Source: Carnobacterium iners (lineage in GTDB: Bacteria > Bacillota > Bacilli > Lactobacillales > Carnobacteriaceae). Taken from it: a stretch of DNA of 64,000 bases. The translations under genes and the position numbers were made by a program. Positions 1-64,000 of the stretch are shown here, one piece after another. The stretch lies in the NCBI RefSeq assembly GCF_900177385.1, contig NZ_FXBJ01000002.1, positions 810,001-874,000 of the forward strand, written 5' to 3'. The first letter of the stretch is position 1. Each line of letters opens with the position of its first letter. Below the pieces are notes generated by a model, which ran no database searches, was not told the DNA's origin, and was given only the letters and a program-made list of their open reading frames with translations.

Positions 1-485
1 GTTAATAGTTCAAATTCTGTATGGGTCAAAACTACCTCTTGTTGAGTTTTTAAAACTTGTTTATTGCTAGGAAAGATTATTAAATCGCCTTTATTAAAAG
101 ACCACTTAGTCTGTTGACTAATAGATGAACCCGAGCGACGTAAAACAGTTTCTACACGAGCTACCAATTCTTTGGGGCTGAAAGGTTTTACTACGTAATC
201 ATCAGCACCAATTTGAAGGCCTTGTAAAATATCGTTTTCTGTTGATTTAGCCGTTAACATTATAATAGGAATATCAGACGATTTTCGTATATTTTGGCAA
301 ATAACTGTTCCAGATACATCGGGTAACATGAGGTCTAGTATGATTAAATTTGGTTGTATCAATTCAAATTTTTTCATTGCATCTGTACCATTCAAAGCTC
401 GGAATATCTGATAATTTTTTGTGGTTAAATAAGCTTCTACAATATCTAATATTTTGGGTTCATCGTCTACAATTAATATTTTCAA
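1..485 (-). CDS. OmpR/PhoB-family response regulator (3' end cut by window edge)
   Basis: Translated from the reverse strand. About 161 residues of an expected 230 are inside the window. The receiver domain starts MKILIVDDEP, has the phospho-acceptor Asp in LDLMLPD (about residue 51) and the conserved Lys in VVKPFSP; the start of the winged-helix output domain follows and runs off the window. I chose TTG at 485 because AGGAGG lies 8 nt before it; an in-frame ATG at 500 overlaps that ribosome site. It is divergent from the multicopper oxidase operon, so metal-responsive control of that operon is likely but inferred. It resembles the second response regulator near 43.8 kb closely enough to be a paralogue. 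Confidence 0.88.
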   Translation of the reverse strand, partial: MKILIVDDEPKILDIVEAYLTTKNYQIFRALNGTDAMKKFELIQPNLIILDLMLPDVSGTVICQNIRKSSDIPIIMLTAKSTENDILQGLQIGADDYVVKPFSPKELVARVETVLRRSGSSISQQTKWSFNKGDLIIFPSNKQVLKTQQEVVLTHTEFELL

Positions 486-633
486 GATAATTTCCTCCAT
501 TACTTTTTCTATAATCATTACATATTTTTATTATAGAGTGACTAATTTCACGTTTTAAGGTATAGCAATAATATATGAAACGATTAGATAAAGAAAGCCT
601 CTTTTAACTGATTTATTAGAAAGGAGGAGTTAT

Positions 634-777
634 ATGTACTCTCTAGAAGAAACTTTTCAGAGTTATATGTTTACAAACGTAGTCAATGGTGATATGATTA
701 GCTTACAGCCATGTGCTATTTTTGTCAAGAGATTTATCAAAATGTTATGTCCCGAAGGAAAGTATAGACCAACATAA
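634..777 (+). CDS. small hypothetical protein, 47 aa
   Basis: A 47-residue frame preceded by a very good ribosome site (AAAGGAGG about 6 nt before ATG). It has two cysteines and no predicted membrane segment, and I do not recognise it. It lies just ahead of the multicopper oxidase gene in the same orientation and could be a leader peptide, a small metal-related protein or a gene fragment. The ribosome site is the main support for translation. Confidence 0.35.
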   Translation: MYSLEETFQSYMFTNVVNGDMISLQPCAIFVKRFIKMLCPEGKYRPT

Positions 778-874
778 ATATGAGTTTTAGTTTCACCAAA
801 CGAAACAGTTTTATTTTTTGATTTCTAAAGAGTTATTAATCAGTTATTCAAAAATAGAGAAAGTAGGTGGAAAT

Positions 875-2344
875 ATGAGAAAAAATGTTATCTGGTACTT
901 TGCTATAGGGTTGTCTTTAATAACGTTGATAGTCTATGCAGGATTTTTCTTCATAAATAGAGGAGAAACGTTCAATGAGAGCATTTTGAATACAGAAGTA
1001 CCGTTGAAGAATAGCCAAAAAGGAAAAGAAACAAAATTACCAATACCTCCTATATTAAAGGACAAGAATCCTGAAGAGGGAAAAGCGGAATTTGATTTAA
1101 AGGTACAAAACGGAAGAACAGAATTTTTTGAAGATCAAAAAACGGATACATTAGGTTACAATGGAAACTATTTAGGTCCAATTATAAAGGTAAACAAAGG
1201 CGATGAAGTAAAAATAAACGTAAATAATACACTAGATGAATCAACTACTATGCACTGGCATGGCTTAGAAGTTCCTGGTGAGATGGATGGTGGTCCGCAC
1301 CAAGGAATTGAACCTCAATCTACTTGGAGTCCATCCTTTACGATAAATCAACCTGCAGCAACACTATGGTATCACCCACATCTATTAGATAAGACGGGTG
1401 AACAAGTTTATAAAGGACTGGCTGGGCTTTTCTATATCGAAGATGAGAATTCAACTAAATTAGATATTCCAAAAAATCATGGTATAAACGACATTCCTTT
1501 AGTCGTACAAGATAAACGATTTACAGAAGATGGAGATATCCCTTATGAGTTAGATATGAGAGATACAATGGATGGATTTATGGGGGACACAATTTTAATC
1601 AATGGAGCAATAAGCCCTGAATTAGATGTTAAAAATGAACTTGTCAGACTAAGAATTTTAAATGGATCCAATGCTAGAGCCTATGATTTTAACTTTAGTG
1701 ATAACGCTACTTTTTATCAAATTGCTTCTGATGGAGGATTTTTAGAAAAAAGTGTCGAAATGACTAACGTAACTCTTGCGCCAGCTGAAAGAGCTGAAAT
1801 ACTTGTTGATTTTTCTAAGTATAAGTCAGGAGATAAAGTAACATTTAGAGATACTGAAAATAATATCATGACGATAAATATAATTGAAGAAAGTACTGAA
1901 AAAACAGAAGTTCCTAAAGAGTTGGTTGAAATACCAAAATACGATAAAGGTAAGATTGTTCGTTCAAGGGAATTTATTATGAGCGGATCGGGTCCGATGG
2001 TAACGATTAATGGTAAGCAGATGGACATGAATAGAATAGATGAAGAATTAAAGTTAAATGAATTGGAAGAGTGGGTTGTATCAAACGAATCATCAGGAGG
2101 GATGGGAATGATGTCTTCTTCCCCTCATCCTTTTCACGTACACGGTACACAATTCCAGATAATTGAAAGAAATGGGGGTAAGCCGCCATTAAATGAACAG
2201 GGCTGGAAAGATACGGTAATGGTTAAAAGTAATGAAGAAGTAAAATTGTTAGTTAATTTTAAAGAGAAGGGTCTATTTATGTATCACTGCCACATTTTAG
2301 AACATGAAGATTCTGGAATGATGGGTCAATTTATAGTCAAGTAA
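875..2344 (+). CDS. membrane-anchored multicopper oxidase (laccase/CueO-like)
   Basis: About 489 residues. An N-terminal hydrophobic segment (about residues 5-25) exports or anchors it, followed by cupredoxin domains. All four copper-binding signatures are visible: TMHWHG, LWYHPH, HPFHVHG, and the C-terminal HCHILEHEDSGMM, which carries the type 1 Cys, His and Met ligands. Enzymes of this family oxidise Cu(I) or phenolics on the outer face of the membrane, and in Gram-positives are often copper-tolerance factors. I start at ATG 875 (MRKNVIWYFAIG) because the in-frame upstream extension to 818 is non-hydrophobic and AGGTGG precedes 875. It leads a run with SHOCT, DUF302 and DUF305 genes, which fits copper handling. 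Exact substrate is not known. Confidence 0.93.
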   Translation: MRKNVIWYFAIGLSLITLIVYAGFFFINRGETFNESILNTEVPLKNSQKGKETKLPIPPILKDKNPEEGKAEFDLKVQNGRTEFFEDQKTDTLGYNGNYLGPIIKVNKGDEVKINVNNTLDESTTMHWHGLEVPGEMDGGPHQGIEPQSTWSPSFTINQPAATLWYHPHLLDKTGEQVYKGLAGLFYIEDENSTKLDIPKNHGINDIPLVVQDKRFTEDGDIPYELDMRDTMDGFMGDTILINGAISPELDVKNELVRLRILNGSNARAYDFNFSDNATFYQIASDGGFLEKSVEMTNVTLAPAERAEILVDFSKYKSGDKVTFRDTENNIMTINIIEESTEKTEVPKELVEIPKYDKGKIVRSREFIMSGSGPMVTINGKQMDMNRIDEELKLNELEEWVVSNESSGGMGMMSSSPHPFHVHGTQFQIIERNGGKPPLNEQGWKDTVMVKSNEEVKLLVNFKEKGLFMYHCHILEHEDSGMMGQFIVK

Positions 2345-2524
2345 TTTAATATGATCGACTTGAAAGAAAAAAATGCCGACTGTTTAATCATAGCTTTCAC
2401 TATCTGAGGACTATACTGGTCTGTTTTACAGGTGTTCCAAAGAGGGAAAAGGGAGTGTTTGGCTTTACACAAAAAAAAGAAACCGAGATCATTAAATTGA
2501 CTAGTAAAGAAAGGGTTGTAGTGT

Positions 2525-2761
2525 ATGCACAATAGATTTGATTATATGGGTCCAAATATGACTTTAAGTTGGTTAATACCTTTAGTAGTTTTATTAGTGA
2601 TTGTATTATCAATATATATGATAAAAAAGAATAATAACGACAATAAAATAAATAGAGATAATAAAGAATCAGCCTTAAATATTTCAGATAAAAGATACGC
2701 AAATGGAGAAATTGATGAAGAGGAGTATCTAAAAAAGAAAAATATATTGAAAAATAAATAA
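2525..2761 (+). CDS. small membrane protein with SHOCT domain
   Basis: 78 residues: one transmembrane helix (about 14-33, WLIPLVVLLVIVLSIYMI), a polar linker, then a C-terminal SHOCT motif (RYANGEIDEEEYLKKK). SHOCT modules are short helical oligomerisation elements. Such proteins commonly sit next to copper oxidases and copper two-component systems in Firmicutes, and two more SHOCT proteins lie beside the second sensor kinase in this window (46.2 and 46.8 kb). Function is otherwise unknown. Confidence 0.8.
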   Translation: MHNRFDYMGPNMTLSWLIPLVVLLVIVLSIYMIKKNNNDNKINRDNKESALNISDKRYANGEIDEEEYLKKKNILKNK

Positions 2762-2823
2762 TAAGATGATTATAAAAATAATTGTTTGCTTATGTTTTAA
2801 TATAATTTTTAGGAGATGAGAAA

Positions 2824-3210
2824 ATGGATATCGTTTATGAAAAGAGAACAGATAAAAGCCTAAACGAAGCTATTCATTCATTAGAAGAAAACTTAAAAGA
2901 AAATAATTTTGGAATATTATGGCAACTAAATTTCAAGAATAAACTTGCTGAAAAAGGCCTAGACTTAAAGGATGATTTTGTAGTCTTAGAGGTATGTAAT
3001 CCGAAACAGGCAAAAGAGGTATTGGAAAAAAATATTCACGTAGGATATGTGTTACCGTGTAAAATGGTCGTGAGAACAGAAGGTGATAAAACTTATATAG
3101 GAATGACAAGTCCTGAAAAGCTTATTGGTCTATTTGATGAATTAGAATTAAGTGTAATTGCTAAGAGTGTTGAAATGATTATGAAAAAAGCTATCATAGC
3201 CTCCATCTAA
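2824..3210 (+). CDS. DUF302 domain protein
   Basis: 128 residues, soluble, preceded by AGGAGATGAG. The sequence matches the DUF302 pattern: an N-terminal helix (SLNEAIHSLEENLKE), then FGILWQLNFKNKL, a VLEVCNPKQAKEVLE segment, and VGYVLPCKMVVR. The two cysteines (CNP and LPC) could bind metal, but that is inference. DUF302 proteins are frequent in metal and oxidative stress loci. It lies 62 bp after the SHOCT gene in the same direction. Confidence 0.82.
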   Translation: MDIVYEKRTDKSLNEAIHSLEENLKENNFGILWQLNFKNKLAEKGLDLKDDFVVLEVCNPKQAKEVLEKNIHVGYVLPCKMVVRTEGDKTYIGMTSPEKLIGLFDELELSVIAKSVEMIMKKAIIASI

Positions 3211-3266
3211 TCATATTTGATTGATGGTGCAATTAGATGGAAGGCCAGAGAAAAAGGAGCAAAAAA

Positions 3267-3713
3267 ATGAATAAGAGTTACGCAAAATTTATGGGAATGA
3301 TCGCTACTTCCGGAATACTCATGTATGGAATAATGTATCTTAATACCTACGAGTTGGATCATGTTTATTTTAGTGAAATGCGTTTGTATATGACCATATT
3401 ATCGACGTGTGTTATGGCCGTTGTTATGCTTTTCTTTATGCTACAAATGCTCAAAAATAAAAAAGCAAATATTTCTATCGTTTTAGTAAGTATTTTAGTT
3501 TTTACAGGCTCATTCTTTTTAATGCGAAATCAAACTACGATAGATGAGGTCGATTATATGCAAGGAATGATTCCACACCATTCTATCGCTATACTAACGA
3601 GTGAGAGAGCCGATATCAAGGACCCAAGAGTCAGAAAACTTGCGGATGATATTATTAAAGCTCAAAAGAAAGAAATTAAGGAAATGAAAGAATTAATTGA
3701 GGATCTTAAATAA
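3267..3713 (+). CDS. DUF305 membrane protein
   Basis: Start at ATG 3267 (MNKSYAKFMGM), 8 nt after AAGGAG; a longer in-frame start at 3237 would include the ribosome site. About 148 residues with three hydrophobic helices followed by a C-terminal DUF305 segment. The family signature is clear: DYMQGMIPHHSIAI with paired histidines, then a helix ending in KEIKEMKELI. DUF305 proteins are extracytoplasmic, His/Met-containing, and repeatedly found in copper and other metal resistance clusters. It is the last gene of the multicopper-oxidase group. Confidence 0.85.
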   Translation: MNKSYAKFMGMIATSGILMYGIMYLNTYELDHVYFSEMRLYMTILSTCVMAVVMLFFMLQMLKNKKANISIVLVSILVFTGSFFLMRNQTTIDEVDYMQGMIPHHSIAILTSERADIKDPRVRKLADDIIKAQKKEIKEMKELIEDLK

Positions 3714-4542
3714 GAACCTAGATTGTTTCATTTAAAATTAAATCATAATTTGTTGAAATTTGCTTAAAAATTCGTATTTATAAATAATAGCTATGATGCA
3801 TTAAAAAAGGAATTTGTTATACTTCCACAGCCTATTAAGTGAAGAGCTGGACTATTCCTACGAAGTCTTTGTGTTAAAATGATACGTGAAATAAATAAGC
3901 TAATAGCTCAGGGTTAATTCATCCTAATCTAATTATCAGAGGATACGTCTGGAACAATTTTTGACAACCTGCTAACTAATATCGTGAAAATGGAAACAGT
4001 TGATACTACTGTCAACTCTTTCCATTTTATTTAAAGCAAAAACTGAAGTGAAAATAGTATTCATATTGCAGGAAATTAATAGAAGATAATGAGTTAAATC
4101 TACATTAATTTTTGAATATATTGAATTGTCGATAAATGCAAAGAGGCATTCGACTATTTTAAGAGGTATATCATTCTATTTAGTGCAATAACTTGAAAAA
4201 CAGTTAAAACTATACATTCTACTTTATCAAATTAAGTTAGATATTTTCATCCTGGTATATTTTAAAGAAGAATACCTATAGACATTTTACAGTCTAAACG
4301 CTTTCTAGTAATTTTGTTTCTTTTGATAGCAATAGATAAAATGAATGAGTAGTTGGCTGTTCTAACAGAAACTTATATATGCTTTAAAGTCTATTTAAAG
4401 CTTGAAGATTATACGTACATCGGTACTAATAGAAACAGTCAAGTTGACTAAATAAAACACATTATTAGCTACCTATCTAAAACTGCTATTGATCTATCAA
4501 TAAATTATTCAATGCATAACAAAGTAAAAAAAGGAGTTAAAT
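3714..4542. other. 829-bp gene-free AT-rich stretch
   Basis: I find no convincing coding frame on either strand. The only clear structure is a hairpin at 3987-4028. The rest is low-complexity AT-rich sequence with frequent stops, probably eroded DNA. Confidence 0.5.
3987..4028 (+). terminator. strong orphan hairpin, terminator-like
   Basis: The arms AAAATGGAAA and TTTCCATTTT enclose an inner GTTGA/TCAAC pairing. It lies 274 bp after the DUF305 stop codon with no gene directly before it, so it may end a long 3' UTR, an unannotated small RNA, or a lost gene. Confidence 0.5.
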
Positions 4543-5073
4543 ATGATTATTATTCTACTAGGCGCACCAGGTTCTGGCAAAGGTACTATTGCTAAACTAA
4601 TCCACAAAAAGCACCAATTTCCAATTGTATCTTCTGGAGAAATGCTACGTACTGAAATGAATAAAGGAACAGATATTGGGAAACAAGTTTCTCATTTCGT
4701 CTTATCAGGGAAATTAGTTCCTGATGAAATAATTAATTCACTGATTAAAAAGAGAATAAAACAACTTCAGTATGAAAAATCAGTTGTTTTAGACGGTTAT
4801 CCTCGTAATCAAAATCAAGTTCTTGCATTGAACAAAATATTAAAGTCTGAACCGGTTGTTTTTTATTTAGATATACCAAAAAATATTTTGGTTGATCGCC
4901 TTTTAAATCGTGGCAGAATAGATGACATAGAAAAAATTATCAAACAACGATTTGAGGTGTACCTAAAAGAGACTCAACCACTTATTAATTACTACACACA
5001 AAAAAATATCTTAGTAAAAATAAATGAAGACTCTTCAATGAAAATATTTCGAAAAATAGAAACGATTATATAA
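4543..5073 (+). CDS. short adenylate-kinase-like nucleoside monophosphate kinase
   Basis: 176 residues. The P-loop GAPGSGKGT (residues 7-15), the NMP-binding SSGEMLR, and DGYPRN identify the adenylate kinase family, which interconverts AMP, ADP and ATP. Normal bacterial adenylate kinases of this group are about 212-217 residues and have a zinc- or hydrogen-bond-stabilised LID of about 30 residues. Here the LID is replaced by a few residues (RGRIDD), as in short UMP/CMP-kinase-like enzymes. Housekeeping adk normally lies in the ribosomal protein cluster, so this is probably a second copy of different specificity. Ribosome site AAAAGGAG is 7-8 nt upstream. Confidence 0.85.
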   Translation: MIIILLGAPGSGKGTIAKLIHKKHQFPIVSSGEMLRTEMNKGTDIGKQVSHFVLSGKLVPDEIINSLIKKRIKQLQYEKSVVLDGYPRNQNQVLALNKILKSEPVVFYLDIPKNILVDRLLNRGRIDDIEKIIKQRFEVYLKETQPLINYYTQKNILVKINEDSSMKIFRKIETII

Positions 5074-5269
5074 GCCCTGATTTATTTTTCTACTGGTTAA
5101 AGTTAAAGTAATTTATGTCGTATAGATCTTTTATTTCAATTTTTCTATGAAGGTGACAGAATGTCTAGAGTCTATTTTTGATTAAGACTATTAAATTGAC
5201 ATTTTTATATGGAAAAATTAAACTATAAGTTAAGTTTGAGAATATTCATAAAAGAAAGGAAGATAAATT

Positions 5270-5890
5270 ATGAAGAATAATAAAGTCATCCAAGGAGTAT
5301 TAACTTTAACTATTTTAACAGTACTAACTGCTTGTTCATCCCAAGATAATGAAAATAAAGAAGCTGTTGATGGAGGTACACAATCAAGTATGCCAACTAT
5401 GGAGAGTAGTAACTCTCAAACCGAAAGTAAAACTGAAAGCATGGAAGGTATGCAGCATGACGATTTAAGTGAAATTCCAGTAGGATTGCAAGAAGCAGAA
5501 AATTCAGAATATGAAATAGGCGACCAGGTTACTTTGCTAACAGATCATATGCCAGGAATGAAAGGTGCAACTGCAACAATAGTAGGAGCTTTTGATACTA
5601 CTGCCTATGAAATAACGTTTCAACCTACAAATAGTGATGAGTTAGTAGAGAACCATAAATGGGTTGTTCAAGAAGAACTTGCCGGAACTAAAGACCAAGA
5701 AAAACCTTTGGAACCAGGAACAGAGATCATAGTAGAAGCAAAACACATGGCAGGAATGGAGGGTGCATCAGCCACCATTGATTCCTCTGAAGATACTACG
5801 GTGTATATGATAGACTATGAGCCAACAAGCGGTGGAGAAACCGTTACGAACCATAAATGGTTTACAGAAGACGAACTATCAAAAGAATAA
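5270..5890 (+). CDS. DUF1541 (YdhK-type) lipoprotein
   Basis: 206 residues with a lipoprotein signal: a charged MKNNK start, a hydrophobic core, and lipobox LTAC with Cys near residue 22. A Ser/Met/Glu-rich linker containing MPTMESS and MEGMQHDD follows. Two repeats of the DUF1541 module come next, each with an H-M-x-GM core (DHMPGMKGATATI and KHMAGMEGASATI) and each closing with NHKW. The Met and His pattern suggests extracellular metal binding, in keeping with the upstream copper-type genes; this is inference. The family is common in metal resistance islands. A strong terminator follows. Confidence 0.88.
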   Translation: MKNNKVIQGVLTLTILTVLTACSSQDNENKEAVDGGTQSSMPTMESSNSQTESKTESMEGMQHDDLSEIPVGLQEAENSEYEIGDQVTLLTDHMPGMKGATATIVGAFDTTAYEITFQPTNSDELVENHKWVVQEELAGTKDQEKPLEPGTEIIVEAKHMAGMEGASATIDSSEDTTVYMIDYEPTSGGETVTNHKWFTEDELSKE

Positions 5891-5952
5891 GATCAATATT
5901 TATAACTAAAAATTTTATATCAGGATAAAATATAGGGACAGCCCTAACTCGC

Positions 5953-6001
5953 AAAAGAATACAGCTCTCTTTCAAAAATAAAGAGCCGTATTCTTTTTTT
6001 G
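5953..6001 (+). terminator. rho-independent terminator after the DUF1541 gene
   Basis: AAAGAATAC and GTATTCTTT plus GCTCTCTTT and AAAGAGC form a long stem with an AT-rich loop, followed directly by a run of T. Confidence 0.85.
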
Positions 6002-6351
6002 CTAGTTAATTTAATTCGCCTTTACACAGAATTATTTTTACAGAGGTGATGTAACTAATAATCAAAATAAATACGTAAAAAATACGTAAAAAAATAAATT
6101 AATTGAATGAATAATATTTGAATCGAAAGAGTACTTATAATACAAATTTTTGTATTATAAGGTTATTACAAGAAGTGTACTGGTACCTTTTAAGTCAACA
6201 AACAAAAAATTATTTTTGATAAATAAGTAATATGACATGACATGTTTAAGAAAAAATAGTAAGCTAAATAACACGAATAAATATATACTATTTTATCTAA
6301 AAAAATAGATATCAGATAGTTTGCACAATCACTGGAGGAGTACTGATTATT
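6001..6351. other. AT-rich intergenic region before the MurE-like gene
   Basis: No coding frame seen. It holds short direct repeats of AATACGTAAAA near 6070-6095 and the perfect inverted repeat described at 6134-6161. Confidence 0.5.
6134..6161. promoter_or_regulatory. perfect 28-bp palindrome, candidate operator
   Basis: Arms CTTATAATACAAA and TTTGTATTATAAG are exact reverse complements with a 2-nt spacer. It lies about 190 bp upstream of the MurE-like gene. There is no T-run after it that would favour a terminator, and TATAAT lies within the left arm, so an operator overlapping a promoter is plausible. Confidence 0.5.
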
Positions 6352-7959
6352 ATGAACCTAACGGACTTATTGAAATCGATAGAAATCGATTCTAGTAGCC
6401 ACAATGGGCTTACAACAGAATTAGATAAAATTGATATTAAAAAAATTGCTTATCATTCAAAAGAAGTAGAGACAGATACCTTATTTGTCTGTATTAAAGG
6501 TTATGAAACAGATGGACATAACTATGCCAAACATGCTGTGAGTCAAGGGGCAACAGTCATGATTGTTGAACAGTATATTGAAGATATAGCTATTCTTCAG
6601 CTTAAAGTTTCAGATAGTCGTGAAGCTTTAGCTGTTTTATCGAGTAATTTTTTTGGCAATCCTTCTAAGTCAATGACTCTATTCGGAGTAACGGCTACTA
6701 ATGGAAAAACGACAATTATAGGTATTGTAGAAGAAATTTTTAAGGCTTATCAATTAAAATCCGGTTTAATAGGAACGATTCTAGTTAAAATCGATAAAGA
6801 TATTGAAATGAGTCAGCTGACGACACCAGAGTCTTATCATTTACAAAAACATTTTGCAAAAATGAGAGATCGTGACATTACGCATGTTTCAATGGAAGTT
6901 TCTTCCTCAGCATTGGAACTTAAACGAGTTTATTATACGGACTTTGATGTCGTAGCTTTTATGAATATCAGTCCAGAGCACATTAAACTGCATAAATCAT
7001 TTGATGCTTATTTCGATGCTAAAGCCTCATTGATAAGGAACGCTTCCAAAACGAGTACGGCTATTTTAAATTTCGATGAACCACTATTGATCCCTTTAGA
7101 AAAAGAAACAAAAGCGCAAGTGATTACTTTTGGAGTTGAGAATAAATCTGGTACGATTGCGGTTTCGAATATTCGGTTTTTGGCCGGTATTCCATTGTTT
7201 ACAGTGACGATTCAAAAACCGTTTAGTACTCTAAGTGGAAAAAGAATTGACACGACAAGTTTTGATTTAGAGATATCGGTTCCAGGCTATCATTCTATCT
7301 ATAATGCACTTACAGGACTTATTGTAGGATTGGTCAATGATATACCATTAGCGGATGTTCAACGAGGAATTAAAAATTTTAGAGGTGTAGAGAGACGCTT
7401 CCAGATACTTTACGATAAAGAGTTTAAGGTGATAGACGATTTATTGCTGAATCAAAACAACATTGATTCATGTATGGAAACGATCAGTCATTTAGATTAT
7501 AATGAGCTGCATCTTGTACATGCAATCAGAGGAAATAACGGTCCTGAGCATAGTATAGAAATTGCTGAGTCACTAGCAAAATGGTTTCATAAAATAGCTG
7601 TCACTAAAATTATCCTGACGACAGCATCATCACATGTAGATAAAAAAGATGAAGTGACAAAAGAAGAACTAGCTACTTTCTTAAAAGTAATGAAACAAAA
7701 TAAAATTGAAGTTACTTTTTTTGAAGAGCTCGAAGAGGCTTTGCAATTTGGTGTTGAACAGTTAAGCGAGAATGACAGCCTATTGATTTCAGGAGCACAC
7801 TCCATGGATCAGGGCGCTAAAAAGACACTAGAATTAGTGAAAAAGATTCATCCTATAGTAGATCATGAAAAAATCAATCAAGTATTAGAAAATAAGTTTA
7901 TTGGAAAAGATTCTTCAAAATTAGCTGAAAGAATTTTGAAATTTAGTTTGGAAAGTTAA
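6352..7959 (+). CDS. MurE-like Mur ligase family protein with divergent C-terminal domain
   Basis: 535 residues. The N-terminal and central domains are MurE-like: the ATP-binding VTATNGKTT (113-121), TTPES, MEVSSSALEL (181-190), NISPEH (205-210) and AKASL with the Lys that is carbamylated in Mur ligases (224). The C-terminal domain lacks the usual signatures. Where MurE has VDYAHTPD this has IDDLLLNQNN (361-370), the DNPR-type amino-acid-binding motif is absent, and GKGHE is replaced by SGAHSMDQG (480-488). It is therefore unlikely to be the housekeeping diaminopimelate- or lysine-adding enzyme. It may ligate a different amino acid or substrate, or have lost ligase activity. It stands alone with its own terminator. 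The ribosome site is TGGAGGAG. Confidence 0.85.
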   Translation: MNLTDLLKSIEIDSSSHNGLTTELDKIDIKKIAYHSKEVETDTLFVCIKGYETDGHNYAKHAVSQGATVMIVEQYIEDIAILQLKVSDSREALAVLSSNFFGNPSKSMTLFGVTATNGKTTIIGIVEEIFKAYQLKSGLIGTILVKIDKDIEMSQLTTPESYHLQKHFAKMRDRDITHVSMEVSSSALELKRVYYTDFDVVAFMNISPEHIKLHKSFDAYFDAKASLIRNASKTSTAILNFDEPLLIPLEKETKAQVITFGVENKSGTIAVSNIRFLAGIPLFTVTIQKPFSTLSGKRIDTTSFDLEISVPGYHSIYNALTGLIVGLVNDIPLADVQRGIKNFRGVERRFQILYDKEFKVIDDLLLNQNNIDSCMETISHLDYNELHLVHAIRGNNGPEHSIEIAESLAKWFHKIAVTKIILTTASSHVDKKDEVTKEELATFLKVMKQNKIEVTFFEELEEALQFGVEQLSENDSLLISGAHSMDQGAKKTLELVKKIHPIVDHEKINQVLENKFIGKDSSKLAERILKFSLES

Positions 7960-8001
7960 AGATAAAAAGAACGTTTAGTTTAAAGTTAATATTCTGTTTC
8001 T

Positions 8002-8041
8002 CTGGAAGTTAGTATTCAAATCTAACTTTCAGTTTTTTTTA
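8002..8041 (+). terminator. terminator after the MurE-like gene
   Basis: Stem CTGGAAGTTAG / CTAACTTTCAG followed by eight T. Confidence 0.85.
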
Positions 8042-8258
8042 GAAAGAAATTCATTGTATTTCTATATTTTTATACGAATCGCTATTAAACCTGATAGGTT
8101 ATCTAACTGGTATCCTTTATATAGGATTGGTTCATTTATATTGATTCTCTCTACTTTAGTCATCTAATTTAGAAATAATAATAAGCATTATTATAAATAT
8201 TCGATCAAAAAGTAGATTACTATACTTTGCAGTGCCACTTGCTTCTTGCTTAATTGAT

Positions 8259-8417
8259 TCAGTAGTTTAGTGAAAAGATACCAATTAAAGCAAATACTAA
8301 AAGATACAAGATGACAGGAAACCAGATAAGGATGTCATATAATTTGACACACGAGATGTAGACAAATCCAAGCCAGACGATTAAGGCCATTATAATAACA
8401 TGAAGCAATCGTTTAAT
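8259..8417 (-). CDS. possible small two-helix membrane protein with ATT start
   Basis: On the reverse strand a 52-residue frame begins IKRLLHVIIMALIVWLGF, contains two hydrophobic helices separated by CVKLYD, and ends FSLNY. GGGAGG lies 8 nt before an ATT codon, and no ATG, GTG or TTG is well placed. ATT is a rare but real start codon. The hydrophobic pattern and good ribosome site support a real or recently decayed gene. I do not recognise the family. Confidence 0.35.
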   Translation of the reverse strand: MKRLLHVIIMALIVWLGFVYISCVKLYDILIWFPVILYLLVFALIGIFSLNY

Positions 8418-8704
8418 AGTTATTTCCTCCCTATTCCTAGTTTAATAAACTAATGACTGATACTCCAAAGTTGATGTACAAGATATAAAACGTGTTATGC
8501 GATTTAATCGTTTTATCTGAAATAATAATCTTTTAACTTGAGCTATTTTTGATAGATGTTGTAGACTAGTAGTAACCGTGTACAATAAAGTATAAAGATA
8601 GATTCTCTAGAAAACGTATGAGAAATAAAAGCCTAATAAAATAAGTATTTATAGTGTCTAATTTGGAATGTAGTTTTATTAAAAATTTGAAGAGGAGAGA
8701 TGAC

Positions 8705-10168
8705 TTGGTATCTGTTATGTGGTTTAGAAGAGATTTAAGATTAGAAGATAATGTAGCGTTGAAACAGGCTTTTCAAGATTCAGATTCGTTATTGCTGTTG
8801 TTTCATGTCAATCCAAAACAATTTTTAAGTGATAACTCATCAAACCAAGCCGCTTTTTTTAAAAGCGTAGCCGGCTTACGTGATGAAGTGAAAATGAAAA
8901 AGGGTACTTTGCATATTTTGTATGGAGATATAGAAGAATGTTTTTTAAAATTAAAAAAAGAAATTCCTGATTGGTCAAATATTTATATCAATAGAGATGA
9001 GACGGGATACGGTCTTGAACGGGATAAGCTAGTAAGTACTATTTTCAAGGAATTAGGAGTTACGGCTCATGGCTATTATGATCATCATATTCATGCAGCT
9101 AGGGAAATAAAGACGAATTCTGGAACGTATTATAAGGTATTTACGCCTTATTATAATAAATGGATTGAACTAGAAAAACCTGGAGTAGTTAAAGTAGTAT
9201 TTGATGAGACGAAGCTAATTAAAGAGCCACTATTTTCAAAAGATGAAGACCAGTTTAATCATTCTCTCGATAAACAGATTGCTATTAAAGAACTACAGCT
9301 AGGCAATCAAGCAGCTCACGAGCGCTTAGATATATTTATTAAACAAGATTTGAATGACTATAACGAGGCGAGAGATTATCCGTTGAAAAATGCAACAAGC
9401 CAATTATCTAAACACTTAAGAGCAGGTGAACTATCGATTCGAACTGTTTATGATGAAGTTAGTCGCTCAAATTATTCTTCAGGCAAAGAAACCTTTATTA
9501 AAGAGTTGGCTTGGAGAGATTTTTATAATATGATATACGCTACTCACCCTGACCAAAAAGATCAGTCAATTAATCTCTCTTTCCGTCAAGTAGAGTGGGA
9601 GAATAACGAGCAACTTTTCGATAATTGGAAAGAAGGAATGACAGGTTTTCCACTAGTCGATGCCGCCATGCGACAGTTAAAAGAAACCGGTTGGATGCAT
9701 AATCGGTTGCGTATGGTAACCGCGTCTTTTTTAACTAAAGACTTGTTAATTGACTGGAGATGGGGAGAAAAATACTTTCAAGAAATGCTTGTTGATTACG
9801 ATCCAGCTAGCAATATAGGCGGCTGGCAATGGGCGGCTTCAACAGGGACAGATAGTGTTCCTTATTTCAGGATATTCAATCCAACAACACAGTCAGAGAA
9901 GTTTGATAAAAATGGTGATTTTATAAAGTACTATGTTCCTGAGCTAAAAAATATTGCTAATCTAAAGATACACGATCCATCAAAACTTTCTGAAAAAGAA
10001 CAAAATGAATTTGGAGTAATGATAGGTAAAGACTACCCTGAACCGATTATCTCACATAAACAAAGACGACAATTAACCATCAAAGTATTTGAAGAAAGCA
10101 AAAAAGTATTTGAAGAGAGCAGAAAAATAATAGTCAATAAAGAAGTTGCTAAAAGAGAGGAGTTTTAG
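8705..10168 (+). CDS. phr: deoxyribodipyrimidine photolyase (class I CPD photolyase)
   Basis: About 487 residues. Light-driven FAD enzyme that splits UV-induced cyclobutane pyrimidine dimers. The N-terminal cofactor domain starts SVMWFRRDLRLEDN. The FAD-binding domain shows KELAWRDFYNMI, WMHNRLRMVTASFLTKDLL, and the core DYDPASNIGGWQWAASTGTD followed by PYFRIFNP, all typical of the family. I chose TTG 8705 (reading MVSVMWFRR) because GAGGAG lies about 7 nt before it; an in-frame GTG at 8654 adds residues foreign to the family. Single gene with no functional partner nearby. Confidence 0.93.
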   Translation: MVSVMWFRRDLRLEDNVALKQAFQDSDSLLLLFHVNPKQFLSDNSSNQAAFFKSVAGLRDEVKMKKGTLHILYGDIEECFLKLKKEIPDWSNIYINRDETGYGLERDKLVSTIFKELGVTAHGYYDHHIHAAREIKTNSGTYYKVFTPYYNKWIELEKPGVVKVVFDETKLIKEPLFSKDEDQFNHSLDKQIAIKELQLGNQAAHERLDIFIKQDLNDYNEARDYPLKNATSQLSKHLRAGELSIRTVYDEVSRSNYSSGKETFIKELAWRDFYNMIYATHPDQKDQSINLSFRQVEWENNEQLFDNWKEGMTGFPLVDAAMRQLKETGWMHNRLRMVTASFLTKDLLIDWRWGEKYFQEMLVDYDPASNIGGWQWAASTGTDSVPYFRIFNPTTQSEKFDKNGDFIKYYVPELKNIANLKIHDPSKLSEKEQNEFGVMIGKDYPEPIISHKQRRQLTIKVFEESKKVFEESRKIIVNKEVAKREEF

Positions 10169-10247
10169 TAACTTCTTTTTAATATGTTTTTTCACTAGCG
10201 CTGCATATAGATAGTTTGACCAACACTAATGATATTAAATGTATCTA

Positions 10248-10273
10248 TAACCTTGTTTTAATAAGGTTTTTTA
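10248..10273 (+). terminator. small terminator downstream of phr
   Basis: AACCTT / AAGGTT stem with an AT-rich loop followed by six T, about 80 bp after the phr stop codon. Confidence 0.6.
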
Positions 10274-10337
10274 GTATTTAAACAGCAGCGGTACTTAGTA
10301 TAGTATAAAATTTTTTTGAAAAGCACCAATTCAAACT

Positions 10338-10377
10338 TTTTCAACACATTCATTTGAGTAAAATCATGTGTTGAAAA
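10338..10377. repeat. inverted repeat upstream of the cad promoter
   Basis: Arms TTTTCAACACAT and ATGTGTTGAAAA (12 nt each, perfect) flank a 16-nt loop. It lies just before the cad promoter. It could be a second regulatory site or a terminator for leftward transcription. Confidence 0.4.
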
Positions 10378-10386
10378 TAAGACTTA

Positions 10387-10442
10387 TTGACAAAATAATA
10401 AGCAACTAGATACACTTCATTCAAAAGATTGTTTGAATGAAG
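10387..10442 (+). promoter_or_regulatory. cad promoter and CadC-type operator
   Basis: TTGACA at 10387-10392 is followed after 17-18 nt by a weak -10 (ATACAC/TACACT near 10410-10416). Directly after it lies the inverted repeat CTTCATTCAAA / TTTGAATGAAG (10415-10442, 6-nt spacer). This closely matches the operator bound by CadC/ArsR-family repressors ahead of cadmium operons. Confidence 0.75.
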
Positions 10443-10453
10443 AGGTGAATTGA

Positions 10454-10886
10454 ATGGATATAGAAGTAGATACAACTAATTTGATGCATAAAGAAAAAGT
10501 AACAATTATCAAAAATAAGTTAACCAATAAAGACTTGTCAACCTTGCTTGTGCTAGTAAAATGGTTTGTAGATTCCTCTAGAATTAAGGTTTTTATGCGT
10601 TAGAGACTTGTAAAGAGATGAGTGTCTGCGAGTTAGCAACAATAGTAAAGACTAGTACCGCCACAATATCGTATCATTTACGTTTTTTAAAAAGTACGGG
10701 ATGGAAAAGTCACGTCGGGATAAAAAAGTAGTTTATTACTCTTTAGCGAATGAAGACGTACTTTTCGCTGTTCGAACTTTTCCAAAAGTGTCAGAAAATC
10801 TATCTATGAAATTTTATTTTGGAGGAAGTTATTTTGTTACAAAGTGTTTTTTCAGCATTAGCTGTTTACATTTCTACCAGTATTGA
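10454..10886 (+). pseudogene. cadC: frameshifted cadC (ArsR-family metal repressor)
   Basis: Three frames must be joined to recover a CadC-like protein. The first begins MDIEVDTTNLMHKEK and ends at KVF; the second gives ALETCKEMSVCELATIV and TSTATISYHLRFLKS, the helix-turn-helix; the third gives MEKSRRDKKVVYYSLANED. Single-base slips occur near 10600 and 10700. Of the metal-binding CxC motif (ELCVC in CadC) only one Cys remains (MSVCE). The repressor is almost certainly inactive. It lies between an intact operator and cadD. Confidence 0.8.
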
Positions 10887-11451
10887 TTATTTATTTATCT
10901 TGTTAATTATTTTTTCTCAAAGTCATACAAAAAAAGGTCTCCGTCAGATTTATTTGGAGCAATATCTTGGAACTGGTCTTTTAGTAGCCGTAAGTTTATT
11001 TGCTGCCTATGTACTGAATTTCATTCCTCAAGATTGGGTTATTGGACTGCTAGGACTGATTCCGATTTATCTAGGTATTCGAGTTGCTGTGATAGGCGAA
11101 GAAGAGGGAGAAGAAGAGGAAGTTGTTGGAAAAATAGAGTCTCGAGGAACGAATCGTTTGTTCTGGACAGTTGCCTTAATAACGATTGCTTCTGGTGGAG
11201 ATAATTTAGGTATTTATATTCCTTACTTTGCCTCTTTAACTGTTTCAGAAATTGTTATTGTTTTAGGAGTATTTACTATTTCCGTTGCAGTTCTTTGCTA
11301 TATCGGTTATAAGTTTGCAAAAATTTTATTTATCTCCGAGGCATTAGAAAAACATGAGCGAATCATTGTCCCTATCATTTTTATTGGGTTAGGGTTATTT
11401 ATCTTGGAAGAAAATAATACAATACAAACTTTTTTAAACTTATTAAACTGA
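10834..11451 (+). CDS. cadD: CadD-family cadmium resistance transporter
   Basis: About 205 residues, with five to six hydrophobic helices. It starts LQSVFSALAVYISTSIDYL, which matches the CadD start, and contains GLLGLIPIYLGI, an acidic loop (GEEEGEEEEVV) and ASGGDNLGIYIPYF, hallmarks of the family. These small membrane proteins export Cd(II), and some related ones Zn or quaternary ammonium. TTG 10834 is chosen because GGAGG lies 8 nt before it; an in-frame TTG at 10819 overlaps the ribosome site. With cadC broken, expression may be constitutive. Confidence 0.87.
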   Translation: MLQSVFSALAVYISTSIDYLFILLIIFSQSHTKKGLRQIYLEQYLGTGLLVAVSLFAAYVLNFIPQDWVIGLLGLIPIYLGIRVAVIGEEEGEEEEVVGKIESRGTNRLFWTVALITIASGGDNLGIYIPYFASLTVSEIVIVLGVFTISVAVLCYIGYKFAKILFISEALEKHERIIVPIIFIGLGLFILEENNTIQTFLNLLN

Positions 11452-11578
11452 TACGATAGTGAATTTTAAACAAAAAGGACAGTAAGTTGAATAGAGGTTG
11501 CTGGTTTTTGGATTTGTTTTGATTAACTTTTAGTATCTTTGTTATCGTATAAAGACTATGAAAATCAAGAGATTACTT

Positions 11579-11845
11579 TTAATTAGCAATCTTTGGTAAA
11601 ATTTTATTTTTTTCTTCTGAAATATCTCTTACATCTGCCCCTTGTTTTTCTTCAATAGTTAAATAACTACTGCAAGAGAAAGTTAAGTACTCTACTTCGC
11701 TGATCTCAGAATCTGATATAATATTTTCAGTAGTAGTTACACCTGGAACTTGATTAGTATAAACGTATGTACTGTTACTGATAAAGGGACTTACTTCTAA
11801 AATTAACGCAGCAGCTAAACACGCTAATTTTAACTTTTTAATCAT
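11579..11845 (-). CDS. hypothetical secreted protein, 88 aa
   Basis: The likely product starts MIKKLKLACLAAALILEV, a signal peptide with Cys at residue 9 but no clean lipobox. It continues as a polar extracellular part with Val/Thr/Glu-rich sequence. A longer in-frame start at 11965 exists but adds 40 residues before the signal peptide. I do not recognise the family. The ribosome site (AGGA about 9 nt upstream) is weak. Confidence 0.5.
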   Translation of the reverse strand: MIKKLKLACLAAALILEVSPFISNSTYVYTNQVPGVTTTENIISDSEISEVEYLTFSCSSYLTIEEKQGADVRDISEEKNKILPKIAN

Positions 11846-11995
11846 TGTATTCAATCCTAATAATTTTATTACTAAAAAACTTAGAAAGTGCCTGAGATGG
11901 AAAACTTCTAACAGATTGTTTATAGAAGAAATGTTGCATTTAGGTTGATAAACAATCTTATACAATATACGATTTGGTTACTATACCTAAATAAG

Positions 11996-12040
11996 TAAAA
12001 AGAAACGTATACTATGAAGACAGTATACATTTCTTTTTAT
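11996..12040 (-). terminator. bidirectional terminator downstream of the panE-like gene
   Basis: Stem AGAAACGTATACT / AGTATACATTTCT (one mismatch) with T-runs on both strands. On the reverse strand it follows the panE-like stop codon by about 60 bp. Confidence 0.8.
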
Positions 12041-12102
12041 TCATTTTTTTAATTAGCTCTATTCAAAGTTTATATCTTTATACTGAAGGTTCTACAGCGC
12101 TC

Positions 12103-13029
12103 TTAACGTTTGATCCCTAAAATATCTTCTTTAGCATGAACTAATTGAGTAATTAATTTACTATAAGGTGCTTCTAATCCTTTATTTTCTGCTTCTTTTG
12201 CTACAGTCCCATTTAAGAAGTCAATTTCAGTTAAACGCTTATTTTTCAAATCTTGATGCATAGAAGGATAATGTGCGCCAACTTTTTCTGCTGTTGCTTT
12301 CAGGTAACTAATTGTTTCTTCAACATTCAAATTAGCTCCTTCAGTTTTAGCCACAAGAGAGAACTCACTAACAATTCCTTTTAGTAATCCATCAATATCA
12401 GTCGTTTCGAATAGCTCTTTAATATTGCAATCTAACAACGAACACAAAGCGTTCATCGTTCCGTTAACACAAGCTTTTCTCCACGTTGTAAAATGAACAT
12501 CCTCACTATAAACACCATTCAATCCACTATCAGACATCATTTTAACTATTTGAAGTGTACCTTCTTTTTCGTTGACATCAGCATTTTGAATTTCGACAGG
12601 ACCTTCGCCCATAAAATGTGTTTTTCCTGGAGCATCTAGCCCACCAGTCCAGACAGTTGTCCCCATAATAATATTTTTTTCTGGAATGTATTCAGAAATT
12701 GTTTTAGCGTGTCCTAATCCATTTAATAAGCAGATAACTTTAGTATCTTCTGTTAAGATATGCTTAATTTCTTCTAACATATGGCGTAGACCCATTGATT
12801 TGGTGAAAATAAAAACAGCATCAAACGTATCTTTAACTTCACTTGGTTTTCCTATTGGAATAGCGATATTATCTTCTTTACCATTCACCGTTATAGTCAA
12901 ACCAGTTTCTTGAATGGCCTTTATGTGATCTTCCCAAAAATCTATCAGCGTAACGTTATTTCCATTTTTTTGCATCATGTAACCAAATCCACAACCTAAA
13001 GCTCCAGAACCTGCAATTGCTATTTTCAT
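12103..13029 (-). CDS. ketopantoate reductase family protein (PanE/ApbA-like)
   Basis: 308 residues. The N-terminal NAD(P)-binding Rossmann motif is AIAGSGALGCGFG; VFIFTKSMGLR and LLNGLGHAKTI follow, then the C-terminal helical domain with WRKACVNGTMNALCSLL, whose catalytic Lys and Asn are typical. The family reduces 2-ketopantoate to pantoate, but in lactic acid bacteria close relatives are D-2-hydroxyacid dehydrogenases. Start at 13029 (MKIAIAG) has GGAGG 9 nt upstream. It follows a PTS-EIIC-like gene by 31 bp in one operon. Coupling to a transporter suggests a catabolic or redox role on an imported keto or hydroxy acid rather than pantothenate synthesis; this is inference. Confidence 0.85.
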   Translation of the reverse strand: MKIAIAGSGALGCGFGYMMQKNGNNVTLIDFWEDHIKAIQETGLTITVNGKEDNIAIPIGKPSEVKDTFDAVFIFTKSMGLRHMLEEIKHILTEDTKVICLLNGLGHAKTISEYIPEKNIIMGTTVWTGGLDAPGKTHFMGEGPVEIQNADVNEKEGTLQIVKMMSDSGLNGVYSEDVHFTTWRKACVNGTMNALCSLLDCNIKELFETTDIDGLLKGIVSEFSLVAKTEGANLNVEETISYLKATAEKVGAHYPSMHQDLKNKRLTEIDFLNGTVAKEAENKGLEAPYSKLITQLVHAKEDILGIKR

Positions 13030-13060
13030 TTTTATTATTCCTCCATTAATTTTATTTCCA

Positions 13061-14107
13061 TTAATTTGAAGCTGGTATAAATTCAAAGATATCATGCTCA
13101 TAAAGGTGTAATACTTTAGTGCAAACAAAATCAATAATAAAACCACCTACAAAAGGTATTACAAAGTACGCTAAAAGAACACTTATTAAACTTGCTCCCA
13201 TATTAAATGATTGAATTGGTCCGACTAAGCCAACAATTCCAAATCCAGCAGATTGTGGTGTTCCTTGAATAGTCAACATGTAAACTCCTATACCTGAAAA
13301 GAAAGCATTAATTACGACTGGGATTACAATTTTTGGGTGCTTAATTAAGTTAGGAATCATCATTTTCATAGCTCCTAGTAAAATGGCTAAAGTTGTTCCA
13401 GTTTTGTTAATTCTTAAAGAACCAATTACCAAAATAGCTGTACATGCTGTAATCCCTACTGCAGCTGCTCCAGCACCCAGTCCTGTCACTCCGATAGCAA
13501 TTCCTATCGCAACAGTTGAAATGGGTGAAATAATGATGATTGAAAAAGCAATAGCAATTAAAATGGTCATTAGTAAGGGCTGTAAAGAAGTAAAGCTATT
13601 AATAACACTTCCAATTGTAGAAGTGATAATACCCACATATGGAAGTATAATTAAGCCTAATGTACCTACGCCTACGCTGACGATAATGGGCATTAGAATA
13701 AGTGTTAGCGAACCCAACTTACCTTGTAAAAGACGTGTGACAAATACTGCGATTGCAGAGATAAGCATAACGTTGATTAAATCTCCAATACCAACTAGCT
13801 GCACTCCTGTTTCAGTAACTTTATAAGCTCCTGATCCTAAAAAGGCAGCTGCCCCTACAACGACACTTTCCATTCCATTTAATTTAAACTGAAGTCCTAC
13901 TAGAACGCCAATAATCACTGGGGTGATAAATTGCATAATCATTACGACACTCGCTAATAATACGAATATTGATCCGTAAGGTATAAGTGCCTTGAATACA
14001 GATCCCAAGATTGCATTTGCAATTAACCCTATCACAATCCCTGATGCTGTCCCTGATAAAACTTTATTTAAGTAATCTTTTCCTGTATATGCAACCTTGT
14101 CTTTCAT
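13061..14107 (-). CDS. PTS EIIC-like membrane transporter (PTS_EIIC_2 family)
   Basis: About 348 residues, almost entirely hydrophobic with about 8-10 helices. Sequences such as SGTASGIVIGLIANAILG, GAAAFLGSGAYKVTETG and FGIVGLVGPIQSFNMG match the PTS_EIIC_2 type of membrane protein. No EIIA or EIIB domain or gene accompanies it, so real phosphotransferase function is uncertain. I prefer ATG 14107 over an in-frame TTG at 14119, which lies inside the likely ribosome site. First gene of a two-gene operon with the panE-like enzyme. Confidence 0.75.
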   Translation of the reverse strand: MKDKVAYTGKDYLNKVLSGTASGIVIGLIANAILGSVFKALIPYGSIFVLLASVVMIMQFITPVIIGVLVGLQFKLNGMESVVVGAAAFLGSGAYKVTETGVQLVGIGDLINVMLISAIAVFVTRLLQGKLGSLTLILMPIIVSVGVGTLGLIILPYVGIITSTIGSVINSFTSLQPLLMTILIAIAFSIIIISPISTVAIGIAIGVTGLGAGAAAVGITACTAILVIGSLRINKTGTTLAILLGAMKMMIPNLIKHPKIVIPVVINAFFSGIGVYMLTIQGTPQSAGFGIVGLVGPIQSFNMGASLISVLLAYFVIPFVGGFIIDFVCTKVLHLYEHDIFEFIPASN

Positions 14108-14119
14108 TATTAAACTCAA

Positions 14120-14504
14120 CCTTTCTTATTCAAATATAATTAAATTCGCATTGATTGTTCATTAGTTCATCTTATCACATACTTTTAAAAAGTCAATTTT
14201 TTTATAGTTATAAATTATGTGAGTTAAAAAAAATTATTTATGGAAATTGTTTAAACAAAAATAAATAAGTTAAATAAAAATAAAATAAAGTAATAAGATA
14301 ATATTTAAAAAGACTTAAATCTTTGATAATAATAGGGATTCTAGATTCTATCTAAAAATTTATATAGAAAAAAAGACTAATATATTTATTTTGGACACTT
14401 CTTTTAAACTGTATGTTGTGCTATCATACGAATGCAAGCACAACATGTAGTGTTCTCTACCTTTAGGTAGTTAACCATACAGATTAAAGAAAAGGAGTCT
14501 TTTA
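14120..14504. other. divergent intergenic region between the EIIC-like gene and nrdI
   Basis: AT-rich, with no coding frame. It carries promoters for both directions and the two NrdR boxes listed separately. Confidence 0.6.
14406..14453 (+). promoter_or_regulatory. pair of NrdR boxes upstream of the nrd operon
   Basis: Box 1 AAACTGTATGTTGTGC (14406-14421) and box 2 GCACAACATGTAGTGT (14438-14453) match the NrdR consensus acaCwAtATaTwGtgt at about 12 and 13 of 16 positions. They start 32 bp apart, about three helical turns, as is usual for NrdR operators. They lie 52-99 bp before nrdI. NrdR represses ribonucleotide reductase genes in response to nucleotide state. The core parts also form an inverted repeat (ATGTTGTGCT / AGCACAACAT). 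Confidence 0.8.
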
Positions 14505-14969
14505 ATGACAAAAAAGATAAGAATCATTTATATCAGCTTAAGTGGCAATACCAAATACTTTGTCGAAAATCTAAGCAACTACATAGAAACGACTAAAGGT
14601 TTAGTTGTAGAGTCATTAAATGTTAAAGATTTAAAAGGAGAGACGTTTTCAGTTGATGAACCTTTTGTTAGTATATTGCCAACATATTTAAACGGTGGAA
14701 ATGGGATCGACAATGGAGAAAAAGAAGTCTTAACAACTAGATTAGGAGACTTTATTGCTTCCAATCATAACTTTAAATTTTGTTATGGAATTGTTGGAAG
14801 CGGGAATAGAAATTTTAATAAACAATTTTGTTTAAGTGCTGAACAATACACAAAAAGATTTCATTTTCCGCTACTTGATGTATTTGAATTGCGAGGAACA
14901 CAATCAGATATTAAGAGAATTGCAAATGCGATTATTAATCGCCAAGAAGAATTTCTCAAATCATTTTAA
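14505..14969 (+). CDS. nrdI: flavodoxin-like NrdI
   Basis: 154 residues. FMN-binding loop YISLSGNTKYFV near the start, then LPTYLNGGNGIDN and YGIVGSGNRNFNKQFC, the glycine-rich flavin loops typical of NrdI. NrdI supplies oxidant to class Ib NrdF so that its Mn-tyrosyl radical can be assembled. First gene of the nrdI-nrdE-nrdF-nrdF operon, just downstream of two NrdR boxes. The ribosome site AAAGGAG is well placed. No nrdH is present. Confidence 0.92.
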   Translation: MTKKIRIIYISLSGNTKYFVENLSNYIETTKGLVVESLNVKDLKGETFSVDEPFVSILPTYLNGGNGIDNGEKEVLTTRLGDFIASNHNFKFCYGIVGSGNRNFNKQFCLSAEQYTKRFHFPLLDVFELRGTQSDIKRIANAIINRQEEFLKSF

Positions 14970-14987
14970 AAAGGAGTGAGTGTAACG

Positions 14988-17186
14988 TTGTTAAATCAAA
15001 AAAAACTTATCAAGAGTCCAGAAACATACTTTTATTTAAATAATCTGGTTAATATTCCTGTCAACGGAGAAATCCCTTTGCATAGAGACCAAGAGGCGTT
15101 AAAAGCTTATTTTGAAGAAGAAATTATTCCGAATACTTTACTATTTGACTCACTAGAAGAAAAGTTAACATTTATGATTGAAAACAATTATATTGATGTA
15201 GCCATTTTAAATCTTTATACGCAAGCTAAAAACAATGAATACGATAATGCATTTATTAAATCTTTATTTAAGAAAATATATGCAGCAAACTTTAAATTTA
15301 AAAGCTTTATGGGTGCTTATAAATTTTATTCGCAATATGCATTGAAAACAAATGACAATTTAAAGTACTTAGAGAGATTTGAAGACCGTGTTGCTTTCAA
15401 TGCTTTATATCTAGGTAATGGAGATAAACAATTAGCCATGCAGCTGGCTGAAGAACTTATTTCACAACGTTACCAGCCAGCTACACCTACTTTTCTAAAT
15501 GCAGGGAAGAAGAAGAGGGGAGAAATGATTTCTTGTTTCTTGATTGATATTGGTGATTCCATGCTTTCAATTGGACGAGGAGTAAACTCAGCTTTACAGC
15601 TTTCTAGAATTGGTGGTGGAGTTGGAGTGAATTTATCCAATATTCGCTCAGCTGGAGATCCGATTAAAGGGATATTAAATGCTTCTTCTGGAGTTCTACC
15701 AGTAATGAAATTATTAGAAGACTCCTTTAGTTACAGCAATCAACTTGGCCAACGAAATGGTGCGGGTGTCGTTTATTTAAATGTTTTCCACCCAGATATT
15801 TTAGGGTTTCTATCCACCAAGAAAGAAAACGCAGATGAAAAAATACGTGTTAAAACGCTCTCTTTAGGCTTAGTAGTCCCTGATAAATATTATGAATTAA
15901 TTAAAACAAATAAACCAATGTATCTATTTAGTCCTTATAGTGTTGAGAAAGAATATGGAGTTCCCTTTTCGTATGTAGATTTAACTGCTGAGTATGATAA
16001 TATGGTCGCCAATTCAGCTATTAAGAAAACTCAGGTTAATGCTAGAGAGTTAGAACAAGAGATTTCACGTTTGCAGCAAGAATCGGGTTATCCTTATATT
16101 TTAAATATTGATACAGCTAATAAGACAAATCCTGTTGATGGAAAAATTATTATGAGTAATTTGTGTTCGGAAATTCTCCAACCACAAGAACCTTCAAAGC
16201 TAAATAATGACCTATCTTATGAACAAACGGGTACGGATATTAGCTGCAACTTAGGCTCGAGCAATATAATGAATATGATGAAATCTCCCGATTTCGCTAA
16301 ATCAGTTAATCTGGCTGTTCGTGCTTTAACAACAGTCACAGATTTGAGTGATGTTCTAGAAGTACCAACGGTTAGCAAAGGAAATTCTTTTTATCATACA
16401 ATTGGATTAGGTGCTATGGGACTCCATACGGCTTTATCTTTATATGAGATTGAATACGGTTCAAAAGAATCATTTGAATTCACAGAGGCTTATTTCATAG
16501 CGTTGAATTACCATAGCTTAGTAGCAAGCAATGAAATTGCAAAAGAGCGTGAAGAAGTCTTTTTTAAATTCGAAAAATCTAATTACGCAGATGGATCATA
16601 TTTTGAGACTTACTTAAAAAGCGAATTTGTTATAAAGAATGAAAAAGTAAAAGAAATTTTTTCTGCTATCCAGTTGCCTACAGTTGCAGATTGGGAAAAC
16701 CTGAAAGATGCTGTCATAGAGTATGGTTTGTATCATCGTAACCGTTTAGCCGTTGCACCTAATGGTTCAATTTCGTATATAAATGAAACGAGTGCGTCTT
16801 TACATCCAATCACTCAGCTAATTGAAAATCGTCAAGAAAAAACTGTTGGTTCAATTTTTTATCCTGCACCTTTTTTATCAAATAAAACACTTAAATACTA
16901 TAACTCGGCATATGACTATGATCAACGTAAAATTATTGATGTTTATGCTGTTGCCCAAAAACATATCGACCAAGGAATGAGCTTGACGTTGTTTATGCGT
17001 TCAAAACTTCCTGAAGGGTTATATGAATGGAAAGCAGGAGCCTCGCCAAAACTAACTACCAGAGACTTGAACCGTCTAAGAAACTATGCTTGGACCAAAG
17101 GAATAAAGTCACTTTACTATATCAGGACGTATACTGAAGATGATGAATTTATAATGGCAAATACTTGTGAATCATGCATGATTTAA
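14988..17186 (+). CDS. nrdE: class Ib ribonucleotide reductase large subunit NrdE
   Basis: About 732 residues. Reduces ribonucleoside diphosphates to deoxy forms. Visible hallmarks: TYFYLNNLVNIPVNGEIPLH at the start, ATPTFLNAG, MISCFL with a redox Cys, IGGGVGVNLSNIRS, NLCSEILQP with the thiyl-radical Cys, CNLGSSN, and the C-terminal CESCMI pair that accepts electrons. AAGGAG ends 11 nt before TTG 14988, my chosen start; GTG 14976 would overlap the ribosome site. Lies 18 bp after nrdI and 13 bp before the first nrdF. Confidence 0.94.
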   Translation: MLNQKKLIKSPETYFYLNNLVNIPVNGEIPLHRDQEALKAYFEEEIIPNTLLFDSLEEKLTFMIENNYIDVAILNLYTQAKNNEYDNAFIKSLFKKIYAANFKFKSFMGAYKFYSQYALKTNDNLKYLERFEDRVAFNALYLGNGDKQLAMQLAEELISQRYQPATPTFLNAGKKKRGEMISCFLIDIGDSMLSIGRGVNSALQLSRIGGGVGVNLSNIRSAGDPIKGILNASSGVLPVMKLLEDSFSYSNQLGQRNGAGVVYLNVFHPDILGFLSTKKENADEKIRVKTLSLGLVVPDKYYELIKTNKPMYLFSPYSVEKEYGVPFSYVDLTAEYDNMVANSAIKKTQVNARELEQEISRLQQESGYPYILNIDTANKTNPVDGKIIMSNLCSEILQPQEPSKLNNDLSYEQTGTDISCNLGSSNIMNMMKSPDFAKSVNLAVRALTTVTDLSDVLEVPTVSKGNSFYHTIGLGAMGLHTALSLYEIEYGSKESFEFTEAYFIALNYHSLVASNEIAKEREEVFFKFEKSNYADGSYFETYLKSEFVIKNEKVKEIFSAIQLPTVADWENLKDAVIEYGLYHRNRLAVAPNGSISYINETSASLHPITQLIENRQEKTVGSIFYPAPFLSNKTLKYYNSAYDYDQRKIIDVYAVAQKHIDQGMSLTLFMRSKLPEGLYEWKAGASPKLTTRDLNRLRNYAWTKGIKSLYYIRTYTEDDEFIMANTCESCMI

Positions 17187-17199
17187 TAGGAGGGAAATA

Positions 17200-18162
17200 A
17201 TGTCTTATTTACACTACAAGGCGATTAACTGGAATGAGATCGAAGATAATTTAGATCATTTAACTTGGGAGAAATTAACCTCACTATTTTGGCTAGATAC
17301 AAGAATTCCTGTTTCGAATGATAAAAAAAATTGGGATAATCTATCAGAAACTGAAAAAGATGTATTTAAGAAAGCTTTAATTGGATTAGCTTCTATTGCT
17401 ACTTTCCAATCTGAAAAAGGTTATCTGGTAATAAAAGAAGGTCAGCATACTCAACAAGAAACTGCGATTTACAATAACATTCAATTTATTGAATCGGTTC
17501 ATGCGAAAGCTTATAACACTATTCTTATTGAATTTGAAAAGTCAAAAGAAGTAGAGATGATTTTAAATTGGGCTGAAGAGAATTCAGAAATTCAATACAA
17601 ATTGGATCGCATTCTTGAAATTTATAAAACAGGCAGTACACTTCAAAAGAGAGCAGCGAATTTAATTTTAGAAGGGATTTTAACATGTAGCGGTTCCTTT
17701 ACTCCGTTGATGTACTGGACACAGAGTGAGTTCTTAAATGTCTCTGAAATCATAAAATTAGTCCTTATGAATGAATCGTTGCATTGTTTTTACATCAGTC
17801 ACAAGTTTCGTTTAGGTTACTCTGAATTACCACAGCAAGAAAAAATAGAGTTAAGAGAGTGGGTTTTAGATTTAATTACCGACCTAGTAAACAATGAATT
17901 AAGTTATGTAGAAAAAATTTACAATGGAACTGGCTGGCTAGAAGAAGTTAAAGCCTTTGTTCAGCAGCAGGCTAATAAAGTTCTTACAAGTTTAGATTTT
18001 AACCCTCTTTACCCAGAAGTAGTGGAAAGTAATACCTATATCGATTCAATAAATAATATTCTAGAGAAAGTGACTCATCATGATGAAATCACTTATCAAT
18101 CTAGTGTGAGCTTAAAAGTAGATAGAGAGGATGTAATGAGTGAAGAAGATTATAACTTTTAA
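17200..18162 (+). CDS. NrdF-like small subunit lacking a metal ligand
   Basis: 320 residues, clearly NrdF-like along its whole length, with numbering equal to E. coli NrdF. Retained: Trp31, Glu98, His101, Tyr105 (IESVHAKAY), Glu158, Glu192 and His195, and the C-terminal EEDYNF tail. Changed: the metal ligand Asp67 is Ala (GLASIATFQ) and Asp191 of the radical-transfer chain is Asn (VLMNESLH). It is not the class Ie pattern, in which glutamates are replaced by Val/Pro/Lys or Gln/Ser/Lys. It may be a non-radical partner of the second NrdF, as yeast Rnr4 is for Rnr2, or a variant cofactor protein. Both ideas are inference. The reading frame is intact and has a good ribosome site. Confidence 0.88.
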   Translation: MSYLHYKAINWNEIEDNLDHLTWEKLTSLFWLDTRIPVSNDKKNWDNLSETEKDVFKKALIGLASIATFQSEKGYLVIKEGQHTQQETAIYNNIQFIESVHAKAYNTILIEFEKSKEVEMILNWAEENSEIQYKLDRILEIYKTGSTLQKRAANLILEGILTCSGSFTPLMYWTQSEFLNVSEIIKLVLMNESLHCFYISHKFRLGYSELPQQEKIELREWVLDLITDLVNNELSYVEKIYNGTGWLEEVKAFVQQQANKVLTSLDFNPLYPEVVESNTYIDSINNILEKVTHHDEITYQSSVSLKVDREDVMSEEDYNF

Positions 18163-18227
18163 GTGTAAATGAATTCAGACTAAAATAATGAAAAAGGTAG
18201 AGTTCTATTTTTAAGGAGGAAAATACC

Positions 18228-19184
18228 ATGAGCTTAAAACATAAAGTTATAAACTGGGATAAAATTGAAGACGAGTTAGATGATTATGTTTGGGATAAAG
18301 CAACTTCTCAATTCTGGTTAGATACTCGTGTACCTATTTCAAATGACCTTGCTGACTGGCGAGATCTTTCAGCTGTCGAACAAGAGATTATTAAAAAGGT
18401 CGTGGGAGGATTAGCCCTGTTGGACACTTTGCAGTCTGAAGAGGGGGTCAATGCTATGCGAGAGGATGTTCGTACTCATAAAGAAGCGGCTATTATGAAT
18501 AATTTTTTATTTATGGAAACCATTCATGCTAAAAGTTACGGAACAATCTTAACTTCTTTGAATAGCATTAAAAGTATTAATGAGATTTATGATTGGATGA
18601 ATAACGATGAACGGATGCAGTACAAAGTAAAAAGGATTAACGATATCTATAAAACAGGCAATGCTTTGCAAAAGAAGATTGCTAGCATATTCTTAGAAGG
18701 TGTTTTGTATTACAGTAATTTTTTTGCTCCTTTATGGTACCGTGGCAGCAATAAATTGTCTAACTTAGCTGAACTAATTAAGTTAATTATTCGTGATGAA
18801 TCAGTGCATGGCACTTATTTAGGGTACAAGTTTCGATTAACCTACAATGAATTACCTGAAGAAGATCAGGAAGAATTAAATAGTTGGATGTACGAATTGT
18901 TAGAAGATCTGATGGAAAATGAATTAGCTTATACTGAAGAAATATACAGCCCAATAGGCATGGTTGATGATGTTAAAACGTTCGTTCGATACAATGCCAA
19001 TAAATCTTTACAAAATATGGGTTTTCTAGCGTATTATGAAAATGCTGACTTGGATGATGTTAATCCTATTGTTATGAATGGGATTTCCATTGAAACAGCT
19101 AACCATGATTTCTTTTCACAAGTTGGAGCAGGATATCTGATGGGGAATGCTGAAACGATGCTGGATGAAGACTATGACTTTTAA
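18228..19184 (+). CDS. nrdF: class Ib ribonucleotide reductase radical subunit NrdF
   Basis: 318 residues with all expected residues: LLDTLQ (Asp66), METIHAKSY (Glu97, His100, radical Tyr104), FLEGVLYYS (Glu157), IIRDESVH (Asp190, Glu191, His194) and the C-terminal DEDYDF tail that docks on NrdE. It is therefore the functional Mn(III)2- or Fe2-tyrosyl-radical subunit. It follows the atypical NrdF by 65 bp with its own AAGGAGG ribosome site. The two NrdF proteins are related throughout, indicating tandem duplication or paired acquisition. Confidence 0.94.
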   Translation: MSLKHKVINWDKIEDELDDYVWDKATSQFWLDTRVPISNDLADWRDLSAVEQEIIKKVVGGLALLDTLQSEEGVNAMREDVRTHKEAAIMNNFLFMETIHAKSYGTILTSLNSIKSINEIYDWMNNDERMQYKVKRINDIYKTGNALQKKIASIFLEGVLYYSNFFAPLWYRGSNKLSNLAELIKLIIRDESVHGTYLGYKFRLTYNELPEEDQEELNSWMYELLEDLMENELAYTEEIYSPIGMVDDVKTFVRYNANKSLQNMGFLAYYENADLDDVNPIVMNGISIETANHDFFSQVGAGYLMGNAETMLDEDYDF

Positions 19185-19225
19185 AATTAATAATTAAATG
19201 TCCTTTTTAAAAAATCTATAAAATA

Positions 19226-19262
19226 AAAAGCTATTAATAAACTTTTATTAGTAGCTTTTTTA
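19226..19262 (+). terminator. terminator of the nrd operon
   Basis: Stem AAAAGCTATTAATAAA with TTTATTAGTAGCTTTT followed by T-run, about 40 bp after the second nrdF. Confidence 0.85.
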
Positions 19263-19314
19263 GTACTAAAAATGATTGTTATTATATTTATAAAGAGGCA
19301 ATTGTTTTGTGAAG

Positions 19315-19768
19315 GTTCTAATAACTTGATGTCCCCATAAACAACCTCTTTTATAAGCTTTTCTTTCTCTGTAGTATCAATTAAATAAATTAAAAAATGT
19401 AATAATCTATTTTCTCGCGGTTTCAGTTACTGCCCAATCCGTTTGCTGTTTAGAATTTTCCAACCATTAGGTGATAGCACCTAATAATTTAACAGAAATA
19501 CTTGGATAATTTAAGACAAGCTCACGGAAATCCTCATGTTTACTTACACAAATAGAATAAGCTATTTAGGCTTTAGTAAAAATTTCATAAAGATCTTTCT
19601 CGAATAAAGCTCATTCTCCGGAATGATAAATCATTTCTTCTTATAAGGATTGTTTGTGATAGATTAAGGCATGAATTTTTTTAATTTGATAAGTTGCTAA
19701 GGATTAAAATACAGGAATAGTATATATAATTCTATTTTCCCTTTGCATTCGCAATCATAATTTTGCAT
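19315..19768 (-). pseudogene. decayed Crp/Fnr-family regulator
   Basis: Reading the reverse strand across frames recovers MQNYDCECKGKIEL, FNPQQLIKLKKFM-like, IIYHSGE-like, FEKDLYEIFTKA, ICVSKHEDFRELVLNYPSIS and VKLLGAITxWLENSKQQ, with several stops and shifts. This is the cyclic-nucleotide-binding fold and dimer helix of the Crp/Fnr family, with an N-terminal Cys cluster like FNR-like proteins. The C-terminal helix-turn-helix cannot be found, so the gene is also truncated. Residues quoted across breaks are partly my reconstruction. Confidence 0.6.
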
Positions 19769-19978
19769 TGATTGTTTTTTAAATCTAGCACACTCCTCTG
19801 TAATACGTTATCTGATTAGTTAATTTCATCAGTTTTCTATTTTGAAGGACAGGTTATATTGTTTTAAAAGATAGCATTTTTAATGGTGTGTCTGTCTATC
19901 ATTTTGAGATAGACCTAAGCCTCTTTTAAAAGCTAGACAAGGTTTAAATTGTAGTAATAGATGAAACAATATATTTTT

Positions 19979-19996
19979 ACTTGATTCAAATCAAGT
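19979..19996. promoter_or_regulatory. perfect FNR-type palindrome
   Basis: ACTTGATTCAAATCAAGT contains an exact TTGATNNNNATCAA FNR/Crp-family site and is an 18-bp perfect palindrome. It lies about 160 bp upstream of glyA and about 210 bp upstream of the dead Crp/Fnr gene. Confidence 0.65.
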
Positions 19997-20152
19997 AGAT
20001 AAAAAAAATACTATATTACAATGAACCTACTAAGTACTTTAAGTCAAAAATGAATAAAGGTATTTTAGATAGCCATAAGTTTTATTAACTGAAGAAAAGA
20101 CTATAGTTTCATCCAATTATTTGGTGAAATTATAATTATTGAAGGATGTGTA

Positions 20153-21391
20153 TTGAAAATGGACTTTAGAGAATTTGATAAAGAGGTTTTTGACGCAATT
20201 GATTTGGAAAAAAATCGTCAAGAGCAAAATATTGAATTAATTGCATCAGAAAATTTTGTTTCAGAAGGAGTACTTGCTGCTCAAGGGAGTATTTTAACAA
20301 ATAAATACGCCGAAGGATATCCTGGGAAAAGGTATTACGGTGGATGTGAGTACATCGATATTATTGAAAATTTAGCTATTGACCGTGCTAAAAAACTCTT
20401 TGGAGCTGAATATGCAAATGTACAACCTCATTCTGGTTCAGGAGCTAATATGGCTGTATTTAATGCCTTTTTAAAACCAGGAGATACTGTTTTAGGGATG
20501 GATTTGACACATGGAGGACATCTAACACATGGTTCACCAGTTAACTTTAGTGGCAGAACATATCATTTTATTGCTTATGGAGTAGATAAAAAAAACGAGC
20601 TAATTGATTACGATAATGTAAGAAGCCAAGCATTAAAACACAAGCCAAAATTAATTATTGCTGGTGGAACTGCTTATGCAAGAAAAATTGATTTCTCTTT
20701 ATTCAGAGAAATTGCAGATGAAGTTGGAGCCTACTTAATGGTAGATATGTCACATATTGCAGGGCTAGTTGCTACTGGATTGCATCAAAGTCCAATTCCA
20801 TATGCAGATGTTGTAACTTCGACAACTCATAAAACGTTAAGAGGACCACGTGGAGGATTAATTTTAGCTAAAGAACAATATAGCAAAGCAATTAATAGCG
20901 CTATTTTCCCGGGTATTCAAGGTGGGCCATTAGAGCATGTAATTGCTGGAAAAGCCGTTGCACTCAAAGAAGCTATGATGCCTGAATTTAAAGCATACGC
21001 TACCCAAATAATAAAAAATGCTAAAGCAATGGAAACTGTTTTTAATGCATCAACAGGTCACTTGATTAGTAAAGGTACGGATAACCATTTGCTTTTGTTA
21101 GACGTGACACAATTTGGCTTAAATGGAAAGGAAGCAGAAAAGTTATTAGACGAAGTAAGTATTACGGTAAATAAGAATACTATTCCATTCGAAACATTGA
21201 GTCCATTTAAAACAAGTGGTATCCGAATAGGAACACCAGCAATTACCACGCGCGGATTTAATGAAGGAGACTCAAAAAAAGTAGCAGAATTGCTTGTAGC
21301 AACCTTAGAAGCTAAAGATTATCCAGAAAAAAAATTAGCTATAAAACAAGAAGTACTAAAATTAACTCAAAAAAATCCATTGTATAAATAA
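20153..21391 (+). CDS. glyA: serine hydroxymethyltransferase
   Basis: 412 residues. PLP enzyme converting serine and tetrahydrofolate to glycine and 5,10-methylene-THF. Family markers: [38 protein letters not shown], the PLP-lysine motif [14 protein letters not shown], and [15 protein letters not shown] near the end. AAGGA lies 6 nt before TTG 20153; ATG 20159 two codons later is the alternative. Length is normal (about 410). It is followed by a long terminator hairpin. Whether it is the only glyA of the genome cannot be judged here. Confidence 0.95.
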
Positions 21392-21436
21392 TAAAATTAG
21401 CAGATTAACATTAACTTCTATAAAAAATAGGAGACT

Positions 21437-21490
21437 AGGAGCTAGTCATATATGATATCCTTTATCGTATATGATTGGTTCCTTCTTTCT
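21437..21490 (+). terminator. long hairpin terminator after glyA
   Basis: A 20-bp stem (21437-21456 with 21464-21483) pairs completely if four G-U pairs are allowed, followed by a T-rich stretch. Confidence 0.75.
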
Positions 21491-21570
21491 ATTTATATCA
21501 AATACTGCTACTTTCGAATGAATAAGCTAGATAGTAAGAATAATAATTTTTAACTATAGGAGGAAAATAT

Positions 21571-22203
21571 ATGGAGATGACTGTAAATGAAGTATTGGAT
21601 ATCTTATCGTTTGAGTATCCAAATCCAAAATCAGAGTTAAATTATGATGATCTATTTAGCCTTTTAATTGCTGTGATTTTATCCGCTCAAGCGACAGATA
21701 AATCGATAAATAAAGTAACGCCTAATTTATTTAAAGTTTACCCAAATTTATATAGTTTAGCAAAAGCAGATATAAAAATTGTTATGGAAACTTTAAATAG
21801 TATTAGTTTATATAGAAATAAGTCCAATTTTATTATTGAAACATCAAAGAAAATAGTAAATGAATTTGATGGAAAGATTCCTCAGACACGAGAAAAACTA
21901 ATGTCACTTCCTGGAGTAGGAAGAAAGACAGCAAATGTTGTATTAGCAGAAGGTTTTGGGATTCCAACTATTGCAGTAGATACACATATTATAAGGGTAG
22001 CTAAAAGACTAAAATGGGCAGGAGAAAATGATTCTGTATTAGATGTTGAAAAAAATTTAATGAATATTATTCCAAAAGAACGATGGATAATGGTTCATCA
22101 CCAGTTATTACTTTTTGGCAGATATCAATCTAAAGCTAGGGATACTAGATGTATATATGAAGTTTTGAATAGCTTAAAAGAAAACAGAATAAAATATGAA
22201 TAA
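21571..22203 (+). CDS. endonuclease III-like DNA glycosylase without Fe-S cluster
   Basis: 210 residues. Base-excision enzyme family removing oxidised pyrimidines. The helix-hairpin-helix LPGVGRKTANVV carries the catalytic Lys119, and AVDTHIIRV carries catalytic Asp137; LSAQATDKSINK is also typical. The usual C-terminal four-Cys Fe-S loop (C-x6-C-x2-C-x5-C) is missing: only Cys194 of GRYQSKARDTRCIYEV is left. Fe-S-free members of the superfamily exist, so activity is still possible. Ribosome site TAGGAGG. Confidence 0.88.
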   Translation: MEMTVNEVLDILSFEYPNPKSELNYDDLFSLLIAVILSAQATDKSINKVTPNLFKVYPNLYSLAKADIKIVMETLNSISLYRNKSNFIIETSKKIVNEFDGKIPQTREKLMSLPGVGRKTANVVLAEGFGIPTIAVDTHIIRVAKRLKWAGENDSVLDVEKNLMNIIPKERWIMVHHQLLLFGRYQSKARDTRCIYEVLNSLKENRIKYE

Positions 22204-22592
22204 AGAATTAAGCGTAAAGAATTAAAGCTTATTTCAGATTATTAAACTATATTATAGTCCTGAATAATTTATAGTTTTCAAAAATTTAGTATGGTTCGGA
22301 CTTTACTCTTTTTTGCTTTTTTTATAAATAGTATCTTTTAATTGGAAATGATAACTATTGGAAACAATAATTATCTGTATTTATTAAACAAAAAATGTGA
22401 AGATGTATTCAAAAAAGGTACAGTTGCAATAGACAGCAACTGTATTACAGAAAACGACTACAAAGTGTATTATGTGAGTTAAGTATTCAAGAATGGAATC
22501 GTTTGCTCATCAAAAGAAATTGTCATACACGGCACTCAAATAATTGTAAGGATTCATTATAAATAACTTCACTGAAGGGAGGTGAAAATGAA
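22204..22592. other. intergenic region before the NfeD-like gene
   Basis: Holds a short sequence (about 22256-22285) resembling the upstream flank of the IS1380-family relic near 53.18 kb, and a 44-codon frame at 22348-22482 without a good ribosome site that I cannot support as a gene. Confidence 0.4.
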
Positions 22593-23201
22593 GTGCTAAC
22601 CGTTGTATTAGGGAGTCCGCTGTATTTGCAGTATGTTTTTGCCGGGTGTATAGTCTTAGTCATTTTAACATTGCCATTGAAAGATATTATCAGTATTGGT
22701 TTTTATGACATTAGTGATTTCTTTGTTACTGGTATGATTGCCTTTTTCATTACATATGGAATTCTAGTAGCTGGACGTAAAACAGTATCTACTCTACTGT
22801 TTATAGGTATCTTTTTTGTTATTATGATTGCGATTATGTTAATGAATATTCTCGTTATCTTACCATTTAAAGGACGTGCCGAAAATTCTAGTATTACCTC
22901 TATTTATCAATTAGAGGGTAAAGAGGGGAAGATATCCGTTCCAATTTCGCTTAATAAAACAGGCGAAGTTATTGTTTATACAGGGTTCACACGGGTTAAT
23001 AAAATGGCTAGAATTTACGAAAATGATGACGGGATAACAGATATTCCAATAAACAAAAATGTCTTAGTAATGGACGTCAGAGACCGCGTACTATATGTGT
23101 TACCGTATGATAATAGTATTAAATCTATTGCTAAACGAGTACCGACATGGAATGAAAACAAAAAGAAACAAGTATTAAAAAATAGAGTAAGAAGAAAGTA
23201 G
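22593..23201 (+). CDS. NfeD/YuaF-like membrane protein, flotillin partner
   Basis: 202 residues starting at GTG with GGGAGG about 10 nt upstream. Three to four transmembrane helices (within about 8-95) are followed by a soluble beta-rich domain (about 105-175: LEGKEGKISVPISLNKTGEV, KMARIYEN) resembling the OB fold of NfeD proteins, and a basic tail. It lies 10 bp before the flotillin gene. In Bacillus, NfeD-type YuaF is co-encoded with flotillin YuaG and acts in membrane microdomains. Confidence 0.75.
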   Translation: MLTVVLGSPLYLQYVFAGCIVLVILTLPLKDIISIGFYDISDFFVTGMIAFFITYGILVAGRKTVSTLLFIGIFFVIMIAIMLMNILVILPFKGRAENSSITSIYQLEGKEGKISVPISLNKTGEVIVYTGFTRVNKMARIYENDDGITDIPINKNVLVMDVRDRVLYVLPYDNSIKSIAKRVPTWNENKKKQVLKNRVRRK

Positions 23202-23211
23202 GAATAAACAT

Positions 23212-24687
23212 ATGGATTCAACCTTATTTGGAACAGTCGGCATTATCGCCATTGCCGTTATTTTATTAGTATTATTAGTTAGTCGTTACCGTACTGCTTC
23301 ACCAGCCGAAGCGTTAATCATTTCTGGTACAGCTCTAGGAAATAAAAATGTTTTTATCGATCCTGAGACAAATAATAAGATGAAAATCGTTAGCGGAGGC
23401 GGAACGTTCGTTTGGCCCGTTATTCAAACGGTTAATAAACTGTCCCTTTTATCCTCTAAATTAGATGTTCGTACACCAGAAGTTTATACTAAAGAGGGTG
23501 TACCGGTCGCTGTTGATGGAACCGTTATTATCAAAATCGGATCAACTTCCGAAGATGTTGCAACGGCTGCAGAACAATATTTAGGCAAAACAACAGAGCA
23601 GTTAGAAGGCGAAGCTAAGGAAGTATTGGAGGGTCACTTGCGTTCTATTTTAGGTCGTATGACCGTTGAAGATATCTATAAAAATAGAGATGTCTTTAAC
23701 AGCAATGTACAAGAAGAAGCTGCAAGCGATTTAGCTAAAATGGGATTAGTGATTGTATCGTTCACCGTAAAAGAAGTGACGGATAAAAATGGTTACTTAG
23801 AAGCATTAGGTCAAGGTCGTATTGCTGAAGTTAAGCGTGATGCTGATATTAAGACAGCTAACGCAGACAAAGAAACACGTATCCAACGTGCTTTAGCCGA
23901 TCAAAAATCTCAAGAAGCTGAATTACAACGTGAAACAGAAACAGCGAATGCTAAAAAAGAGAAAAGTTTATTGTTATCTACGTATGAGAGAGAACAAAAT
24001 ATTGCTAAGGCCGAAGCTGAAAGTGCTTATGACTTGAGACGTGCTGAATTAAAGAAACGCGTTGTTGTTGAAGAAGGTAATGCATTAATTACAGAACGTG
24101 AAAAACAAATTGAACTACAAGAGAAAGAAACAATCAAGAAAGAGCGCGAATACGATGCAACTGTTCGTAAGAAAGCGGAAGCTGAACGTTACGCTGTTGA
24201 ACAAAGTGCGATTGCTAGTAAAAATAAATCGATTGCTGAATCTGAAGCTAGAGCTAAAGAAATCGAATTAAATGGTCAAGCAGAAGCTGAAAGTATTCGT
24301 TTAATCGGTCAAGCTAACGCTGAAAGTAAAACAGCATGGGCAAAAGCTATGGAAGGTATCGGAAGTTCAGCCATTACGACTCTGCTAATTGAAGCTTACC
24401 CAGCTATTATCAAAGCATCTGCAGAACCACTAGGTAATATTGATAAAATTACAGTTGTTGATAGCGGAGACGGGAATGGCGCATCAGCCATTACTAAGAC
24501 AGCAACAAATGTGTTAACTTCGACACAAGAAGCTCTTAAGGACGCAACGGGTTTAGACCTAATTGAATTAATTAATTCAATAGCTGGAACAAAGAATATT
24601 GGTCGTCAAATCAATAATTTAAACGATACACTTAGCCAGCCAGCAACTGAATCCGATACACCTATAATCGCAGAAGATTCAGAATAA
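23212..24687 (+). CDS. floT: flotillin-like SPFH-domain protein
   Basis: 491 residues. N-terminal hydrophobic segment (about 7-25), then an SPFH/band-7 domain (PAEALIISGTALG to about residue 200, with GRMTVEDIYKNRDVF). A long Glu/Ala-rich coiled-coil region (about 205-370, with NAKKEKSLLL and QAEAESIRLIGQANAES) and a flexible C-terminus follow. Flotillins oligomerise at functional membrane microdomains and affect secretion, signalling and fluidity. It forms a two-gene unit with the NfeD-like gene. Confidence 0.93.
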   Translation: MDSTLFGTVGIIAIAVILLVLLVSRYRTASPAEALIISGTALGNKNVFIDPETNNKMKIVSGGGTFVWPVIQTVNKLSLLSSKLDVRTPEVYTKEGVPVAVDGTVIIKIGSTSEDVATAAEQYLGKTTEQLEGEAKEVLEGHLRSILGRMTVEDIYKNRDVFNSNVQEEAASDLAKMGLVIVSFTVKEVTDKNGYLEALGQGRIAEVKRDADIKTANADKETRIQRALADQKSQEAELQRETETANAKKEKSLLLSTYEREQNIAKAEAESAYDLRRAELKKRVVVEEGNALITEREKQIELQEKETIKKEREYDATVRKKAEAERYAVEQSAIASKNKSIAESEARAKEIELNGQAEAESIRLIGQANAESKTAWAKAMEGIGSSAITTLLIEAYPAIIKASAEPLGNIDKITVVDSGDGNGASAITKTATNVLTSTQEALKDATGLDLIELINSIAGTKNIGRQINNLNDTLSQPATESDTPIIAEDSE

Positions 24688-24718
24688 ATATCTTTACCAG
24701 TGCACGGTTAGGGGCCTT

Positions 24719-24739
24719 GAGGCAGTTCGATTCTGCCTC
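24719..24739 (+). terminator. hairpin after the flotillin gene
   Basis: GAGGCAG / CTGCCTC perfect stem with 7-nt loop, about 30 bp after the stop codon. No good T-run follows, so termination strength is uncertain. Confidence 0.45.
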
Positions 24740-25255
24740 GTGTAGTTTAGATAAATTAAGGGACTACTAAATAATTTTCGTGAAAAGATTAATCTGTCAA
24801 TTAATCCAGCAAGGAGAGAAAATCATAAAAATAAGCATGTCATGATTAATTAATGCCTATCTCTATACAGGTGAGTCTGTATGCGACTAAAGAATACACT
24901 CTCGTTTTATAACCGATTGCAAAGATATCCGTAAATCGGAATGGTATCTCAATGGATATACAGAACTAAAAAAGCTTATCTGATAAATAAAAAGATGTAT
25001 CTATAGTGATATCTCTTAGACTGGGATATTCTTTTCTTAGTAGGATCAAGTAGCTTATATAAACAAGATTTTTTTACCTTAAACACTATAAAAATATCTT
25101 ATATCGACAGAGTTCTGGATACACGATTATATCTTTTTCTATGTATTTAATTGTATAAGTAGATATTTCTAAATAACAATAATAAAGATATTTTTTTGTA
25201 TCAGAATTAAATTACAGATTTTACGTATACATCCAGAGATAAGATTAAAATAATA
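24740..25255. other. eroded AT-rich sequence
   Basis: No frame or recognised protein remnant that I can support; stops occur in all frames. Confidence 0.4.
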
Positions 25256-26051
25256 ATGTACAAGTGGATACTAGCTAGCTAAGAACTAAAAGAAATTATT
25301 TGGATTTTTCACAGTATAGCTGAAACGGTAGTTAGATGCTTTAGCACAGAGGATATCGTAAAGTATCCTTATTATAGATGAGCTAGGTTGCCTTGGAGAT
25401 AATGGTGGCTTCGAGTTGCTAGTAGAAGACATAGCTAAATTATCGGACATTATAAACTAAAAGAATCTAGATTTATCGATTTACTTATTTAGCTACAGCA
25501 TGGGATGATATACCGCTTAATACTATATCATGGAGTACAGGAATAAAATTGATAGCCTTATCTTATTTGGTTCAAACGAGGGACAAGGTTTAACTCTAAA
25601 AGTAGGAGAATAGATAGTAAAGATGGCAATGATAATCAAAGGTAGAAAGACTAAATCTAAATTCATAGACTCTTTAATTTTTGGTGATTTCAATAAAAAA
25701 GTTCTATTAAAAAAACAATTGGATATGAATGGTTAATAAGATATGCAGATGAACTAGGTAAGTATATCAAATATTCGTATTGTGGAACTTTATTCCCTAT
25801 CAATTTTTAAGACGAGTTAATGGAAAACCTAAAGTGTATTGAAGATAAAAAGAATATTAAAAAATTACCAATATTTATTGTATCAAGAGCGCAAAATCTA
25901 GTGGATGATGTTGTTGAAGGGGTAAAAAGATGATAAGAGACATGAAAAATATGGAGTTGAAGATTTAGAGATGAAACTTTATAAAGTAGGCAAGTCTGAA
26001 TCCCTAAATGAAACCTATAGAAATGAAGTAAAGAAGGATGTTATTGAGTAG
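25256..26051 (+). pseudogene. decayed alpha/beta hydrolase (lysophospholipase-like, S33 type)
   Basis: Joining frames recovers KEIIWIFHSIAETVVR (HGxAEH region), LGDNGGFELLVEDIAKLSDII, IYLFSYSMG (a degenerate GHSMG nucleophile elbow), LILFGSNEGQGLTLKVGE, KFIDSLIFGDFNKK, YCGTLFPINF, LPIFIVSRAQNLVDD and NETYRNEVKKDV near the end. Several stops (such as those after GE and NF) and at least three frameshifts interrupt it. The order matches monoacylglycerol-lipase-like lysophospholipases of Firmicutes. Confidence 0.75.
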
Positions 26052-26069
26052 TTTTAAAAGAAAATAGAG

Positions 26070-26099
26070 TAAAAAGGAACCTTGGTTTAACAAGGTTCT
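26070..26099 (-). terminator. terminator of pgmB
   Basis: On the reverse strand GAACCTTG / CAAGGTTC stem is followed by CTTTTT, about 60 bp after the pgmB stop codon. Confidence 0.8.
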
Positions 26100-26156
26100 A
26101 AATAGGTTGTTTAATCATTTATCATTATTTAAGTAACGTCTTTTAGAATATTATTT

Positions 26157-26819
26157 TTATTTATTATTCCAAATTTCTAGTAGTTTATCAAATGTCAATA
26201 AGCATGTATTGTTTAAAATATAATCAGCATCTTTTAATATGTTTAAATCCCCTATTCCAACAGAGAGCATTTTAGAATCATTAATAGCCTGAATTCCTGA
26301 ATAAGCGTCTTCTATGCCAATTGCATCTTTTGGATGAATATTTAGTTGTTGACAGGCTGTTTCAAATATTTCTGGCGCTGGTTTTCCTTTTTTTAATTTT
26401 GAAGGATCTACAATTGTATCAAAATAATCGTATAAGCCGAGATTTTGTAATATTTTAGGCGCATTTCGACTAGCGGATGCTAATCCAATTTTTACGTTAT
26501 TAGAACGCAGATCATTCAATAACTGTTCAATACCTGGTAGAATGTTTTCAGGACTAACTTGATCGATTAAAGTGATATATAGATTATTCTTTTCTTCTTC
26601 AAAAGTAATAAGTTCCTCTTTTGAAAAACTATGTTTTAAGCCCCCATGGGACAAAATTCTACTTAGTGATTCAGTACGATCGACTCCCTTGAGATGTTCA
26701 TTAAAATCTTCAGTAAGATAGACGCCTAATTTTTCAGCTAAAGATTGCCAAGCTTTAAAATGAAAATTAGCAGTATCGGTGATAACTCCATCTAAATCAA
26801 AAATAATAGTTTGAAACAT
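26157..26819 (-). CDS. pgmB: beta-phosphoglucomutase
   Basis: 220 residues, HAD superfamily. FDLDGVITDTA holds the nucleophile Asp and general acid Asp; LASASRNAP, LKKGKPAPEIF and GIEDAYSGIQA are the other HAD motifs and match beta-PGM. It converts beta-glucose 1-phosphate, the product of inverting GH65 phosphorylases, to glucose 6-phosphate, which fits the GH65 gene 900 bp away. It is transcribed leftward, and a CTAAAACGTTTTAG operator lies directly over its ribosome site region. Confidence 0.93.
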   Translation of the reverse strand: MFQTIIFDLDGVITDTANFHFKAWQSLAEKLGVYLTEDFNEHLKGVDRTESLSRILSHGGLKHSFSKEELITFEEEKNNLYITLIDQVSPENILPGIEQLLNDLRSNNVKIGLASASRNAPKILQNLGLYDYFDTIVDPSKLKKGKPAPEIFETACQQLNIHPKDAIGIEDAYSGIQAINDSKMLSVGIGDLNILKDADYILNNTCLLTFDKLLEIWNNK

Positions 26820-26830
26820 GATGACTCCTC

Positions 26831-26844
26831 CTAAAACGTTTTAG
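26831..26844. promoter_or_regulatory. LacI-type operator copy 1 (CTAAAACGTTTTAG)
   Basis: Perfect 14-bp palindrome ending 11 bp before the pgmB ATG (reverse strand) and touching its AGGAGG ribosome site. An identical copy precedes the GH65 gene. Central CG with A/T arms is typical of LacI-family operators; the lacI gene at 33.4 kb is the obvious candidate regulator. Confidence 0.75.
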
Positions 26845-26895
26845 TTATTTACGGTAATTATTATACAATAATAGAGATAATAAAGCAATACCCAA

Positions 26896-26911
26896 AAGAA
26901 AGCGTTTGCTT
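26896..26911. promoter_or_regulatory. cre-like site
   Basis: AAGAAAGCGTTTGCTT matches the cre consensus WTGAAARCGYTTWCWN at about 14 of 16 positions. It lies between pgmB and the rightward genes, so CcpA could act on both. Confidence 0.55.
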
Positions 26912-26975
26912 TATTTGTAAATACCTGTTATTATCCATTTATAAGGAAAAGGTTTTCGGAAGGTGGTGAGTTGCT

Positions 26976-27407
26976 ATGAAAGGGAAGCTTGTACTTAGAA
27001 TACTGGCAATTTTGATTGACGGGATGCTTATTTATCTCCCGAGCCATATGCTTTTAACTATTTTAGGTTTCGAAGGTTTTTTACTTAAAATTCTTCCGCA
27101 ATTTTTATTTGTAGTATATAATACGGTTTCTCTTTCTTCTTTCGAAGGAAAGACAATAGGTAAGTACTTTTCCCGATTAACTGTTTATACAGAAGAACCA
27201 GGAATGATTCATGTAGGTTTGCGAGAAGCTTCTAAGCTACTTTATTTTCTTCCCAATATAGGAATTTTATTTTTATTCTTATCTGGCTTATCTCTGTTAA
27301 TTTTTAAATTGACGCTTCATGATTTGATAAGTCAAAGTCAAGTATTACTTGATGTAGAGAGGGAAATAATGGAAAGGGAGGAACATATTGAAAAACAACT
27401 CTATTGA
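26976..27407 (+). CDS. RDD-family membrane protein
   Basis: 143 residues with RDD hallmarks: RILAILIDGMLIYLP in the first helix, GKTIGKYFSRLTVY in the middle, and FKLTLHDLISQSQVL at the end, with about three to four membrane segments. Function of RDD proteins is mostly unknown; some are transporters. GGAAGGTGGTGAG precedes the ATG. It overlaps the next small gene by 20 bp and may be part of the phosphorylase operon. Confidence 0.8.
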   Translation: MKGKLVLRILAILIDGMLIYLPSHMLLTILGFEGFLLKILPQFLFVVYNTVSLSSFEGKTIGKYFSRLTVYTEEPGMIHVGLREASKLLYFLPNIGILFLFLSGLSLLIFKLTLHDLISQSQVLLDVEREIMEREEHIEKQLY

Positions 27408-27681
27408 TGAAGTTCTACAAAAAAGCTTCATAGCACAAATCGATACAGGAGAATTGCTTATACTTTTTATAATGGCTACAGGTTTAGGAATATTATTAGC
27501 TCGAATGTTTAAAAATCAATATAATCCTTCAACGCTGATAAGAAGCTATATGTTTTATGGTATAATTCATTGCTTAATTGGAATTGCCTTATTTAAAGCA
27601 CCTATAACTATCGTTATTGGCACGTATTTATTAGGTGCAATATTTGCTGCATTTCGATCAAATTATTATTTTTATGAATAA
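27388..27681 (+). CDS. small membrane protein, 97 aa
   Basis: Starts at TTG 27388, 7 nt after GGGAGG, and overlaps the RDD gene. Two to three hydrophobic helices (LLILFIMATGLGILLA, FYGIIHCLIGIALF, IVIGTYLLGAIFAAF). I do not recognise the family. Tight overlap suggests co-translation with the RDD protein; its role in the sugar locus is unknown. Confidence 0.65.
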   Translation: MKNNSIDEVLQKSFIAQIDTGELLILFIMATGLGILLARMFKNQYNPSTLIRSYMFYGIIHCLIGIALFKAPITIVIGTYLLGAIFAAFRSNYYFYE

Positions 27682-27695
27682 AATAGCAAATAAAA

Positions 27696-27709
27696 CTAAA
27701 ACGTTTTAG
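27696..27709. promoter_or_regulatory. LacI-type operator copy 2 (CTAAAACGTTTTAG)
   Basis: Identical to the palindrome before pgmB. It ends 9 bp before the GH65 ATG and its last G begins the GGGGGAAG ribosome site. Placement this close to the start codon suggests repression by roadblock. Confidence 0.75.
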
Positions 27710-27718
27710 GGGGAAGTT

Positions 27719-30052
27719 ATGAGTACTGGAATGAAGTATTACAAGGATAATCCATGGTTGATTGGAGAAGATGTATTTAATATTGATTGGCTAGGTAAGG
27801 TAGAAGCAGCTATGTCTCTAGGAAATGGTTATCTAGGTTTACGATCTGTAACAGAAGAAAGCTATATCGGAGAACAAAGGGATACTTTTGTATCAGGAAC
27901 ATTTAATAAGGTGAGTGAAAATGAAGTTACTGAACTTCCTAACATTCCTGATTTAATTGGTATGGAATTTCGTTTGAATGGTAAACGATTAGATACAACT
28001 AAAGGGCTACTAACTGATTACCATCGTGATTTAAATATGAGAACCGGTGAACTAACTCGTTCTTTTATTTGGGAATATGGAGGTATTAAAGTTCAATGTA
28101 ATTTTAAACGATTTGTCTCATTTTCACAAAAACATCTTATTGGTCAGCTCGTAGAAATCAAAAATCTAGGTCAACCTGTAGAAGTGGAATTTATTTCAGG
28201 AATAAATGGTCAAGTTACAAATAGCGGCGCACAACATTTTACTGAAGGAGACAAGGTGTTAACAGAAGGCAAATATATGCAAATGATGCCGTATACTACA
28301 CAATCAGATATTTTCTTAGTACTATCTACTACTCATAAAATAAAAAAAGAAGAGGATATTTACCACGAATCTAAGAAACGTGTTGAAATGGGTAGACGAA
28401 AAATATACAACCGTTATTGGATAAATCTTGATGCGGGAGAAGAAGTAGAAATAGAAAAAATCTCATCAATATATACTGAAATAGATAAGGAGATAGAAGG
28501 GAAAACGATAGCTGAAGTAAAAAATATTGCATTGAAGGAATTAAAGAAAGCAGAAGTAACTGGTTATCAAAAGCTTTTTGAAAAATCTGCTAAGGATTGG
28601 GAAGATAATGTATGGTCGGTACTACCAATTACGATAAAATCAAAAAATTTCAAAGATCAATTAGCGATTAACTTTGCTAGATATCATCTTCATGCTATTG
28701 CTCCTGCCCATGATCAGCGAATGAATATTGCTGCAAAAGGACTATCCGGAGAGGGTTATAAAGGACATACTTTTTGGGATACAGAAATCTTTATGCTACC
28801 TTATTTCACATTTACTCATCCAGATATTGCAAAAAGTCTTGTAACTTATCGACACTTAGGGCTTGAAGGTGCTCATAAAAAAGCTGAAGAAAACGGATTT
28901 GAAGGTGCACAGTTTCCTTGGGAAGCAGCTTGGCCAGATGATGGTGAGACAACACCTGTGTGGGGGGCAGCCGATATTGTTACTGGAAAGCAGACTAAGA
29001 TCTGGTCTGGGTTCATTGAACAACATATTACAAGTGATGTAGCATTTGGTATAAAACAATATATGGATGTAACTGGGGATCAAAAATTTGCACGTGAAAA
29101 AGGATTTGAAGTGATTTTAGATACGGCAAAATTCTGGGCTAGTAGACTAGAATGGCAAGAAGACAAAAAACGCTATGAAATATTAGAAGTTATTGGCCCG
29201 GATGAGTATAAAGAACATGTGGACAACAATGCCTATACTAACTACACAGCGTATTGGAACATTAACTTAGCTATAAAATTATATGAAAAACTCAAAGAAA
29301 ATGAACAACATATTTTTTGGAATTTGGATAAAAAACTCAAACTGAGTCAAGTTTATGAACAATGGATAGATAAAGTTGACAAAATTTACTTGCCAAAGCC
29401 AACAGAAAAAGGAGTCATACCTCAAGACGATAGCTATTTATCAAAAAAGGTAATTGACTTAACTAAATACAAACAAAGTCCACAAGTAGGTACTTTATTT
29501 CATGATTATAATTTGGAACAAGTAAATGAAATGCAAGTAACTAAACAAGCTGATGTTTTACTTTTATTATTTTTATTTGAAGATCTCTTTTCAAAAGAAG
29601 AAAAATTAGTTAACTGGAATTACTATGAGCCTAAAACAGTACATGACTCATCACTATCATTATCTACTCATGCCATATTAGCTGCTGATCTTGACAAGTT
29701 AGATCTATCTTATGAACTATTTAATAAAGCGATGAATATTGATATGGGAGAAAATATGTTATCTTCAGACGATGGTATTCACGCAGCCTCATTAGGAGGG
29801 ATCTGGCAGATGGTTGTATTTGGATATGGAGGAGTACGCTGTCTCGATGGTAAGCTTAGGATAGAGCCACATTTGCCAGAAGCTTGGAGTAACTTAACAT
29901 TTGGTATTATTTGGAGAGGTAATCCTTTGATTATTGAGGTAAATAAAAAACAAGTTAGTGTAACAAATAATGGTTCGAGCCAAATTTCCTTTGAAGCATT
30001 TGGTTCAAAGTATTGTGTTTCTGTTGGTACCAAAAAAAATATAAATATATAG
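27719..30052 (+). CDS. glycoside hydrolase family 65 disaccharide phosphorylase
   Basis: 777 residues, normal for GH65. N-terminal beta-sandwich (NPWLIGEDVFNIDWLGKVEA, LGNGYLGLRS), then the (alpha/alpha)6 catalytic barrel with GHTFWDTEIFMLPYF, the general acid Glu in EVIGPDEYKEHVDNNAY, the phosphate site KQADVLLLL and HDSSLSLSTHAI. Members phosphorolyse alpha-linked glucose disaccharides (maltose, trehalose, kojibiose, nigerose, glucosylglycerol) with inversion, giving beta-glucose 1-phosphate. pgmB nearby handles that product. Which disaccharide is used cannot be read from the sequence; with a sucrose-phosphorylase-type gene in the same locus, a glucosyl-sucrose or glucosylglycerol substrate is worth considering. 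Confidence 0.92.
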   Translation: MSTGMKYYKDNPWLIGEDVFNIDWLGKVEAAMSLGNGYLGLRSVTEESYIGEQRDTFVSGTFNKVSENEVTELPNIPDLIGMEFRLNGKRLDTTKGLLTDYHRDLNMRTGELTRSFIWEYGGIKVQCNFKRFVSFSQKHLIGQLVEIKNLGQPVEVEFISGINGQVTNSGAQHFTEGDKVLTEGKYMQMMPYTTQSDIFLVLSTTHKIKKEEDIYHESKKRVEMGRRKIYNRYWINLDAGEEVEIEKISSIYTEIDKEIEGKTIAEVKNIALKELKKAEVTGYQKLFEKSAKDWEDNVWSVLPITIKSKNFKDQLAINFARYHLHAIAPAHDQRMNIAAKGLSGEGYKGHTFWDTEIFMLPYFTFTHPDIAKSLVTYRHLGLEGAHKKAEENGFEGAQFPWEAAWPDDGETTPVWGAADIVTGKQTKIWSGFIEQHITSDVAFGIKQYMDVTGDQKFAREKGFEVILDTAKFWASRLEWQEDKKRYEILEVIGPDEYKEHVDNNAYTNYTAYWNINLAIKLYEKLKENEQHIFWNLDKKLKLSQVYEQWIDKVDKIYLPKPTEKGVIPQDDSYLSKKVIDLTKYKQSPQVGTLFHDYNLEQVNEMQVTKQADVLLLLFLFEDLFSKEEKLVNWNYYEPKTVHDSSLSLSTHAILAADLDKLDLSYELFNKAMNIDMGENMLSSDDGIHAASLGGIWQMVVFGYGGVRCLDGKLRIEPHLPEAWSNLTFGIIWRGNPLIIEVNKKQVSVTNNGSSQISFEAFGSKYCVSVGTKKNINI

Positions 30053-30063
30053 GAGGAATAAAC

Positions 30064-31344
30064 ATGAAAAAGTGGAAAAAAATTATTGGCATAGGAGTTA
30101 CCTTGTCGGCAGCTCTTCTAATGACAGCTTGTGGTGGAAGTGGCGAGAATGAGACCGGTTCTGGAGACGAGAAATCAGATTTTACAGGAGACACATTGAC
30201 GGTTGGTGTATGGGGAGGAAATGAAGCAGAAGAAGGTTCATTAGATAAAATGATTAGTTTATTTGAAGATGAAACGGGCTCAAAAATTGAAAAAAAAGTT
30301 TACACAGATTATAATACTCAGATTCAAGCAGATTTAGCCGGGAAAACTGCTCCTGATGTTTTCTACGTTGATTCATATATGTACCCTTGGTTTTCTCAAA
30401 ACGAAACATTAGCAGATCTTAAAAATAGTGAATTCGAAAGCGATAAATTCTATGAAAGTTTAACAGATAGTTTTACAACTGATGGTAAATTACAAGCAAT
30501 ACCAAAAGATATGTCTACATTAGCACTATATTTAAATACTGAAATATTTGAGAAAGCTGGAGTATCATTGGATGAAATTCCAAGTTCATATGAAGAGTAC
30601 GTGAAATGGTTACCAGAATTTCAAGAAAAAATTGATGCTGCTTATGGTGAAGGAAAAGTATTTGCTATGAGTTACAATCAAGATTTGGCTCGTAACTACC
30701 ATCTAGCAGCCCGCGAAGATGGCATGCCTATAAATGAAGATGGAACAGCTAATTTGGAAAGTGAAAAAGTTGTTGAAAATTTAACAATATTAAAAGAATT
30801 AGTTGCTACTAAAGCTGTCGTGACTCCAGAAGAAATTGGGGCTGGTTGGAATGGGGAAGCTTTTGGTTCAGGAAAAATTGCAATTATGGATGAAGGTAAT
30901 TGGGTATATCAAACGCTGAAAGATGAATTCCCAGATATACCTTTTACAGTTCAAAAAATGCCTACTTACAAAGACACTGAAGGTTCTATGATGTTCTCAG
31001 TAGGTTGGGGTAAATACGCAGGAACTGAGCAGTCAGAATTGGCCGACAAGTGGATTCAATACGCAACAGGTGTCGATGGTATGAAATTGTGGATTGAAGG
31101 TACAGGAACATTACCTAGTCGTCAAGATGTAGCAGCTAAAGCGAATATTACAGAAAATGCAGATTTAAAAGTTCATTTAGAAGCATGGGAATATGCTACT
31201 ATCTGGCAAAATGGTACAACACTTGATACTATAAACAAAGCTTATCAAAATTTCGTAACTAGCGCTTTAGATGGTAGTGAAACATTCAAATCAGCGATGG
31301 AAAAAGCAGACGAACAAGCTAATGCCGATATTAATCCAGAATAA
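30064..31344 (+). CDS. ABC transporter sugar-binding lipoprotein
   Basis: About 426 residues. Signal peptide MKKWKKIIGIGVTLSAALL and lipobox MTAC put the mature lipoprotein on the outer membrane face. The rest matches family 1 carbohydrate solute-binding proteins: LTVGVWGGNEAEEG, DVFYVDSYMYPWF, DMSTLALYLNTEIFEKAGV, GKIAIMDEGNW. AGGAGGAATAAAC precedes ATG 30064. It follows the GH65 gene by 11 bp, so it is in the same operon. A stem-loop follows it before the permease genes, a usual way to make more binding protein than permease. Confidence 0.93.
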   Translation: MKKWKKIIGIGVTLSAALLMTACGGSGENETGSGDEKSDFTGDTLTVGVWGGNEAEEGSLDKMISLFEDETGSKIEKKVYTDYNTQIQADLAGKTAPDVFYVDSYMYPWFSQNETLADLKNSEFESDKFYESLTDSFTTDGKLQAIPKDMSTLALYLNTEIFEKAGVSLDEIPSSYEEYVKWLPEFQEKIDAAYGEGKVFAMSYNQDLARNYHLAAREDGMPINEDGTANLESEKVVENLTILKELVATKAVVTPEEIGAGWNGEAFGSGKIAIMDEGNWVYQTLKDEFPDIPFTVQKMPTYKDTEGSMMFSVGWGKYAGTEQSELADKWIQYATGVDGMKLWIEGTGTLPSRQDVAAKANITENADLKVHLEAWEYATIWQNGTTLDTINKAYQNFVTSALDGSETFKSAMEKADEQANADINPE

Positions 31345-31366
31345 GAATTAGTAGTTTATAAAGATC

Positions 31367-31400
31367 GAGGTGAGTTATCTACTTACCTCTAATCTTTTTT
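31367..31400 (+). terminator. intercistronic stem-loop/attenuator
   Basis: GAGGTGAGT / ACTTACCTC stem with a 5-nt loop, followed by TAATCTTTTTT. It separates the binding protein from the permease genes and probably causes partial termination. Confidence 0.65.
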
Positions 31401-31418
31401 ACAGGAAGGTAGGAAATC

Positions 31419-32324
31419 ATGGAAATTCAAAAAAACAAGAAAACTAAAACACAAATACAAGAAATTAAACAAGCATGGGTTTTTTTGGCACCGGCGATTA
31501 TAATTGTTGGAATTTTTTTTATTTGGTCGGTTATCTTTGCGATTTATCTTTCATTTAATGATGTAAATCTATTCACAAACACTTATTCTTTTAAAGGATT
31601 TGATAATTATATCAGAATTTTTACTGATAAAAAGGCATTAATTGCTCTGAAGAATACAGCAACTTTTGCTTTTGTAGTAGTACCTTTACAAACTATTTTT
31701 GCATTAATTATCGCTTATATTTTGAGTAGTAAAGGAATTAAAGGGAAAAAACTATTTCGAATAATATATTTCTTACCAACACTAACATCTAGTTCTGCAT
31801 TAACAATAATATTTATGTTTATTTTTAATATATATGGACCAGTTAACGAATTTTTCATGAGTATTGGACTATATGATACTCCTATAAATTTTTTACAAGA
31901 ACCAGCATATGCTCTAAAAGTTATTATGGTAATGAATGTATGGTCAACTGTTCCGTACTATATGACTATATACTTAGCTTCTTTAGTTGATTTACCTTCT
32001 TCTTTGTACGAAGCTGCAGAAATCGATGGAGCAACTGCAATTGATAAATTGAAATATATTACAATACCATATTTGCGACCAATCACCACCTTTGTACTTT
32101 TGACTGGAATTATTGGTACATTTCAAATGTTTGACCAAGCTTATATTTTTTCTAATGGTTCTGGTGGGCCAAATAATTCCACTCTAACCCTTTCACTGAT
32201 GATTTATCAGTATGCTTTTGGTCAAATGAATACAATGGGATACGCTGCATCTTTGGCAATTATTTTAGCAGTAATTATATTTATTGCTTCACGATTAGCT
32301 GAAAGAATAAATACTGAAAGGTAG
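31419..32324 (+). CDS. sugar ABC transporter permease (MalF/MsmF-type)
   Basis: 301 residues with six transmembrane helices. The cytoplasmic EAA loop is visible: YEAAEIDGATAIDKLKYIT followed by IPYLRP. It forms a heterodimer with the next gene product to import the sugar bound by the upstream lipoprotein. No ATPase gene is in the locus, so it probably uses a shared MsmK/MalK-type ATPase encoded elsewhere, which is known for such importers in Firmicutes. Confidence 0.92.
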   Translation: MEIQKNKKTKTQIQEIKQAWVFLAPAIIIVGIFFIWSVIFAIYLSFNDVNLFTNTYSFKGFDNYIRIFTDKKALIALKNTATFAFVVVPLQTIFALIIAYILSSKGIKGKKLFRIIYFLPTLTSSSALTIIFMFIFNIYGPVNEFFMSIGLYDTPINFLQEPAYALKVIMVMNVWSTVPYYMTIYLASLVDLPSSLYEAAEIDGATAIDKLKYITIPYLRPITTFVLLTGIIGTFQMFDQAYIFSNGSGGPNNSTLTLSLMIYQYAFGQMNTMGYAASLAIILAVIIFIASRLAERINTER

Positions 32325-32333
32325 TGGGAAAAG

Positions 32334-33170
32334 ATGAAACAGAAACAAAAACCAAAAATTCTTAAAGGGATTTTGTATATAATTTTAGTAGGCTATGCAT
32401 TAATGACATTTTATCCTTTTATTTGGGCAGTTGCAGCATCATTTAAATCTTATAGTGAAATCGTATCTGGAGATATGACATTAATTCCAAAAGAATTTAC
32501 TTTAGGAAATTTTCAGTACGTATTAGGAAGATCTTCTCTATTTACGCGTTGGTTTATTAACTCCGTTATAATATCAGTTATTGGGACTGCTATTAACATA
32601 TTATTGAACACAATGGCTGGCTATGCTTTAGCGCGATTAAATTTCCCGGGTCGTCAACGCATATACTATGGATTTCTAGCTCTAATGATGGTCCCCGCTC
32701 AAGTTTTATTGATTCCTAATTACTTAATTTTAATGAACTTAGGAATGTTAGACAGTTTTTCTGCTTTAATTTTACCAGCCGCAATTAATATAGGAAATAT
32801 ATTTATGATGAGACAATTTTTCTTATCTTTTCCAAAAGATATCGAAGAAGCAGCAGCGATTGACGGTCTAGGAAGGTTTCAAACTTTTTTTAGAATTGTT
32901 ATGCCCTTAGCTAAGCCTTCTATTGCAACACAAGCAGTATTTGTTTTTATGGGATTTTGGAATGAATTTATGAAGCCTATGCTATATTTAACTACACCAA
33001 GTAAATATACGCTTACGCTTGGTTTACAAACTTTTCAGAGTAGAAATGGCGGAGTGCGTTGGGATCAAACAATGGCTGCCAGTATAATTACGATTATTCC
33101 GATTATTATTATCTATCTGATATTTAATAAGTATTTTTTACAAGGAGTACGTATGGATGGAGAAAAGTAA
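32334..33170 (+). CDS. sugar ABC transporter permease (MalG/MsmG-type)
   Basis: 278 residues, six helices, with the EAA motif IEEAAAIDGLGRFQTFFR and MPLAKPS. Begins 9 bp after the first permease gene, so the two are co-translated. WNEFMKPMLYLT and the C-terminal YFLQGVRMDGEK are typical of the MalG side of such importers. Confidence 0.92.
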   Translation: MKQKQKPKILKGILYIILVGYALMTFYPFIWAVAASFKSYSEIVSGDMTLIPKEFTLGNFQYVLGRSSLFTRWFINSVIISVIGTAINILLNTMAGYALARLNFPGRQRIYYGFLALMMVPAQVLLIPNYLILMNLGMLDSFSALILPAAINIGNIFMMRQFFLSFPKDIEEAAAIDGLGRFQTFFRIVMPLAKPSIATQAVFVFMGFWNEFMKPMLYLTTPSKYTLTLGLQTFQSRNGGVRWDQTMAASIITIIPIIIIYLIFNKYFLQGVRMDGEK

Positions 33171-33436
33171 ATCTTTTTTGCTAGATAGTATAAGATCTTA
33201 AATTTTAATCTAGAATAGCTTGAGGCGATATTTTCTATTGAAGGTGGATACGTTAATATCTTTTGAGAGCTAAAAAGTCAGTGCGAAGACCCAAAATAGT
33301 ACGATTGATTAAGGTATAGTATACTATTAAAAACTATCACTTTGACGAGAAAGTTTTTATGATGTAAGTACCAAACCGAAGAAGTAATGTTTTGAAAAAA
33401 TAGGAAGATATTTTATATAAAGAGGAGATGAAATAA

Positions 33437-34459
33437 GTGACTGCAACTATCAGAGATGTAGCTAGAACTGCTGGAGTATCAATATCAACTGTTTCTAAAG
33501 TATTCAATGAGTATACTGATATAAATAAAAAAACAAAAGAGCGGGTTTTAGAAGTTGCTAAACAACTAGATTATGCACCAAATATGGCAGCACGGACATT
33601 ATCCTCTAAAACGCAAAAAACTATCGCACTAATTTTGAGTGAGTTAAATATTAATCGTAAGTCTACAATGCCTTTAGAAGTGTTAAGTGGAGTTTATAAA
33701 TATACGGAACAAACAGATTTTGAATTCGTTTTTTACGGAACAAGTACTGAGAAACAGAAGGAGAAAACATTTCGCCAGTTTTGTAATGAACATAATATAG
33801 CTGGAGCAGTTGTCCAGGGTTTAAAAATGACAGATTCTTACTATCAAGAATTAAAAATAACAAATATACCTACTGTTTTAATCGATATTGATATGGGGAA
33901 TCCATATGTAGGAACTGTTTCAATCGATAGCGAACAAGCAGCATTTGAGGCAATTGAATATTTAATTTCTCAGAAACATCGTAACATTGGTATTATTAAT
34001 GGTAGTCGCGATGCAAAAGTCAGTATCTTGAGAGAAAATGGCTATCGCCGCGCATTAGTGGAGAATAATATCCAACTTAATGAAGCGCATATTCAATATG
34101 CAAATTTTGAAGAGGATATTGCTTTTTTGATTTCTCAAAACTTATTAAAAAACAATAAAAATATCACTGCTCTTTTTTGTACGAGTGACATCATGGCTAT
34201 CGGTGCTATAAGAGGGATAAAGGAAATGGGATTAAATGTACCGGATGATATATCTATTATCGGTTTTGATGACATTATCCTATCCCAATACGTTACGCCA
34301 AGGCTTACAACAGTTGCACAGGATGCAGAAGTACTTGGTTTTGAATCTGCCAAGCTATTGTCAGAGATCATTAGTGGAAATACTGATTCACCAAAACTAC
34401 GCATTATCCCTCACGAATTAAAATACCGTGATAGTGTAAAGGAAAATGAAACAAACTAA
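33437..34459 (+). CDS. LacI-family transcriptional regulator
   Basis: 340 residues. The N-terminal helix-turn-helix and hinge read TIRDVARTAGVSISTVSKVF and LDYAPNMAARTLSSK, followed by a periplasmic-binding-protein-like sensor domain (TIALILSEL, NIGIINGSRD, ALFCTSDIMAIGAIRGIKEMG, IIGFDDIILSQYVTP, RLTTVAQD). GTG start with GAGGAG upstream. It is the likely regulator of the surrounding phosphorylase/ABC locus through the two CTAAAACGTTTTAG palindromes, by position and class. Confidence 0.92.
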   Translation: MTATIRDVARTAGVSISTVSKVFNEYTDINKKTKERVLEVAKQLDYAPNMAARTLSSKTQKTIALILSELNINRKSTMPLEVLSGVYKYTEQTDFEFVFYGTSTEKQKEKTFRQFCNEHNIAGAVVQGLKMTDSYYQELKITNIPTVLIDIDMGNPYVGTVSIDSEQAAFEAIEYLISQKHRNIGIINGSRDAKVSILRENGYRRALVENNIQLNEAHIQYANFEEDIAFLISQNLLKNNKNITALFCTSDIMAIGAIRGIKEMGLNVPDDISIIGFDDIILSQYVTPRLTTVAQDAEVLGFESAKLLSEIISGNTDSPKLRIIPHELKYRDSVKENETN

Positions 34460-34936
34460 CTATAATGTTGGTATTAATAAAAAAATAATTTAGCCTAAAC
34501 GCTAATAGGTTTATGAAGTGTTTTTTTTAAAACTAGATAATATGCTATAACAAATACTAGTAAAATATACTATTTCTACGTATCAACTTTAAACGTCCAA
34601 TAAACGTCCAATAAACGTCCAATAAACGTCCAATAAACGTCCAATAAACGTCCAATAAACGTCCAATAAACGTCCAATAAACGTCCAATAAACGTCCAAT
34701 AAACGTCCAATAAACGTCCAATATTTTTTAGGTCTTAGCTGAGAAGATCTCTATTTATTTCGATTGTCATAAATACAGAATGTAACGAAAAAACATCGCT
34801 ATTGCTTTCTTCTAATTAAATATTTAATAATTCTAAGTTTTTTACGTACGAAATTAATTCGCAAATCAAATACTTACAAGCTAATTTTATATGGTAAACC
34901 AAATATTATTTTAGCAGATTATAAAGGAGATTAATA
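34460..34936. other. gap between lacI and gtfA with repeat array
   Basis: Contains a 24-bp sequence shared with 42600-42623 and the 12-copy tandem repeat; no coding frame. The ribosome site of gtfA (AAAGGAG) is at its right end. Confidence 0.7.
34591..34722. repeat. perfect tandem array, 12 x 11 bp
   Basis: Twelve uninterrupted, identical copies of AAACGTCCAAT, total 132 bp. No spacers, so not CRISPR. The 11-bp period is close to one helical turn, so the same face of the DNA is presented each time. Confidence 0.97.
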
Positions 34937-36382
34937 ATGAAAATAAAAAATAAAGTAATGCTAATCACATACGCAGACAGCTTAGGAAAGGATCTTAAAG
35001 AATTATCCATGGTATTAGATAAACATCTTAACGGAGTAATTGGAGGTATTCATTTCCTTCCTTTTTTTCCTTCTTCAGGGGATCGTGGATTTGCCCCGAG
35101 CGACTATACAATGGTTGATCCTTCTTTTGGAGGATGGAAAGAGATAGAAAAACTTGGGGAAACATACTTCCTGATGTTTGATTTTATGATTAATCATATT
35201 TCTAAGGAATCAATATTTTTTGAAGACTTCAAAAAAAACCATAATCAATCTAAATATAAAGATATGTTTATTCGTATTCATGAATTTTTTCCAGAAGGAA
35301 GACCTAATCAAGAAGATATTGATTTAATCTATAAACGAAAAGATAAAGCACCATTTCAAAAGATTACGTTTGCCGATGGATTATCGGAACAAGTTTGGAA
35401 TACATTTGGTGAGGAGCAAATTGATTTAGACGTTACGAAAGAAGTAGTTAAACAATTCATTCGTGAGACCATTAAAGATATGGCTAGCCATGGCTGTTCA
35501 CTAATTCGTTTAGATGCTTTTGCTTATGCAATCAAGAAATTAGATACCAATGATTTCTTTATAGAACCCGAAATTTGGAGTTTGCTAGATGAAGTCCGGA
35601 ATGAAGCAGCGAAATACGAAATTGACTTACTTCCCGAAATTCATGAGCATTATTCTATTCAAATGAAGATATCTGATCATGACTATTACGTCTACGATTT
35701 TGCTCTACCAATGGTGACATTATATTCTCTATATAGCGGAAAATCAGAGCGCCTTGCAAACTGGCTAAAAATAAGTCCTATGAAACAATTTACAACACTA
35801 GATACCCACGATGGAATTGGAGTTGTAGATGCACGTGATTTGTTGACAGAAGAAGAATTAAACTACACATCTGAGGAGTTATATAAAGTTGGAGCTAATG
35901 TTAAGAAAAGTTATTCTAGTGCGAATTATAACAACTTAGATATCTATCAGATTAATAGTACTTACTATAGTGCTTTGGGAGATAATGATGAAAGTTATTT
36001 GATGGCAAGAGCGATTCAATGTTTTGCTCCAGGAATCCCACAAATTTATTATGTAGGTTTACTAGCAGGAAAAAATGATATTGAGCTGTTGGAAAAAACT
36101 AAAGAAGGCCGAAATATTAACAGACATTATTATACAATAGAAGAAATAGATAAACAGGTTCAAAGACCAGTCGTCAGTAAGTTATTCCGTTTGTTAGCTT
36201 TCAGAAATACCTCAGATGCATTTGATTTAGAAGGAAGTATTGAAATCGAAACACCTTCAGATTCAGAAATTATTATTTATAGAAAAAGTCGAGATAAAAC
36301 TGTTGTAGCAGTATTTACAGCTGATTTAAAAACAAAAGAATTTTCTGTTTACGAGAATGATAACCAGATACTTTCTCAATAA
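34937..36382 (+). CDS. gtfA: GH13 sucrose phosphorylase-type enzyme
   Basis: 481 residues, GH13 subfamily 18. Motifs: [20 protein letters not shown], the nucleophile region [14 protein letters not shown], the acid/base Glu in LLPEIHEHY, and [11 protein letters not shown]. The sequence resembles GtfA of the streptococcal msm locus. Sucrose phosphorylase turns sucrose and phosphate into alpha-glucose 1-phosphate and fructose; relatives act on sucrose 6'-phosphate or glucosylglycerol, so the exact acceptor is uncertain. It lies downstream of the ABC importer and lacI genes, separated by the repeat array, and ends in a strong terminator. Confidence 0.9.
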
Positions 36383-36440
36383 TACTTTCTGAGCGTAGTT
36401 GCTACTTTAACTATTAATACCTAAAATAAAGACCGTAAGG

Positions 36441-36485
36441 TAAATAAAAAGTCACTCATGAAATATGGAGTGACTTTTTATTTAT
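36441..36485 (+). terminator. bidirectional terminator after gtfA
   Basis: AAAAAGTCACTC / GAGTGACTTTTT stem, extended by flanking TAAATA/TATTTA, with T-runs on both strands. Confidence 0.88.
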
Positions 36486-37157
36486 CTTATAAATTAAGAG
36501 ATAATACAATGAATTATAAGAAAATCACTATTATTTCTAATTTGTAAGTCTTTATAGTTAGTGGTGTGTAGTTCCAAAATAGATTTGATTGAAGCAACAG
36601 AACATTTTCCAAGATGATAATACAGAACTAATTAGATTTAACGAGGGTATATTATGATTAAGCTATAGTTCTATATGTTTAAAATTCAAGCTTGATGAAA
36701 GTCTTTTGATTTCAGACTCTTTAGGTGGGGAATCTAACTCCTACAATATTGCTCTGCAAGATAGTATACTAAATTGGTATGGCGATTAATTATACGAAAC
36801 GAAATATTCGCTAAGCAGGTTATGCACCCAACTTTGAGGTGCTTATTACTTATCACGGTATTTCTATTGCGTAACAAGAAAAATCTAGTAGATTTTTCTT
36901 CAGTTGATACAAATAATGATGAAATCGTTGAAAAATAAAAAGATCTATAGACTAGACTTTTTTTAATAAATAGAGATTATTATAATGAAAAAAATAGAAA
37001 TATCTTTATAGGCAGACCTTATCTAATTGCCAAGGGACAAAAAGATTTTTATTATATATATATAGTTTGAGAGTATTATTTTGTATATTACAAGGTTATC
37101 AAAAAAGTGTTAATAATTTTTCTAATACAAGCACCATAAATGATAAAAGTTATTATT
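36486..37157. other. eroded region between gtfA and the rpiR-type gene
   Basis: Holds the nuclease relic at about 36670-36940. The remainder is AT-rich, and I see no other feature. Confidence 0.5.
36670..36940 (+). pseudogene. C-terminal relic of a DNA/RNA non-specific nuclease
   Basis: Broken frames give DSLGGESNSYNIALQDSILN-like text, then AGYAPNFEVLITYHGISIA and VDTNND. The stretch near 36715-36775 is clearly similar in DNA to 62978-63045, where the same DSLGGVSNAYNITLQDS block occurs. This block is typical of secreted nucleases with a DNA/RNA non-specific endonuclease-like core. No start or upstream part is visible. Confidence 0.6.
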
Positions 37158-37931
37158 TTAATTATTCATTATTTTACTGTGAGTCTTCCTAACTTCTTTG
37201 GCTAAATATTCGATAGTATATAATGCTGGAATTTGAGAGGTAATATCTGCGTGCTTGGTATATTCCTTAGAAATATAATATGGGATATTTACATCAGAAA
37301 GCTGAGCAATTGTAGACTTAGAACTATTTGTAATTGAGATAATAGAACTATTAGTAAAATTCAGATGATTTAAACAATTTATAATTTCGCTAGTTTCTCC
37401 AGAAACAGATAAAGCAATGATACAAATTTTTTCAGACAACTCTTTTGACAAGTAGTCAATTGGCAGGTTCATAGGATCTTCAATCCTTAAAGCGATATTA
37501 AAAATAGAAGAAAAATATAGAGAACCGTATGCAGCTATGATATTTGAAGAACCTAATCCTAAAAATAGAATCAATTCTTTATCCTGTAATAATTCAACAG
37601 CCTTTTTTATTCTCTCTTGATATAAAGGTTGGGTTGTTCTGTTAATGAAGTCAATCATAGCCATTTCATCTATTCCTTCAATAGGGACTTCTTTTTCACT
37701 TTTCAAATAGATATTTAATTTAATACGAAACTCTGAAAAACCTTCACATTCAAACTTTCTACAAAAACGTAAGACACTAGTAGGACTGGTGTGTGTATTA
37801 TTAGCTAAATCGCGTATTCTCATGTATGTGACCTTTTCTAAATTTGCAGAGATATACCGATAAATGTCTCTATCAAGGGAAGTTAGTTCAGGAGTATAGT
37901 CTAAAAATAACAATTTATTCAGTCCTTTCAT
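37158..37931 (-). CDS. MurR/RpiR-family transcriptional regulator
   Basis: 257 residues. N-terminal helix-turn-helix (MRIRDLANNTHTSPTSVLRF followed by CRKFECEGFSEFR) and a C-terminal SIS sugar-phosphate domain (LILFLGLGSSNIIAAYGS, IIALSVSGETSEIINCL, IISITNSSKSTIAQLSD). Such regulators sense phosphosugars. It is divergent from the GH4 operon 160 bp away and is the likely local regulator. Confidence 0.9.
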   Translation of the reverse strand: MKGLNKLLFLDYTPELTSLDRDIYRYISANLEKVTYMRIRDLANNTHTSPTSVLRFCRKFECEGFSEFRIKLNIYLKSEKEVPIEGIDEMAMIDFINRTTQPLYQERIKKAVELLQDKELILFLGLGSSNIIAAYGSLYFSSIFNIALRIEDPMNLPIDYLSKELSEKICIIALSVSGETSEIINCLNHLNFTNSSIISITNSSKSTIAQLSDVNIPYYISKEYTKHADITSQIPALYTIEYLAKEVRKTHSKIMNN

Positions 37932-38059
37932 TTTTTTATAATCTATCAGTGGAACACCCTGTTACTTTAATGTAACAACTTCCAAAAGTCAAGATGACAT
38001 CCTAAATAGCCAACAATTGAATTAACAATGATTTTTTGTAATATAATAAATATGTACAA

Positions 38060-38075
38060 ATGAAAGCGTTACAAT
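38060..38075 (+). promoter_or_regulatory. cre-like site before the GH4 gene
   Basis: TGAAAGCGTTACAA (38061-38074) matches TGWNANCGNTNWCA at about 12 of 14 positions, 17 bp before the GH4 start. CcpA repression is plausible. Confidence 0.5.
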
Positions 38076-38091
38076 TCAGGGAGGTTATATT

Positions 38092-39411
38092 ATGAAAGGG
38101 TTAAAAATCGTTACTATTGGTGGAGGATCTAGTTATACTCCGGAATTAATTGAAGGATTCATCAATCGCTATGATGAATTACCAATTGATGAGATTTGGT
38201 TAGTGGATATTGAAGAAGGACGTGGAAAATTAGAAATTATTGGGGAACTTTCTAAAAGGATGATTGAAAAAGCAAATGTTCCTATTAAAGTTTATCTAAC
38301 TCTTGATAGAGAAGAAGCGTTGAAAGATGCTGACTTTGTTACCACTCAATTTCGCGTAGGTCAATTAGAAGCTAGAGCCAAAGACGAAAAAATACCTCTA
38401 AAATATAATACTATTGGACAAGAAACTAACGGTCCAGGAGGATTATTTAAAGGGCTAAGAACTGTTCCTGTTATTTTAGAAATTTGTTCTGATATAGAGC
38501 GACTTTGTCCTAATGCATGGCTAATTAACTTTACTAATCCTGCAGGGATGATTACAGAAGCGGTATTGAGATATAGTAATATAAAAAAAGTTGTAGGGTT
38601 ATGCAATGGACCTATTGGGATTGAAAAGGGAATAGCTGAATTATTAAATGTTTCTCGAAGAAATATTTATGTTGAATTCACTGGGTTAAATCATATGTTA
38701 TTCGCAAAAAATATATATTTGAATGGACAAAATGTAACTAAAGAAGTTATGGAAAAAATGATAGATCAAGAAGATTCTATAGGATTGAAGAATATTGAAG
38801 AAATTGGCTGGGAGCCTAGCTTTATAAAAAGACTTGGAATGGTACCCATTGGCTATTTAAGATATTATTATCAGACATCAAGGATGTTAGAAGAACAAAA
38901 GAAATCTTTTGAAAATGAGGGAACTCGAGCAGAGGTAGTAAAAAAAGTAGAAAAAGAATTATTTGAGCTATATAAAAACCCGAATTTAACTAACAAGCCT
39001 AAAGAATTAGAACAAAGAGGAGGGGCCTATTATAGTGAAGCAGCATGTAATTTGATAAATTCTATTTACAATGATAAAAGAGATATTCAAACAGTCAATA
39101 CTCGAAATAATGGAGCTATTTTAGATGTTGATCCTGATTCAGCTGTAGAAGTAAATTGTGTCATAACAAACCATGGACCGATTCCTTTAACTACTGGAGA
39201 ACTACCTATTGCGATTAAAGGTTTAGTACAACAAATCAAATCATTCGAAAGAACAGCTATTGAAGCTTCTGTGACAGGAAATTACGATACAGCTTTGCTT
39301 GCTATGACAATTAACCCACTAGTTTCAAGCGATAGGGACGCAAAAAAAATGTTGGATGATTTGTTAGAAGCTCATAAAGAGTTTTTACCACAGTTTAAAT
39401 TGAAACAATAA
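38092..39411 (+). CDS. GH4 6-phospho-beta-glucosidase (LicH/ChbF-like)
   Basis: 439 residues. GH4 enzymes use NAD+ and Mn2+ in a redox mechanism. The NAD-binding motif is VTIGGGSSYTPELIEGF; the metal ligands fit Cys171 (GLCNGPIG) and His201 (GLNHMLF), and NFTNPAGMITEAV is typical. Likely substrates are 6-phospho-beta-glucosides such as cellobiose or chitobiose phosphates imported by the cellobiose-type EIIC two genes downstream. Ribosome site AGGGAGG. Confidence 0.9.
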   Translation: MKGLKIVTIGGGSSYTPELIEGFINRYDELPIDEIWLVDIEEGRGKLEIIGELSKRMIEKANVPIKVYLTLDREEALKDADFVTTQFRVGQLEARAKDEKIPLKYNTIGQETNGPGGLFKGLRTVPVILEICSDIERLCPNAWLINFTNPAGMITEAVLRYSNIKKVVGLCNGPIGIEKGIAELLNVSRRNIYVEFTGLNHMLFAKNIYLNGQNVTKEVMEKMIDQEDSIGLKNIEEIGWEPSFIKRLGMVPIGYLRYYYQTSRMLEEQKKSFENEGTRAEVVKKVEKELFELYKNPNLTNKPKELEQRGGAYYSEAACNLINSIYNDKRDIQTVNTRNNGAILDVDPDSAVEVNCVITNHGPIPLTTGELPIAIKGLVQQIKSFERTAIEASVTGNYDTALLAMTINPLVSSDRDAKKMLDDLLEAHKEFLPQFKLKQ

Positions 39412-39426
39412 AAAAGGAGAATGTGT

Positions 39427-40158
39427 ATGCAACCGTTCAATTTAATTAATACCGAAAATTATGAAGAATTAAGTAAAGTAGCAAGCGAGAAAATCATTGA
39501 AGTTATGAAATTACATCCTAGCTCTTTGTTCTGTTTTGCGGGTGGAGACACACCTGTAAGAACACTAGAGTTGCTTGTACAAGCCCATCGTGAAAAAAGA
39601 ATTAATTTATGTGAAGCATATTATATTGGGTTAGATGAATGGGTTGGACTTGATGAGCTTCATAAAGGTAGCTGTTTAGCATATATGAAAACAAACTTAT
39701 TTGATCCTGTAAATGTGCCCAAAGAACAAATTCACTTCTTCAATGCTAAATCTTCAGATTTAGAAAAGGAATGTGAGTTATCAAATAATTATATTAAAAA
39801 CCACCAAGGAATAACACTCTCTTTGTTGGGAGTTGGAGTAAATGGGCATTTAGGATTTAATGAACCAGGTACTAGTTTTGAAAGTCTTGCTCATGTCGTA
39901 GACTTAAACGAGATAACCAAAAAAGTAGGAGAAAAATATTTTGAAAACGATGTGAATTTAAGTAAAGGAATTACATTAGGAATCAAACAACTGTTAGAAT
40001 CCGACTATCTGATTCTTGAAGCAAGCGGAGAAACAAAAAGAGATTCTATAAAGAAACTAATGGAAAATAACGTAACTTCAGAATGGCCTATAACAGCCTT
40101 AAGGCTTCATAAAAATTGTGCGGTAATAGTAACCGAGATATTAGAGACTGAGATTTAA
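39427..40158 (+). CDS. glucosamine-6-phosphate deaminase/6-phosphogluconolactonase-family protein
   Basis: About 243 residues. Family motifs: FCFAGGDTPVRTL, GLDEWVGLD, and LLGVGVNGHLGFNEPG, matching the NagB active-site loops. Could deaminate or isomerise an amino- or phosphosugar. I chose ATG 39427 over 39421 because AAGGAG then lies 7 nt upstream. Lies 15 bp after the GH4 gene. Its presence suggests that the substrate may be an amino sugar or derivative (chitobiose-type) rather than plain cellobiose; this is inference. Confidence 0.8.
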   Translation: MQPFNLINTENYEELSKVASEKIIEVMKLHPSSLFCFAGGDTPVRTLELLVQAHREKRINLCEAYYIGLDEWVGLDELHKGSCLAYMKTNLFDPVNVPKEQIHFFNAKSSDLEKECELSNNYIKNHQGITLSLLGVGVNGHLGFNEPGTSFESLAHVVDLNEITKKVGEKYFENDVNLSKGITLGIKQLLESDYLILEASGETKRDSIKKLMENNVTSEWPITALRLHKNCAVIVTEILETEI

Positions 40159-40192
40159 ATTTTATAATCAATAATCAAGGGGGAGAAACTAT

Positions 40193-41452
40193 ATGTCAAA
40201 AATATTTGAAAATAAAATTATTCCTGTATTATTTAAAATTGGTCAAAACAAGCGATTAATTGCTATTCGTAATGGGCTCTCAATTACTGTTCCTTTTACA
40301 ATTATTGGTAGTTTTTTCTTAATTATTGGTAATCTTCCAGTACAAGCCTGGATGGATTTTATTTCTCCTTATTCTGAAATATTAAATGCACCGGTAAATG
40401 TAACTTTTGGTATGCTAGGGTTAATTTCAGCAATTGGAATTGGTTATTATATGGGGAAAGAATTAGAGGTAGAACCAATTTCTAATGCACTAATTACATT
40501 AGTAGCGTTTTTGTTAGCTACTCTCTCAGAAGAAAATACGCTTAATATTGAATCCTTAGGCGCGGTAGGGATGTTTACAGCTATAATTGTTTCTTTATTC
40601 ACTGTAGAAGTGTATCGGTTTTTCATACGAAATAATATTACTATAAAAATGCCAGACGGTGTTCCACCAGCTGTTGCTCAATCTTTTATCAGTTTGATTC
40701 CAGCATTTGTGATAATCACTGCCATATGGATTATTAGAGTAATTCTAGGTGTTGATTTGAATGCGGTTATTCAGATAGTTTTCCAACCATTAGTATTTGG
40801 GATAGACAGTTTACCAGGTCTAATTATTACTTCCTTGATAGTATGTTTATTATGGTCAGCCGGAATTCACGGCGATCACGCTTTAGCAGGAATTGTTACT
40901 CCGATTGTTTTAAGTAATTTAGCTGCTAATATGGCTGCTTTCCAGGCCGGAACTCCTTTACCCCATATTGTCGTTGAGGGTTTTGGACTTGTATTTATGT
41001 CCATCGGAGGTACTGGAGCAACCATCGGTTTAGTTTTAAATATGATGAGATCAAAAGTAAAATCTTATAAATCGTTGGGTAGATTGTCTTTACCGTCAGC
41101 TGTATTTAATATAAACGAACCTGTCATTTTCGGGTTCCCAATAGTAATGAATCCTATCATGATGATACCTTTTATTATAACTCCTGTGATAATAGGCTCT
41201 TTTGCATACGTATTAACAAAATTAGAAATTATTGGTGCCGTTGTCTTTCTAGTTCCTTGGACCACCCCACCAGTTATCGGGGCTTATCTAGCTACAAACG
41301 GAAATATACCTGCGGCTATTTTTTCAGCATTATCTGTCGTAGCATCTTATTTTATCTATTTACCATTTTTCAAGGTAGCAGAGAAAAAACAATTGTTGTT
41401 GGAGCAAGGTGAAACTGAAGAAGAAGTAATAGCAGAAGTAAGTAATATCTAA
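40193..41452 (+). CDS. PTS lactose/cellobiose-type EIIC
   Basis: 419 residues with about ten membrane segments. Signatures of the Lac/Cel family: RNGLSITVPFTIIGSFFLI, MPDGVPPAVAQSF, WSAGIHGDHALAGIV, and NINEPVIFGFPIVMNP. No EIIA or EIIB is encoded alongside, so these must come from elsewhere. Third gene of the GH4 operon. GGGGGAG ribosome site. Confidence 0.9.
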   Translation: MSKIFENKIIPVLFKIGQNKRLIAIRNGLSITVPFTIIGSFFLIIGNLPVQAWMDFISPYSEILNAPVNVTFGMLGLISAIGIGYYMGKELEVEPISNALITLVAFLLATLSEENTLNIESLGAVGMFTAIIVSLFTVEVYRFFIRNNITIKMPDGVPPAVAQSFISLIPAFVIITAIWIIRVILGVDLNAVIQIVFQPLVFGIDSLPGLIITSLIVCLLWSAGIHGDHALAGIVTPIVLSNLAANMAAFQAGTPLPHIVVEGFGLVFMSIGGTGATIGLVLNMMRSKVKSYKSLGRLSLPSAVFNINEPVIFGFPIVMNPIMMIPFIITPVIIGSFAYVLTKLEIIGAVVFLVPWTTPPVIGAYLATNGNIPAAIFSALSVVASYFIYLPFFKVAEKKQLLLEQGETEEEVIAEVSNI

Positions 41453-41464
41453 TTTCAATATAAA

Positions 41465-41486
41465 AAATTAGTTCATTCCTAATTTA
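41465..41486 (+). terminator. weak hairpin after the EIIC gene
   Basis: AAATTAG / CTAATTT with a 7-nt loop and only TATT after it. Weak support. Confidence 0.35.
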
Positions 41487-41489
41487 TTA

Positions 41490-41740
41490 GTGGCGCGTAG
41501 ACGTAATTGAAAGTAAGCTTTCATATAAAGAAAGAGACCGTTTAGCAACTTTATATGCTATCTTTTGTATTGCAAATGGCGGAGTTGCTGTTCCAGCGTT
41601 TGATGATCCTAGTGACAAAAAATCTGTTGAACACTTTAGCAGGTAGTTCCTGGTCGTAAGGTAGTAAGTGTATATGCCAAAAAAATTCTTTTAGTTGGAA
41701 GAAATACCCATTGAGTTATACAATAGCAACCTAACTTATC
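41490..41740 (+). pseudogene. C-terminal relic of agmatine deiminase
   Basis: Frames spell SYKERDRLATLYAIFCIANGGV, AVPAFDDPSDKKSVEHF and, after a break, RKVVSVYAKKILLVGRNTH. This matches the end of agmatine deiminase (usually IANGGVIVPTFDD, then [20 protein letters not shown]). The N-terminal two thirds are missing. Confidence 0.65.
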
Positions 41741-41988
41741 ACAAAGATAATCTGGACTTGCTAGTAACACAATAGGACAAAGCATTGATTACTAGTTAAG
41801 AATAAGAAAAAGATTGTATTTATCAGGAGGTGTATTGAACCCCCGAAAGTTAGAGTTTATATTAAGCAGCTAATTGGCTTGTGTGGATACGGTGTTGAAC
41901 CGGACCCATGCCTGCCAATTATTGCTTTATGGGTTCAGTGTTATGATGAAAAATATAATTTTCGATTTTATTTTTTAGTTTTTCAAAC
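41741..41988. other. eroded sequence before the IS4 fragment
   Basis: Contains a short GGACCCAT ... ATGGGTTC imperfect inverted repeat near 41899-41937 that may be an IS end, but I could not assign it. Confidence 0.3.
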
Positions 41989-42599
41989 TTAAGTTCTATT
42001 TCTCTCCATAGAACAGAGTTTTAAGTGAAGCTTAACTCCTGACTTTATTTTACAAAAATCATTCCATTGATAAAGATTTTGGTTAAGTGAAAACGTCGAA
42101 GAATCAATTAGATAGAGACTATTTCCTTTCGTTACGGACCTTTTATTTTTAGTCTGACTGACCAACTGACTAAAAATAGCCAAAAGAATCTCTGAATCTA
42201 TTTTTGAGAGAGTTCTAGAGAGTTGGGAATAACTGATACTAGTCATGCCCATTTCTTTTTGACGTTCTTTCGAAACAAAGGCCTCATCCATCTCTCTAAG
42301 ACTTTCTTTTTCGTCATTGATTCCATGAAGAAAAAGTTGAAGGGATTGAAAGAAACTAAGTTTCTTATGGTATTTATCAAAGGCAACAATCTTTTTTTTA
42401 ATAGAACTTGGTAAACAATCTAACTTAATGAAAGAAAACCATTTATTAAAAGCAGAATTTGTTTTATACTTGTCGATGAGTTTGGTCCTTTTTATTGGTC
42501 TTGGATGAGTCATCTGAGTTCAGTATAAAGAATTTTTTTGTCTATTGGAATAATATAAACAAATTCAGGAAACATATAATGTTTCATGCAACACTAGTG
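41989..42599 (-). mobile_element. truncated IS4-family element, copy 1
   Basis: The reverse-strand frame 42513-41989 encodes the first about 168 residues of an IS4-family transposase (MTHPRPIKRTKLIDKYK, LIDSSTFSLNQNLYQW with the catalytic DDE-type Asp). It is nearly identical to the copy at 49.5-50.0 kb, then diverges at LKLCSME. The outer end is intact and finishes in CACTAGTG at 42599. The other half of the element is deleted. Confidence 0.85.
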
Positions 42600-42623
42600 T
42601 AAAATATACTATTTCTACGTATC
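42600..42623. repeat. 24-bp sequence shared with 34561-34584
   Basis: The bases directly outside the IS4 end are identical to a segment just left of the 11-bp repeat array. Both copies are in intergenic DNA. Confidence 0.8.
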
Positions 42624-42634
42624 GTCTTGATAGC

Positions 42635-42666
42635 GTCAACTTATTTTTTCCCAACAATAAGTTGAC
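42635..42666. promoter_or_regulatory. inverted repeat before the fasciclin gene
   Basis: Arms GTCAACTTATT and AATAAGTTGAC are perfect with a 10-nt spacer. A TATAAT at about 42695-42700 follows, so this may be an operator near the promoter. No T-run follows the hairpin. Confidence 0.45.
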
Positions 42667-42795
42667 ACTACCTTTTGATACCTATTAATTGACTTATAAT
42701 ATTCTTTCAATTAGAGTAGATTTATAGAGAGAGAGTAAGCTTATTCTCTATTGTTTGAGAGTTCTTTTTATACTATAGGAGAGGGTGAATTTATT

Positions 42796-43377
42796 ATGAA
42801 TAAAGCATTATTGAAGAAGTTACGATTGGGCCTAATTTCGTTTGCAGCCATTGGATTATTAGCAGCATGTGGAACAGATGATAACATGGACCAGAATTCA
42901 ATGAGTGAAGATTCAGCTGTAGAAGAATCCGTCAAAGTTAAAGAAGATGTTGTCGGTATTGCACAAGGTAATCCTGATTTCAGTATTTTAGTATCTGCTC
43001 TTCAAGAAGCTGAACTTGTTGAAACTCTTCAAGGTGAAGGTCCTTTTACAGTATTTGCACCAACTAACGCTGCATTTGAAAAACTGTTAGGTGAATTAGA
43101 CATTACAGCTGAAGAATTACTTGCACAACCTGATTTAGATAAAGTTCTTACGTATCATGTTGTTCCTGGAAAAGTTTTAGCTGCTGATTTAACAGACGGA
43201 ATGAAAGCAGAAACAGTTAATGGAGAAGAATTAACATTTGATTTAATGGGAGATCCTATGGTAAATGAATCAGCAATAAGCACAACGGATATTGAAGCAA
43301 CAAACGGCGTTGTGCATGTGATTGATACCGTTTTAGTTCCTGCTGATTTTGAATTACAAGAAGTAGCTGCAAAGTAA
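42796..43377 (+). CDS. fasciclin (FAS1)-domain lipoprotein
   Basis: About 193 residues. Signal peptide with lipobox LLAAC, a short acidic linker, then one FAS1 domain: DVVGIAQGNPDFSILVSALQ, the H1 motif GPFTVFAPTNAAFEKL, and the H2-containing end GVVHVIDTVLVP. FAS1 proteins mediate extracellular adhesion or binding. ATG 42796 has GGAGAGGGTG upstream; an in-frame TTG-type start at 42751 would precede it. Confidence 0.92.
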   Translation: MNKALLKKLRLGLISFAAIGLLAACGTDDNMDQNSMSEDSAVEESVKVKEDVVGIAQGNPDFSILVSALQEAELVETLQGEGPFTVFAPTNAAFEKLLGELDITAEELLAQPDLDKVLTYHVVPGKVLAADLTDGMKAETVNGEELTFDLMGDPMVNESAISTTDIEATNGVVHVIDTVLVPADFELQEVAAK

Positions 43378-43794
43378 TTAACTCTAAATTTTTTTAAGTT
43401 TGATAAAATCAGATTATACCAATAAAAAGGCTCTCAAACAGTTGAAAAAAATAAAATAGTACGAAATTAGTTGAAAAAAAACCACTAATTAAGTTGTAGA
43501 TATCCGTGTTCGTTAATATAGCGTATTTTAAAAAAACTAGAGTTAAAGATAATAATATATAGCAAATTGAGTGGTTTACTTCCGGTAATTAACTGGAGAT
43601 AAGCCACTCAATTTTTATGTTTTCTTTTTTGAAATTTTGAAAATATGCGTCTCTTTCCTTTAATTCCTACTTATTTTTGGAATAAACGCTGTTTAATTAA
43701 TTTTCCATAATTTTATAGTATAGTTATGTAGAAATTATGGGGATTCCCCTTTTTGATGAATAAAATGATAAAATAAGTCATACGAGGTGAGTTT
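43378..43794. other. intergenic region before the second two-component system
   Basis: Apart from the hairpin at 43564-43617 and a probable promoter near 43715-43735, I see no feature. Confidence 0.5.
43564..43617 (+). terminator. strong hairpin between fasciclin and response regulator genes
   Basis: AAATTGAGTGG / CCACTCAATTT outer stem plus an inner CTTCCGGT / ACTGGAG stem, ending in TTTTT. It lies about 190 bp after the fasciclin stop. Confidence 0.75.
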
Positions 43795-44502
43795 TTGATA
43801 AAAGTTCTTATTATTGATGATGAAAAGGTAATATGCGAAGTATTAGAAGCGTATTTTATAAAAGAAGACTGGAAAGTTCTCATTGCTTCGAATGGAGTAG
43901 AAGGACTTAAAAAAGCAAAAGATCAAAGTCCTGATCTGATTGTGTTAGATTTAATGTTGCCTGATATATCTGGTGAAGAAGTCTGTAGATTAGTAAGAAA
44001 GGACAGCAACATACCGATATTAATGCTAACGGCTAAATCTGCAGAGGATGATTTAATTAACGGACTTGTAATCGGTGCGGATGACTATGTAACAAAACCG
44101 TTTAGTCCAAGAGAGATTGTCATGAGAGTAAAAGCTCTGATAAGAAGAACGCAACAAACAATAAATGAGAGCAAGCTAAGTTTCAATAATGACAAGTTAA
44201 TTATTGATTTCGTAAAAAAAGAAGTAAAACTAGATAATGGCATCCTTACTTTGACTCCAAATGAGTATAAACTTTTAACAGCGATAGCCAGTTATCCTGG
44301 AAAAGTATACAGTAGAGCAGATTTACTAGAAAAATTACAGGAAAATGATAGTTATTTTGAAGGGTACGAAAGAAATATTGATACACATATAAAAAATTTA
44401 CGTAAAAAAATAGAAGCTGATACGCGTCATCCTATTTTTATCATTACGGTATTTGGTATGGGTTACAAATTTGGAGGAATTAAAGATGAATCTGACACTT
44501 AG
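43795..44502 (+). CDS. OmpR-family response regulator
   Basis: 235 residues. Receiver domain with phospho-acceptor Asp52 (IVLDLMLPD) and Lys in VTKPFSP, then a winged-helix DNA-binding domain (LTLTPNEYKLLTAI, RNIDTHIKNLRKKIE, VFGMGYKF). TTG start with GAGGTGAG upstream. The stop overlaps the histidine kinase start by 17 bp, showing translational coupling. Close in sequence to the response regulator at the left window edge. Confidence 0.93.
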   Translation: MIKVLIIDDEKVICEVLEAYFIKEDWKVLIASNGVEGLKKAKDQSPDLIVLDLMLPDISGEEVCRLVRKDSNIPILMLTAKSAEDDLINGLVIGADDYVTKPFSPREIVMRVKALIRRTQQTINESKLSFNNDKLIIDFVKKEVKLDNGILTLTPNEYKLLTAIASYPGKVYSRADLLEKLQENDSYFEGYERNIDTHIKNLRKKIEADTRHPIFIITVFGMGYKFGGIKDESDT

Positions 44503-45853
44503 GTCAAGAGTTCTGTTATACCTTTTGGTAGTCTCTTTAAGTGGTATTTTAATTGCTAGCATTACTATTTTTTCTGGCGTTGAAAATCAATTCACGGATT
44601 ATGTTACTACAAATAGAGTGAAAAGTATCGAAACGATTAAAGAGGAAGCAATTCAACAATACAATGATACGGGTCAGTTAACTAACGAACAATTGAAAAA
44701 TATGGTGCATCAGCAGGCGATGGCAGAGAGTTTATATTATAAAATTCACACTAATAACGGGGACTTAGTAGTTGATTCAACATCAATGGGATCGATGATG
44801 AAAATGATGAATGGGCATCAATCTTCACTAAATTCCAACGAGTACCAATCAGAGTCTTATCCATTAAAGAGTGGAAATAAAGTCATTGGAAACCTAACTG
44901 TTTACTATTCAGGGCAATTAATTGGTGATGAATTTGCCTTTTTGAAATCAATTAAACGCAACATCATACTTGCCGTATTGTTTACGGTTATTTTATCAAT
45001 AGTAGCTAGTTTGTTATTTTCAAAACGCTTAACGTCAGGAGTTGATAAACTCGTAATAGGAGTTGCAGAGTTACGTAATCATCAATGGAAAACTCAAATC
45101 CCACTTAACGATTTGACAGGAGAGATGAAGCCATTAGGTGAGTCATTTAATCAGCTTGCAGATTCCTTAGTAAAAGAAGAGATATTAAGAAAACAGTTTA
45201 CAGCTGATTTTGCACATGAGCTTAGAACGCCACTTGCAACTTTAAGAAGTCAGATTGAGGCTTTTCAAGATGGCATATGGGAACCTAATGAAATGAGACT
45301 AGAACAATTTCATGCAGAACTCATGCGTCTAGTTAGATTAGTAAATGATTTAGAAAAACTAATTGCAGCCGAAAATCCTCAAATCAAATTAAATAAAAAA
45401 AAATTAGAAACAGGGGAAATATTGTCTTTTGTAGAAGATCAGTTTAGTCCGTTATTTATTGAAAAAGGTGTAGCGTTAGAGATACAAGGTAAAAAAGAAT
45501 CTCCATGGTTTTTAGGTGATCAGGATAAAATCATCCAGATTTTAATAAACGTTGTGAACAATGCTTTACAATATACACCAGCAGGAAGCAAAGTTTCTAT
45601 TTGTGTAGAAGAGAAAGATAATCAAATTATTTTTATCGTAAAAGACGAAGGTGTAGGAATAAGCGAAGATGATCTGCCTTTATTGTTTCAAAGATTTTAC
45701 AGAGGCGATAAATCACGTGATAGAAAAACAGGTGGTGTTGGAATAGGATTATCTATTGTAAAAGCATTTGTAGAAGCACATCGAGGAGAAATAAAAATCC
45801 GGAGTCAATTAAATGTTGGGACAATAATAGAATTATACTTCCCTAAAAAGTAG
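44486..45853 (+). CDS. sensor histidine kinase with Met/His-rich sensor loop
   Basis: About 455 residues. Two membrane helices (about 8-30 and 160-178) flank an extracellular domain. The phospho-acceptor is His244 in FAHELRTPLATL; the N box is ILINVVNNALQY, and the G boxes are KDEGVGISEDDLPLLFQRFY and GVGIGLSIVKAFV. The extracellular part contains MGSMMKMMNGHQSS (about residues 101-114), the sort of Met/His cluster that can bind Cu(I) or Ag(I). Copper sensing is inference supported by the SHOCT neighbours. Start ATG 44486 has GGAGG upstream. Confidence 0.93.
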   Translation: MNLTLRSRVLLYLLVVSLSGILIASITIFSGVENQFTDYVTTNRVKSIETIKEEAIQQYNDTGQLTNEQLKNMVHQQAMAESLYYKIHTNNGDLVVDSTSMGSMMKMMNGHQSSLNSNEYQSESYPLKSGNKVIGNLTVYYSGQLIGDEFAFLKSIKRNIILAVLFTVILSIVASLLFSKRLTSGVDKLVIGVAELRNHQWKTQIPLNDLTGEMKPLGESFNQLADSLVKEEILRKQFTADFAHELRTPLATLRSQIEAFQDGIWEPNEMRLEQFHAELMRLVRLVNDLEKLIAAENPQIKLNKKKLETGEILSFVEDQFSPLFIEKGVALEIQGKKESPWFLGDQDKIIQILINVVNNALQYTPAGSKVSICVEEKDNQIIFIVKDEGVGISEDDLPLLFQRFYRGDKSRDRKTGGVGIGLSIVKAFVEAHRGEIKIRSQLNVGTIIELYFPKK

Positions 45854-45921
45854 AAATAAAGCGACTAAACTAACTTTATTTTAATGCGGCTATTTTATAA
45901 GCTTACTCACAAAGATTAAGT

Positions 45922-45960
45922 TAGCAACTTGTCCTTAGCGGGGATTAGGTTGCTTTTTAA
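45922..45960 (+). terminator. terminator after the histidine kinase gene
   Basis: AGCAAC / GTTGCT stem with an inner TCC/GGGA pairing, followed by TTTTT. Confidence 0.7.
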
Positions 45961-46169
45961 TGTATCAATATGAATAAAGGGGGATAGTAAAATAGAAGTT
46001 CTAGATGATAAAGTATGGAAATCGACAAGTAATCGTTAGGTTGGTGCTATCCACACAAATTCCCCATAGCTTGCCCATACCATCTCCATGAGTAAGATGT
46101 AGTATTAAGAATAACAACAGACGGCAAACTAGACCAAAATTAATAGATGAATTAGGAGGTGAATGAGTT
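45960..46169. other. short gap before the SHOCT gene
   Basis: No coding frame of use; probably the promoter of the SHOCT / Met-rich / SHOCT group. Confidence 0.4.
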
Positions 46170-46340
46170 ATGATGCTATTACCATTTGTACTCATTGGAT
46201 ATTTAGTTTATGTAGGAATAAACCGTAAGCATTCAGTTGAGCATTCAAAACCATTAGAGATAGCGAAGGTTAGACTTGCAAAAGGTGAACTATCCTTTGA
46301 AGAGTTCGAACAAATCAAGAAAAATATACTAGAAGAATAA
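46170..46340 (+). CDS. small SHOCT-domain membrane protein, 56 aa
   Basis: Starts MMLLPFVLIGYLVYVGI (one helix), then HSVEHSKP and a SHOCT motif, RLAKGELSFEEFEQIKKNI. AGGAGGTGAA lies about 9 nt before the first of two ATG codons. Companion of the copper-type two-component system; similar in form to the proteins at 2525 and 46768. Confidence 0.75.
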   Translation: MMLLPFVLIGYLVYVGINRKHSVEHSKPLEIAKVRLAKGELSFEEFEQIKKNILEE

Positions 46341-46382
46341 CGGCTATTGCATAAAAAACAATTAAAAGGAGATTGAATCAAT

Positions 46383-46766
46383 ATGACTATAATTAATGGA
46401 CTGTTAGTTGCAACTATGGCTCTTGTAAGTGGAATCGGATTATCTTTTCATTCGGGGATGGAGACATTGAATCAAAAACCGATCAATCAAGAGCAAGAAA
46501 TTAGAGGTAACAATGCGACCACTATGATGGAAACAAATGATTTAGAACGGATGGAAATAGTTATGGAAAATGAGGGCATTAAATTCAACGAGATGCAGAA
46601 GTTCATGGAAGAAGATAACTCAAATTTTGAACAGATCAAATCGTATATGAATGAAATGCACGCCAACTTAACAAATTCAGAACGGAAAGAATTTTACAAG
46701 GGAATGCATGAAACAGATGATTTATCTCGAAATAGTCATTTTAGGATGAGAGAAGGGAGAAATTAA
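46383..46766 (+). CDS. secreted Met/Glu-rich protein, 127 aa
   Basis: A signal-like N-terminus (INGLLVATMALVSGIGLSF) is followed by a mature part rich in Met, Glu, Asn and His (SGMETLN, ATTMMETND, MENEGIKFNEMQKFMEEDN, YMNEMHANL, GMHETDD). I do not recognise a named family; the pattern suggests an extracytoplasmic helical metal-binding protein. Ends 1 bp before the next SHOCT gene. Confidence 0.7.
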   Translation: MTIINGLLVATMALVSGIGLSFHSGMETLNQKPINQEQEIRGNNATTMMETNDLERMEIVMENEGIKFNEMQKFMEEDNSNFEQIKSYMNEMHANLTNSERKEFYKGMHETDDLSRNSHFRMREGRN

Positions 46767-46767
46767 G

Positions 46768-47061
46768 ATGATGAACGGAGGGCACATGGGGAACTTTTCG
46801 TACGGTAGATATGGCGGGCTACAACAAGAATTTCATTCGCTTAATACGATGTTTGGTAATAATCTCAAACAGGTGATTATTGTTGGACTTATTGTATTAG
46901 TCATTTATCTATTTTTTAAGAGGCAAAAAAGACAAGGATCAGAACAAACTAAAGAGACGTCTGCAGTTACTACGGCTAAAGAAGCAGCGAAACTACGTTA
47001 TGCTTGTGGCGAAATTACCTATGAAGAATTTCAGTCTATATTGAAGGCAATAGAAGTATAA
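46768..47061 (+). CDS. SHOCT-domain membrane protein with Met/His N-terminus
   Basis: 97 residues: MMNGGHMGNFSYGRYGG outside, one helix (VIIVGLIVLVIYLFF), a linker, and a C-terminal SHOCT motif (AKLRYACGEITYEEFQSIL). The MxxGHM start could bind copper. Third SHOCT protein in the window and second in this unit. Confidence 0.78.
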   Translation: MMNGGHMGNFSYGRYGGLQQEFHSLNTMFGNNLKQVIIVGLIVLVIYLFFKRQKRQGSEQTKETSAVTTAKEAAKLRYACGEITYEEFQSILKAIEV

Positions 47062-47153
47062 TGAGATAAAGAAGAGGCAGTGAAAAGTATTCCTTAACTA
47101 GTTGGTGCTTCGTTTTATGTATACTATACCTTTTGATAAAGGGGGAAATCTAA

Positions 47154-47780
47154 ATGAGCAATGAAACTAAAAAAATTAAAAATCGTTACAATTGTATTTC
47201 TAAAATTTACGATGTTTTAGAAGGACCGATGGAAGCTATGACAAAAAGTGCCTGGAATGAAAAATTAATTGATGCCATTGAAGGAAAGAAAGTTTTAGAA
47301 GTCGGAGTTGGTACCGGGAAAAACTTGCTTTTTTATCCAGATAACGTGGAAATAATTGGGATAGATTTTAGTGAACAGATGTTAAAAAAAGCCATTCAAA
47401 AGACAAAAGGAAAAGAAACAATCACATTAATTGAAATGGATGCTCAAAAAATGAGCTTTGCTGATGACACATTTGATACAGTTGTGACTTCTTGTGTATT
47501 TTGCTCAGTACCGGATCCTGTAGAAGGACTCAAAGAAATAAGAAGAGTCTGTAAACCCAACGGAAAAATTGTGATGCTAGAGCATATGAGAAGCCAACAT
47601 CGTCTAGTTGGTAAAGTTATGGATGCGGTAAATTTTATTCCCTTACATACTTGGGGAGCCAATATTAATAGAAAGACACTTGAAAATATAGTGAAAGCTG
47701 GATTTAAAGAAGAGCAAATAGAGACTCAAGATTTATGGAGCGATATTGTAAAGTTAATAGAAATAAGAAATAAGAAATAA
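47154..47780 (+). CDS. class I SAM-dependent methyltransferase
   Basis: 208 residues. SAM motif I is VLEVGVGTGKNLLFYP, then IIGIDFSEQMLKKA, DTFDTVVTSCVFCSVPDP and KIVMLEHMRS. It resembles the UbiE/PmtA-like methyltransferases often found within copper and mercury islands of Gram-positives. The methyl acceptor is unknown. Ribosome site AAAGGGGG. Confidence 0.88.
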   Translation: MSNETKKIKNRYNCISKIYDVLEGPMEAMTKSAWNEKLIDAIEGKKVLEVGVGTGKNLLFYPDNVEIIGIDFSEQMLKKAIQKTKGKETITLIEMDAQKMSFADDTFDTVVTSCVFCSVPDPVEGLKEIRRVCKPNGKIVMLEHMRSQHRLVGKVMDAVNFIPLHTWGANINRKTLENIVKAGFKEEQIETQDLWSDIVKLIEIRNKK

Positions 47781-48211
47781 GAAATAAAAAGTAACTATGT
47801 AGAGTTTATTGTGAAATTACTGGATATATAACTTAAAAATGAATGGCGGACTAAAGTTAGTTTAAATTATGATATTAGATACAAGAAAATAGAAAATAGA
47901 TTAAATAAGAATACGTAATAGCAAAAAAATAGAAAAAATCTAAAATAGTTTATTAATCCCATTGAAGTTCAGCAGATATCCTACGTCCGAAAATGAATGC
48001 GAAGAGATATAAACCTAGATGATTCATATAATACTAGTGAATGATTATAACGAATAGATTGCTTTGTATCTTCTTGGGATATAGTTAAATTTTATTAAAA
48101 AATGAATGAGAATTTATTTAAATAGGCGTGATTTGTGAAAAAATATGCATTGCCAATCCAGCAGGAGTATGCCATTATGTAACTAACAATAGTCATTGGA
48201 GGAAATAACGC
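47781..48211. other. gene-free AT-rich stretch
   Basis: Nothing recognised; short repeats of AAGAAATAA after the methyltransferase gene, and the ribosome site of the YjdM gene at the right end. Confidence 0.4.
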
Positions 48212-48553
48212 ATGTCTAACTTACCAAATTGTCCAAAATGTCATTCAGAATATACTTATGAAGATGGCAGCCTGTTCGTTTGCCCAGAATGTGGTCATGA
48301 ATGGGGAATCGATTCAATTATTGAAACAGATAAAAGCAAAAAAGAGTTCAAAGATGCACATGGAAATAAATTAAACGATGGAGATTCAGTGATTGTTATT
48401 AAAAATCTAAAGGTAAAAGGGACTTCCCTTGTTGTAAAAAAAGGAACTAAAGTAAAAAATATTCATTTGGTTGACGGTGACCACGATATTGATTGTAAAA
48501 TCGAAGGTATTGGTGCTATGCAATTAAAAACAGAATTCGTAAAAAAAGCTTAG
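48212..48553 (+). CDS. yjdM: YjdM/PhnA-type zinc-ribbon protein
   Basis: 113 residues. N-terminal zinc ribbon with Cys pairs (CPKC and CPEC) followed by a beta-rich domain with [15 protein letters not shown] and [14 protein letters not shown]. This is the PhnA/YjdM family, historically tied to phosphonate use but of uncertain function. Ribosome site TGGAGG. A terminator follows. Confidence 0.9.
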
Positions 48554-48576
48554 TGTCCGTGAAGCAAAATAAACTA

Positions 48577-48613
48577 AGGCCGTTTTACTTAACTTAAATG
48601 GCTTTTTTTTAAA
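48577..48613 (+). terminator. terminator after yjdM
   Basis: AAGGCCGTTT / AAATGGCTT imperfect stem followed by eight T. Confidence 0.65.
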
Positions 48614-48685
48614 AAAATTTAATAAGGATTTTAAAATACTAGTGATTTTTTTGTAATATGAGAAAAATTTCTTTTTACTTTAACT

Positions 48686-50063
48686 CACTAATGTTGCGTA
48701 AACATCGTTTGATTGACCTAATTTCTTATTTTTCTGGATAAAGGCAAAAAAGGGAGTGCTTACGCAAAAGATGATTATTTCCAGAAAATTTTGCTTGTTC
48801 AACGGATTCTATTGCTGACTGACACCCTTACTTCAAGGATCTAAGTCGGTATCAAAAGGGTAAACCATTCTTCTGCTGGTTGGAATAACAAATCACGAAA
48901 AAGTCGTTTGATTTGAAAAATAGACTGTTTACTTTTTGTTTTTAACTTAATTAAATAGGTTAATAAACTGGCAATCATGGCTAAAATTAATTGACAACAT
49001 CTTTTTCACTTCTCGAAAAAAACTTTTTGATGGTCATATGTTGCTTAATAGGCTTGAAGAACAGCTCTATTTGCCAACGTGTTTGATACATTTCTGCACT
49101 GTCAGTAGAGGAGCAGTCAAAACGATTTGTAATAAATTGAAGCGTTCTTCCATTTTCATCTTGAACGGTTACTAAACGAAATCTGGACGTTAGAGAGTTC
49201 TGAGCACCTAATGCGACCATTTGGTCGCTGAGAATAGACTCGCTTTTGCAAGCTACTACTGTTTCTAAAATACGAACTTGTGTATTCTTTTTGATACTTG
49301 CCACAAAGAAGTAGCCCTGCCAGTGCATCGTGTCTAACCGTTTAAAATCAAGGTATCCACGATTAAATACATCAGTCGCTTCAGGTTGATTAGCCAATAC
49401 TTCTAATTGATTTGTATCGTGTTCGACGTCGTTAGTCAGCGTAAACTCATCTGGATAAAGATGCTTATTGTCCATAACAGAGTTTTAAGTGAAGCTTAAC
49501 TCCTGATTTTGTTTTACGAAAATCAGCCCATTGATAAAGGTTTTGGTTAAGTGAAAACGTCGAAGAATCAATTAGGTAGAGACTATTTCGTTTCGTTACG
49601 GGCCTTTTATTTTTAGCCTGACTAACTAGCTGACTAAAAATGGCTAAAAGAATCTCTGAATCTATTTTTGAGAGAGTTCTAGAGAGCTGAGAATAACTGA
49701 TACTAGTCATACCCATTTCTTTTTGAAGTTCTTTCGAAACAAAAGCCGCATCCATCTCTCTAAGACTTTCTTTTTCGTCATTGATTCCATGAAGAAAAAG
49801 TTGAAGAGCTTGGAAGAAACTAAGTTTCTTATGGTATTTATCAAAGTCAACAATCTTTTTTTGAATAGGGCTTGGTAAAAGATTTAGCTTAATGGAAGAA
49901 AACCATTTATTAAAAGCAGAATTTGTTTTATACTTATCCATGTGTTGGGTCCTTTTTATTGGTCTTGGATGAGTCATCTGAGTTCAGTATAAAGGACTTT
50001 TTTGCATATTGGAATAATATAAACAAATTTGTGAAACACATAATGTTTCATGCAACACTAGTG
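48686..50063 (-). mobile_element. full-length but inactive IS4-family element, copy 2
   Basis: The left end CACTAATGTTGC and the right end GCAACACTAGTG are near-perfect inverted repeats, defining about 1378 bp. The body carries one IS4-family transposase gene on the reverse strand. I see no clear target duplication. The right 600 bp are nearly identical to copy 1 at 41.99-42.60 kb. Confidence 0.85.
48841..49977 (-). pseudogene. frameshifted IS4-family transposase
   Basis: The N-terminal part (MTHPRPIKRTQHMDKYK to LHLKLCYGQ, 49977-49465) and the middle part (MDNKHLYPDEFTL to SEKDVVN, 49475-48987) lie in different frames that need to be joined at LKLCY/MDNKH. A second shift near 48987 separates the C-terminus ending EEWFTLLIPT. 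DDE-type residues are present in both pieces (LIDSSTF, FDRGYLD-like FNRGYLD, YQTRWQIELFFK). Two frameshifts make it inactive. Confidence 0.85.
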
Positions 50064-50163
50064 ATGATACATGAAACGTTATAGAATCAAGTATCTGAAA
50101 TCCTTTAATAAGAGATTCTTTTTTGTCTAAAATATTTAGTGTATTTATTTTGTTAATTTAATA

Positions 50164-50211
50164 AACGATGGGGATGTACAGGGAGTCCTCCTGATCGTGT
50201 TACTTTTTTTA
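50164..50211 (+). terminator. terminator-like hairpin
   Basis: ACGAT / ATCGT outer pairs and CAGG / CCTG inner pairs, followed by seven T. The gene it would terminate is not visible. Confidence 0.35.
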
Positions 50212-50506
50212 CGTTTATGGAGATAAATTTACTAAGTCCAATACATGAAATTAGAAAAAAATGGCCGTAAAGAAAGAATAATTTTAAAGAGGTTTTCTTT
50301 CTTTACTAGCCTTGCAGCCTTGAAAAAATGTCAAGAGATACCGTATTTATTTTTTAGAAGGTATTTAAAAATAAAAAAGCAGAAAAGATAAGAAAATCTA
50401 ATAACTTAAATGGATTTTGTAATCCGAATTATAAAAAATAGTATTTCTGCACTTTAAAAGAAAAGTAGGACGGTAATGAAATCTGTGTTTTTATTATTAA
50501 TATTGT

Positions 50507-50521
50507 TACACTAGTAGTGTA
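50507..50521. promoter_or_regulatory. 15-bp palindrome before the small gene
   Basis: TACACTA G TAGTGTA, perfect 7-nt arms, about 40 bp before the small gene start. Candidate operator; regulator unknown. Confidence 0.4.
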
Positions 50522-50560
50522 GAAGAATCTTACTGTCCACTAGGAAGAGGTGTTCAGGAA

Positions 50561-50761
50561 ATGAAAGATAACTTTCAAGAATATAAAGCTGATTTTTCAG
50601 CTATCATGGAATCTAAAAAAATGTCTGAGTACCAGAAGTTATATTTACTTGAAGGTCTGTTAAAAGATACAAAGTATATTTTTCAATATACGGTTAAGAC
50701 TAAGAATTGCAGTGATAAAAAGCTGTTTTACAGGATAGATCGTTACCCGCTAATGGGTTAG
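50561..50761 (+). CDS. hypothetical protein, 66 aa
   Basis: ATG with GAAGAGGTG about 9 nt upstream. Charged helical sequence (NFQEYKADFSAIMESKK, YLLEGLLKDTKYIFQYTVK). The last residues look out of frame, and another frame continues with SLSKNPSTDEDYRKENRR, so it may be frameshifted. Family not recognised. Confidence 0.35.
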   Translation: MKDNFQEYKADFSAIMESKKMSEYQKLYLLEGLLKDTKYIFQYTVKTKNCSDKKLFYRIDRYPLMG

Positions 50762-51678
50762 TTCCGGAAAGCTTATCTAAGAATCCATCAACTGACGAAG
50801 ATTACCGTAAAGAAAATAGAAGGTAAATAATAAACAGGTATGAAATCAAAGATATTGGGACAGAATTACCTGTGAATAAAAAAAGAAACCTTTATTCCCA
50901 GACGTATGTGGATAATACTTCTTTTTTCATGATAAAATAAAATAAACAAAAAGGATACCATTTATTTTATTTTGGTTACTGTAACAAAATCTATACATAA
51001 ATTTTTTCTTTCCGCATATTTTTATCGTAATGAATTAAGTCATAAGAGTCTTCTTCGTTATTCAGAATTTTCTGTTTTTTGAAACATTAAAATATTATCT
51101 GTTTAGAGTGTACCTAAAATCGACATAACAGATTGATTGATTTTTCAACGTTTGTATTGTTGATTATAAGAATCTAATAAATGGATCAGGTATAAGAGAA
51201 AAAATGAAGGGAGGTAATGTATATGTATCGACTATGATCAAAAACTAGACCGACAACTTGAATGGATTATCTACACTAAATTATACAACATTTATATGGT
51301 CTGCAATCGGAAGTTCAACGGAATTTTGTATCCAAGGGTTCTGTGAATCTTAAATTAATTGAAACAGTTGATATCATCATGAAGTTCTACTGTCAGGTGA
51401 TCAAGACTCATAAAGTATTTTTGATAAATGAATGCTATCTGGATTATTTTAAAGGTATCTTCCAAATAACTTTACAAGACCGTAATTTTATTCTCCAACT
51501 TCTTCAACTATTAAAATTATGCATATAATAATTTGAAAATAGGAAGAGATCAATTTATTTTTAAGAATAAATTGATCTCCCTATTAAGTGAAGTTATGTT
51601 CTTTGATTGTAAATCGATGATTTTCTCTACTTTACCTAAGTCATTACCGATGTAAAAGCGGGTGACTTTGTTAACCGG
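50762..51678. other. eroded region with serine recombinase relic
   Basis: Near 51222-51262 the DNA spells, across one frame, YVSTYDQKLDRQLEW-like text, matching the resolvase N-terminus (ARVSTxDQNLDRQLE). Nothing else supported; a 61-codon frame at 51343 has no ribosome site. Confidence 0.45.
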
Positions 51679-52956
51679 TTACTTTACGTATTTTTTCGTT
51701 TGTACACGAGGTCTTTGTGCGGATTTTTGACCGCCTCTTCGACCTTGCTTCTTTTTTGATTGCGTTCCATTATTGCGCGTGGAAACTGTTTTTTTCGCCT
51801 TCTGTGAGGGTGCTTGAGTGCCTTCTTTTAACAGATAAGGTTGATCTTTTATGACTGGAACTTTCCTCTGAATAAGTTTTTCAATGTCACGCAACAAGTC
51901 TGATTCTGTTTCATCACAGAAAGAGATGGCTTTTCCGCCTAGCCCTGCACGTCCTGTACGGCCGATACGGTGAATGTAGGTTTCTGGAACTTCAGGCAAG
52001 TCGTATAGGATAACTTGCGAAAGCTCAGGTACATCAATACCACGGGCTGCGATATCTGTCGCAACGAGAACGCTAATTTTCATGGTCTTGAAGTTTTCTA
52101 AAGCTCGCTGACGCGCATTCTGGGACTTGTTGCCGTGAATCGCCTCGGCTGAAAGACCCGCTTGCAGAAGTTTTTTGACGATTTTGTTGGCGCCATGCTT
52201 GGTTCTGGAGAAGACTAGGGAGCGCTCAACCCGCTTATTCTTCAAGAGATAGATAAGTAGGTTAGTTTTGTCGGTCTTGGCTACGGGATAAATGCTTTGG
52301 TTGATAACTTCAACAGTTGATGAAACTGGATTGACTACCACTTTTATCGGGTTTGATAAAATGGTTCCCGCAAGTTTCTCGATTTCATTCGGCATCGTTG
52401 CTGAAAAGAACATGCTTTGACGTTTCTTCGGCAATTCGCGGATAATATGGCGTACATCACGTAGCATCCCCATGTCCAACATCATATCGGCTTCGTCCAA
52501 GACGAAGAAATCAACTTGGTTCAGTTTGACAAATCCTTGTCTGATAAGGTCCAATAGTCTGCCTGGCGTCGCGACTAGGATATCAGTTCCGCGTTTCAGC
52601 TCGGCTGTCTGAGGATTCTGGGAAACGCCGCCAAAAATTACTTGGATATTCAATGGAAGGTATTTAGCGTATGTTTGGAAGCTTTCACTGATTTGTATGG
52701 CAAGTTCACGGGTAGGAGCAAGGATTAAGGCTTTGATGGCACCTTTTCCAACTGTTCTTTCTTCCATAATATTTTGAAGGATGGGTAAGGCAAAGGCAGC
52801 TGTCTTACCAGTACCAGTCTGGGCACAACCCAATAAGTCCTTATTGTTCATCAGATGCGGAATGGCATCCTCTTGGATAGGCGTTGCTTTCCTATAGCCT
52901 GCCTCTTTCAGTGCGTGCAATAGGTGTTGGTTCAAATCTAATTCATTAAATAACAA
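51679..52956 (-). CDS. DEAD-box RNA helicase
   Basis: About 425 residues. Motifs in order: ATPIQEDAI (Q), AQTGTGKT (I), PTRELA (Ia), TPGRLLDL (Ib), DEADMMLD (II), FSATMP (III), SLVFSRTKHGA (IV), VATDIAARGIDVPEL (V), HRIGRTGRAG (VI), then a basic tail (KKKQGRRGGQKSAQRPR) that binds RNA. Acts in RNA unwinding, cold adaptation and ribosome biogenesis. TTG 52956 is preferred over ATG 52983 because GAGGGAG lies 6 nt upstream. The gene is visibly richer in G+C than its neighbours, suggesting transfer from another source. Confidence 0.93.
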   Translation of the reverse strand: MLFNELDLNQHLLHALKEAGYRKATPIQEDAIPHLMNNKDLLGCAQTGTGKTAAFALPILQNIMEERTVGKGAIKALILAPTRELAIQISESFQTYAKYLPLNIQVIFGGVSQNPQTAELKRGTDILVATPGRLLDLIRQGFVKLNQVDFFVLDEADMMLDMGMLRDVRHIIRELPKKRQSMFFSATMPNEIEKLAGTILSNPIKVVVNPVSSTVEVINQSIYPVAKTDKTNLLIYLLKNKRVERSLVFSRTKHGANKIVKKLLQAGLSAEAIHGNKSQNARQRALENFKTMKISVLVATDIAARGIDVPELSQVILYDLPEVPETYIHRIGRTGRAGLGGKAISFCDETESDLLRDIEKLIQRKVPVIKDQPYLLKEGTQAPSQKAKKTVSTRNNGTQSKKKQGRRGGQKSAQRPRVQTKKYVK

Positions 52957-53339
52957 GTGGTTCTCCCTCGGCATGTTATACATGCATTTGATTTTTGTGA
53001 ATGTGTTTCGGATTAGGTTGGTTTAGCATACAAGAGTCTGATAATCTTTCAAAAATCGACCTGCTCTGAACAGGTATATAGTTTTTCTGAGAAATAGCAT
53101 GACTGGTCTATTGTATCAGAAATGGAAGTTAGAGTCATATTATTTTATTTTTGAGAAAGAATATGAGATATCCGATATATACAAGTCCTGAATAATTCAT
53201 AGATTTTTTCAAAAGCTACTTAATGTGTGTTGCAGCGCCAATTTTTATTTGATTTTCTTGCACCCTTTGAGTGTGAAAAAAGAACCCCAATCTATTATGG
53301 TTAAAGCGCCTAAACTAAACCATGAAAGGGGTTCTCTCA
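52957..53339. other. leader of the helicase gene and flank of the IS1380 relic
   Basis: Contains the hairpin at 53051-53075 and, near 53184-53215, a sequence also found near 22256-22285. Confidence 0.5.
53051..53075 (-). terminator. hairpin with T-run in the helicase leader
   Basis: On the reverse strand ACCTG TTCAGAG CAGGT is followed by CGATTTTT, about 95 nt before the helicase start. It could be an attenuator, as in other stress-controlled helicase leaders, or the end of an older transcript. Confidence 0.45.
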
Positions 53340-54656
53340 ATGACTACATTGCACGAAAATCACTTGCTTTTCAATTCTAAAATGTCAATTTCACATAATG
53401 TTGGGAATCTTTCAACCGATTCTGGATTAATATTGGCTAAAGAGTTTATGCACAAAATCAATTTCACAAAAATTTTGAAAGAAAAACTCACTATCAAAGA
53501 TAGTCGCCTGTATTATAAGCACGACAACTATTCAATTATCGAATAATGACTATTCCAGTTAATTGCAGGATATAAGACAGATTCTTCAGCTGATATTTTA
53601 TCGAAAGATCCAATCTTCCAAAGTATTTTAGGCAAAGAAAGACTCGCTTCTCAGCCTTCAATATCTCGTTTGTGGGATCGATTAAGCCAAGAAAATATTA
53701 ATCAATTACAAGAAGTAAACCAAGTTTTAATTGATAAAGTTCGAACAACTCGGAATACAAATGAACTAATTTTCGATTTAGACTCAACACATTCAGATAC
53801 ATTTGGTTATCAAGAAAACACAAATTATAATACACACTATCAAACGAATGGTTATCATCCGCTGGTTGCTTTGGATGGCTTAACAGGAGATTTTTTGAAA
53901 GCAGAACTGCGTTCTGATAATATTTATACCTCTAACGGTGTGGGAGGTTTTGTTCGTCCACTTTTCGAACATTATCAAGAAACAACACCTGTAAATACAA
54001 TTCTAGTTCGAGCAGATAGTGGTTTTGCAACTCCTGATCTTTATGAAATATGTGAAGAATTCCAAAGTTTCTATGTTATTCGTTGAAAATCAAATCGTAA
54101 CTTAGGAAATATTGCTCAGCAATTTGTATTCATAGATGGTAACCATGACTGGACTAAAAAAGAAGTTCGTTATATTTCTACAATCTATCAAGCAAAGAGT
54201 TGGAAAAAACCAAGAAGGCTTTGTATCAAATCGACACGTGAAACTAATGAACTGATCGCTCGACATGAGTTCGTCCTAACTAATCTATCAGAAAATACCT
54301 CTGCAGAAATAGTCTTTGGAACTTACTCTAAAAGAGGAATGATGGAGAACTATATCAAGGAAGCTAAGAATGGATTCTATTTCGACAAAACGGATAGTCC
54401 AAGATTTTTAGAAAATCATGCCCGTATGATGATAAGCTTACTAGCTTATACTATTATTAATTTCATGGGAACACTCTGTTTTACAAAAGAAACCAAAGGT
54501 TTCCAAGTTTCAACTATTCGGTTGTTCTTGTTTAAAATAGCAGGCAAATTTGTTCGTTCAGGAAGAAAAACAATCATAAAGTTTAGTTCGTATCATGTTT
54601 ACCAAGAACTCTTCTATAAAATTCTACAGAACATTCACTATTTAAGGTGGCGATGA
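53340..54656 (+). pseudogene. IS1380-family transposase with in-frame stop codons
   Basis: One continuous frame of about 438 codons encodes an IS1380-type transposase: MTTLHENHLLFNSKMSISHN, AGYKTDSSADILSKDP, QPSISRLWDRL, ELIFDLDSTHSDTFGYQEN, TILVRADSGFATPDLYE, and MMENYIKEAKNGFYFDKTD. It is broken only by TAA at 53544, TGA at 53547 and TGA at 54084; the reading frame never shifts. The first two fit CAA and CGA codons changed by C to T. The element is inactive unless stops are read through. Confidence 0.85.
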
Positions 54657-55460
54657 TAGTCAAACTAGTAAAATTTTTAAATACAGAAAAATTTCACGGG
54701 ATCAGTCTGTCCAAAAAGCTACAATTTTCAGTTAAAAGATAATGATTTATAAAAAAAGAAGTAAAGAACAAAAAATAGCAAGATAATTTCGAAAGAAATA
54801 ACAAAGCACGAAATATACTAAGCTTTTGAAAAGTATGAATCATTTAGGCTAATATTGAAGATTTAAATATTGCCAATTAAAGGTATTCAACTAATCGATT
54901 ATATTTTAATTACAATTACCTATCAATAGAAGGATTTTATCCTCCTAAAAATTGAAGATTAGTCTTCGAATGTGTTCTTATAAAAAGAAGTCTTCCATTA
55001 TACCAGAAGATATTTATCTCCATTCACCAAATATGGCCACAATTTTAAAATTTGAAGCTACCACCAGACATCAAAATCCATCTGGATCATGTTCCCAAGG
55101 TGTTTTTACGATTATATCAATCGGTTGGTTTATCTTAACACTTATAAGCTCTAATATTTCAACGATTAAATCTGTGATATTAGTTTCCCATTCCATTGCA
55201 CATTTACTATCTTCTTGTTTAGAAATAAGTCTAGTCATGTTAATCATCTACTGATTAGTGATAGTCATATAAAAAGCGTTATTTTTTAGTTGTAATGTAA
55301 GTGCCCTTTATCTTCTTAATAAATTAATTCTTCAAGTAAATCACCTACTCTAACAAATATAGATTCAGATGATAGTGGTATTTTATTTTTTAACCATTAG
55401 TCTAAAATTGACGTTATCTAAGGAGGTCAAATATATTTTATAGGTGGAAATATATATAAA
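54657..55460. other. eroded AT-rich region before the bgl operon
   Basis: No supported gene. A 100-codon frame at 54952-55254 lacks a ribosome site and family resemblance, and the opposite strand has only short frames. Confidence 0.4.
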
Positions 55461-55494
55461 AACGCTTGCACTCATTTCAGCGCTATGTTATATT
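55457..55494 (+). promoter_or_regulatory. bgl operon promoter with cre-like overlap
   Basis: TTGCAC (55466-55471), 17-nt spacer, TATATT (55489-55494). On the reverse strand TGCAAGCGTTTTTA (55457-55470) resembles cre at about 12 of 14 positions and overlaps the -35, suiting CcpA repression. Confidence 0.7.
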
Positions 55495-55507
55495 AGTCGT
55501 AACAAAA

Positions 55508-55536
55508 GGATTGTTACTGCTTAGGCAGGCAAAACC
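55508..55536 (+). promoter_or_regulatory. RAT antiterminator site 1
   Basis: GGATTGTTACTG followed by GGCAGGCAAAACC is the classic ribonucleic antiterminator bound by LicT/BglG proteins. Its 3' end overlaps the ascending arm of the terminator that follows. Confidence 0.93.
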
Positions 55537-55605
55537 TAAATTGATTCGAATTGTTCTATTGAAGATAAATAGAGCCTTTGGGATGAGTTTAGGTTTTTTA
55601 TTTTC
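55531..55605 (+). terminator. conditional terminator in the licT leader
   Basis: AAACCTAAA pairs with TTTAGGTTT across a structured loop, followed by a T-rich run. Mutually exclusive with RAT site 1. Confidence 0.85.
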
Positions 55606-55636
55606 TATAGATGAAAGTAGGTGAACTAAGCGATAA

Positions 55637-56482
55637 ATGAGAATAGAGAAAGTGTTGAATAATAATGTCATTATTACTTTGACCGATAAGAATGAAGAGA
55701 TGGTAGTAATGGGACGAGGTATTGCGTTTCAACGTAAAGTCGGAGAAAAAATAGAAATAGAGAAAATAGAAAAAACGTTTGTTCCCGAGAGCGGAGAAAG
55801 TATTGAAACAATCTCTACTTTATTTAAAAAAATTGAACCAGAAATTATTGAAATTTCGGTAAATATTATTAAATACGCTCATGATATTTTAAAAACTAAA
55901 TTAAGTAATAATATTTATTTAACGTTAACAGATCATCTTAATTATGCAATACAAAGAACTCAAGAAGGAATTGAAATGAAAAACCCTTTAACTTGGGAAA
56001 TCAAAAAATTTTATAAAAAAGAATATGGAATTGGTTTAAAAGCACTAGAGAGTATTAAAACTAAACTCGGTATTATAATGAATGAAGATGAAGCAGCATC
56101 TATTGCATTGCATATAGTGAATGCCGAACAAGATGGTCAAGAACTTGGAACAACAATCAAAATGACTGAGATTGTTCAAGATATTTTAACTATTGTCAGG
56201 TTGCAATTTGGAACTGTTTTTGATGAAGACTCCTTTAACTACACGCGTTTTATCACTCATTTGCAGTATTTTGTACGTAGGATGTTAGAATATGTAGAAG
56301 CATCCCCCAGTGATGATTTCTTATTTGATCAGGTAAAGATAAAATATCCAAAAGCTTTTGAATGTACAAATAGAATAAATGACTATTTGGTAAGTAAGTA
56401 TCAAACGACATTATCAACAGATGAACAAGTTTACTTAACTATTCATATTCAGCGAGTAACAAGTGAACAGAAAACTAAATAA
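55637..56482 (+). CDS. licT: BglG/LicT-family transcriptional antiterminator
   Basis: 281 residues. N-terminal RNA-binding CAT domain (MRIEKVLNNNVIITLTD, VVMGRGIAFQRKVGEKI, about 1-55), then PRD1 and PRD2. All four regulatory histidines are present: His100 (LTDHLNYAI), His159 (IALHIVNA), His208 (FITHLQYF) and His270 (LTIHIQRV). The protein binds the RATs before its own gene and before bglP when the PTS is transporting beta-glucoside. ATG at 55637 directly follows TAAATG context; the ribosome site (GTAGGTG) is modest. Confidence 0.93.
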   Translation: MRIEKVLNNNVIITLTDKNEEMVVMGRGIAFQRKVGEKIEIEKIEKTFVPESGESIETISTLFKKIEPEIIEISVNIIKYAHDILKTKLSNNIYLTLTDHLNYAIQRTQEGIEMKNPLTWEIKKFYKKEYGIGLKALESIKTKLGIIMNEDEAASIALHIVNAEQDGQELGTTIKMTEIVQDILTIVRLQFGTVFDEDSFNYTRFITHLQYFVRRMLEYVEASPSDDFLFDQVKIKYPKAFECTNRINDYLVSKYQTTLSTDEQVYLTIHIQRVTSEQKTK

Positions 56483-56494
56483 ATCATCAATGAT

Positions 56495-56523
56495 GGATTG
56501 TTACTGGATAAACAGGCAAAACC
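56495..56523 (+). promoter_or_regulatory. RAT antiterminator site 2
   Basis: GGATTGTTACTGGATAAACA followed by GGCAAAACC, a second LicT site between licT and bglP. Confidence 0.92.
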
Positions 56524-56593
56524 TAAATTGATAGCTAGTGTATTTCCTATTTGGGAGAGAACTGTGCTATTGATTTGGGTTTTTCTTTTTTTA
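56519..56593 (+). terminator. conditional terminator before bglP
   Basis: AAACCTAAATTGATAGC pairs with GCTATTGATTTGGGTTT (with G-U pairs), followed by TTCTTTTTTT. Overlaps RAT site 2. Confidence 0.87.
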
Positions 56594-56601
56594 AAAACTA
56601 A

Positions 56602-61478
<4,877 letters not shown>

Positions 61479-61480
<2 letters not shown>

Positions 61481-61529
61481 ATAAGTAAAAGAGGTTAGGA
61501 TTTTTTATCCTAACCTCTTTTACTTATTT
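61479..61529 (+). terminator. very strong bidirectional terminator of the bgl operon
   Basis: Perfect 23-bp arms (61479-61501 and 61507-61529) with a T5 loop. The left arm overlaps the stop codon of the second bglA gene. Confidence 0.93.
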
Positions 61530-61656
61530 CAAAGAAATCTGTTGTATTGTCTGATTTGAGTGTGCCTATAAGCGCCATATACTAGGTGTTGATTTCATTG
61601 AGTTTACAGTGTCGATTGTAAAGTGTTTATTAAATGATTTGGGAACGAGGGATACT

Positions 61657-62367
61657 ATGAAGGTTGGTTATGCACGTGTGTCTATAATGGAACAAAATTT
61701 AAACCGACAATTAGAAGCATTAGAAAACGCTGGAGCAGAAAAAATATTGGGGAAAAATACAAATGATTGAGTAGAGCTAAAAGAAGCTCTGTAATTTCTG
61801 CGAGAACAAGATATACTAATAGTAGAGTCATTGGATCGTTTAGGACGAAACTATGATCATATTATTCAAATTGTTCAAGAACTTGATCAAAAAGAAATAG
61901 GACTAATGGTTTTAAACCTCCCTATTTTAAATCAAGAATTGGGGAATCCTAATTTACAAAAGTTGATTCGCGACATGATTGTTTAATTACTTTCTTGGAC
62001 AGCTGAAAATAAACAAGAAGAAATTAAACATAAATAACAACAAGGGATCGAAATTGCAAGGAAAAAAGGATATTATAAAGGGAGGCCTTTATAATATTCC
62101 GAGAACACAAGTAGTCCTAAAGATCGAATGACTTATCAAGTGATTGTAAGTAAATTAAAGCTTGAAGGGCCTGTTAAAAAGATTGCTGAAGAAACTGGAG
62201 TAACAAGAGATACTGTTTATAGAATAAAAAAAGAAAAAAGAAATCGATACCTGTATCAAGGACTTAAAAAGAACAAATCCAAAACTTGCGGAGTGAAGGA
62301 GCAACTATGGAACGATATTAAAAATGAGTCGGAGATCTACCGAGGCAAACAAGTTTCTAGTTTATGA
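61657..62367 (+). pseudogene. serine recombinase/resolvase broken only by in-frame stops
   Basis: One uninterrupted frame of 237 codons: MKVGYARVSIMEQNLNRQLE (catalytic Ser in RVS), LDRLGRNYDHIIQIV, LLSWTAENKQEEIKHK, GIEIARKKGYYKGRPL and the C-terminal helix-turn-helix KIAEETGVTRDTVYRIKKEK. It holds five premature stops at 61768 (TGA), 61792, 61984, 62035 and 62092 (TAA). Neighbouring residues and family consensus suggest Arg (CGA) or Gln (CAA) at these sites, so each is one C to T change. The helix-turn-helix third has a clean frame from 62128. Normal length is about 190-200, so this is a long member. Confidence 0.85.
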
Positions 62368-62457
62368 CTTAGGACTAGTAATAAATCAATACAAAAATCT
62401 GCTATTTAATTAAGGAACTACTGAAGATCGAAGGACAAAAAGATTAGTAACAATGAA

Positions 62458-63051
62458 ATGAAAGTTAAAAAACACATGCTTTTATTTTTAATTGCCTATA
62501 CTCCATTGCTAGGAGCGTGAAGTCCCTCAGCAGATGAGAATAGAGTAACGGAAAATTATTTAGGTGCAGAAACAACAGCAGAGAGTGCTCACACGATTGA
62601 GAGTACAGAATTTAAAGATCAAGATAGTTCTAAAGTATCCTCTTCAAACCAAACTGAAGATACAAAAGAATAAACAGATGAGGTTAGTCAGTCTGAAGAA
62701 GTAGAATCAGAGAAACTGATAGTTGGGTACAAAAAACTTATTGTTGACGTGGGTAGTCTGTCTGGACATAGAAAACCTAACGTACATGTAAATATTGGTT
62801 TTGGAAATCGAGTATGGGAAATTTACTAATGAATATGAACAACTTGTTCGTGTCACAGCAGACGTTATTATCTTTCAAGATGATATGATGGAACCCATTA
62901 AATCTAATCGAAGATATTATCATGATGAAGCGAAAATTTCAGGTGTTGAGCATTCAAACCTTGATAAAGTTCATGTGATTGTAGACTCTTTAGGTGGGGT
63001 ATCTAACGCCTACAATATTACTCTGCAAGATAGCAGACTAAGCCGACTATA
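62458..63051 (+). pseudogene. broken lipoprotein nuclease (DNA/RNA non-specific type)
   Basis: Starts MKVKKHMLLFLIAYTPLLGA followed by a stop where the lipobox Cys should be, then a Ser/Thr/Glu-rich linker with another stop after EDTKE. A frameshift near 62800 leads to a nuclease-like region: EYEQLVRVTADVIIFQ, RYYHDEAKISGVEHSN and VDSLGGVSNAYNITLQDS. The end is truncated by a stop after SRLSRL. A second relic of the same C-terminal block lies at 36.7 kb. Confidence 0.7.
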
Positions 63052-63162
63052 GGCACTAAGAAATATTTTTTTAAAGAGTTTCAAAATAGACGATTATTTT
63101 GTAAAAGGTTAGACTGAGCGTAACCCTAATAAGTTAATGGGTTCCATTATAGAGATGAAAGA

Positions 63163-64000
63163 TTGGAAGATATAAAAGCTATTACAGTATCAACTCCTCC
63201 CTATAATAAGGAGGCTGTTATTGGGCAGCTGCACAAAAAACTGGATTTAGTTTGTGGAAAACTTACCAAGTAGGAATTTGTTTTTTCATTTGTTAATGAT
63301 GGAAGTACAGATGAGACTCTTGAAAAGATTAAGAAACTGAGAAAGTCTGATTTGCGCATTCACTAAATTGATTTATCTAGAAATTTTGGAAAAGTAATTG
63401 CAATGTTAGCAGGTTTCGATAATGCAGTCGACGATGCAACAGTTATAACCGATGCGTATTTACAGCAGCCCCTTGGGTTAATTTAAGAAATGTTAAAATG
63501 GTGGGAATTGGGATATGATGATGTTTATACTATTCAAAAAGATTGTGATGGTAAATATTGGTTTAAAAAAAGCTGTTAAAATGGTATTATCAACTATTGT
63601 AAAAATTAGCTAAAGAAAAAGTTTATCCACTAGCTGGAAATTTTCAGTTACTAGATAAAAAATGCATATATGTCTTAGCAAAAATGCGTGAAAAAGAGCG
63701 ATACACAAAAGGCATGTACGGATGGATTGGCTTCAAAAAGAAAGGAATTACTTACATCGCTGAAACACAATTAGCTGGGGAAACCAAATGGAAATTTTCA
63801 TTATTAGTAAAATTAGGTTTAAATGATATTACTTCTTATAGTACGATTCCATTAAAAGTTTGGTCCGCTGTTGGTTTTGTTATTTCTTTTTTTCTTTTTC
63901 ATATTTACTGGTCGCATTAGCTAAAAAGCTAATGCATGGAAAAGACGTTCCAGGTTATGCTTCCACTATTGCGGGGGGGTTATTTATGGGAGATATCCAG
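63163..64000 (+). pseudogene. decayed GT2 bactoprenol glucosyltransferase (runs off the window)
   Basis: Frames spell DIKAITVSTPPYNKEAVIGQ, FVNDGSTDETLEKIKKL, IDLSRNFGKVIAMLAGFDNA, TDAYLQQPLGLI, MLKWWELGYDDVYTI, VYPLAGNFQLLDKK, YTKGMYGWIGFKKKGITYIA, ETQLAGETKWKFSLL and VPGYASTIAGG. This is the CsbB/GtrB-like glycosyltransferase family with C-terminal membrane helices, which glucosylates undecaprenyl phosphate for wall polymer decoration. In-frame stops after LTK, RIH and GLI and at least two frameshifts break it. Expected nucleotide-sugar and DxD-like sites are eroded (DAYLQ instead of DADLQ). Confidence 0.75.

Follow-up and report, generated by a model that had tools for sequence, protein, structure and literature searches.

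The class Ib ribonucleotide reductase (RNR) operon of Carnobacterium iners contains two adjacent nrdF genes, and their products probably form a heteromeric small subunit in which NrdF1 is the non-catalytic β′ partner of NrdF2 and works in a manner similar to yeast Rnr4. We infer the heterodimer, the inactivity of NrdF1 and its effect on NrdF2 from sequence comparisons. The pair appears to represent a conserved class Ib branch for which we found no description in the open-access literature. C. iners belongs to the Lactobacillales and has a genome of 2.57 Mb; its closest relatives found are Carnobacteriaceae (e.g., Desemzia incerta). The operon nrdI-nrdE-nrdF1-nrdF2 spans positions 14505-19184 of the window (the whole analysed stretch of 64,000 nucleotides), with two NrdR-box-like palindromes ahead of it:

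14406..14421, + strand: NrdR-box-like palindrome 1, AAACTGTATGTTGTGC, 4 mismatches to ACACWATATATWGTGT
14438..14453, + strand: NrdR-box-like palindrome 2, GCACAACATGTAGTGT, 3 mismatches, 32 bp from box 1
14505..14969, + strand: nrdI, flavodoxin-like activator of class Ib NrdF (Pfam PF07972, E 3e-36)
14988..17186, + strand: nrdE, catalytic subunit (Pfam PF02867/PF08343/PF00317)
17200..18162, + strand: nrdF1, pseudo-R2, proposed β′ (Ala67, Asn191, without Tyr304, C-terminal EEDYNF kept; PF00268, E 3e-57)
18228..19184, + strand: nrdF2, putative radical-generating R2 (all ligands, Tyr105, Tyr304; Tyr at position 162, Gly at position 159)

The start codon of nrdE is probably TTG at 14988 rather than the upstream GTG at 14976, judging from the comparison with the Desemzia locus (L011). 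A first, sequence-only reading of the window had placed both nrdF genes, with intact frames, in one NrdR-controlled operon. Indeed, the two frames are intact (320 amino acids for NrdF1, 318 for NrdF2), the C. iners genome possesses one copy of nrdR, and paired NrdR-like boxes with equal spacing (31-32 bp) are present in most orthologous operons. A third, fully canonical NrdF is encoded together with its own NrdE at 2.04 Mb of the C. iners chromosome, and the operon in the window is therefore an extra RNR. In its NrdE, the active-site Cys, the Tyr-Tyr radical-transfer dyad and the C-terminal CxxC are all intact; this NrdE thus needs a competent R2, which NrdF2 appears to be.

In C. iners NrdF1, Asp67 is replaced by Ala and Asp191 by Asn, and Glu98, His101, Tyr105, Glu158, Glu192 and His195 are kept; phmmer alignments with the S. 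sanguinis and S. Typhimurium NrdFs, ungapped across the active site, agree with the earlier reading on these residues. The earlier reading did not mention that the tail tyrosine for radical transfer, Tyr304, is missing as well; the C-terminal EEDYNF is present. The last residues of the class Ib NrdF tail bind the large subunit (NrdE). Residues were counted in 34 distinct full-length NrdF1 proteins, with ten further Streptococcaceae sequences kept outside model building. Asp67 (replaced by A, S, Y, T or N), Asp191 (by G or N) and Tyr304 are lost in 34/34. Among the six metal ligands (Asp67, Glu98, His101, Glu158, Glu192, His195), 2-5 are retained: Glu98 is changed to Lys in 17/34 proteins, and Glu192 and His195 are each gone in 24/34; the radical tyrosine Tyr105 is gone in 15/34. 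The resulting ligand patterns (AEHEEH, AKHESF, SEHDNF, SENEEH and others) never correspond to VPK or QSK, and the ten held-out proteins show the identical rule of losses. As it recurs in all orthologues, the residue pattern of NrdF1 is no chance event. A recent single-strain mutation with frameshifted relatives, considered at the outset, is ruled out, since orthologues in five families share the losses and all 34 frames are intact.

NrdF1 therefore lacks the complete set of six ligands as well as the Tyr304 and Asp191 of a radical-generating class Ib R2, and with the curated NCBI models it reaches 274 bits, well under the class Ib cut-off of 355; the fold and the R1-binding C-terminus of a class Ib R2 are present. 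The sequence-only reading had considered a new cofactor type next to an Rnr2/Rnr4-like heterodimer. For NrdF1 to be an active R2 in this sense, a mononuclear metal or a modified tyrosine would have to tolerate Ala67. The Carnobacteriaceae proteins, which retain five of the six ligands and Tyr105, agree with such a cofactor, and partial metal binding is possible in C. iners NrdF1. However, as many as four of the six ligands are missing in its relatives (with Glu98 changed to Lys, and Glu192 and His195 among the losses). The radical tyrosine is frequently absent from them too, the tail tyrosine and Asp191 invariably so, and the partner NrdE keeps the standard radical path. We consider a new cofactor in NrdF1 highly improbable, and of the two earlier readings it is the heterodimer that agrees with the apparently obligate pairing, the catalytic losses, the R1-binding tail and the purifying selection described below.

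The AlphaFold single-chain model of NrdF1 (pLDDT 86.9) matches the NrdF structure 4n83 with a TM score of 0.95 by target length, and the model is a complete NrdF fold. Near-invariant sites of NrdF1 are concentrated (24/32; p 4e-13, for segments picked after seeing conservation) in residues 7-37, 82-103 and 312-319, i.e., in the N-terminal arm, the first part of the Glu98-bearing helix and the tail. This distribution differs from that in canonical NrdFs (Fisher 9e-8), whose invariant sites are spread over the metal site. Trp31 and the tail motif DYxF (Asp316-Tyr317-x-Phe319) are conserved in 34/34 proteins. Segments 7-37 and 82-103 presumably face the partner subunit, as in R2 dimers in general.

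Retention of the tail in all NrdF1 proteins while catalysis is lost could also mean that NrdF1 is a regulator or decoy, competing with NrdF2 or the chromosomal NrdF for NrdE via DYxF, or sequestering NrdI, with no catalytic heterodimer being formed. The hosts do have another NrdEF, the NrdF tail of which often does not end in Phe. However, the most constrained parts, the N-terminal arm and helix 82-103, would be needless for a tail decoy, and the strict 1:1 pairing with the Tyr162-containing NrdF2 clade suggests an NrdF2-specific role; we regard a decoy as unlikely. The sequence evidence for the heterodimer would equally fit a transient metallation chaperone of NrdF2 (or a protein delivering NrdI to it), with the active NrdF2 being a homodimer, and such a role was proposed for yeast Rnr4 (PMC3824934). 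This is nevertheless very unlikely for NrdF1, as the NrdE-binding tail in 34/34 proteins suggests that it stays in the holoenzyme.

The operon nrdI-nrdE-nrdF1-nrdF2 was found in five Lactobacillales families and on well over 150 plasmids of lactic acid bacteria. In genome samples that are all partial, the pair is present in 6/18 genomes of the C. iners family, 24/398 genomes of the family of G325 (plus two more-diverged cases and one decayed case), 4/105 of the family of G236, 1/76 of the family of G281 and 13/335 of the family of G019. PLSDB contains 165 plasmids with the Lactobacillus-type NrdF1 (at least 60% identity) and 166 with its NrdF2 (at least 90%), mostly from Lactiplantibacillus, Latilactobacillus and Pediococcus; a more distant form of the pair is found on Lactococcus and Enterococcus plasmids. 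Outside the Lactobacillales, no match above ~45% identity to NrdF2 was found in a 399-genome sample of the class. A viral origin was rejected, with only one IMG/VR contig carrying the pair, and this of the Lactobacillus plasmid type. Each NrdF1 locus examined has a ligand-complete NrdF2 of a single clade shortly downstream, and vice versa, which answers the earlier question of whether the deviant NrdF co-occurs with a canonical one; no intact NrdF2 of this clade without NrdF1 was found among these loci.

Several loci deviate in their layout. In genome G281 (L102), nrdI-nrdF1-nrdF2 has no adjoining nrdE, which may be encoded elsewhere. On plasmid p1 of E. faecium Dallas 155 (L138, 5500-7377), an IS30-family transposase interrupts an nrdF1 fragment that directly follows nrdI, and no nrdE is annotated there. 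In genome G757, nrdF1 and nrdF2 are both frame-broken (L216/L223), which fits loss as a unit. A thiol peroxidase gene (tpx) lies between nrdF1 and nrdF2 on plasmid pA of E. faecium WN-18 (L137, 4111-6942) and again in a Streptococcus-family genome (L334, 3843-6677; peroxidase recognised from sequence alone). On Enterococcus and Lactococcus plasmids, a divergent gene for a Crp/Fnr-family regulator precedes the operon, besides the NrdR boxes (L135, 2369-3040; L136, 2517-3185; L137, 315-986; L138, 4688-5353). The tpx insertions and Crp/Fnr-type regulators are circumstantial hints at the use of the operon under oxidative or oxygen stress.

The median dN/dS (107 pairs) is 0.11 for NrdF1 (maximum 0.26) and 0.038 for NrdF2. 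Selection maintains both genes, as had been supposed, and NrdF1 is under purifying selection, though it evolves faster than NrdF2. Phylogenetically, NrdF1 forms one clade (support 98/96) and NrdF2 another (100/100), the deep placement of NrdF1, with its long branches, being unsure. The two diverge in step (Mantel r 0.97), which is partly expected of any two linked genes. NrdF1 evolves several-fold faster than NrdF2, and IS elements or frameshifts disrupt a few of its copies on plasmids or in genomes, which might point to a decaying duplicate that is becoming a pseudogene. Relaxed selection and broken frames are, however, not what characterizes NrdF1: besides its low dN/dS and intact full-length frames, its tail and arm are invariant across five families, and the single genome with a decayed pair shows damage in both members, so that decay is extremely improbable.

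The sequence-only reading had stated that NrdF2 keeps everything. This is correct for the ligands, Tyr105 and Tyr304 (the six ligands, Tyr304 and Asp191 being present in 33/33 NrdF2 proteins), but not for positions 159 and 162. Gly159 and Tyr162 are found in 33/33 NrdF2, and the held-out Streptococcaceae NrdF2 all carry Tyr162 too; Tyr162 occurs in 0/117 other NrdFs, 115 of which have Phe. The remaining two have Leu and are class Ie VPK forms (Val98/Pro158/Lys192; L083 and L086, from Streptococcus-family genomes G218 and G319), which serve as an internal control of the site calls. We take NrdF position 162, four residues after the ligand Glu158 (Glu204 in E. coli NrdB), to be equivalent to E. 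coli Phe208; in the E. coli F208Y variant, the introduced tyrosine is hydroxylated to DOPA. In ordinary NrdFs, the pocket around the radical tyrosine is closed by Phe162, a phenylalanine able to flip (PMC6754363). At this very position, the laboratory mutant F208Y of E. coli R2 is reported to be inactive (PMC10645729), whereas tyrosine has been naturally fixed in all 33 NrdF2 proteins. As far as the sequences tell, a normally forbidden residue occurs in NrdF2 exactly where a pseudo-partner is present. Substitutions specific to NrdF2 are not strongly enriched in helix 82-112 if the overall conservation of NrdF2 is taken into account. A distinct RNR subclass, with Tyr162 belonging to the cofactor, either as an additional radical site or as a DOPA ligand arising by self-hydroxylation, and with NrdF1 as the structural partner making this chemistry productive, is a rather doubtful extension.

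As NrdF2 appears able and NrdF1 unable to supply the radical, and as NrdF1 has a full NrdF fold, we propose an NrdF2-NrdF1 heterodimer with a structural role for NrdF1. In it, NrdF2 (β) would bind the metals, be activated by NrdI, hold the radical and transfer it via Tyr304 to the NrdE Tyr-Tyr dyad. NrdF1 (β′) would be incapable of forming the normal dimetal-tyrosyl cofactor or of passing a radical via a tail tyrosine; it would pair with NrdF2 via its conserved N-terminal arm and helix and dock on NrdE by its own C-terminal tail. This pairing would fold, metallate or keep NrdF2 active, similar to what has been proposed for yeast Rnr4, and may let it tolerate Tyr162 beside the metal site.

Searches of the open-access literature revealed no account of an inactive R2 partner in bacteria. 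Eukaryotes are known to combine an R2 with an inactive partner in a heteromeric small subunit, and why yeast requires Rnr4 continues to be a matter of debate. With a compact operon that many sequenced food bacteria carry, the role of an inactive R2 could be tested cleanly. The pseudo-partner is perfectly linked to a tyrosine at the F208 position, and this poses a new, concrete question on R2 cofactor chemistry. Databases label NrdF1 and NrdF2 alike as "subunit beta", which has hidden the system: both nrdF genes are listed on an L. pentosus plasmid without comment on the pair (PMC6662855), and NrdE, NrdF and NrdI are listed for pGdh442, the pair not being noticed (PMC3019208).

Among known systems, class Ie R2 (VPK/QSK) resembles NrdF1 in being NrdF-like, in using NrdI and in having altered metal ligands. 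In class Ie, however, three glutamates are replaced, the tyrosine is kept as DOPA and the protein is active (PMC11846895), whereas the losses in NrdF1 include Asp67 and the radical path. With the wrong residues replaced, a class Ie identity of NrdF1 is ruled out, in line with the distinction drawn in the first reading; the two VPK-type NrdFs of the compared set are clearly separate from NrdF1. The class Ib NrdFs of E. coli and S. sanguinis (4n83) share fold and operon with the pair, and NrdF2 has all their ligands, Tyr105 and Tyr304, but differs from them in Tyr162 and in its apparently obligate pseudo-R2 partner. Apicomplexan R2_e2 is likewise a second, non-canonical R2 clade beside a canonical R2, and its radical tyrosine is variably lost (PMC3824934), but it belongs to a eukaryotic class Ia lineage and is found outside any operon with a dedicated R1. 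The closest parallel in function, with no homology implied, is yeast Rnr2/Rnr4 (class Ia), for which an active α2ββ′ form is described (PMC3824934): here as well, an R2 homologue without the metal-centre residues accompanies a catalytic R2, and NrdF1, having no competent metal site, is always found beside a competent R2. In contrast to the yeast proteins, NrdF1/NrdF2 are bacterial, belong to class Ib with NrdI, are encoded in tandem in an operon and have a separate evolutionary origin; NrdF1 lacks Asp67, Asp191 and Tyr304, and NrdF2 has Tyr at the F208 position.
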